Source: Anaerolineae bacterium
Lineage (GTDB): Bacteria; Chloroflexota; Anaerolineae; Anaerolineales; Villigracilaceae
Length of the DNA: 32,860 bases
Reading direction: 5' to 3'
NCBI GenBank assembly: GCA_018648605.1
Contig: JABGQU010000018.1
Span: 1-32,860 of the forward strand
Shown: positions 1-32,860 of the stretch, in pieces
Numbering within the stretch: position 1 is the stretch's first letter
Layout: each line of letters begins with the position of its first letter
Notes under the pieces: generated by a model
Told to the model about the DNA's origin: nothing
Seen by the model: only the letters and a program-made list of their open reading frames with translations
Database searches by the model: none
Translations under genes and position numbers: made by a program

Positions 1-734
1 TGCTGCATCAGACGCGGATCGCGCCAGAGTTCGAAGAGATCGGGTTCCAAATCCCAGGGTTCGAGGGAGGAGAGTCGCAGGCGCGGGGCAGTAGTCTGTT
101 CGAGAATGGATTTAATTAACTCGGAGAGTGGCAACTTCAAATCAGGCGCGTGCCGGAAATTCTGTCCCCATGAGCCGAGATGTACGCCTGTAAGCACAAT
201 CTCTTTTGCGCCACCATCCAGCGCAGATCTCACATCCGCAAGAATTTCATCTATAGAACGAGAATGCCCTTCGCCGCGCGCGAGGGTCGTGATACAAAAA
301 GTGCATTCGTTATCGCAGCCATCTTGCACCTTGATAAAGGCGCGCGTGCGGGAGCGTAGGCCGGGCAAGGGGATGCGCTCGAGGGGTTCAAGGTCGAAAG
401 TTTCAGAGGGGATATTCAAAAAATCAGAAACAAGATTTTCTTTTTCATCATTTAAAACAACTCGATTGGAAAGCTCGGCGGCTTTTTCCGGCTCCATCGT
501 CACCCAACAACCGGTGGCGATGATCTCATCAATGCCCGCATTTTTTGCGCGCCGAATGACTTTGCGCGAATCTGCCGCAGCTGCGGAGGTGACAGTGCAG
601 GTGTTGACGACGGCTAAATCAGCGTCCTCAGCAGCACCGACGATCTTATGCCCCGCTGTACGGAATTGCTGCGCCATTCTTTCTATTTCTGCCTGATTGA
701 GTCGGCAACCAATGGAGTCGAGGAAGATTTTCAT
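1..734 (-). CDS. mtaB: tRNA (t6A37) methylthiotransferase MtaB, 3' end cut by window
   Basis: This radical-SAM enzyme adds a methylthio group to N6-threonylcarbamoyladenosine at tRNA position 37. Reading the minus strand from the ATG at 734 gives MKIFLDSIGCRLNQAE, the typical N-terminus of the UPF0004 domain with its first cluster-binding Cys. Further Cys residues follow in VVNTCTV and ATGCW, and then the radical-SAM motif CDNECTFC (CxxxCxxC) near residue 150. About 244 residues are visible; the C-terminal part and TRAM domain lie beyond base 1. The gene is missing from the ORF track because its stop is outside the window. No Shine-Dalgarno precedes the ATG, but TAAAAT lies 8 nt upstream, so the transcript may be leaderless. 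MiaB is the alternative, but the SIGCRLNQAE start fits MtaB better. Confidence 0.93.
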   Translation of the reverse strand, partial: MKIFLDSIGCRLNQAEIERMAQQFRTAGHKIVGAAEDADLAVVNTCTVTSAAAADSRKVIRRAKNAGIDEIIATGCWVTMEPEKAAELSNRVVLNDEKENLVSDFLNIPSETFDLEPLERIPLPGLRSRTRAFIKVQDGCDNECTFCITTLARGEGHSRSIDEILADVRSALDGGAKEIVLTGVHLGSWGQNFRHAPDLKLPLSELIKSILEQTTAPRLRLSSLEPWDLEPDLFELWRDPRLMQ

Positions 735-835
735 AGGGGCTGATTTTATCGCATTTTCAGGGAAGAAAGAAATTTGCGGATTCCCAGAAGTGAAGTCAAC
801 TATGCAGGGCGGGTCTGAGCCTCAGCGCCAATTAT

Positions 836-1273
836 TTAATCCGTGAACCAATCAGGGTTAAGTTGAATACTGCCATTCGGCTCAACAATGACCAAGCCAC
901 GCCCATCCTCTGCCCGCCAGACGGTTGAGCCATCCAGCCATTGATTGACGAAGAGCCAACTACTCATCAAGGCGTTATCGCCAAAGGCAAGCTTGGCTGC
1001 TGCCGCCAGCACGATCTGATACGGAGGCTCATCGGGCAACTCCAGCTCACGCGAGATCATAGCAGCGCTTGTTCCGATCAGCGCGGCAACTTTTTCATCC
1101 AGCGCCACATCCCAGCCGTCGCCAATTGGTTCGGTGGTAACTTTGCCGCCGCATTCATTGCAGAGCCAAAGACCATCTTCGTCGATGGTTAACTTGGGCT
1201 TTTTCGCGTCAGCGGGATCGGGCAGCTCGTGTTCAAAGCGTGCGCAAATATCACAATATTTTTCTTCTGGCAT
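836..1273 (-). CDS. Hypothetical protein with N-terminal four-Cys zinc ribbon
   Basis: This 145-residue protein matches no family I can name. Residues 1-45 hold two CxxC pairs (CDIC at about 8 and CNEC at about 38) separated by an acidic/Lys-rich linker, the layout of a small zinc ribbon. The rest is a predicted soluble alpha/beta region rich in Trp and acidic residues, without a signal peptide or membrane segment. It lies between mtaB and the HEPN-like gene on the same strand, with gaps of about 100 and 215 nt, so co-transcription is uncertain. The ribosome binding site is weak. The overlapping plus-strand ORFs (941-1192, 1134-1349) are shadows. Confidence 0.7.
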   Translation of the reverse strand: MPEEKYCDICARFEHELPDPADAKKPKLTIDEDGLWLCNECGGKVTTEPIGDGWDVALDEKVAALIGTSAAMISRELELPDEPPYQIVLAAAAKLAFGDNALMSSWLFVNQWLDGSTVWRAEDGRGLVIVEPNGSIQLNPDWFTD

Positions 1274-1390
1274 CTGTTATTCTTTTTATTTCTTCGTTAT
1301 GCCTAATAAACAATTTAGATGTGCAATGCGTCCGAGAGGATGCTTTTAGAATCAAGAAATATCCTCATAGCATTAATTCTATCGCATTTT

Positions 1391-1430
1391 ATGAACACGG
1401 ATGACACAGATTTGGCGAATTTTCGCGGGT
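1391..1430. repeat. Decayed dispersed intergenic repeat (ACACGGATgACACAGATTT type)
   Basis: The gap between the two hypothetical genes contains ACACGGATGACACAGATTT followed by a GCGAATTTTCGC palindrome. A related word (CGCGGATTTTTCAGATTT) lies at 12281-12320 after degV. Both look like degenerate copies of a low-complexity repeat I associate with environmental Chloroflexota genomes. Function unknown. Confidence 0.45.
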
Positions 1431-1444
1431 AAATAAAAGTACAG

Positions 1445-1465
1445 GGGCGAGCCTTAGGTTCGCCC
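1445..1465 (-). terminator. Hairpin after the HEPN-like gene
   Basis: GGGCGAgCCTtaGGtTCGCCC folds into a G+C-rich hairpin. On the minus strand it lies 25 nt after the stop of the HEPN-like gene and is followed by a T-rich tract (ctgtacttttattt). It can act as a terminator, though the sequence also resembles a dispersed GGGCGAACC repeat. Confidence 0.5.
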
Positions 1466-1489
1466 TTGCCTTTACCCAAGGATAAAATT

Positions 1490-2092
1490 TTACTCAGCAG
1501 CGTATCTCCAAGTAGTCAACTTCATATCATGTGGGCCATCCCAGCCATCTTTCAAAAAAAGATACAATTTGTTTTGTAACTTACTAAACAATGCTTTGTA
1601 ACAAACATATATCTCATTGGTAGCAACAAGTTCGGTTTCCATATGTCTTGCATGAAGAGGAATAGGATATCTACCCCAATAAGTTATGGATTCATTAATC
1701 ATACCCAAAAATATTTTTTCATCAGAAGTCAGTTCTATTTCAGACACACCATTAAACAAAGTTTTCAACTTGTGATGCTTTAGCTTTTTGCCAAGTTCTC
1801 CATTTGCTACCAGAGAAGGCTCTTGAGCGACCAATAAACCTTTTATTAGATTTTCAATGCTCAATGCCGCCAGCAAGATGAATGTTCGTGACATAAACGA
1901 TTTTCGTGTAAGTCCATCTTTCAGAGGATGCGAAAAGGAACTTACCTGCTCCTCTCTATGTTCCCAAAGAAGCAACGCTGCATCATACAACTCTTGAGCA
2001 TAATCATCCCATTCAGTTGGAGATGCTAACATTACAAACTTTTGATTCTCAGAGAAATCAGCAGCAAACCCAACATTCCCCATTTCGCCCAT
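1490..2092 (-). CDS. HEPN-like domain protein
   Basis: This 200-residue, mostly helical protein has no signal peptide. Features typical of HEPN nucleotidyltransferase-partner/RNase folds are visible: a helix ALSIENLIKGLLVAQ (about 76-90) resembling the family's E-x-LLK helix, then KHHKLKTLF (about 105-113) like the usual GHdLkeLf segment, and RYPIPLH (141-147), which fits the Rx4-6H ribonuclease motif. The ATG at 2092 lies 3 nt beyond the stop of the flavoprotein gene and has AGGA at a good distance, so translation is probably coupled. The coding sequence is visibly richer in A+T than the flavoprotein gene, which hints at acquisition. A role as toxin or defence ribonuclease is inference; the family also includes catalytically inactive proteins. 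Confidence 0.6.
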   Translation of the reverse strand: MGEMGNVGFAADFSENQKFVMLASPTEWDDYAQELYDAALLLWEHREEQVSSFSHPLKDGLTRKSFMSRTFILLAALSIENLIKGLLVAQEPSLVANGELGKKLKHHKLKTLFNGVSEIELTSDEKIFLGMINESITYWGRYPIPLHARHMETELVATNEIYVCYKALFSKLQNKLYLFLKDGWDGPHDMKLTTWRYAAE

Positions 2093-2095
2093 GTT

Positions 2096-3733
2096 TTATT
2101 CCTGCCCTCTTGCAATCTTCTTTTGCAAGTGTTCGGGCCATTTTGAAATATCGTCTGATGGGTAAATTTCCATCGGAGGGCCGTTTTGGGTGAGCAAGTC
2201 TTTTGTTTTGCAATCAAGGATATTCGCAGCAGCGGCTAAACCAGAACGAGTTGCTCCGGCAACGCCATGACTGAGCGTACTTGCACCACACATATATAAA
2301 CCATCAATCTCAGTTCTGATCGGGAAAGCACCCGGCCCAACTTGCCTGCGACTCTTGGAGATCCCATACAGGTTGCCGCGTGTGGCATTGATGTAATGGT
2401 CGTTCGTCAGCGGGGTTGCCAAACTCCAATAGACGATATGTTTGCTAATGCCCGGCACATGCCGCTCAAGCTTTCTAAAAAGTTTTTCAGCCAACTCTTC
2501 TTTCTCAGCTTCGTAGCCGGCAGGGCGGTCGCCTTTTTTAGAATCAGACCATTTTTCAAAGGCTTCATAACCGACAAAAGCAAAGGCCTCGCAAGTATGA
2601 TGCCCGGAGTGCATCTTCGAGGGATCTTTGAGCGTCGTCACGGTCAAGAACATCATCGGTGGCTCGTCAGCGGTCAGGGTGTGGTCGGTCAGACCAAGCT
2701 TGTACTGCCCATCTACGTCTTCGTTGTCGTAGAACCAGAAGTTACCAGAATCCAGCCCGGCTTCGCGCAAATCCATATCCACTGCAAAGAACAAGCTCAG
2801 GGCTGAGACCGAATACGTCACTCTATCCAGTTTATTGACCAGCTTTTTGCTGAGGAATTCGCGTCCTATCAATTTGCCAAAGGTGACTTCCGGATCCGCA
2901 TTTGAGACGACGTTTTTCGCGTGGATAATTTCTCCGTCGGATAGCTTGATTCCAATCACTTTGCCGTCTTCGAGCAGGATCTTTTCTACAGGCGTTTTGA
3001 GACGGATCTCACCCCCGGCTTGCTTCAGCTCCCGAAGAAATGCGCGGGGAATAGCAAAAGCCCCGCCACGCGGAAAATATCCACCGTTGAAATAATGATG
3101 CAGAATGCCCGCCTGCACAAAAGCGGAGACTTCGGAGGGCGGCATGCCATGATCGCCAGCCTGCCCGCCGAGAATGCCCCGCAAAACGGGGTCGGTGATG
3201 AAATGCTCGATAAAATCCTGCCCGGAGCGAGTGGCCCAGCGCATAACAGATACTGCACCGCCCGCTGCCTTTACTGCACTAGTTGGGTTTTTGACCTTGC
3301 CCAAATTGCCGAGACCTGTAACCAGCTTTTCGGCCATGTCGATATAGCCATCAATACCCTCAGCATCATGCGGGAAATATTCCTTCAGCTTGGCAACAAG
3401 ATTTTCTTTGCCTTTGGGAAAATCATATTGTTTATCACCGATAACGATATGGTCGTAGCCATCCGGATTGAGTTCGCAAAATTCGATATGTGCAGAAACG
3501 CCCAAGCCTCTATAGGTGCGGTCGAGAGAACCGCCCTCTCCGATCCCGCCGATGTAGTGCACGCCCGGGCTAAAACGATACCCATTAAGAGTGAAGGAAT
3601 GCGTCCAGCCGCCGGGTTTGCCGTGCTGTTCGCAGACGAGCACTTTTTGCCCGGCTTGGGCGAGCGCGACAGCGGCGGTTAGTCCGCCTGCGCCTGAGCC
3701 GATAATGATGGTGTCGTATTCTTGAATTGACAT
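2096..3733 (-). CDS. Phytoene desaturase / retinol-saturase-like FAD oxidoreductase
   Basis: This FAD-dependent oxidoreductase of the CrtI/CRTISO/RetSat superfamily acts on polyene or isoprenoid substrates; the actual substrate cannot be read from sequence. The N-terminus has the dinucleotide-binding motif GSGAGGLTAA followed by CEQHGKPGG. The C-terminus has the FAD-closing segment GLYMCGASTLSHGVAGATRSG. I chose the ATG at 3733 (545 aa) over the ORF-track start because AGAGGA sits 7 nt before it and the dinucleotide motif then begins at about residue 10. It lies between a TIR gene and a HEPN-like gene on the same strand, 75 nt after the former and 3 nt before the latter. The long plus-strand ORFs opposite it are shadows. 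Confidence 0.88.
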   Translation of the reverse strand: MSIQEYDTIIIGSGAGGLTAAVALAQAGQKVLVCEQHGKPGGWTHSFTLNGYRFSPGVHYIGGIGEGGSLDRTYRGLGVSAHIEFCELNPDGYDHIVIGDKQYDFPKGKENLVAKLKEYFPHDAEGIDGYIDMAEKLVTGLGNLGKVKNPTSAVKAAGGAVSVMRWATRSGQDFIEHFITDPVLRGILGGQAGDHGMPPSEVSAFVQAGILHHYFNGGYFPRGGAFAIPRAFLRELKQAGGEIRLKTPVEKILLEDGKVIGIKLSDGEIIHAKNVVSNADPEVTFGKLIGREFLSKKLVNKLDRVTYSVSALSLFFAVDMDLREAGLDSGNFWFYDNEDVDGQYKLGLTDHTLTADEPPMMFLTVTTLKDPSKMHSGHHTCEAFAFVGYEAFEKWSDSKKGDRPAGYEAEKEELAEKLFRKLERHVPGISKHIVYWSLATPLTNDHYINATRGNLYGISKSRRQVGPGAFPIRTEIDGLYMCGASTLSHGVAGATRSGLAAAANILDCKTKDLLTQNGPPMEIYPSDDISKWPEHLQKKIARGQE

Positions 3734-3808
3734 TAATAATTCCTCTTTTAGTAGTATCAGTTTACGCAAATTTTCTCTATCACTTTACACGTTTTCACCC
3801 ATATTTTA

Positions 3809-4648
3809 TCAACTAGAACAAGATACCCACTCACCAAATTGAACACGATCAGGATCTATACCCATTAAAGTTTCAATATCGTGAGAAGAAGGGGTTAAAT
3901 CTTGTTTTAATTCAGGGGAAGGTAAAGAAAGGTTGTTTTTAAGTCGTTCACTTACATGAAATGTTAATCTCGAAATCGCTCTATTTGAATTTTCAGGAGA
4001 CGAGTCAACGTTTCCTTCTGCCAGACGGTGTGCTGTGTGATCCTTAATTCGAATGATAACAATACCATCTTGAATCTTGAAGGGTTTACCTATATCTAAT
4101 TGAAATTTCCACAAAAAATCATAGTGTTGATGTACAGGACCAATACCAACAGGTCCATAGTCAAACACGAGATTAAATCTTCTTAGTTTCGAGTTATTCT
4201 TATCGCCCAAAGGTTTTTTATGAAAAACGGCTTCACCTTTGATAGGGAATGCTATTAATCTGTCTTTTTCCTTACGGTCTATAACACTTGCTAAACGTTT
4301 ATAAAATCTCTCAGGAGGCATTGCTCCGGCTTTTACATCCACATATTGAATATCCCCCAAAGAGAACCAGTTTTCACCTTTCAACAAAAGCGGAAAGAAA
4401 GGTTTTCGCCGTTTCTCGGCATGAATTCTTTCACGTCCCACCCATTGCGACTCCGCGGCGTTCTTCGACATCACGACAACGTAGGCATCGCAAATATCAA
4501 TAGCTTTTTCGATTTCTTCTGGCCATTTATCGCCATAATCAATACGGTGGTCAATCCAAACATCAAAACCCTCATCAATGAGCTTCTTTTCGAGTTTTTC
4601 GACGTATTTTTTATCTTTGTGGCTGTAGCTAATGAAGATGTGGCCCAT
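3809..4648 (-). CDS. TIR-domain protein with uncharacterised C-terminal domain
   Basis: Residues 1-125 form a bacterial TIR domain: strand A box FISYSHKD, the GFDVWID segment, and SQWVGRE, where the Glu at about 73 matches the catalytic Glu of NAD+-consuming TIR domains (SxWxxxE). Residues 130-279 form a beta-rich region I do not recognise, with no transmembrane segment or known sensor motif. Known TIR proteins with accessory domains act in anti-phage NAD+ depletion or signalling, so this is a candidate defence effector, by inference. The gene is A+T-rich compared with its neighbours. A perfect TATAAT lies at 4686-4691 on the minus strand, 37 nt upstream of the ATG, so it probably starts its own transcript. 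The next gene begins 75 nt downstream. Confidence 0.85.
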   Translation of the reverse strand: MGHIFISYSHKDKKYVEKLEKKLIDEGFDVWIDHRIDYGDKWPEEIEKAIDICDAYVVVMSKNAAESQWVGRERIHAEKRRKPFFPLLLKGENWFSLGDIQYVDVKAGAMPPERFYKRLASVIDRKEKDRLIAFPIKGEAVFHKKPLGDKNNSKLRRFNLVFDYGPVGIGPVHQHYDFLWKFQLDIGKPFKIQDGIVIIRIKDHTAHRLAEGNVDSSPENSNRAISRLTFHVSERLKNNLSLPSPELKQDLTPSSHDIETLMGIDPDRVQFGEWVSCSS

Positions 4649-4779
4649 ATGACTTTCCCGATTTTTTCGTTACCAGAATGGCGCAATTATAAAGGATAAA
4701 TAAAACGAAATGCGTATACCGGCTAAATGAATTTCACTTTGGTACAATCATTCAAACCAAAACATAAAGGAGCCTTCCT

Positions 4780-5988
4780 ATGCAAACCAATAAATCACGC
4801 AACTTCCTTTTCATCATGTTCGGCGCATTATATTTCGTTCAAGGTGTCATTCAGGCCTACCAACTCAACTTCTTCAAGCCTCATCTGGACGGAGTCGGCA
4901 TCGAAGCAGACCGCATCGCAACGCTGGCGGGGCTGGCATTAGTCCCCTTTATGCTCAAATGGCTCTTTGGTATCCTCAGCGACCGCGTCAATCTCTTTGG
5001 CAAAGGCTACAGGATGCCCTATATGATCATAGGGATAATCCTCTCCGCCTTTGCCTTTGGTTCTGCTTTTTGGATCAATCCCGCCGATCAATTTGGCGCA
5101 ATGACAGTCATTATTCTTGTGGGCGTTTCAGCCATGACTTTATTTGACGCAACTGCTGATGCCCTTGCTGTAGATATAACCACACCAGAAGATCATGGTC
5201 TCGTACAAAGCGCGATGACAGGCGGCAGAGCAGCCGGTTTTATTATTCTCTCGGCTGTTTTCGGTCTCGTCGCTGCACGTTATGGATACTCGGCGATCTT
5301 TCTCGTTATGGGTGTCATTATTTTATTCCCACTCATTATGGTTTTCCAAGTCAAAGAACCTGAACAACGCGCCCAGCGTGAAAAATTTGAATGGGGTGCC
5401 TTCAAACAACTCATCCGCCCCAATTATTTGGTTTATATCCTCTTCATCGTCTTGGCATGGACAACTTTCCAAGGCATAGATGGCTTAGTTACACTTTATA
5501 TGAGCAGCGAGCTAAAGATCGGCCCCGAACTCATCGGACGATATGGCATGTTCAAAGGCTTGGGGATGGTCATCGGCGCGCTCATTTTAGGCTGGTCAAT
5601 CAATAAAATAGGTATCAAAAATGCGGCACTCAGCACTGTCTCGATGGTCACCGTAGGTGGGTTTATCTTCAGCAAAACCACTAATCTTAACGCAATCCTG
5701 ATCGCTGCCGTTCTCTGGGGCGTTGTGGTCGCCTTTCATTGGACCGTCTACGCAACCTACTCCATGGGCATCACCGACAAACGCATCGCGGGCTCGATGT
5801 TTGCCATCCTGATGACAGTCGGCAATATCGGCATCGGTGCAGGCGAAGCTCTCGCCACTCGCTTTGTGGACGACCTCGGCTTCTCCGGCGTTTTCAGCAC
5901 AATTGCCCTCATCAATCTGGTACTCATTCCTATCCTCTTCTTTGCTCTACGCGGGCTTCAAAAAGAAAGAGAGAAATTTGCTGGATAA
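4780..5988 (+). CDS. MFS transporter (12 TM)
   Basis: This 402-residue integral membrane protein of the major facilitator superfamily has about 12 hydrophobic segments. The loop 2-3 signature is present as GILSDRVNLFGKGYRMPY, and a second-half counterpart follows LILGWSIN. It exports or imports an unknown small solute by proton coupling. The ATG at 4780 is supported by AAAGGAG about 9 nt upstream; an extended -10-like TGGTACAAT occurs at about 4740-4748. It is transcribed divergently from the TIR gene. Two TGCRTTGCA hairpins lie between it and the peptidase gene, the second with a T-run. The substrate cannot be inferred. Confidence 0.88.
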   Translation: MQTNKSRNFLFIMFGALYFVQGVIQAYQLNFFKPHLDGVGIEADRIATLAGLALVPFMLKWLFGILSDRVNLFGKGYRMPYMIIGIILSAFAFGSAFWINPADQFGAMTVIILVGVSAMTLFDATADALAVDITTPEDHGLVQSAMTGGRAAGFIILSAVFGLVAARYGYSAIFLVMGVIILFPLIMVFQVKEPEQRAQREKFEWGAFKQLIRPNYLVYILFIVLAWTTFQGIDGLVTLYMSSELKIGPELIGRYGMFKGLGMVIGALILGWSINKIGIKNAALSTVSMVTVGGFIFSKTTNLNAILIAAVLWGVVVAFHWTVYATYSMGITDKRIAGSMFAILMTVGNIGIGAGEALATRFVDDLGFSGVFSTIALINLVLIPILFFALRGLQKEREKFAG

Positions 5989-6074
5989 AAAGCCTCGGCT
6001 CGCACTTGACCTAAACTTGCTTCCGCTGGTCAACATTTTCACGGCGTGGACATCTTTTTGCTAAAAATGCCAAT

Positions 6075-6108
6075 AGTGCGTTGCATCTGCTTTTAGATGC
6101 GTTGCACT
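6075..6108. repeat. TGCRTTGCA-centred inverted repeat, copy 1
   Basis: AGTGCGTTGCATCT and AGATGCGTTGCACT face each other across a short loop. The two arms share the 9-nt core TGCGTTGCA in the same orientation, giving mispairs only in its centre. The same design recurs at 6139-6173 and 26033-26069. Confidence 0.55.
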
Positions 6109-6138
6109 ACGAGTTCAGCCAGTACTCTTTGCTAACCC

Positions 6139-6173
6139 AAACTGCAACGCATTTTGCAAATGCAATGCAGTTT
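6139..6173 (+). terminator. TGCRTTGCA hairpin with T-run, terminator-like
   Basis: AAACTGCAACGCATTT pairs with AAATGCAATGCAGTTT around a single base, with only the core bases mispaired, and TTTTTCTTCT follows. It lies about 150 nt after the MFS stop and 90 nt before the M20 start, so it may terminate the MFS transcript. It also belongs to the TGCRTTGCA repeat family. Confidence 0.5.
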
Positions 6174-6262
6174 TTCTTCTCGCCAAAAGAGAAGCTCACC
6201 ATCAGCAACCAAGCCCAAATTAAGTGCGCAGCAGCTTTTCATCCACAAAAGAAGGATAAAGA

Positions 6263-7573
6263 ATGACAATTCCTATCTACCAAAAACCCGTTGAACTCTT
6301 ACAAAATCTAATCCGCTTCGACACAACAAATCCACCCGGCAACGAAAAAGCGATTATCACCTATCTCAAAGAGATTATTGAAGATGCCGGTCTAAAAACC
6401 ACGATCTTGGCAAAAGACGAGAACCGCCCCAATCTCATCACACGCCTGCCAGGACGCGGGGACGCGCCACCGCTCCTGCTCTACGGGCACGTAGATGTAG
6501 TAACCACTGTAGGCCAAAAATGGACGCATCCGCCCTTTGAAGCCCTCATCGCAGACGATATGATCTGGGGGCGCGGCGCGCTGGATATGAAGGGGGGCAT
6601 CGCCATGATGGTTTCAGCAGTCTTGCGCGCTCATGCCAGCGGAGAAAAACTACCCGGCGATATCATTTTGGCAATTCTGCCAGACGAAGAAGTCGGCGGC
6701 GATTTTGGGGCACGTTTTCTGGTAGAAAACCATGCCAATCTCTTCGAGGGCGTGCGCTATGCTCTCGGCGAAGGCGGCGGTCTGACCGTTAACATGGGTG
6801 GAGAGAAATTTTATACCGTCATGGTCGCCGAAAAGCAAATGTGCAGTATGCGCGCAACCGTGCGCGGTCCCGCTGGACACGGCTCCATGCCCAGACGCGG
6901 CGGCGCAACTGCCAGGTTAGCCAAAATGCTCGACACGCTGGAAAATAAACGACTGCCCGTTCATATTACATCGGTCACAGAGAAAATGCTCTCTACAATA
7001 GCAAATTCTCTCTCTTTCCCAACCAATTTGGGCATCAAAATGTTGCTCAACCCGACCTTTACAGATCGCATCTTGGACGCACTCGGTGATAAGGGCTTGA
7101 TCATTAACCCGCTGCTGCATAATACCGTCAGCCCCAATATCATTCGAGGCGGAGAAAAGATCAACGTCATTCCTGCTGAAATATCGGTAGAACTCGATGG
7201 TCGTCTTTTGCCCCAATATACGCCCGATGATATGCTGGCTGAGTTAAGAGAATTATTGGGAGACGAAGTTGAGTTGGAAGTCACCAAATATGACAAGGGT
7301 GCGGGCGAGCCAGATATGACTCTTTACCCCTTATTGGCTGATATTTTGAAAAAAGCTGACCCAAGTGGCACGCCAATCCCCATGTTGTTGAGCGGCGTCA
7401 CAGACGGACGTTTCTTCTCCAGAATTGGCATCCAAACCTATGGCTATTTACCAATGGATATCCCACCAGAGCTAATAGATACAATTCATGCCGCGAATGA
7501 GCGCGTCCCCGTTGCAGCGATGGCGTTTGGGACAAATGCGATTTCGGAGGTGTTGAGACGCTTTGGAGAATAA
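6263..7573 (+). CDS. M20 family metallopeptidase (ArgE/DapE/ACY1-like)
   Basis: This cytosolic di-zinc amidohydrolase cleaves an N-acyl amino acid or small peptide. Metal and catalytic residues of clan MH are visible: YGHVDVV (His and Asp), WGRGALDMKGG (bridging Asp), LPDEEVGG (catalytic Glu pair), an acidic ligand in GEGGG, and a late His in DTIHAANERV. The 436-residue length is normal for the family, and the dimerisation domain starts near GPAGHGSMP. AAGGA lies 7-8 nt before the ATG. It stands alone on the plus strand and is closed by the perfect palindrome at 7637-7671. Substrate unknown; annotation as succinyl-diaminopimelate desuccinylase would be over-interpretation. Confidence 0.92.
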   Translation: MTIPIYQKPVELLQNLIRFDTTNPPGNEKAIITYLKEIIEDAGLKTTILAKDENRPNLITRLPGRGDAPPLLLYGHVDVVTTVGQKWTHPPFEALIADDMIWGRGALDMKGGIAMMVSAVLRAHASGEKLPGDIILAILPDEEVGGDFGARFLVENHANLFEGVRYALGEGGGLTVNMGGEKFYTVMVAEKQMCSMRATVRGPAGHGSMPRRGGATARLAKMLDTLENKRLPVHITSVTEKMLSTIANSLSFPTNLGIKMLLNPTFTDRILDALGDKGLIINPLLHNTVSPNIIRGGEKINVIPAEISVELDGRLLPQYTPDDMLAELRELLGDEVELEVTKYDKGAGEPDMTLYPLLADILKKADPSGTPIPMLLSGVTDGRFFSRIGIQTYGYLPMDIPPELIDTIHAANERVPVAAMAFGTNAISEVLRRFGE

Positions 7574-7636
7574 GGAAATAGCATTATTGTTGCCCACTGA
7601 TTTTAAAGAATTCACACGAGTTTTTGATTAACAAAT

Positions 7637-7671
7637 AAGAGCTGACAGGTTTTGAAAACCTGTCAGCTCTT
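7637..7671. terminator. Bidirectional terminator with perfect 17-bp arms
   Basis: AAGAGCTGACAGGTTTT and its exact complement are separated by a single G, with T-runs on both sides in the appropriate direction. It lies between the convergent M20 peptidase and APH-like kinase genes and can terminate both. Confidence 0.88.
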
Positions 7672-7677
7672 TTATTT

Positions 7678-8685
7678 TCATGAAAGTGCATCCATGTGAT
7701 AGAAAAACTCCCGCAACAATTCAGGAACGATCCACGCATATTCAGGACGCATTATTTCATCCATCTGAGTAATGCTTTCTTTCCATGCTATTGTTTTGAC
7801 AATCGAAGAAACTGGTTTTGAAAGATCATAAGCCCTAAATAAATCATCCTTAGGCGCATATTTCTCAAAGGGCTTTAAGTAAATATCAAGCAACTCAGCC
7901 ATCTCTGGTGTAAAAACATATTCATCCAGATCGAGCGACATTTCAATACTAACGAAAAAAGTACGCAAAGAAACGAAAGGGTGCGTTATATCGGCATCAC
8001 CCCAATCAAAGAAGGTAATACGTCCGTCTTTGACCAGCACATTGGCATCATGAAAGTCGCCATGATTAAGCGATTCGGGGATTCCAACAGCAGCTAAATC
8101 GGCGCAAACTTGCTCAAATTGAGATTCTAAAGCTTGACACTTCAAAAACTCATCAGAACTCAAACCTTTCTCCTGTCCAAGCATCAGACTTTCTTTATCA
8201 GCAAGCAGTTCCGTGTAAATCAAAGGCAATGATGCAAGACGACGATCTGGAATGCCTGTGTTCAACATCTCATCAAGGTGTTCAGAAAGCCCGATCTGCA
8301 ACTCGGCGTAACGTTGGATAACCGGCACCCAAGGTTTGATATCCTTCGTTGGACGGATCAATGACCGTAACTGTTCACCCGCATCTCGCATCAGCAACCA
8401 GCCATTTTTGGCATCGATAGCGATGAGCTGCAGCATATCATCCGGATACCATTCAGCAAGTTTCTCGGTCAATGCAATCTCGCTTATTGACTCTGGTGCA
8501 ACAGCCTTGAAGAATATTTCCCCTTGATCAGATTCTACCGACATCACCGTCGACCAATGGCGGATATGCGGCTGTTCGATCTCGCCGGTTAATTGGAAGC
8601 CATTTCGCTCCGCTCCAGTGCGTATCCAGGCGTGAACTTTCTCCTGCCAAGTCGGATCATTCCAGAGCAATTCAGTTTCTGCCAT
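7678..8685 (-). CDS. Aminoglycoside phosphotransferase (APH)-fold kinase
   Basis: This 335-residue soluble protein of the APH/choline-kinase fold phosphorylates an unknown small molecule or protein. The Brenner motif NHGDFHDANVLV (catalytic Asp and Asn) and the metal-binding FFDWGDADITHP are intact. The N-lobe Lys probably lies in EIFFKAV. I chose the ATG at 8685 because GGAAGGA precedes it, and the ATG overlaps the stop of sodX by one base (TAATG), indicating translational coupling. It ends at the bidirectional terminator. Coupling to a nickel-SOD protease gene is unexpected. A true aminoglycoside-resistance role is unlikely given the context. Confidence 0.85.
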   Translation of the reverse strand: MAETELLWNDPTWQEKVHAWIRTGAERNGFQLTGEIEQPHIRHWSTVMSVESDQGEIFFKAVAPESISEIALTEKLAEWYPDDMLQLIAIDAKNGWLLMRDAGEQLRSLIRPTKDIKPWVPVIQRYAELQIGLSEHLDEMLNTGIPDRRLASLPLIYTELLADKESLMLGQEKGLSSDEFLKCQALESQFEQVCADLAAVGIPESLNHGDFHDANVLVKDGRITFFDWGDADITHPFVSLRTFFVSIEMSLDLDEYVFTPEMAELLDIYLKPFEKYAPKDDLFRAYDLSKPVSSIVKTIAWKESITQMDEIMRPEYAWIVPELLREFFYHMDALS

Positions 8686-8969
8686 TATTTTTCCTTCCTG
8701 CGAATATGCCAAACAACTTTTCCTTGCACCTTGTCTGGATTCACCGGTCCCAAACGGCGGCTATCAAGACTATTTTCGCCCGTCCCGACCACATAGATAC
8801 CTTGTTCCGTGATCTTCTCCACCCGCTTGATGAGCGTCCCGTATAGCTGGTTGTGAAAGACGATCACATCATCCACTTTGGGTTGAGATGTGCGCAGAAT
8901 GAGTACAAAGTCTCCGTGCTGATACTCAGGAGACATACTATCCCCTTGAATGCGCAAAACCTTGAACAT
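8685..8969 (-). CDS. sodX: Nickel-type superoxide dismutase maturation protease
   Basis: This 94-residue S24/S26-type serine protease probably removes the N-terminal propeptide of SodN so that its new N-terminal His can bind nickel. It has the nucleophile motif GDSMSPEYQHGD (Ser at about 11) and the general-base Lys in GTLIKRV, as in signal peptidase and LexA folds, but no membrane anchor. I used the ATG at 8969, which has GGAGAGG before it and gives an N-terminus (MFKVLRIQGDSM) typical of the family, instead of the longer ORF-track start. It follows sodN on the same strand after 173 nt containing a terminator-like hairpin and a repeat, and overlaps the kinase gene by one base. Confidence 0.85.
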   Translation of the reverse strand: MFKVLRIQGDSMSPEYQHGDFVLILRTSQPKVDDVIVFHNQLYGTLIKRVEKITEQGIYVVGTGENSLDSRRLGPVNPDKVQGKVVWHIRRKEK

Positions 8970-9000
8970 GAGCCTTACCTCTCCAACAAAAAAACAATTC

Positions 9001-9078
9001 ACCACAGAGCACACGGAGAGCGCAGAGTTTTTTTCTCTGCTTTTCTTTTCTCTCTGTGCGCTCAGTGAACTCTGTGGT
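9001..9078. repeat. ACCACAGAG...CTCTGTGGT inverted repeat between sodX and sodN
   Basis: The outer arms ACCACAGAG and CTCTGTGGT pair exactly. Inside, GAGCGCAGAG pairs with CTCTGTGCGCTC with few mismatches. The central part is a pyrimidine-rich tract. It resembles the dispersed CACAGAG/CACGGAG intergenic repeats of environmental bacteria. Confidence 0.6.
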
Positions 9079-9084
9079 AATGAA

Positions 9085-9117
9085 AAGTGACTGCCAATTT
9101 GAAAATGACAGTCACTT
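9085..9117 (-). terminator. Terminator after sodN
   Basis: AAGTGACTGcCA pairs with TGaCAGTCACTT around a short loop, and on the minus strand it is followed by TTTTCATTA. It begins 26 nt after the sodN stop. It would make sodN the most abundant part of the transcript and attenuate sodX and the kinase. Confidence 0.7.
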
Positions 9118-9142
9118 ATTTTACCTAGAAAAACGGATCAGC

Positions 9143-9622
9143 TTAGAGGTTAGGGTAAACCATCTCAAGTGCGGGTGCGTAAGGCGCATTCGCTTTCTTG
9201 GTGGCAACACCTTTGGTTTCCCAGAAGATCGCAGAGAATTCATTGATCGCAGCGACAAAAGCGACACCGACTTCGCGGTCTGCGCTTTGGCGGCATGTCG
9301 AACCAAGTTGCATGATCTTGTGAACCAACTCGTCCACGTTCGGGTGCTTATCTTTCTTGAAGTAATCACCCCAAATAATACGCACTTCGTGCTTGGCTTT
9401 TTCTGCGTGTTCTTCTTTTACGGTGATATAGCGCCCCATGCTGTTCTCATGGGCAACACCATCATGATCTTCAGCAGCCATCAAATCCATCATGCGGACA
9501 ACGGTCAGTGCAGAGATCTGGGCAGTGCTGGGATCATAGATACCACAAGGTACGTCGCAATGTGCCTGGGCACGTTCAAAAGTAGCTTTCTCGTCAAGCG
9601 CTTCAAACAAATGGTAGAACAT
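9143..9622 (-). CDS. sodN: Nickel superoxide dismutase
   Basis: This cytosolic enzyme dismutates superoxide to O2 and H2O2 at a nickel centre. The nickel hook HCDVPCGIY is complete at residues 21-29, matching HCxxPCxxY: the future N-terminal His, two Cys ligands and the hook Tyr. The first 20 residues form the propeptide that SodX would cleave after Ala20. The ATG at 9622 has AAGGAG upstream and gives 159 aa, normal for NiSOD precursors. A consensus sigma-70 promoter (9695-9723) drives it with a leader of about 65 nt. The neighbouring sodX gene supports the call. Confidence 0.96.
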   Translation of the reverse strand: MFYHLFEALDEKATFERAQAHCDVPCGIYDPSTAQISALTVVRMMDLMAAEDHDGVAHENSMGRYITVKEEHAEKAKHEVRIIWGDYFKKDKHPNVDELVHKIMQLGSTCRQSADREVGVAFVAAINEFSAIFWETKGVATKKANAPYAPALEMVYPNL

Positions 9623-9694
9623 TATTTTCTCCTTCTTACTTGGTTTCATTCATAATAATTTCATCAAATGGAGGGTATCCCCTGCACAAGAGGA

Positions 9695-9723
9695 ATAATA
9701 CTAATAAAGATAAATTTTGTCAA
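9695..9723 (-). promoter_or_regulatory. Sigma-70 promoter of sodN
   Basis: On the minus strand, TTGACA (9718-9723) and TATTAT (9695-9700) are separated by exactly 17 nt. The leader to the ATG is about 65 nt and contains a short GGGATACCC palindrome that could hold a regulator. No known Nur or Fur box was identified with confidence. Confidence 0.85.
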
Positions 9724-9882
9724 CAAATTCATAAATATTATTATAAATTTCATATACTTCGCAACATCTCAACATGAATATATTCGCCCACTCGTATGAG
9801 TAAACTCACTCATCCTCCTCTTTCAAAATGAGGTAGAATAGGGGCGTTCGCTTGAAATAATCGTTCCTAAGAGGAGAAAAAT

Positions 9883-10272
9883 ATGACTCACATTATTACC
9901 AGTTTGTGCCTACGCGACAGCGGCTGTGTGGAAGTCTGCCCTGTTGAGTGCATCGTCCCCGGCACCCCGCAAGAAGAGTATCCTTGGTTCTATATTGACC
10001 CTGATACCTGCATCGACTGCGGCGCCTGCATTCCAGAGTGCCCTTACAACGCTATTTTTGTTGAAGATGAAGTTCCTGATCCTTACGTTGCTGAAGGCGG
10101 CGAATTCATCTCCCGCGTTGGTCTTACCGGTCACTACGAAAATACCGATCACCACGGAAATCCTGTTGTTCTCGAAACCGCTAAAAAACTCGAGGCTGGT
10201 GAAGAAGTTGATCTCACCGCAGATATTCAACCTAACTACGACTACTTCGATGGTGGTCCTGGCTACGAATAA
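9883..10272 (+). CDS. 7Fe (3Fe-4S/4Fe-4S) ferredoxin, FdxA type
   Basis: This 129-residue soluble electron carrier has Cys at 9, 15, 19 and 23 and then 43, 46, 49 and 53 (CIDCGACIPECP). By analogy with Azotobacter ferredoxin I, Cys9/15/53 would hold a 3Fe-4S cluster and Cys19/43/46/49 the 4Fe-4S cluster, leaving Cys23 free. The first spacing is x5 rather than the usual x7. The C-terminal 60 residues are an acidic extension with helix-turn segments. AAGAGGAG is well placed before the ATG, TAGAAT at 9833-9838 may be the -10, and a good terminator follows. It is monocistronic and divergent from sodN. Confidence 0.92.
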   Translation: MTHIITSLCLRDSGCVEVCPVECIVPGTPQEEYPWFYIDPDTCIDCGACIPECPYNAIFVEDEVPDPYVAEGGEFISRVGLTGHYENTDHHGNPVVLETAKKLEAGEEVDLTADIQPNYDYFDGGPGYE

Positions 10273-10286
10273 AACGAAATAAACGC

Positions 10287-10315
10287 AAAGAGCCGTTCGT
10301 AAGAGCGGCTCTTTT
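10287..10315 (+). terminator. Rho-independent terminator of the ferredoxin gene
   Basis: AAAGAGCCG pairs with CGGCTCTTT across a 10-nt loop, followed by TTGATTT. It starts 15 nt after the ferredoxin stop and 5 nt before the end of the convergent GT2 gene, so it may serve both. Confidence 0.88.
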
Positions 10316-10319
10316 TGAT

Positions 10320-11342
10320 TTAAGCAGCCGCCCACCAATCTTTCCCCTCTTCGTAACCAAAATTATTCAATCTTTCGCGGATAAGTTTCCGCGCCCCACG
10401 TGACCCGACACTTGCCAGCAGCGCAGGGTTTTGATACTGCCCCCAGCATTCTGCCAACGCATCCGGCGCGATGATCGGTTTACCGCGCCGCGTGCGCCCG
10501 ATCTTCTTCGGGTCTATATCCACAAAGGCCACCAAGGGCACATCTTGCCGCTCAAGCTGCTTTGCCAATCTGCGTCCCATCATCCCGGAACCCCAAATGA
10601 TGACCGCATCCCGTCCTTTGAGCGGACCGAGCGCGAGATAATAGGCTTTCGCGCGTAAAAAGTTTTCCAGCGAATAACGGCTATCGGTATGCGTGATCCG
10701 TTCGGGGTGTTCGCGCCATTCGTGCAAAACTTCGGGGATCTTGGCGAATTTCGCGCCAGCCAGATACATCCGCAAATAGAGATCATAATCTTCGGGGAAA
10801 CCGCGTTCTTCATAACCGCCCATCTTCAAGAGCCACTCACGCCGAAACATCACACTGGGATTTGGCAAAGGGCTTTCGACAAATATCTCACGTTTGATCT
10901 CATCGTCTGTCACAAGCGAATTTAGCCAGCGAATATAGACCTGAAAACCCTCGCCAACATCGCTTTCAGGGAAAGCTTTAACTAGCGAGCTAATCAACGC
11001 ATAATCTGGATTCGCTTCAAGGAAGGCAACCTGTTTCTCAAGACGCTGCGGATGCGCGCGGTCATCTGCGTCCATTCGGGCAATCGTTGGGGCAACGGAA
11101 GCAAGCATCCCGGCGTTCGAGGCGGAGATGACTCCGCTATGGGGCTGGGAGATGACTTTGAAACGGGGATCCTTTCTCGCCCAATCACCCAGTATCAATC
11201 CTGTATGATCTGTTGAATCATCGTCCACGGCAATCACTTCAAAATCGGATAATGTCTGTGCAGCGAGACTCTGAAGGGTTTCTTCGAGGGTTTTTGCGGC
11301 GTTATAACAAGGTAGAATGACAGAGGTTTGGGGGCTTTTCAT
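10320..11342 (-). CDS. GT2 glycosyltransferase with C-terminal Rossmann-like domain
   Basis: Residues 1 to about 230 form a GT-A family 2 glycosyltransferase: SVILPCYNAAKTLEETL, the nucleotide-sugar motif VDDDST and the DxD-like MDADD, then PNPSVMFRR and GFPEDYDLYLRM, the usual acceptor/catalytic ED region. Residues 245-340 add a compact Rossmann-like module (VIIWGSGMMGRRLAKQL, then VAFVDIDPKKIG) resembling nucleotide-binding domains of sugar-modifying proteins. It probably transfers a sugar to a surface glycan. There is no Shine-Dalgarno; TAAAAT lies 6 nt before the ATG, suggesting a leaderless transcript. It is transcribed alone and divergently from degV. Confidence 0.88.
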   Translation of the reverse strand: MKSPQTSVILPCYNAAKTLEETLQSLAAQTLSDFEVIAVDDDSTDHTGLILGDWARKDPRFKVISQPHSGVISASNAGMLASVAPTIARMDADDRAHPQRLEKQVAFLEANPDYALISSLVKAFPESDVGEGFQVYIRWLNSLVTDDEIKREIFVESPLPNPSVMFRREWLLKMGGYEERGFPEDYDLYLRMYLAGAKFAKIPEVLHEWREHPERITHTDSRYSLENFLRAKAYYLALGPLKGRDAVIIWGSGMMGRRLAKQLERQDVPLVAFVDIDPKKIGRTRRGKPIIAPDALAECWGQYQNPALLASVGSRGARKLIRERLNNFGYEEGKDWWAAA

Positions 11343-11368
11343 CTGGCTATTTTATCAGCCGAATCAGG

Positions 11369-11374
11369 TATAAT
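11369..11374 (+). promoter_or_regulatory. -10 hexamer of degV
   Basis: A perfect TATAAT lies 39 nt before the degV ATG. No convincing -35 is seen 17 nt further upstream. Confidence 0.5.
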
Positions 11375-11413
11375 GCCAATTGTGAATAATTAAACAAATA
11401 AAAGGAAAAGTAA

Positions 11414-12274
11414 ATGAAAATCGTAACCGATTGCGCGGCAGACTTGTCTGCGCAAGAATGCAAGGAACTCGGCGTGGTGGAAGCCCCGCTCTTTATCCAA
11501 TTCCCCGAAGGCGAGATCAACGCCACCGACATTACCCCCGATGAATTCTATGATCGCCTTGAGGCAATGCGCCCTGCTATCCCGACAACGGCACAACCTT
11601 CTGCCGGCATTTTTCAAAGCCTGTATGAAAAACTGGCAGAGACAAAAGAGCAGGTTCTTTCGATCCATATCTCTTCTGGTTTAAGCGGCACACTCAACTC
11701 TGCCATCACTGGCGCAGCGCAACTGAAAGAGAAAATGGTCTCCACTGTGGACAGCATGACGCTCTCTGGTGGGCAACGCTTTCAGGTTTTAGCTGCCGTA
11801 AAAGCTGCCAAGGCTGGCTGGAATTTGGACACGATCAAAGAGCGCTTGGATGCGATCCGCGCGAAGACCGAAGTGATCTACACGCTCGAAACACTCGAAT
11901 ATTTGGCACGCGGCGGACGCATTGGCAGAGTGCAGGCTTTGGCTGGCTCATTGCTCAATATCAAGCCCGTCATCCGCGTTGACCGCAACGATGGAAAATA
12001 CACCACGGTTGGCAAGGGGCGCACCGTAAAGAAGAATGTAGCCATGATGGTCGATCATCTCTCAGAGATGTATGGCAACGTTCCGCTTTGGGCAACCGTT
12101 TTGCACGGACGCTTTGAGCAGGGTGCCGAGATGATGTCGAGTTCTTTGCAGGAGCGTTTGAATATTGCGAAACTCGAAGTAACGCGTATCTCGCCTGTTT
12201 TGGGCGTGCACACGGGACCTGGCATTGTCGGCGCAGCAATTTTGCCGATGAGCTTGATCGAAGATTTGCTCTAA
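11414..12274 (+). CDS. DegV family fatty-acid-binding protein
   Basis: This 286-residue two-domain protein of the DegV/FakB family binds a long-chain fatty acid and, in Firmicutes, presents it to the kinase FakA. Signature segments are IVTDCAADLS at the N-terminus, IPTTAQPSAGIF (the TSQPS-like acyl-binding loop), SIHISSGLSGTLNSA, VDSMTLSGGQ, and LEYLARGGRIGRVQA. Length and layout are normal. AAAGGAAA precedes the ATG. The gene is monocistronic, closed by the hairpin at 12329-12356. No FakA-like kinase is in the window. Confidence 0.93.
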   Translation: MKIVTDCAADLSAQECKELGVVEAPLFIQFPEGEINATDITPDEFYDRLEAMRPAIPTTAQPSAGIFQSLYEKLAETKEQVLSIHISSGLSGTLNSAITGAAQLKEKMVSTVDSMTLSGGQRFQVLAAVKAAKAGWNLDTIKERLDAIRAKTEVIYTLETLEYLARGGRIGRVQALAGSLLNIKPVIRVDRNDGKYTTVGKGRTVKKNVAMMVDHLSEMYGNVPLWATVLHGRFEQGAEMMSSSLQERLNIAKLEVTRISPVLGVHTGPGIVGAAILPMSLIEDLL

Positions 12275-12280
12275 CTAATA

Positions 12281-12320
12281 GAACGCGGATTTTTCAGATT
12301 TAGCAGATTTACGCTGATTT
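12281..12320. repeat. Decayed dispersed intergenic repeat after degV
   Basis: GAACGCGGATTTTTCAGATTTAGCAGATTTACGCTGATTT consists of repeated (C)AGATTT/TGATTT words and shares CGGAT..CAGATTT with the element at 1391-1430. Confidence 0.4.
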
Positions 12321-12328
12321 AAAAGCAA

Positions 12329-12356
12329 ACACCGAGTATTTAAAAATACTTGGTGT
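12329..12356. terminator. Terminator between degV and the small membrane protein gene
   Basis: ACACCGAGTATTT pairs with AAATACTTGGTGT with one G-U pair and a very small loop, followed by CTTTTTATTTTT. It lies between convergent genes, 55 nt after degV, and probably terminates degV. Confidence 0.85.
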
Positions 12357-12376
12357 CTTTTTATTTTTCGTGAGTG

Positions 12377-12775
12377 TTACTCTTCCCTAACTTTTCCATC
12401 TATTGCAAGCGGTTCATCTTCAACAACTTCAGCTTCGATCATAGGAGGGGCATCTTCTTTGCCTTTCAGCATCTGCATCGTCCCCAACGTCCCGCCCAAA
12501 AGCGGAACAATTGCAGGCAGCGGCGTCGGGATGCCAGTCAGCACGCCAACCAACATCCCTTTGCCGATCGCAGCACCCCAATTATCCTTGAAGCTATGGC
12601 GCTGGATTAAAATACTGGGAATCGTCAAAGCTGCGCCAACCGCAACAGAAATAGGCCAGCTCAGCTCGAAGGTAAGCGTTTCTGCACCGAAAAGCATCAT
12701 ATCGACTGCGAACATGCCAAATCCCACAAGGGGATGCAAACCAAAAGATTTCGAAAGTTTTTTCAGGGCGTCCAT
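12377..12775 (-). CDS. Small integral membrane protein, unknown function
   Basis: This 132-residue protein has three or so hydrophobic segments (LVGFGMFAVDMMLFG, ISVAVGAALTIPS, GMLVGVLTGIPTPLPAIVPLL) and a cytosolic, acidic C-terminal tail (EAEVVEDEP). The ORF track starts further upstream, inside the alkD-like gene, with an artificial Lys/Arg-rich extension; the ATG at 12775 has GAGGAG before it and is the better start. It follows the glycosylase gene by 16 nt and is likely the last gene of a dNK-AlkD operon. I do not recognise the family. Confidence 0.75.
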   Translation of the reverse strand: MDALKKLSKSFGLHPLVGFGMFAVDMMLFGAETLTFELSWPISVAVGAALTIPSILIQRHSFKDNWGAAIGKGMLVGVLTGIPTPLPAIVPLLGGTLGTMQMLKGKEDAPPMIEAEVVEDEPLAIDGKVREE

Positions 12776-12791
12776 TATTCTCCTCGACTCT

Positions 12792-13481
12792 TTATTTCTT
12801 CTTTGTCTTCTTTTTCTCACGATAAGCCAAAGTCTTTTCAATATACCCAGCCGCATCGGGCGTTTTACAACTCGTTTGACCATGATCGACTTCAACTTTG
12901 CCAATTTTCTCCGCGCTCTGCATCGCGCGCGCCGTCAACAGTGAGTTACGAATGCCGATCGCGATCAGGGCATTATTCATTCCATCTCGTACGCGATTTT
13001 TGCGCTGATGGATTTCCTTTTCGATCCGCTCTAAATAAGCAATAAAGTATTTATCCGGCAAAGCCGCATCATGCTGCGCAATATTTGCCAACAAATGCCA
13101 GCCCGCACGGCCGATCCACTCCGCGTCAGAAAGTGTCCACACTTCCATTTTTTCCTGCGAAAAAGCTGTACGCGCGATCAGGCTGGAGAACTCATCACAT
13201 TGAACGTAATTATTTAAATCCTGCACCCAAGTTTCAGCAATTTCAGCATCCATTTTTTGGGGATCAGCGATCATAGCCGCCAAAAGACGCGCTTCATGAT
13301 AGCCGGTTCTCCATAATTTCAATGCAAGTTCGTGTTCGCCCTTGTATTCTTTTTGCTTCTGGCGAAGAAACTTAAAACTGACCCCGAACATTTGCGTCCC
13401 CACCCCATGCCGCGCATAGACCTTTCGGTTTTGTGCCGTACCCGCTTCTTCAAGTTCCTTGAGAATTTTTTCAGCAGTCAT
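12792..13481 (-). CDS. DNA alkylation repair protein, AlkD-like HEAT-repeat glycosylase
   Basis: This 229-residue, all-helical protein of the AlkC/AlkD family excises 3-methyl- and 7-methylpurines from DNA in characterised members. Family features are GVGTQMFGVSFKFLRQKQKEY near the N-terminus, WRTGYHEARLLAAMI, and the WVQDLNNYVQCDEF segment, matching the conserved Trp/Asp active-site helices. The C-terminal tail is very Lys-rich and may aid DNA binding. Its ATG overlaps the kinase stop by one base (TAATG) and AGGA precedes it, so the pair is coupled. Some family members act as lesion sensors, so catalysis is likely but not certain. Confidence 0.87.
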   Translation of the reverse strand: MTAEKILKELEEAGTAQNRKVYARHGVGTQMFGVSFKFLRQKQKEYKGEHELALKLWRTGYHEARLLAAMIADPQKMDAEIAETWVQDLNNYVQCDEFSSLIARTAFSQEKMEVWTLSDAEWIGRAGWHLLANIAQHDAALPDKYFIAYLERIEKEIHQRKNRVRDGMNNALIAIGIRNSLLTARAMQSAEKIGKVEVDHGQTSCKTPDAAGYIEKTLAYREKKKTKKK

Positions 13482-14128
13482 TATTCCTGTCCGCGCAAAT
13501 CAACAACATCCTTGCCTGCTAATTTCTCTCGAATACGATCCGTAACGATCTCCAGCGCCTTTGGCTGGTTGACGTAATCGAGGTCATCGGTGCGGATCGT
13601 CAGTACCGGGCACAGGTCGAAGTGAGCAAGCCACTCGTCATAGAAGGAATCGAGCAGCGAGAGATATTCGGAGGTGATACCCGTTTCCATGCCACGCGCG
13701 CGCCGTTCGATGCGTTCCATTAAAACATCCACAGGCGCTTTCAGGTAAACGAGCAGATCGGGGCGCGGCAAACCTTCTACAACGAGATTGAAGAGACGTC
13801 GATAAGATTGATAATCACGCTCATTGATATTATTCAGATGGTGTAGAGCGCGCGCAAAAATATAATTATCTTCAAAAATACTGCGGTCAAGAATGGAGGA
13901 ACGAGCATCTTGAGCAGCTTCTAGGTATTGCTCTGCGCGATGACCCAAAAAGAAAACCTGCAAATGAAATGACCATTTGCGCATATCATCATAGAATTCT
14001 GAAAGATAGGGATTATCCGCCACCGATTCAAAATCGGTACGCCAGCCAAGACGGTCTCCCATCCGTTCTGTAAGCGATGTTTTACCAACGCCAATATTTC
14101 CGGCAACGACAACGAGATGTTTTGTCAT
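13481..14128 (-). CDS. Deoxynucleoside kinase (dGK/dAK family)
   Basis: This 215-residue kinase phosphorylates deoxynucleosides for dNTP salvage. It has the P-loop GNIGVGKTS, a FESVADNPYL segment, the DRSIFED motif (substrate-binding DRS/ERS), and an Arg-rich LID, RIERRARGME. The final third is helical, as in the human dCK/dGK and Bacillus Dgk/Dck enzymes. AAGGAG precedes the ATG. It is the first gene of a three-gene unit with the AlkD-like glycosylase and a membrane protein. Which deoxynucleoside it prefers cannot be told from sequence. Confidence 0.92.
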   Translation of the reverse strand: MTKHLVVVAGNIGVGKTSLTERMGDRLGWRTDFESVADNPYLSEFYDDMRKWSFHLQVFFLGHRAEQYLEAAQDARSSILDRSIFEDNYIFARALHHLNNINERDYQSYRRLFNLVVEGLPRPDLLVYLKAPVDVLMERIERRARGMETGITSEYLSLLDSFYDEWLAHFDLCPVLTIRTDDLDYVNQPKALEIVTDRIREKLAGKDVVDLRGQE

Positions 14129-14190
14129 ATTTTTTCTCCTTGTGTATATCTTACCGCAAAGTTTTATTCATGCGCATTTTTTAATAAAAA

Positions 14191-14220
14191 ACAGCTCCGG
14201 TCTATGAAAATCAGAGCTGT
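14191..14220 (-). terminator. Terminator of the ABC/MFS export operon
   Basis: On the minus strand ACAGCTC pairs with GAGCTGT around a 16-nt loop that can pair further, and it is followed by TTTTTTATT. It lies about 20 nt after the MFS stop. Confidence 0.75.
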
Positions 14221-14238
14221 AATTATTTACCAAGCAAA

Positions 14239-15480
14239 CTAAATCGTAGGTGCTGGTTCAACGACAGGGTCAGGATTATGCATTTTATGCAGAATAACAA
14301 ACCCAAGCGTGGCAAGCAGCCCGATAAATCCGCTGACGATCCAAAGCATATTCGGATTCGCGCTGTCGAGAAGCAACCCGGCAAAATAAGGCCCGATCGC
14401 AAAGGCAATTCCCCAGGTAAGCCCTGAAACCGCCATATAACGTCCACGCATATCTTCGGGCGCAAAACTCGCCACCAGCGATTGCTGGAAAGGGGCCACG
14501 ACCATTTCTCCAATTGTGATAACGATCATCGCGGTAACAAAGAGTGAAAAACCACCGATCAGGGCATACATGGCAAAACCAATCGCGTAGAGGAAAGTGC
14601 CCAACGCCATCATAAGCAGAGGCTTCTGCTTTTCAAGCCGACGCGTAAGCCAGAATTGAAGCGCAACAACAATGACGGCATTAATGCTCAACAAAGAACC
14701 ATAACCGATCTCTGGCAGACCACGATAATCTCTCAAAAAGACTCCGAGCGTTGAGTTCATATTCATGTATACAAGCGTCATCATGATCGTGACGCCAACA
14801 AAGAGAACGAAGGGCGTATCCCTAAAAACACGACCATACCCTTTGAAAGTTTGTTGCATGGTTTCAGGTACTGCATCCGGGTCACCTTGCGGTTTTGTCT
14901 CAGGCAAAGCAATGAGCACGATCGCCGCAGCGACCAGGCTGATAACTGCATCTACGATAAAGAGAGTCAAATACGAATGAGCGATCAATAAGCCTGCAAT
15001 CGGCGGGGCAATAATGACAGCTACATTGAAAATCACACGAATAATGCCATAGCCTTCGGCGCGTTTTTCTTCGGGCAGTAAGTCTGCTACAACCGCTTCG
15101 TGCGCAGGTCCACCGATACTGGATAGCGTGCCAACAATAACCGTAATCCAAATAAAAAACTCAAGCGATGGCGCAAAACCCATCCCAAGGGCGCTGACGG
15201 ACGAAAGCACAAGACTCGCAATGATCACACCTTTGCGTCCCATGCGATCCGTAATGGCTCCACCAATAGCACTTCCTACGAAACCTGAGACAGAGAAGAT
15301 CGCAAAGAGAATACCAACGGTGGACATGGTAAGGTCAAATTTTTGCGTGAGATAAAGCGCGAAGAAGGGATAGAGCATGAAGCCCCCCAAGCGATCTATA
15401 AAGACGATAATATTATATGTCCAAAAGGCGCGCGGGTACTCGCCATAAACTTTCTTTGCGTTTTCCAGTAAATTATTCAT
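14239..15480 (-). CDS. MFS drug/multidrug-type transporter
   Basis: This 12-TM major facilitator protein of about 413 residues carries the loop 2-3 motif GGAITDRMGRKG and the export-type motif C region GPAHEAVVADLLPEEKRAEGYG, seen in proton-driven efflux pumps. The ORF-track start is a TTG at 15489; I use the ATG at 15480, although GGAGA is close to it (3-4 nt), so the exact start is unsure. It follows the second ABC-2 permease by about a dozen bases and is the last gene of a four-gene unit. Pairing an MFS pump with a complete ABC-2 exporter suggests shared regulation by a toxic compound or membrane stress. Confidence 0.9.
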   Translation of the reverse strand: MNNLLENAKKVYGEYPRAFWTYNIIVFIDRLGGFMLYPFFALYLTQKFDLTMSTVGILFAIFSVSGFVGSAIGGAITDRMGRKGVIIASLVLSSVSALGMGFAPSLEFFIWITVIVGTLSSIGGPAHEAVVADLLPEEKRAEGYGIIRVIFNVAVIIAPPIAGLLIAHSYLTLFIVDAVISLVAAAIVLIALPETKPQGDPDAVPETMQQTFKGYGRVFRDTPFVLFVGVTIMMTLVYMNMNSTLGVFLRDYRGLPEIGYGSLLSINAVIVVALQFWLTRRLEKQKPLLMMALGTFLYAIGFAMYALIGGFSLFVTAMIVITIGEMVVAPFQQSLVASFAPEDMRGRYMAVSGLTWGIAFAIGPYFAGLLLDSANPNMLWIVSGFIGLLATLGFVILHKMHNPDPVVEPAPTI

Positions 15481-15492
15481 ATTCTCCAAACC

Positions 15493-16293
15493 TTAAACGG
15501 TTTCTAATGTGCCTTTGCGCTTCGCCTGAAGCTCAAACCATTTAAAGAGCATATAACCCAACCAACCGTAAATGAGACCGATACCAATTTCACTCATCAG
15601 CATCGGCGCGACTTGGCTAAAGCTGCCGCCTGCGATCAGGATGCGCGCAGAGGCAATCCCTCTGGTCAGTGGCAGGATTTGAGAAAAAGCCTGCATCCAA
15701 TTAGGCAGCGTATCCAGCGCAACATTTGCACCGGAGAAGATCAGTAGCAAGAAATAGACTGTATTATTCACGAACATTACATTTGCGGTGATGAGACTAA
15801 GACATCCCATCAGGAGCCCTAGCCCACAAGTGCTGATCGTTGTGACGAGAATCGTCAATCCCAGTGCAGACATATTTGTCTGTGAGAAATCAACACCAAA
15901 GAGGAGTGCGCCCCACATCAAGGCGATGACCACGCCCAACGCGCCATCGATGATGTGCATGAAAGCACGCCCAAAGAACATCATCAGACGATTGGCGGGT
16001 GTGCCAAAAAGATAGGGCAATGTGCCTGCCCATCGGTCGCCACCAATGCTCATCGTCACGCCGAAGATGCCGCTTACGGCAGTGATCTGTATGGCGTTGC
16101 CGATCACGTAAAAGTCCACGTTCGATCCGCCGGAGGCGTAACTTCCCAAAAAGGTGAAGAAGAGAATTTGCGCAAGCGGCATCAATATCTTGGATGCGAT
16201 ATAAGTCGTCGGGCGCAGCCAGGCAAAGAGCGCGATATAGGAAAGCATCGTACCTTGCCAGAAAAGTCGGAGATTATTTGCTATCGTTTTCAT
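15493..16293 (-). CDS. ABC-2 type permease, second subunit
   Basis: This 266-residue protein has six hydrophobic segments and the ABC-2 membrane-protein pattern, including a late GLLMGCLSLI/LLLIFSGANVAL region before a LPNWMQAFSQILPLTRG amphipathic stretch. It pairs with the permease encoded just upstream (2-nt gap) and with the ATPase to form an exporter of the NodJ/DrrB class. ABC-2 exporters of this type move drugs, lipids or polysaccharide precursors outward. The substrate is unknown. Confidence 0.9.
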   Translation of the reverse strand: MKTIANNLRLFWQGTMLSYIALFAWLRPTTYIASKILMPLAQILFFTFLGSYASGGSNVDFYVIGNAIQITAVSGIFGVTMSIGGDRWAGTLPYLFGTPANRLMMFFGRAFMHIIDGALGVVIALMWGALLFGVDFSQTNMSALGLTILVTTISTCGLGLLMGCLSLITANVMFVNNTVYFLLLIFSGANVALDTLPNWMQAFSQILPLTRGIASARILIAGGSFSQVAPMLMSEIGIGLIYGWLGYMLFKWFELQAKRKGTLETV

Positions 16294-16295
16294 TG

Positions 16296-17093
16296 TTATT
16301 CTGTCTCCAATGTGGCATCCACGCGCGCTTTATAGAGCATGACCTTGAATAACTTGCTGGCTATAAAAAGGTCGATCACGCTGAAAATGAGCATCAAACC
16401 CCAAGCTAAGATCACTTTCTGCACATCGCCCGCACCCGTGGACGTTTCGTGGAGCGCACGCGCTGCCCAATAAGGTGGCAGGATATAACTGATGGGCGTC
16501 GTCCAATTCGGCAACAGTGCGATTGGAAAGAGAAATCCCGCCAGGATATAAACGGGGAATTCCATCGCATTTTGCCACTGCTGAATGCCGCGATACATGA
16601 TGAAAAGCGGTGCGATGACCAAGCCAAAGCTAATGAAGGCGAAAACGCTCAAGAGCACTGAGCCAAGAAAGAGAAGTGGCTCAACCATTTTTAATGTGTA
16701 GCCAAAAAGGAGCGCTGCCAACAAATAGGAAGAGGTCATTGAGATCAACGACTGGACAACGTTTGCCAGGTTTTTGCCGAAAATGATCACTTCAAAAGGT
16801 GTCGGGATTGCCACAAGCGACTCGAGCGTACCCTGCCAGCGTTCAGCATTGATGCTGTTGCCAGAGATAAAGAGCAGGCTGCTCCAAAGTCCCGTCAGCC
16901 CGCTGCCGACGACGACGAACATAGCGTAGTCGCCGCCCAATCCACGCAGCATAAAGAGCGCCAGTACAGCAATGATCATTGGCTGCACGAGAATGGCAAA
17001 AAGGATAAAGCTATCGTTCCATTGATGGCGTAACGTAATTTCAGCTACTGTGAGAACGGTGCGCCAATAGACGAAGAGGTTTTTAAAGTTCAT
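16296..17093 (-). CDS. ABC-2 type permease, first subunit
   Basis: This 265-residue, six-TM permease of the ABC-2 superfamily contains INAERWQGTLESLVAIP, the conserved coupling segment that usually follows the second TM helix, and a final PNWTTPISYILPPYWAARAL stretch similar to its partner. Its ATG overlaps the ATPase stop by four bases (ATGA). Two different permease halves with one ATPase gene fit a heterodimeric exporter. Confidence 0.9.
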   Translation of the reverse strand: MNFKNLFVYWRTVLTVAEITLRHQWNDSFILFAILVQPMIIAVLALFMLRGLGGDYAMFVVVGSGLTGLWSSLLFISGNSINAERWQGTLESLVAIPTPFEVIIFGKNLANVVQSLISMTSSYLLAALLFGYTLKMVEPLLFLGSVLLSVFAFISFGLVIAPLFIMYRGIQQWQNAMEFPVYILAGFLFPIALLPNWTTPISYILPPYWAARALHETSTGAGDVQKVILAWGLMLIFSVIDLFIASKLFKVMLYKARVDATLETE

Positions 17094-18061
17094 ACTTGCC
17101 CTCCCACCAAACGGACATAGGCATCTTCAAGGGTTGGTTCACGGACAGTGACACGCCCCACGCGCATTCCATCCAGCGCAGCCATTACATCCGGAACTGC
17201 TTCTGCACCCAATTTTGTTTGCACAAGCAAAAGCTGACGCTGATCCTGGTCTTTGACTGAAAGCGCATCTACAAAGGGAAGATTGCGGATCTTTTCAACC
17301 ACCTCTTCGGCAACGCCAAAGGTTTCCACTTCAACGACCGAGAGATCGCTGACGTGTTTCTTCAATGCCGAGGGAGTATCCAATGCAACAATCAAACCCT
17401 TGTCGATCACTGCGACGCGGCCACAAAGGGAATCGGCTTCGAACATATAGTGCGTAGTAAGCAAAATGGTTTTCTTTTCGGATTGCAAATTGCGGATGAC
17501 TTCCCGAAACTCACGTGCGCCAACAGGGTCAAGCCCAATGGTCGGTTCGTCGAGAAAGAGAATATCGGGGTCGTGAAGCAAAGTCCGCGCCACGTGGAGA
17601 CGTTGCTTCATCCCGCGAGAGTAGCCTTGAACACGTTCATCGCCGCGCCCATTTAAACCGACCATATCCAGCAAATACGGGATGCGCTTCTTCGAGATTT
17701 CGGGATCAACATGATAGAGGCTGGCAAAATAGCGTAAATTATCAATAGCAGAAAGTCGCCAATAAAGCCCGCGCTCGCCACCAAAGATAAATCCGATATG
17801 CTTTCGAATTTCATTGGCATCTTTGACAATATCCAGGCCTTTAACGCGCACTTCACCAGCGTCGGGAATGAGCAGGGTCGCCAAGACTTTAACGGTGGTT
17901 GTCTTCCCTGCGCCATTAGGCCCGAGCAAACCAAAAAGCTCACCCTCTTTGATCTCAAAAGAAACATCATCTACAGCAACAATCTCTTTTGTTGTCCGCC
18001 GGATCACGCCAGTCGTGGCACGATAAATTCTCTTTAGATTTTTTACTTCAATGGAATTCAT
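17090..18061 (-). CDS. ABC transporter ATP-binding protein (DrrA/CcmA-like)
   Basis: This 323-residue ATPase powers the two ABC-2 permeases encoded after it. Walker A is GPNGAGKTTT (about 49-58), the signature is YSRGMKQRL, Walker B is DILFLDEPTIGLD, and the switch His is in LLTTHYMFEA. A C-terminal domain of about 90 residues ends in REPTLEDAYVRLVGG, typical of the DrrA/daunorubicin-resistance class. It is the first gene of the export operon, behind a consensus promoter and a palindrome. The last codon runs into the permease ATG. Confidence 0.94.
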   Translation of the reverse strand: MNSIEVKNLKRIYRATTGVIRRTTKEIVAVDDVSFEIKEGELFGLLGPNGAGKTTTVKVLATLLIPDAGEVRVKGLDIVKDANEIRKHIGFIFGGERGLYWRLSAIDNLRYFASLYHVDPEISKKRIPYLLDMVGLNGRGDERVQGYSRGMKQRLHVARTLLHDPDILFLDEPTIGLDPVGAREFREVIRNLQSEKKTILLTTHYMFEADSLCGRVAVIDKGLIVALDTPSALKKHVSDLSVVEVETFGVAEEVVEKIRNLPFVDALSVKDQDQRQLLLVQTKLGAEAVPDVMAALDGMRVGRVTVREPTLEDAYVRLVGGQV

Positions 18062-18122
18062 AGTTTTTTCTCACTCTATTAGGAATATATCAATTCTAAA
18101 ATAATTTACTCGAACACAATCT

Positions 18123-18150
18123 TTACCCAAATATGCAAATTATCGGGTAA
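18123..18150. promoter_or_regulatory. Palindromic candidate operator in the leader of the ABC operon
   Basis: TTACCC-N16-GGGTAA forms a 28-nt dyad with partly symmetric A+T-rich interior. It lies about 10 nt downstream of the -10 of the operon promoter, where a bound repressor would block initiation. No regulator gene is adjacent. Confidence 0.5.
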
Positions 18151-18159
18151 CGCTCATTC

Positions 18160-18188
18160 AGTATACAAAAAAAGGAACCTTCTGTCAA
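18160..18188 (-). promoter_or_regulatory. Sigma-70 promoter of the ABC/MFS operon
   Basis: On the minus strand, TTGACA (18183-18188) and TATACT (18160-18165) are separated by exactly 17 nt. The leader to the ATPase start is about 90 nt. Confidence 0.85.
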
Positions 18189-18237
18189 GAACATCTTTTC
18201 TTTTTATGCTTATGCGCAAGAAATATCCTTTTAGGCA

Positions 18238-18266
18238 TTGCTCTTTTTAGAAAAACGCTCTATAAA
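18238..18266 (+). promoter_or_regulatory. Probable promoter of the lysE-like gene
   Basis: TTGCTC (18238-18243) and TATAAA (18261-18266) are 17 nt apart and end 30 nt before the ATG. The match to consensus is fair. Confidence 0.55.
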
Positions 18267-18296
18267 TAGCAAAATTTAAAAAGAAAAGAGCCATCC

Positions 18297-18902
18297 ATGT
18301 TCCCGTATATCCTACAAGGTCTTACCCTCGGACTTGCAGCCGGTGCACAGCCGGGACCCTTTCAAACCTATATCATCACGCAAACGCTCGCGAATGGCTG
18401 GCGCAAAACACTCATTGCAGCCTTCGCCCCACTCGTTAGCGATGGTCCCATTATCTTGTTGGCTTTCTTTGTGCTAAAGCAAATGCCCGATGCTCTGCAA
18501 CGCGGACTTTATATTGCAGGCGGGCTATTTATCCTTTATTTGTCGTGGTCATCTTTTCAACAGTGGCGCAGCTTCGATGAAAACGCTGAGAAAGAAGTTT
18601 CAGAGCAAAGCCTGTGGAAAGCGGCGATGATGAATTTGATCAGCCCGGGACCTTATATTTTCTGGAGCCTGGTTAGCGGCCCCATCCTCCTTAAGGGGTT
18701 AGCAGAAGCACCGTCCAAGGGGATCGGCTTTATTGTCGCGTTTTATGGAACAATGATCTCGTTAAACCTCGTGCTTATTGTTCTGGTGGGCGCAGCAAGT
18801 AAAATTGGCGAGCGCATTCGGCGCGGTTTGCTTCTTTTCGCATCCATCGCCTTATCCCTTTTTGGCATCTATCAACTTTGGCTCGGCATCGTGGTAAGAT
18901 AA
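18297..18902 (+). CDS. LysE family exporter
   Basis: This 201-residue membrane protein has about six TM segments and the LysE/RhtB N-terminal signature GAQPGPFQTYII (family pattern G-x-x-PGP). It exports an amino acid or related metabolite. LISPGPYIFW in the second half repeats the PGP element, as usual for the family's inverted repeat. The ATG has only a weak GAG-type ribosome site. It is divergent from the ABC operon. Its stop comes 4 nt before the trmI ATG. Confidence 0.85.
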   Translation: MFPYILQGLTLGLAAGAQPGPFQTYIITQTLANGWRKTLIAAFAPLVSDGPIILLAFFVLKQMPDALQRGLYIAGGLFILYLSWSSFQQWRSFDENAEKEVSEQSLWKAAMMNLISPGPYIFWSLVSGPILLKGLAEAPSKGIGFIVAFYGTMISLNLVLIVLVGAASKIGERIRRGLLLFASIALSLFGIYQLWLGIVVR

Positions 18903-18906
18903 AAAA

Positions 18907-19737
18907 ATGACCTGGAACCTACACACAACACATATTCAAGACGGCGACCTTGTCCTGCTAGTCGGGCAGCGCCACAAGCATTACATCATCACACTCAAAG
19001 CCGGCATGGATTTTCAAACCCATCGCGGCGTTTTGAAGCACGATGAGATCATTGGTCAGCTCTGGGGGACGAAGCTGCAAAGCCACATGGGCAACCCGTT
19101 TTACGTTTTTCAACCTTCGCTAGCGGATGTGCTGCGGGAGATGCCGCGCAATACGCAAATCCTATACCCGAAGGATATTGGATTCATCTTCATTACAACG
19201 GGAGTTGGCCCCGGATCGCGCGTGCTTGAAGCGGGCACCGGTTCAGGATCATTGACCACAGCCCTGGCATATTCCGTTGGTGATACTGGACAAGTTTACT
19301 CGTACGAAGTGCGTAAACCCATGCAAAAACTTGCCCAGAAAAACCTGAAAAGATTGGGTCTACAGGAACGCGTGGATTTCAAGCTACGTGATATTGAAGA
19401 AGGCTTCGACGAAACCGATATAGACATGCTCTTTCTCGACGTGCAAGCCCCGCACGATTATATTCCCCAAGCCCGCGCAGCTATCAGACCAGGCGGTTTT
19501 TTCGCCAGCCTTGTACCGACTTTTAATCAGGTTGAAAAACTCCTGCTCGCGCTCAATCAGCATAATTTTGCCTTTATAGAGACTTGCGAGATCATGCTGC
19601 GCTACTACAAACCGCAACCCGCACGTCTGCGCCCAACAGATCGTATGATCGCCCATACAGGCTTCTTGGTCTTTGGACGCCGCGTAGAAGTTTCCGAAAC
19701 ACCAGATGAGACACCGCCCACGCAGGAGGAAATATGA
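18907..19737 (+). CDS. trmI: tRNA (adenine(58)-N1)-methyltransferase TrmI
   Basis: This SAM-dependent enzyme methylates N1 of A58 in the tRNA T-loop. Residues 1-70 form the small beta domain (GDLVLLVGQRHKHYIITL). The catalytic Rossmann fold follows, with SAM motif VLEAGTGSGSLTTALA, the acidic ribose-binding EVRK, and the substrate motif MLFLDVQAPHDYI. The 276-aa length fits bacterial and archaeal TrmI. TAAGAT lies 6 nt before the ATG and no Shine-Dalgarno is seen, so it may be both translated from the lysE transcript and transcribed as a leaderless mRNA. It overlaps the lipoprotein gene by 4 nt. Confidence 0.93.
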   Translation: MTWNLHTTHIQDGDLVLLVGQRHKHYIITLKAGMDFQTHRGVLKHDEIIGQLWGTKLQSHMGNPFYVFQPSLADVLREMPRNTQILYPKDIGFIFITTGVGPGSRVLEAGTGSGSLTTALAYSVGDTGQVYSYEVRKPMQKLAQKNLKRLGLQERVDFKLRDIEEGFDETDIDMLFLDVQAPHDYIPQARAAIRPGGFFASLVPTFNQVEKLLLALNQHNFAFIETCEIMLRYYKPQPARLRPTDRMIAHTGFLVFGRRVEVSETPDETPPTQEEI

Positions 19738-20609
19738 AAAAGAAAACGCTATTCCTAACCTTAATGATCTTGCTAACGCTTTCTTTAGCATGTAGCCTTG
19801 CATCATCTCTTACAGAGAATCAGACTTTAGAAGAAGAAGTTCCCGCAGCAGAAGCAACAGTTGCGCAAGAAGCCACACCCAACGAAGTTGCCCCGCCTGC
19901 CACAGATGGTCCCTGTAATAATATTCTTTATCCACTCCTGCCCAGGCAACAGATGATCTACAGAAGCAATAGCTCTGAAGGAATGTCGCAAACGGGCATC
20001 ACGGTTGCCAGCGTCGATGGAAATTTCGCTACAATGGATATGCTTAACTTGGCAACCGGCATCACGTCAGAATACACCGCAGAATGTGAATCCGGCGCGA
20101 TCAAAAACTACCCTACAAATACATTAGGCTCCTTAATGGACGATATGGTCGAAGGCACCATAACAATGGACTATGTTTCCGGCTATGTTGCCCCAGCCGA
20201 AAAAACCTTTATCGCTGACAACTGGACAACTGCTTGGACAACTGAGTTCGTGATGAACGGAGAGATCACCGTCGAAGACGAGGGCGAATCTGTTACGGTC
20301 GTAATCGAGAACTCCCCTGTTGTGGCAAATTGGCAGATCGCTGAAACCGGACAGACCATCACAGTCGAAGCCGGCACCTATACAAATGCTATAAAAGTCA
20401 CCCGCGAAATGACCGCGGAAGTCAAGCTGGATATGGGCATAATGCAAATGAACAGCACGCTCTTTATCAACTCCACCCATTGGTTTGAGCCTTATATTGG
20501 CATGGTCAAAATGGAGATCAACGAGGTCAATGTCGAGGCACAGGGAATGACATTCCCCGTCGCACTAGATGAGACAATGGAATTGATCGAATTCCGCCCA
20601 GCAGAATAG
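19734..20609 (+). CDS. Secreted lipoprotein, unknown function
   Basis: This 291-residue protein has a Lys-rich N-terminus, a hydrophobic core and a lipobox LSLAC, with lipidated Cys at about residue 20. It is followed by a Ser/Thr/Glu/Pro-rich linker (to about 60) and a beta-rich domain from NNILYPLLPRQQMIY onward. The pattern of alternating strands (TGITVASVDGNFATM, FEPYIGMVKMEINEV) suggests a folded sensor or binding domain displayed on the cell surface. Its ATG overlaps the trmI stop (ATGA), and GGAGG lies just before it. I do not recognise the family; the link to trmI is probably only positional. Confidence 0.82.
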   Translation: MKKKTLFLTLMILLTLSLACSLASSLTENQTLEEEVPAAEATVAQEATPNEVAPPATDGPCNNILYPLLPRQQMIYRSNSSEGMSQTGITVASVDGNFATMDMLNLATGITSEYTAECESGAIKNYPTNTLGSLMDDMVEGTITMDYVSGYVAPAEKTFIADNWTTAWTTEFVMNGEITVEDEGESVTVVIENSPVVANWQIAETGQTITVEAGTYTNAIKVTREMTAEVKLDMGIMQMNSTLFINSTHWFEPYIGMVKMEINEVNVEAQGMTFPVALDETMELIEFRPAE

Positions 20610-20618
20610 GAGCATATT

Positions 20619-21164
20619 ATGCGAAGACGTGGACCCATCCGACGCCCATTTCGACGTGCAGGACCGCAGCGTGTCCCACCGGAATTGCGCCGCGCAAACG
20701 AACTCATGGACGCTGGTCACCACGCACAAGCAGCCGTTGCCTTTGAGCAGATTGCCCGCCGCGCCGACGCCCGACGTGGACCGCGCGCACCCCATTTCCA
20801 TCTCCGCGCCGGGCGCGCCTATATCTTTGCCGGAGATACCCAAAAAGGAATGCCACATCTCAAACAAGGCTTGGCTGCCATCGCTGCAAAAAAACATTGG
20901 GAGCCGCTACAAAATTTCGGTCAACGCGCCGTTGATGAATTAAGCGAATTAGGCTATCAAACAGAATCGGACGAGATCGCCGCCTACCTTGCCGAAAAAC
21001 TCCCAACCGGAACAGCTTCGCCAGCAAAAGCAAGATCCCGCCCAACACTACCAACACATTGTCCTGGCTGCGGCGCACCCTTACGCACAGATGAGGTCGA
21101 GTGGATAGACCAGAAAACTGCTGAATGCATTTATTGCGACAGCCCCGTTCGAGGAGAAAATTAA
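20619..21164 (+). CDS. TPR-like helical protein with C-terminal zinc ribbon
   Basis: This 181-residue soluble protein starts with an Arg/Pro-rich basic tail. A helical region (about 20-115, ANELMDAGHHAQAAVAFEQIARRA and HFHLRAGRAYIFAG) resembles two or three TPR units. A Pro/Ala linker leads to CPGCGAPLRTDEVEW...CIYCDSPV, a four-Cys zinc ribbon at about 145-178. AGGAG is well placed before the ATG. It sits 9 nt after the lipoprotein gene and overlaps the proposed NUDIX start. Function unknown; the layout suggests a scaffold or nucleic-acid-associated protein. Confidence 0.75.
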   Translation: MRRRGPIRRPFRRAGPQRVPPELRRANELMDAGHHAQAAVAFEQIARRADARRGPRAPHFHLRAGRAYIFAGDTQKGMPHLKQGLAAIAAKKHWEPLQNFGQRAVDELSELGYQTESDEIAAYLAEKLPTGTASPAKARSRPTLPTHCPGCGAPLRTDEVEWIDQKTAECIYCDSPVRGEN

Positions 21165-21774
21165 GATCAAGAACATCACTCAAGCCCAAATCGCCGAGTA
21201 TTTGCGGCGCAGCTATCACGAGAGCGATCTTCCAGCTACCGACGGGTATATTCGTCGTCCACCTAAAGGGGACAAAAAATCGCTAAAATGCGCGGCTGTA
21301 CTGATCCCCTTAACCTTCTACCAAGACGAGTGGCATCTGCTATACACGCGTCGTACCAATACGCTCAACGATCACAGCGGGCAAGTCTCCTTCCCCGGCG
21401 GGCAATGCGACCTCGAAGATGAAACGCACGAGAGAACCGCGTTGCGTGAAGCCCAAGAAGAGATCGGGCTAAAGCCACAAGATGTAGAGATATTGGGAAA
21501 GATCAACGAAGTCGTGACAGTCACGCATTATGAGATCACACCCGTTGTCGGTGTTTTCCAATCTCCATATTCTTTTTTTGTTTCTACAATTGAAGTCGGC
21601 CGTGTTTTTACAATGCCGCTAAACTGGCTGGCAAACCCACGCCATTATTGGCAATTTCAGCACCCCAAAGCCAATCATCCCACCATCGCCTATCACCCTT
21701 TCGACGGGGAATTACTTTGGGGCGCGACGGCACGCATCACACTAAATTTCTTAAAAATAATCGAGCTTATTTAA
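21160..21774 (+). CDS. NUDIX hydrolase (CoA-pyrophosphatase-like), probable ATT start
   Basis: This NUDIX hydrolase cleaves a nucleoside-diphosphate derivative, most likely CoA or a related compound, judged by the upstream LNDHSGQVSFPGGQ segment typical of the CoAse subgroup. The Nudix box is GGQCDLEDETHERTALREAQEEIG (pattern Gx5Ex7REUxEExGU with D-rich spacing). The ORF track begins at a TTG inside the fold (21202). The reading frame is open back to 21109 but has no ATG or GTG. GAGGAGAAA sits directly before ATT at 21160, which overlaps the upstream stop TAA, so I infer initiation at ATT and an N-terminus xKIKNITQAQIAEYL. The gene overlaps the convergent ribD-like gene by 8 nt. Confidence 0.85.
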   Translation: MKIKNITQAQIAEYLRRSYHESDLPATDGYIRRPPKGDKKSLKCAAVLIPLTFYQDEWHLLYTRRTNTLNDHSGQVSFPGGQCDLEDETHERTALREAQEEIGLKPQDVEILGKINEVVTVTHYEITPVVGVFQSPYSFFVSTIEVGRVFTMPLNWLANPRHYWQFQHPKANHPTIAYHPFDGELLWGATARITLNFLKIIELI

Positions 21775-22435
21775 GAACCTGATACCGTAACAAAACTCCC
21801 CCGTCATCCAACTTCTTCAAATCCAGTAAATCCAATTTTTCCCCATCCAGTATCCCTGCGCCGTCGGCGAGGGTGGGCGCGGTTGCGCCGCCAAAGATGA
21901 GCGGGGCAATATATGCCTGTATCTCGTCCACCAGCCCGGCGGTGAGCAACGCGGCGTTCATCCCGCCGCCGCCTTCGACCATCAGATTTTCGATGCCCCA
22001 TTCTTCCAAAAATGCCAGCGCGGCGTTCAAGTCTACGCGTTTTTTGCCGAGGACGCAGACCACTGCTCCGGCTTCGCGCAAAAATGTGAGTTGTTTCGCA
22101 GAGGTCTGCTCGGTGGTGAAGATGATGATTTTCCCCGTCCCCGCGCTCAGGAAGCGGCTTTTAACGGTTAATGTCGCGTTTGAGACAATGCCCACTTTAA
22201 CGGGATCAGGCTCAAATCCGCGTGCGACCCGTTCATCCCGCAGCGCAGCAGATTTGACGGTTAGGCGCGGGTCTTCATCCAAAAGCGTGCGCCCACCGAC
22301 CAAAATCGCATCGCTTTCTGCGCGCAATCTATCCACTCTATCCCAATCCGAATCGGATGAAATTTTCGCCCCCCGACGAGCAACGTTGTCGATTTTTCCG
22401 TCGAGAGTCATGGCAACGTTGATGATGACTTTCAT
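21767..22435 (-). CDS. RibD C-terminal / DHFR-fold pyrimidine reductase
   Basis: This 222-residue NAD(P)H-dependent reductase of the RibD-C family reduces the ribosyl chain of the diaminopyrimidine made from GTP by GTP cyclohydrolase II in characterised members. Segments seen are VAMTLDGKID, DAILVGGRTLLDEDPRLTV and NLMVEGGGGMNAALLTAGLVDE, the cofactor and substrate loops of RibD/Rib7. No deaminase domain is fused, so it resembles stand-alone reductases. The ATG overlaps the methyltransferase stop by 4 nt (ATGA). It is the last gene of the 21.8-29.3 kb run, in which ribA could supply its substrate. A specialised role outside riboflavin synthesis is inference. Confidence 0.88.
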   Translation of the reverse strand: MKVIINVAMTLDGKIDNVARRGAKISSDSDWDRVDRLRAESDAILVGGRTLLDEDPRLTVKSAALRDERVARGFEPDPVKVGIVSNATLTVKSRFLSAGTGKIIIFTTEQTSAKQLTFLREAGAVVCVLGKKRVDLNAALAFLEEWGIENLMVEGGGGMNAALLTAGLVDEIQAYIAPLIFGGATAPTLADGAGILDGEKLDLLDLKKLDDGGVLLRYQVLK

Positions 22436-23337
22436 GGGATTTTCCCGAAAAAATCGAGTTGATGGGCGATATATACCAGCGTGCCGCTCGTGATTTGGGC
22501 GTGGCGCGCGCTCGCCCAGGCGTCGAGGCGGCGAGGGGCAATCTCTCCGTCACGGAGCAGCGCGCCGTGGACGGTGTTGACGATGAAATGCAGGAAATAC
22601 GCCTCGTCAGCGGGATAGCCATTTGCCTCGCCGAAAACGACCCAATCGGAGCTGCCCGCTTCGAGAATTTCGCCGCCCGCTTCGCGTAGATGCGAGAAAA
22701 GGTGCCGACCCGCGCGGCTGTCGCCAGAGAGTTTTTCGTTGATGATGCGCTCATCCATCGTTTGATGATAGCGCGCGAGAATCTCTTCGTCGTGCGGGAT
22801 CGCTGGCTCGAAAATGGTCTCGCCATCGAAATTGATGGTGAAATAAAAGTTCCCCTTTGGCTCTAGAAGTTCAAAAAGTTTCGGCAGCGTGGCGGGGATA
22901 TCGACCAGATCGAGAAAGGCGTGCGCGATGAGCAGATCATATTTTTCGTCGGCGTTGCGGTGCGCGAAAAAGTCAAAAAGGTCTTCTGCCATAAAGCGGA
23001 TTTCGGTCTGCAGTCCGCCGCGCCACAAGATCAGTATTTCATCTTGCCAGCTTACGACAAAATTATTTTCTTCCGCCCACTCCGGTAAACGTCGGCGGGC
23101 TTCGGCGATATTTTCGGGCTGCTCATCGAGGAGCGTATAACGAACATGTTGAAGCGCACGCCGCTCCAGCAGGCGCTCGATCATCGTACCGATGCCACCG
23201 CCGATCTCGAGAATTTCGACATCTTCATAAGTATCGAGGGAGGCGGCGAGGGCATTCCAGGCGCGTTGGTTGAGGGCGCGGTTGTCTATGCTTTTTTTGG
23301 AGGATAAGTAACGGGGGAAATTGTTATAGTCAGACAT
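22432..23337 (-). CDS. Class I SAM-dependent methyltransferase
   Basis: This soluble methyltransferase of about 301 residues has motif I VEILEIGGGIGTMIE, an acidic ribose-binding LLDEQPENIAEA, and a post-I region YDLLIAHAFLDLVDIP. A C-terminal half of about 120 residues (FTINFDGETIFEP onward) carries a likely substrate-binding region. The ORF-track start is GTG at 23349; I prefer the ATG at 23337, though neither has a good Shine-Dalgarno. It overlaps the RibD-like gene and follows the GT4 gene by 63 nt of palindromic repeat. The acceptor is unknown; the neighbours suggest a small pyrimidine/pterin or its sugar. Confidence 0.86.
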   Translation of the reverse strand: MSDYNNFPRYLSSKKSIDNRALNQRAWNALAASLDTYEDVEILEIGGGIGTMIERLLERRALQHVRYTLLDEQPENIAEARRRLPEWAEENNFVVSWQDEILILWRGGLQTEIRFMAEDLFDFFAHRNADEKYDLLIAHAFLDLVDIPATLPKLFELLEPKGNFYFTINFDGETIFEPAIPHDEEILARYHQTMDERIINEKLSGDSRAGRHLFSHLREAGGEILEAGSSDWVVFGEANGYPADEAYFLHFIVNTVHGALLRDGEIAPRRLDAWASARHAQITSGTLVYIAHQLDFFGKIP

Positions 23338-23352
23338 AATTTTATTCACAAA

Positions 23353-23394
23353 TAATCGCTAAAGCGATTACTACGAGGGCTTCTCTTTGTAGTA
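23353..23394. repeat. Paired palindromes between the GT4 and methyltransferase genes
   Basis: TAATCGCTaaAGCGATTA is a perfect 8-bp-arm hairpin, directly followed by TACTAC...GTAGTA. The gap is almost entirely made of these two dyads. The unit resembles dispersed intergenic palindromes. Confidence 0.6.
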
Positions 23395-23400
23395 TGGGCT

Positions 23401-24480
23401 TTATCCCTTTAATCTTTTACGCAAAAACGCTCTGATCTTCGCCGCACTCTCATCCCAAGTCGGATGCGCCAAATAGCGTTTGCGTGCGGTAAAACTCATT
23501 TGGACGAGCTTTTCGCGGTCATTTGCCAACTCACACAAATGCGCGGCGAGAGTCTTCGCATCATTCGCATCGACAAGAAAACCGTCCACACCGTGGGTGA
23601 TGATCTCATGCGCGGCGCCATCTCGCCCGCCGATAGCAGGCAGCCCGTAGCTCATCCCTTCAAGGTAGGCGATGCCAAAACCTTCATAAGAAGAAGGCAA
23701 AGCCAAAAGATGTGACTCACGCAAAACAGCTTTGAGCGGTTCATCGTTGAGCGCGCCTGTGAAATGGACAGCTTCGTCCAATCCCAACCGCGCAATCTGT
23801 TGACGAAGAGATTTTACATATTTTGGCTCCACATCCAGCCTGCCGATAACTTCTAGCTGCCAACTTTCTTCGAGCAGAGCAAGGGCATCTAACAAAGTAT
23901 GTAAATTTTTACGCGGGATAACACTCCCCAAAAAAGCGATCTTGAGCGGCGTATCCGCGCGTGCCCGCGCGGCAATTTCAGCAGCATCTATTTGCGGATT
24001 CAGTCGATTCCCCGCCGGATAAGCAACGACATGCGGGCGAGATTCTCCCAGCACATCTTCAATAACGCCGCGCGTGGTTTGACTGTTAAAGACAAAACTA
24101 TCCACGCTGCGGAGATAGGCGCGTTCAGGGAGATGATAGAACTTATTTTGCCACGCGAGGCGCAATTCGCTGCTGCGTAAATGATGGACGATAGAAACAA
24201 TTGGATAACTCACCAGCTTTCGCAATTTTTGGTTGAGAAAGAACAGTGAAGGATGATTTAGTTCATCTTGAATCAGCACGTCGAAACCCGACCCAGTTAA
24301 TCGTCGCAGGAGCGAAGCGGAGAAGTTATCTCCCAAATGCGCAGCATAATTTCGCCAAGGCAACGAGATAATTTCCACCTCGTCACCCGCATCCCGCAGA
24401 TGCGTCACCAACTTGCGGTCGTATAAATAGCCGCCGCTGAGCGTATCCAAACTCCCGTAGATCACCAATCCAACGCGCAT
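23401..24480 (-). CDS. GT4 family glycosyltransferase
   Basis: This 359-residue GT-B glycosyltransferase has an N-terminal acceptor half (VGLVIYGSLDTLSGGYLYDRKLV, the Gly-rich loop of GT4) and a C-terminal donor half with IAFLGSVIPRKNLHTLLDAL and the ExxxxxxxE motif in YEGFGIAYLEGMSYGLP. It would transfer a sugar from an NDP- or phospho-donor. The ATG at 24480 overlaps the PTPS stop (TGATG) and has GGAG upstream, so the two proteins are co-translated. The ORF-track TTG at 24483 is not needed. Coupling to a PTPS homologue suggests a small heterocycle acceptor, by analogy with cyanobacterial and chlorobial pterin glycosides. Confidence 0.9.
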   Translation of the reverse strand: MRVGLVIYGSLDTLSGGYLYDRKLVTHLRDAGDEVEIISLPWRNYAAHLGDNFSASLLRRLTGSGFDVLIQDELNHPSLFFLNQKLRKLVSYPIVSIVHHLRSSELRLAWQNKFYHLPERAYLRSVDSFVFNSQTTRGVIEDVLGESRPHVVAYPAGNRLNPQIDAAEIAARARADTPLKIAFLGSVIPRKNLHTLLDALALLEESWQLEVIGRLDVEPKYVKSLRQQIARLGLDEAVHFTGALNDEPLKAVLRESHLLALPSSYEGFGIAYLEGMSYGLPAIGGRDGAAHEIITHGVDGFLVDANDAKTLAAHLCELANDREKLVQMSFTARKRYLAHPTWDESAAKIRAFLRKRLKG

Positions 24481-24857
24481 CAACGCTCCAATTTATAGGC
24501 AGCCCAAGCAATCTCATTTTCCCAGAGTTTGACGGTGAAAACAGAAATATTCAGCGCGGCAATCCGCTCGCTCAAGCTCTCGCACAGGATGCGCGAAAAA
24601 TGCTCGATCGAGGGGTTCAGCCCCGTAAAAGCCGCTAACTCATTCAGCGTTTTATCGCGATATTCCGCCACAAGCGCATCCAAATTGGCTTCGATATCCA
24701 CGATGTCAACGAGATAACCGTGCTGGTCAAGGCTCGGGCCCGCTAACTGCAACTCGATCACATAATGATGCGAATGAAGCTCATTCTCTGCGCCCCAATC
24801 GCCCCCGATCAAAAAATGTTGGGCAACAAAATCCCGTTTTACGGCAACAGTGTACAT
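24480..24857 (-). CDS. PTPS/QueD-family protein lacking the catalytic Cys
   Basis: This 125-residue protein has the 6-pyruvoyl-tetrahydropterin synthase/QueD fold. The zinc triad is present: His14 (AQHFL), and His28 and His30 in ELHSHHY. A C-terminal Glu in KLWENE matches the substrate-anchoring Glu. By eye-alignment with E. coli QueD, the catalytic Cys before LHGH is Glu24 here, and the LDHHYLN segment is YRDKTLN, so the His of the triad is also lost. It therefore probably does not perform the ordinary PTPS or QueD reaction. GGAGG precedes the ATG. It overlaps the GT4 gene by one base and follows a REP-like element. Confidence 0.88.
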   Translation of the reverse strand: MYTVAVKRDFVAQHFLIGGDWGAENELHSHHYVIELQLAGPSLDQHGYLVDIVDIEANLDALVAEYRDKTLNELAAFTGLNPSIEHFSRILCESLSERIAALNISVFTVKLWENEIAWAAYKLER

Positions 24858-24873
24858 GGTGTTCCTCCGATTT

Positions 24874-24961
24874 TGTCATTGAGAGCCGATGCTTTTCGGC
24901 GCGGTAATCTCCCTCTTTGTGGTGGAGATTGCTTCGGCGATAAAACTGCCTCGCAATGACA
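24874..24961. repeat. REP-like CGTCATTGCGAG element, copy 1
   Basis: TGTCATTGAGAG and CTCGCAATGACA bound an 88-nt unit with an inner pair GTAATCTCC / GGAGATTGC and a terminal TTGCTTCGGC. It is a member of the widespread palindromic intergenic family with words like ATTGCTTCG and CTCGCAATGACA. A second copy of 89 nt lies at 31456-31544. Confidence 0.8.
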
Positions 24962-24962
24962 G

Positions 24963-25952
24963 CTAGTATTTAAATACGATTTGTAAAACGTCCTGCGGAC
25001 GGGAGTCGAGCATGACATAGGCTTGCTCGGCATCACCAAGCGGGATGCGCGACGAAATCCATTTTGCCGGTTTAACCCGCCCCAACATCTCCCAGACCAA
25101 ATTAAATCTACGCGATTTATCCCAGCGCGCGCCAAATTTCGGCGCAATCGTGCTCACCTGCGAGCTGATGATCTGAATCCGCTCCCGATGAAAACGCCCG
25201 CCCAAATCCAACGAGACAGGTTTCTGCCCATACCACGAACCAACAATCACACGTCCACCAAAACCGACTTTTTCAATAGCGGCATTTAACGCATCCGGCA
25301 CGCCCGAAAGCTCAAGGGCGAGGTCAAAATCATCCATATCAGCTTCTTTTGGAGCAGATGCCGCATCCACGCCGAGAGCAAGAGCTGCATCTCTCCGCAT
25401 GGGAACAGGGTCAACAACGACCAGCTTCTCCAGCGGAAATTCTCTCAATAATGCAGTCGTTAGTAAGCCAACAATACCCTGCCCAAAAACAATCACGCGC
25501 TCCCCAATGACCGGATTTGCATCCATCACCAAATTGACCGCCGTCTCCATATTCGGCAAAAAAACCGCGTCTTCATCCGAAATATCGTCAGGGATTTGAA
25601 AAAGATCGCCCACGGGGGCAACAAAATAACTTTGATGTGCCTGAAAGGAAAAGACACGTTTTCCGAGCCAATCTTCAGATATGCCAACGCCGACTTCTTC
25701 CACCACGCCGACTGCCGCATATCCATATTTCAGCGGATACCCACTCTGCTCTTCAAGGGAGGCAATGCTGGCATCTACCGCCATCTCGCGCGGAAATTGA
25801 CCGCGATAAAAGAGCATCTCTGTCCCCGCACTGATCGCGGAACGCGTCGTCCGCAAGAGGATTTGATCTGCTTTGAGAGCAGGCAAAGTTTCTTCTCGCA
25901 CAGAAAGTTTGTAGGGGGCATCAAAATAGAGAGCTTGGCGTTTTTTTTTCAT
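24963..25952 (-). CDS. MDR dehydrogenase, BchC-like, without zinc ligands
   Basis: This 329-residue medium-chain dehydrogenase/reductase has a normal nucleotide-binding domain (RVIVFGQGIVGLLTTALL, then VVVDP). The usual catalytic zinc Cys is missing: the segment reads SAISAGTEM. The usual GHE is replaced by KYGYAAVG. Both changes match the BchC-type subgroup that oxidises a hydroxyethyl or similar side chain. No Shine-Dalgarno precedes the ATG; instead TATAAT lies 7 nt upstream, so the mRNA is probably leaderless. It lies between ribA and the PTPS-like gene, so its substrate may be a GTP-derived heterocycle, by inference. Confidence 0.86.
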   Translation of the reverse strand: MKKKRQALYFDAPYKLSVREETLPALKADQILLRTTRSAISAGTEMLFYRGQFPREMAVDASIASLEEQSGYPLKYGYAAVGVVEEVGVGISEDWLGKRVFSFQAHQSYFVAPVGDLFQIPDDISDEDAVFLPNMETAVNLVMDANPVIGERVIVFGQGIVGLLTTALLREFPLEKLVVVDPVPMRRDAALALGVDAASAPKEADMDDFDLALELSGVPDALNAAIEKVGFGGRVIVGSWYGQKPVSLDLGGRFHRERIQIISSQVSTIAPKFGARWDKSRRFNLVWEMLGRVKPAKWISSRIPLGDAEQAYVMLDSRPQDVLQIVFKY

Positions 25953-25959
25953 GGTTGGA

Positions 25960-25965
25960 ATTATA
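25960..25965 (-). promoter_or_regulatory. -10 hexamer for a leaderless MDR transcript, next to TGCAATGCA
   Basis: On the minus strand a perfect TATAAT ends 7 nt before the ATG, so transcription would begin at the start codon. GTGCAATGCAG lies just upstream, in the spacer. No good -35 is seen. Confidence 0.55.
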
Positions 25966-26032
25966 AGCCCTGCATTGCACTTTTGAGTACGTTACAGGGC
26001 GGTTTAGAAAAATATCTTGATTTGCGTAAGTC

Positions 26033-26069
26033 GCTGTGCAATGCATCAAGTGCAGATGCAATGCACAGC
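26033..26069. repeat. TGCRTTGCA-centred inverted repeat, copy after ribA
   Basis: GCTGTGCAATGCATC pairs with GATGCAATGCACAGC, 15-bp arms with a single mismatch and a 7-nt loop. It lies directly after the ribA stop. There is no T-run on the minus strand, so it is not an ordinary terminator. Confidence 0.7.
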
Positions 26070-26070
26070 T

Positions 26071-26679
26071 CTAGAGTGGATTTAAATTCAATAAATGGTG
26101 CATTCTTTGCACCTTTGTCTGTAAATACTTCTCATTCTCGGCATTCACCGTTGGCACCATTTCCACGCGCCCGGCAACTGTCACACCCAGTTTTGTCAGT
26201 GCATTAATTTTTGCGGGGTTATTCGTGATCAGCCGAATGGACTTCACGCCCAAATCTTCGAGCATCTCTGCCGCGACAGTGTAATCACGCTCATCTGCTT
26301 GATGACCGAGCATCAAATTTGCTTCAACGGTGTCGTAGCCTTCGTCCTGCAGATTATAGGCCTTCATCTTCTCAGCCAGCCCAATGCCACGCCCTTCCTG
26401 ACGCAAATAGATCAAAATGCCAGCACCTTTTTCAGCAATGATCTCCATCGCAGTTTGGAGCTGCTCCCCGCAATCACAACGCTGCGACCCTAAAACATCC
26501 CCCGTAAAACACTCCGAATGAACGCGGACGAAAACATCGTCCATACCTGCTACTTCGCCCATCGAAATGCTCAAATGCTCTTTATCATCAAAGGTCTCGA
26601 AAACACAAAGTTGAAATTCTCCCGCACTGGTCGGGATGCGCGCACAAACCGCGCGTTTGGCTTCTTTTTTATCAGACAT
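26071..26679 (-). CDS. ribA: GTP cyclohydrolase II
   Basis: This 202-residue enzyme opens the imidazole ring of GTP to give 2,5-diamino-6-ribosylamino-4(3H)-pyrimidinone 5'-phosphate, formate and pyrophosphate, the first step of riboflavin-type pathways. Zinc ligands are Cys57, Cys68 and Cys70 in CFTGDVLGSQRCDC. The substrate motifs LRQEGRGIGL and the late LITNNPAKI are intact. It has no fused RibB domain. The ATG at 26679 has GGAG upstream and overlaps the preceding gene by 8 nt; the longer ORF-track start is inside that gene. It lies with a PTPS homologue and RibD reductase rather than with ribB/ribH/ribE, suggesting a role besides riboflavin. Confidence 0.95.
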   Translation of the reverse strand: MSDKKEAKRAVCARIPTSAGEFQLCVFETFDDKEHLSISMGEVAGMDDVFVRVHSECFTGDVLGSQRCDCGEQLQTAMEIIAEKGAGILIYLRQEGRGIGLAEKMKAYNLQDEGYDTVEANLMLGHQADERDYTVAAEMLEDLGVKSIRLITNNPAKINALTKLGVTVAGRVEMVPTVNAENEKYLQTKVQRMHHLLNLNPL

Positions 26680-27673
26680 ATTTTTCTCCGTACAAATGTG
26701 ACGTGCTACGCGCGCTCCCAACCCATAAACCAAAGAGTCCAAAGAGCGAGTCGCGCACACGAATAAACAAACTCATACTAACACCAAAAACAGGTTCAAA
26801 CCCCAACGACTGCATTGCAAAAACCTGCCCCGCTTCGAGTGCGCCCAATCCACCGGGGAGCGGGGTTAGAAATGCCAGTCTTGCAAAAACAATGATCGCC
26901 AAAGCGTTGACCAAGCTCACTTCCAATCCTAAAAAGCGTAAGGCGAGGGCATATTCTCCGAATAATAATATCCATTTTAGCGCAGAAAGAAGACCAGATA
27001 GAAGGAGAGTGCGCGGTTTATCGCGACAGAAGCTCCCGATCTGAGATTCCACGTTCAGCAGCGTTTGGCGGATCACGCTTGGGGAGGCTTGATTCCGTTT
27101 AAGCGAGAGCCTGCCGAATATCCAGGCAAGTGGCGTTTGTCCCATCCACAAAACGATTATATAGCCCAAAAGCAGAATGATCATCCCGGCCATAAAGCCG
27201 ACGACCGTCCCCGCCATTTCTTGAAAAAAAAGACCTTGCCAGACCACGACCAGCATGGCGATTGCTAAAAAAGTGAAATTTGAGAGCATTTCAAGCAATT
27301 TATCGAGACTGACGGAGGTCAATGCAGTTTCTGTGGAAATGTCGTGATTTTTATGCAAAAAATAGACTTGCAGAGGCTCACCACCAAACTGCGGGCCCGG
27401 GGTAAAGTAGCCCACCCCAAAACCGGCGAGGCGATATTTAGTAAGCGTGAGATAAGGGATTTTATGACCAAGCGCGCGCAGAATGATCCACCAACGACTG
27501 CTAAAAATCAAGATAATTACCCCATTGAGAAGAAGTAATATAGCGAGCGAAAGAAGGCTAAGTTGACTAAGCGCATCCCAAACCTGGGCGAGAGAAATAT
27601 CGCGCCACGCCCACCAAAAGAGCAGTGCGACAAGTGCCCATAGGATGGTGATGAAAAAAGCTTTCTTACGCAT
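26672..27673 (-). CDS. Lysylphosphatidylglycerol synthase TM-family membrane protein
   Basis: This 333-residue integral membrane protein has about eight TM segments and matches the UPF0104/LPG-synthase TM (MprF N-terminal, AglD-like) family. Characteristic segments are SSRWWIILRALG, GYFTPGPQFGGEPLQVYFL and LTPLPGGLGALEAGQ. No cytosolic aminoacyl-transferase domain is attached, so it may act as a lipid flippase or glycosyl-lipid partner. It overlaps the CDP-alcohol phosphotransferase and ribA genes by 8 nt each, indicating strong translational coupling of lipid and heterocycle genes. Confidence 0.88.
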   Translation of the reverse strand: MRKKAFFITILWALVALLFWWAWRDISLAQVWDALSQLSLLSLAILLLLNGVIILIFSSRWWIILRALGHKIPYLTLTKYRLAGFGVGYFTPGPQFGGEPLQVYFLHKNHDISTETALTSVSLDKLLEMLSNFTFLAIAMLVVVWQGLFFQEMAGTVVGFMAGMIILLLGYIIVLWMGQTPLAWIFGRLSLKRNQASPSVIRQTLLNVESQIGSFCRDKPRTLLLSGLLSALKWILLFGEYALALRFLGLEVSLVNALAIIVFARLAFLTPLPGGLGALEAGQVFAMQSLGFEPVFGVSMSLFIRVRDSLFGLFGLWVGSARSTSHLYGEKYV

Positions 27674-28841
27674 TCCTTTGCTCTCCAGCGCGATTATAGA
27701 TCAACCACTCTTCTGGCGACCAGAGCGAAAACGCACCTGTGCCTGTAAAAAACAAGATTGTGCCAGCTCCGATCAACAGCATATAAATAAAGCTGTTTTC
27801 AGGAATGCTAAATGCCATTCCCGAAGAAATTAGTACAAAGATCGCCCCGAGACGTCCGACCACGCCAAAAAGGAGCATCGGAAGGGCGGCAAAAGAGAGC
27901 ATGTACCAAAGAAGGCCAAGAAATTGCGAATATTCGCGAAAAATAAGATCGCCAACCATGTGCGTATAAGACCATAAAAACCATACGACAACAAGACGCA
28001 ACGCGAGCGGGATGATCCGCAACATTTTCAAAGAAGCGATACGAGCAAAGAATGCCGCACCTTTATCTGGGTCGATTTTCCCTGTTACCAAAAACCAATC
28101 ATAGAGAAAACCAACCAAAAAGGGCAGCATAAAAAGCGTCGCGGCGATGGTCGTGGCTGGTGGCGAAAAGACTGGTGCAAGCATGGAAACAATAAAGCCC
28201 ATCTGCACGCCAGCGAAAATCCGTCGCCGAAAACTATGCGGCAATTCTGTATTTTCTTTACCTTGTTTTTCTCGCCACCATAAGCCTGCCAAAAAGATAT
28301 ATCTCGCCAAGCCAACCGGTAAATACCAGATCGGCACCTGACCATACCAAAAGACGAGCAGCGTCACAATCAGCACACCCCACGAGTCGTTACTCATATC
28401 AAGCGCCGCGCCCAATTTGGTGACGTGGTTATTCACGCGTGCCAAATACCCATCAAGGATATCGCTCAGGGCTGCCAAAAGATAAAAAGTAAAAGGCAGC
28501 CACGCCAACCAACCTGTTGTCCAGGGCGAGAAAAGAAATCCCAATAAGGCGGCAATGAAAATCCCGCGCCCAAAGGAGACGGTACTCCCCCAACCCAGAG
28601 TGGGAAGCAAGGCATCTTCGCCTTCACGGTGATTAAGTGACAAAGAACGCCACAAAACCCAAAGCTGCCACAACCCAAAAGCAGATGATAAACTCAACCA
28701 GCGCAAGGCATAGCCTGCATTCCAATTGCGGTGAAAGAAAAGATAAACACCCCCAATAAATAGCACAAAAAATAGCCCTGCTCTCATCCATTCTTTTTTT
28801 AGATCAGCCAGGGCTAGAGAATTACTTTTCGAAAGATTCAT
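27666..28841 (-). CDS. CDP-alcohol phosphatidyltransferase family protein
   Basis: This 391-residue membrane enzyme condenses a CDP-alcohol (such as CDP-diacylglycerol) with an alcohol acceptor. The complete catalytic signature DxxDGxxARx8GxxxDxxxD appears in DILDGYLARVNNH and GAALDMSND. There are about ten TM segments, more than the six of a minimal PgsA-type enzyme, and the family core sits in the middle third with extra helices on both sides. Its ATG overlaps the DUF420 stop by one base, and its stop overlaps the LPG-TM gene by 8 nt. Acceptor unknown; inositol phosphate, glycerol phosphate or a novel alcohol are possible. Confidence 0.9.
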   Translation of the reverse strand: MNLSKSNSLALADLKKEWMRAGLFFVLFIGGVYLFFHRNWNAGYALRWLSLSSAFGLWQLWVLWRSLSLNHREGEDALLPTLGWGSTVSFGRGIFIAALLGFLFSPWTTGWLAWLPFTFYLLAALSDILDGYLARVNNHVTKLGAALDMSNDSWGVLIVTLLVFWYGQVPIWYLPVGLARYIFLAGLWWREKQGKENTELPHSFRRRIFAGVQMGFIVSMLAPVFSPPATTIAATLFMLPFLVGFLYDWFLVTGKIDPDKGAAFFARIASLKMLRIIPLALRLVVVWFLWSYTHMVGDLIFREYSQFLGLLWYMLSFAALPMLLFGVVGRLGAIFVLISSGMAFSIPENSFIYMLLIGAGTILFFTGTGAFSLWSPEEWLIYNRAGEQRNA

Positions 28842-29323
28842 TAATACATCGGGGGGTTAGGATTTCCAACAAACCATGTGAAGTATACCCAAGTGCCCAA
28901 AACGGTCGTGAGCATATACAGACCATAAGCGATCCGCATAAAGAGTTTATAGTTCTTGAATTTTAGCACCTTTGGTACAAGTCCGTTACCACGCAGGGTC
29001 ACGAAAAGCCCAAAAGTGAGCGCGAAAAATCCTACAAAGGCGTGCAAGGTCGTTATTGCATGAAATCGCTCGCCAAGTTGGGCGGGAATACCAGGCGCAA
29101 CAAAATCTCTATAAGGCAAGATCATCATCCATAAAACCATGATCGCATTCAAGATCGCTGCTGTAGTCTGCACCCAACGATGCGTATCATATTTCTTTTT
29201 CACTGCCAGCACGACACCCGCTGTGAAAAGACTGGCGATCAAGATCATCATCACCAAAGTAAAATCAGCCGCAAAGTTTGCGCTTGTTCCAAAAAAGCCA
29301 GCTTGATGCAAAATTTCATTCAT
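28841..29323 (-). CDS. DUF420 family membrane protein (CtaM/YozB-like)
   Basis: This 160-residue protein has four TM segments (ADFTLVMMILIASLFTAGVVLA, TAAILNAIMVLWMMIL, HAITTLHAFVGFFALTFGLFV, LYMLTTVLGTWVYFTWFVG). The paired His of HAITTLHAFVG and a conserved His in DTHRW fit DUF420. Members such as YozB/CtaM are linked to cytochrome oxidase biogenesis. The ATG at 29323 follows AGGAA; the ORF-track start adds 26 unlikely residues. It heads the nine-gene minus-strand run and overlaps the phosphatidyltransferase gene by one base. Confidence 0.75.
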   Translation of the reverse strand: MNEILHQAGFFGTSANFAADFTLVMMILIASLFTAGVVLAVKKKYDTHRWVQTTAAILNAIMVLWMMILPYRDFVAPGIPAQLGERFHAITTLHAFVGFFALTFGLFVTLRGNGLVPKVLKFKNYKLFMRIAYGLYMLTTVLGTWVYFTWFVGNPNPPMY

Positions 29324-29435
29324 GAGATAGTTCCTATATACAGGATAAATTAGGTCAAATTTTACCATATTCTTACTTGGGATATTCACACCGGATCCCA
29401 TATCTCTTTTCCATCATCGAGTAAAATCAGAGGAT

Positions 29436-30317
29436 ATGTCGTCTAAAAAGAAAGATATTGGATTAGGTCTCATTGCCGGAATGGGGATCGGGACACTGCT
29501 CATCGGCGGGATGTGGCTGGTTGCAGACTTCGTGCCGCTCTCGAGTATTCAACCGGCTTCCGCGCAAGAAGCAGTTTTTGCACCCGAAATAATGTCCACC
29601 GAAATATTCACCCAAGCGCCATTTCCCACCGCAACAACGGGCGCGGTTTCGCTATCCATGCAGTCAACGCCCATCCCACCCACACCAACGGTTAGCACCG
29701 AAATGCTCATCATCGGTAATCCGCTCAATGGTGAGGAGCAAGCCCAACTGCACGTCGCGGCGCGGGCGTATATCTCAACCGACTACTACACCATCAAAGC
29801 TAACGGCGAGCGCATCAACGGCGTTGGGTATGGACATCCCAGCAATATTTGCGGACCGTTATCCATCGCCATCCTGCAAGATGCACAGATCCTGAGTCGA
29901 AACGTCATCCCTTATGATTTCTGGCTGCTCAACCCCGATATTTACGAAAACCGCCTGCGCTTGGCAGAAACCTTCCCTGAAGAGCGCTTTGAAAGCTGGC
30001 GCGACAAACGCCCGCTGAATAAAATCGACTGGGCAAAATTCCCGCTCATACCGGGTGATTTTCTCTATCTCTTCAGCGGCAATCGTGGCAATTTTGAACA
30101 TATGTTGGTGGTTGTACGCGTAGATGCCGACGGGCGCGCCTATACCATCACAAATCACAATACCGAAGAAGATGGCTTTATCGTCACCGAAGAGATGCTC
30201 TACGACCCGAACGAGCCTGGCGAGGGGCTTTTCTACCAGTGGACAGCCCGTGAAAAAGCCCTGCTCGGCTCTACCGGGTTTGAAGGTTTTCAGCTTTGGC
30301 GATTGCGAGAAAACTAA
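29436..30317 (+). CDS. Membrane-anchored cysteine-peptidase-like (papain/NlpC-type) protein
   Basis: This 293-residue protein has an N-terminal anchor (about 8-30), a long Ser/Thr/Pro linker (to about 95) and a C-terminal domain with a Cys-His-Asn arrangement: Cys139 in SNICGPLSIAIL at a helix start, His222 in GNFEHMLVVV, and Asn240/242 in TITNHN. The order and local pattern fit the papain-like/NlpC-CHAP fold, so peptidoglycan or peptide hydrolysis at the cell surface is plausible but unproven. TAAAAT lies 8 nt before the ATG, and a GAGG is close to it. It is divergent from the DUF420 gene and 24 nt before the prenyl synthase gene. Confidence 0.75.
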   Translation: MSSKKKDIGLGLIAGMGIGTLLIGGMWLVADFVPLSSIQPASAQEAVFAPEIMSTEIFTQAPFPTATTGAVSLSMQSTPIPPTPTVSTEMLIIGNPLNGEEQAQLHVAARAYISTDYYTIKANGERINGVGYGHPSNICGPLSIAILQDAQILSRNVIPYDFWLLNPDIYENRLRLAETFPEERFESWRDKRPLNKIDWAKFPLIPGDFLYLFSGNRGNFEHMLVVVRVDADGRAYTITNHNTEEDGFIVTEEMLYDPNEPGEGLFYQWTAREKALLGSTGFEGFQLWRLREN

Positions 30318-30341
30318 AGGAAAACTGTTAGAATTATGTCC

Positions 30342-31349
30342 ATGAAGATACTCTCGAAAACACTCATTACCGTTATTGAAGAAGAACTCAAAAAACAGGT
30401 TGCACGTCTCGATGAGCCGCACACCCAGCTTTACTACGAGATGCTGACCTATCACATGGGCTGGACAGGGAAAGACGCAAGTGAAAAAGTAACCGGCAAA
30501 CGCATCCGCCCGCTACTGGTTTTATTGGCAGCTTCCGCCTCAGGCGGCGATTGGCAAAAGGTACTGCCCGCAGCGGCAGCCATCGAACTCATTCATAATT
30601 TTTCCCTCCTGCACGACGACATTCAAGATAACTCCGAAACGCGGCGCGGACGTCCCACCGCCTGGACGATCTGGGGTGTAGCGCAAGCCATTAACGCAGG
30701 CGACGGCATGTTCATCCTCGCCAATATGGCAATGGGCGACCTTGCCAAAGACCATCCTAACGAAACCGTTCTAAAGGGAGAGCGCATCTTTCAGGAAGCC
30801 TGCCTAAACCTGACGCGCGGACAACATCTAGATATAGACTACGAAAAGCGCACTAATATCGACGTAGCCGATTACTGGAAGATGATCGGTGGGAAAACCG
30901 CCACACTGATCGCCGCCAGTTTGGAACTGGGTGCCCTCTTCGGCGGTGCAAACGCGGACCTTAGGCTTGCTTACCGTGACTTTGGGCATTATCTTGGCCT
31001 AGCTTTTCAGGTGCAAGACGACATCCTCGGCATTTGGGGCGATGAGGCGATCACCGGAAAATCTGCCGCCAGTGACCTGCTCGAGGGGAAGAAATCGCTG
31101 CCCGTTCTTTTCGGTCTCGAAAAAGGTGGCGGTTTTGCCAAACGCTGGCAGCAGGGCACGCTTACCGAAGCGGAAGTCCCGCAATTAGCAAAGATGCTCG
31201 AACTCGAAGGTGCACGCCAGATGGCACAGCAAGCCGCCGATCAAATGACCGACCTTTCACTGAATGCACTCCGCCAAGCTGATCCACAGGGCAAAGCCGG
31301 CGACGAGCTTTTTGCGCTTGCCAAAAGACTGCTTAATCGAGATGCGTAG
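30342..31349 (+). CDS. Polyprenyl (geranylgeranyl-type) diphosphate synthase
   Basis: This trans-prenyltransferase condenses isopentenyl diphosphate with allylic diphosphates. The GKRIRPLL motif, first Asp-rich motif LLHDDIQDN (DDxxD) with RRGRPTAW, and second Asp motif QVQDDILGIWGD followed by GKSAASDLLEGKKSLP are all intact. The 335-aa length is typical. Residues before the first Asp motif (IHNFSLL) do not fix chain length. I chose the ATG at 30342 rather than 30336 because TAGAAT ends 7 nt before it and there is no close Shine-Dalgarno, fitting leaderless initiation; 30336 remains possible. The product could feed carotenoid/polyene substrates used by the flavoprotein at 2096, but that link is speculative. 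Confidence 0.92.
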   Translation: MKILSKTLITVIEEELKKQVARLDEPHTQLYYEMLTYHMGWTGKDASEKVTGKRIRPLLVLLAASASGGDWQKVLPAAAAIELIHNFSLLHDDIQDNSETRRGRPTAWTIWGVAQAINAGDGMFILANMAMGDLAKDHPNETVLKGERIFQEACLNLTRGQHLDIDYEKRTNIDVADYWKMIGGKTATLIAASLELGALFGGANADLRLAYRDFGHYLGLAFQVQDDILGIWGDEAITGKSAASDLLEGKKSLPVLFGLEKGGGFAKRWQQGTLTEAEVPQLAKMLELEGARQMAQQAADQMTDLSLNALRQADPQGKAGDELFALAKRLLNRDA

Positions 31350-31455
31350 TTTCCCATCTAAATTTTAGCTTGCGTCAAGAAGTAACGCGTATTCTTAAGG
31401 TGTCATCATGCCGCAGGCAAGGCATTGTCAGGAGTGGCTAAGTTAGTGAGAAGTA

Positions 31456-31544
31456 TGTCATTACGAGCAAGCGAAGCGAGCGTGGCAATCTCCTTGAGTG
31501 TCGGGGAGATTGCTTCGTCGGATAAGACTCTCCTCGCAAAGACA
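31456..31544. repeat. REP-like CGTCATTGCGAG element, copy 2
   Basis: TGTCATTACGAG and CTCGCAAAGACA bound an 89-nt unit with GGCAATCTCC and GGGGAGATTGCTTCG inside. It is the same design and almost the same length as copy 1 at 24874-24961, with different spacer sequence. Confidence 0.8.
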
Positions 31545-31633
31545 GGCAGAGTTTTACCCACAATTTTAGGCACTCCCTCGTTATCGGGGGGGAGAAAAAC
31601 GGTATGTGTTATAAGTAAGACAAGCTTTTTTGT

Positions 31634-31693
31634 ACTGAGGCTCAATTAGGGGTTGAGATTTGGCCACAAAACCGCATTGCTCAGTTTTTTTTT
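31634..31693 (+). terminator. Structured stretch ending in T9, possible terminator or small-RNA end
   Basis: ACTGAG pairs with CTCAGT over 40 nt, enclosing the hairpin CTCAA-TTAGGGG-TTGAG, and nine T follow directly. It lies about 285 nt after the prenyl synthase stop, rather far for a simple terminator. Confidence 0.35.
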
Positions 31694-31870
31694 CTACTAG
31701 CTTTGCAATGCAAGATTCTCAGTGATGTAACTAAATTGTAAGCATCAAATTGAATAAAGCTTGCGCGAATCGCTTCTTTCTATTCGCGCGTATCTGTACA
31801 TTGGCTCTCAGAGAGAGCTACTGCTTTTAAGGATTCCCCCTAGAATCAAAAATAATCAAAGGAGATTATT

Positions 31871-32860
31871 ATGGCTGACATAAAAAAAACAGCTTTAGTA
31901 TATTGCGACAAGCAATTTGATACGGTAGACGGAAAAACAGCTGCGGGACTGGTACGGCATTCTGAAATTTACGCTATTCTGGGCGTTATTGATAGCACGT
32001 TAGCCGGGCAAGATGCAGGGGAAGTACTCGGAGACAAAAAAAACAATATTCCCATTTTTACCGATCTTGATGAAGCTTTAGAGAGTTTTGCAGAAATGCC
32101 AAGCTACTATATTTATGGCAAAGCACCTCTCGAAGCGAGCATCCCTGCCGAAGAAAGACTCTTGGTATTGGAAGCCATGAAAAAGGGCATGCATATCATC
32201 AATGGTTTGCACCAATTCTTTTCTGAAGATCAGGAATTCACACAAATGGCTGAAGAATGCGGCGTAGAGATCGAAGATATTAGAAAACCTCCCCCACTGG
32301 AAGATTTACACGTCTTCACCGGTCAGATATCCAAAGTGAACATTCCCGTCATTGCCGTCTTGGGCACTGATTGTGCTACTGGAAAAATGACCACCGCTGT
32401 AGAACTCAACAATGCCCTGAATGATATGGGGATAAAATCGATCATGGTCGCAACCGGGCAAACCAGCCTAATGCAGGGATCAAAATACGGAGCATCCATT
32501 GACGCGCTTGTTGCCCAGTTTGCGATCGGAGAAATTGAAAATGCCGTTGTTCAGGCTTTCGAGAACGAAGACCCCGATATTATTTTTGTCGAGGGACAAA
32601 GTGCAGTCAGCCATCCTGCATTTATGAGCTCTGTGGGTATTCTAAAAGGCAGCATGCCCGACGGTGTTATCCTTCAACATCCACCTGCCAGAGAATTCCG
32701 CGTTGATTTTCCGCAGATGGCAATGCCGACCGTGGAAAGTGAAATTCAGATGATCGAATCAATCTCTCAATCTCAGGTGATCGCAATTACAATCAATCAC
32801 GAAGACCTTACAGACGAAGAAGTTTCGGAAGCTATCATAGAGCACGAGGACAGGCTTCTA
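31871..32860 (+). CDS. DUF1611 family P-loop protein (DgcN-like), 3' end cut by window
   Basis: This protein runs off the right edge with 330 residues visible, close to the usual family length. The N-terminal half (KTALVYCDKQFDTVDGKTAAGLVRH, then ILGVIDST) is the Rossmann-like part of DUF1611. The C-terminal half is a P-loop domain starting with GTDCATGKMTTA (about 165-176) and a Walker B-like DIIFVEGQS. Characterised relatives (DgcN) act in D-glutamate metabolism together with a DgcA dipeptide epimerase-type partner, which would be expected just beyond the window. GGAGATTATT precedes the ATG. It is absent from the ORF track because the stop lies outside. Confidence 0.85.
   Translation, partial: MADIKKTALVYCDKQFDTVDGKTAAGLVRHSEIYAILGVIDSTLAGQDAGEVLGDKKNNIPIFTDLDEALESFAEMPSYYIYGKAPLEASIPAEERLLVLEAMKKGMHIINGLHQFFSEDQEFTQMAEECGVEIEDIRKPPPLEDLHVFTGQISKVNIPVIAVLGTDCATGKMTTAVELNNALNDMGIKSIMVATGQTSLMQGSKYGASIDALVAQFAIGEIENAVVQAFENEDPDIIFVEGQSAVSHPAFMSSVGILKGSMPDGVILQHPPAREFRVDFPQMAMPTVESEIQMIESISQSQVIAITINHEDLTDEEVSEAIIEHEDRLL

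Follow-up and report, generated by a model that had tools for sequence, protein, structure and literature searches.

The locus examined here lies in a 32,860-nucleotide window of a groundwater-type Chloroflexota genome and carries a gene whose product, TIR-X, combines an N-terminal TIR domain with a C-terminal part that we call X (Table 1). The gene order AmOx, MFS and M20 is kept in three congeners, and the first two genes also occur as syntenic neighbours in genomes without a TIR gene between them. In the congener G770 the AmOx-MFS gap measures ~0.2 kb with no gene inside, and alignment of this empty site brackets the TIR-X gene, while the same site holds a 217-aa membrane protein in G771 and a 119-aa ORF in G769. 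The TIR-X gene is an accessory insertion between two conserved genes, and since the site is empty or otherwise filled in congeners, it constitutes a small hotspot of accessory cargo. In keeping with the A+T richness noted in the initial annotation, the GC content of the gene is 0.388 (0.42 for the TIR part and 0.36 for the X part) against 0.44-0.53 for most neighbours. That annotation had also credited the gene with a TATAAT box of its own; the hexamer is present (4691-4686), yet its reading as a promoter is weak because no bipartite sigma-70 site scores around it, with no hexamer pair passing the scan in the TIR-X upstream region (shuffles average 2.9). On the other side of AmOx lies a 200-aa gene of low GC (0.38; 1490-2092, minus strand) that is absent from the fetched congener loci, has no Pfam, PADLOC or NCBIfam match and, by eye, is perhaps a HEPN-like accessory gene.

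Table 1. Features of the TIR-X locus and of the loci compared with it; plain coordinates refer to the window.
Feature	Position	Strand	Remarks
AmOx, left neighbour, CrtI/carotenoid-isomerase-like FAD oxidoreductase	2096..3733	-	73-92% identical in 7 congeners
AmOx-MFS intergenic cargo site	3734-4779		compared loci L077, L078, L079, L076
TIR-X gene	3809..4648	-	279 aa, one ORF, ATG start; GC 0.388
X domain, residues 156-278	3815..4183	-	35% identity, 124 aa, to N-terminal half of G836 protein
End of TIR region and linker, residues 109-155	4184..4324	-	likeness to TIR relatives extends to ~residue 129
TIR_2 domain, residues 4-108	4325..4639	-	Pfam PF13676, E 2.1e-25
Codon of predicted catalytic Glu E73 (W69-x3-E73)	4430..4432	-	invariant, 49/49 aligned relatives
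TATAAT hexamer	4686..4691	-	38 bp upstream of ATG; without scoring -35
MFS transporter, right neighbour	4780..5988	+	85-89% identical, adjoining AmOx in 3 congeners
Divergent TIR-superfamily domain, residues 126-279 of G836 protein	gene L088:2307-3146		hhalign against TIR profile
Divergent TIR-like gene, Acidobacteria MAG	L089:6004-6906		without X; different, beta-rich-looking C-terminus

The N-terminal domain of TIR-X belongs to Pfam TIR_2, whose model scores 90 bits against a gathering cut-off of 28, and the TIR and ThsB_TIR models also exceed their own cut-offs. The alphaC motif reads QWVGRE and presents the WxxxE arrangement with the catalytic Glu of NADase-type TIR domains (W69-x3-E73). 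Across the aligned relatives the Glu is kept in 49 of 49 and the Trp and Glu jointly in 31, so that the catalytic Glu reported at first inspection is borne out both by its conservation and by the domain assignment (E 2.1e-25). From established knowledge plus inference, we take E73 to be the equivalent of the SARM1 E642-type Glu; a conserved Glu alone is not proof of NADase activity, and TIR-X is best described as a putative NADase.

The C-terminal part, initially described as unrecognised, has kept that status in every library: residues 129-279 give no Pfam match even up to an E value of 10, NCBIfam, PADLOC, PHROGs and PDB sequences yield no match to it, all PADLOC matches of TIR-X are confined to residues 1-95, and none of these family searches maps it to a housekeeping family. 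When 152 genomes of the same bacterial family were searched in full, by contrast, a second copy of X came up (G836:C117, E 5.6e-20) in a Chloroflexota MAG of a different genus, with 35% identity over 124 residues (BLASTP) and the motifs DxxAHxLAxG and IDxxRVxxxxxWVS in common. The alignment shows that the C-terminal part of TIR-X is a discrete, real domain (~residues 156-278), and the TIR-X gene, part of whose product is thus matched at 35% identity in a second genome, is more than a chance product. The AlphaFold2 models of TIR-X and of the G836 protein are too poor to yield the fold of X (pLDDT 41 and 44) and have no Foldseek match at E <= 0.001; both predict, at low confidence, a beta-beta-beta-alpha-alpha order for X.

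The G836 locus (contig JACRBH010000178.1 of the genome_contigs collection; L065/L088) encodes a 279-aa protein in which X is N-terminal (residues 3-124) and is followed by a half that has no Pfam match and lies below Pfam detection. This second half is ~17% identical to TIR_2 and has a 48%-identical relative, L089, in an Acidobacteria MAG. Comparison by hhalign of a profile of these two sequences with the 49-sequence TIR profile aligned 76 columns that run from betaA (VFIS) as far as the alphaC Glu; the probability was 69%, the E value 4.5e-5 and the score 32.0, whereas 100 column shuffles reached at most 19.6 and the reversed alignment 16.8. The WIEQE Glu of the G836 protein aligns with E73 (WIEQE over WVGRE), and we assign the second half as a divergent TIR-superfamily domain. 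In the same comparison X itself scored 12.7 against the TIR profile, inside the shuffle range, and the idea that X is TIR-like was rejected. The TIR-like domain of L088 and L089 reads VFISCGQ ... RASVWIEQEVAIA and is missed by Pfam; the L089 gene adjoins a gene for an Mrr_cat restriction endonuclease. A Paenarthrobacter plasmid protein that matched the G836 protein (E 2e-3) has none of the TIR-like motifs, and the match was discarded as chance.

The main new result is that X is joined to a TIR-superfamily domain in both of its known occurrences (2/2) and in opposite order, first in the G836 protein and last in TIR-X, for which reason we call it a TIR partner module. The two proteins thus share X and a TIR-superfamily partner and differ in domain order and in the Pfam-invisible TIR of the G836 protein; this permuted fusion strengthens the case for a TIR effector with an unrecognised C-terminal domain. 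X is probably a new and rare on/off module for TIR enzymes, and the statement that it always accompanies a TIR rests on n = 2 sequences. About 1,000 genomes were searched overall. No further convincing copies were found in 396 genomes of the class, in 400 of the phylum (the samples overlap) or in 247 chosen around the Acidobacteria MAG G868, nor did X occur apart from a TIR-superfamily partner in any of these sets or in the 152 genomes of the family. It is absent from all sampled congeners, and searches of the genome_contigs, viral_contigs, phages and plasmids collections for close relatives of full-length TIR-X or of X returned nothing. Two matches from the class search (L004 and L005, E 0.007-0.008) were set aside as chance, their matching frames overlapping unrelated long ORFs.

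The TIR part itself belongs to a lineage with patchy distribution in the bacterial family, whose nearest members are 40-64% identical to it. About a dozen of the 20 nearest relatives carry a transmembrane segment and an FGE-sulfatase tail, Pfam-confirmed for L006 and L007 and judged by sequence reading for the remainder, and this TIR-transmembrane-FGE-sulfatase (C-type-lectin-fold) layout recurs in L006, L007, L092-L097, L101, L104 and L106. The TIR domains of L006 (470 aa) and L007 (442 aa) are 56% and 43% identical to that of TIR-X and share the WVxxE Glu, but their tails (a transmembrane segment followed by PF03781) predict membrane anchoring, whereas TIR-X is predicted to be soluble and carries X in place of an FGE-sulfatase domain. 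Other relatives bear unrelated tails; L099 (G758:C527), of the same lineage, ends in what read as ricin-B-like repeats. The closest TIR of all, 64% identical, is found in the congener G772, where it too neighbours AmOx, separated from it by a gene that reads as REP/Y1-type transposase-like (no Pfam match). Its C-terminus is unrelated to X: a resemblance in strand and helix rhythm seen by eye found no support in profile comparison (hhalign E 0.67). The C-terminus of the TIR lineage is modular, with swappable tails.

Were X simply a soluble replacement for the usual transmembrane and FGE-sulfatase tail, TIR-X could act in cell-physiology or envelope signalling outside defence, as the prevalence of such tails among its nearest relatives and the housekeeping neighbourhood of the gene would suggest. 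We consider this unlikely, however, as low GC, accessory status and exchange of cargo are typical features of conflict genes and as TIR-CLec/FGE proteins have themselves been proposed to sense antigens in conflict systems (PMC10907252). The FGE/CLec relatives recall the DGR-diversified putative antigen sensors that the same paper describes in multicellular bacteria, among which are TIR-domain proteins; this provides context for the TIR lineage and is not evidence on X.

The initial annotation had envisaged a single-gene or two-gene anti-phage system and proposed defence-island enrichment as a check. By PADLOC, the 32.9-kb window contains no credible defence genes besides TIR-X, its remaining genes being housekeeping ones (transporters, glycosyltransferases, lipid enzymes, DNA alkylation repair and a tRNA methyltransferase); two further PADLOC calls, mad2 (18907-19737, plus strand) and PDC-S07 (21202-21774, plus strand), were rejected as false positives, the proteins being a GCD14/TrmI tRNA methyltransferase and a NUDIX hydrolase, respectively. 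No defence genes are evident on the 11.4-kb G836 contig either, so that neither X locus falls in a defence island, two loci being too few to decide the matter. The single-gene alternative is supported by the anatomy of the locus, where no conserved partner gene is seen; the syntenic neighbours AmOx and MFS are also present in genomes that lack the TIR gene.

Proteins that combine sensing with a signalling TIR are a known layout, and TIR-X could, in the manner of Thoeris ThsB, make a nucleotide signal that acts on an effector whose gene lies in another part of the genome, with X as the infection sensor. The ThsB_TIR Pfam score and the matches of PADLOC ThsB models to the TIR part are consistent with such a role, but unrelated TIR defence models match TIR-X equally well, so the ThsB match is that of a generic TIR, and no ThsA-like or other nucleotide-gated effector is present among the window genes tested, which makes this reading distinctly unlikely. 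The genes beside TIR-X are AmOx, MFS and M20, with no ThsA-type effector or PADLOC partner among those tested. Furthermore, the ThsB and ThcB4 models match the TIR domain only weakly, their C-termini are not shared with TIR-X, and the NCBIfam equivalog for ThcB4 (Thoeris type III) reaches 31.4 bits against a cut-off of 220. ThsB has been described as both sensor and signal maker (PMC11204291). TIR-SAVED, CARF-TIR Cat1 and the TIR-APAZ/Ago partners resemble TIR-X in layout, in that a sensor or regulatory module is joined to a TIR NADase, as in the fusion reported for Cat1 (PMC12162218); the PADLOC SAVED_TIR and Aga_TIR models, however, match only TIR residues of TIR-X, and X corresponds to none of the known sensor domains of TIR-SAVED, TIR-CARF or Aga-TIR. 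DUF4062 'Swarozyc' proteins are divergent TIR-like NADases coupled to a sensing mode (PMC13174449), but DUF4062 has no match in TIR-X or the G836 protein and only sub-threshold ones in the TIRs of relatives.

X might instead bind a substrate or cofactor, or serve dimerisation, working constitutively with TIR catalysis in housekeeping NAD metabolism, and the G836 gene does follow a class-V aminotransferase gene, in line with it and at a distance of 24 bp; we regard this as improbable because X is very rare, patchy and missing from all sampled congeners, and housekeeping enzymes are not so distributed. That X is non-functional, being either what is left of a broken TIR-FGE gene or a random extension of one, as its shortness and low GC next to the longer FGE tails of the closest TIR relatives could suggest, is very improbable and largely refuted by the G836 homologue, X being unlike FGE and kept with its motifs at 35% identity over 124 aa in a different protein of another genus.

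From what is established for TIR effectors, TIR-X is likely to act by NAD+ cleavage following release of inhibition or oligomerisation, and phage infection is the commonest cue for the bacterial effectors. We favour, at a probability of about one half, a reading in which TIR-X is a single-gene accessory TIR NADase effector regulated by X, with phage infection as the most likely cue. No part of the protein other than X is a candidate for the regulatory role. Acting as a sensor, or as an oligomerisation or recruitment domain, X would hold the TIR off until the cue causes it to switch the TIR on; the activated domain would then, through E73, cleave NAD+ or make an ADP-ribose-derived product, and NAD+ depletion would lead to abortive infection. 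The computations show the TIR domain with its invariant Glu, the discrete X domain recurring next to a second, divergent TIR-like domain in the opposite order, and the accessory insertion of the gene; NADase activity, regulation by X and phage as the cue are what we infer, an anti-phage role being plausible by analogy with other members of the TIR family. The observation first made on this gene thus stands, and its interpretation is supported in part, for the effector with an unrecognised domain and for the single-gene arrangement. More tentatively, X may represent an undescribed class of sensor or gating domain, able to sit at either end of a TIR, that responds to a phage or stress ligand unused by known TIR systems.

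TIR enzymes are common to bacterial, plant and animal immunity, and the activating module differs among them. X is a small module outside every family library searched, and the G836 protein shows that divergent TIR-like domains bearing the catalytic Glu can escape Pfam. The permuted fusion of X to two very different TIR domains would make a regulatory role testable in one small protein.
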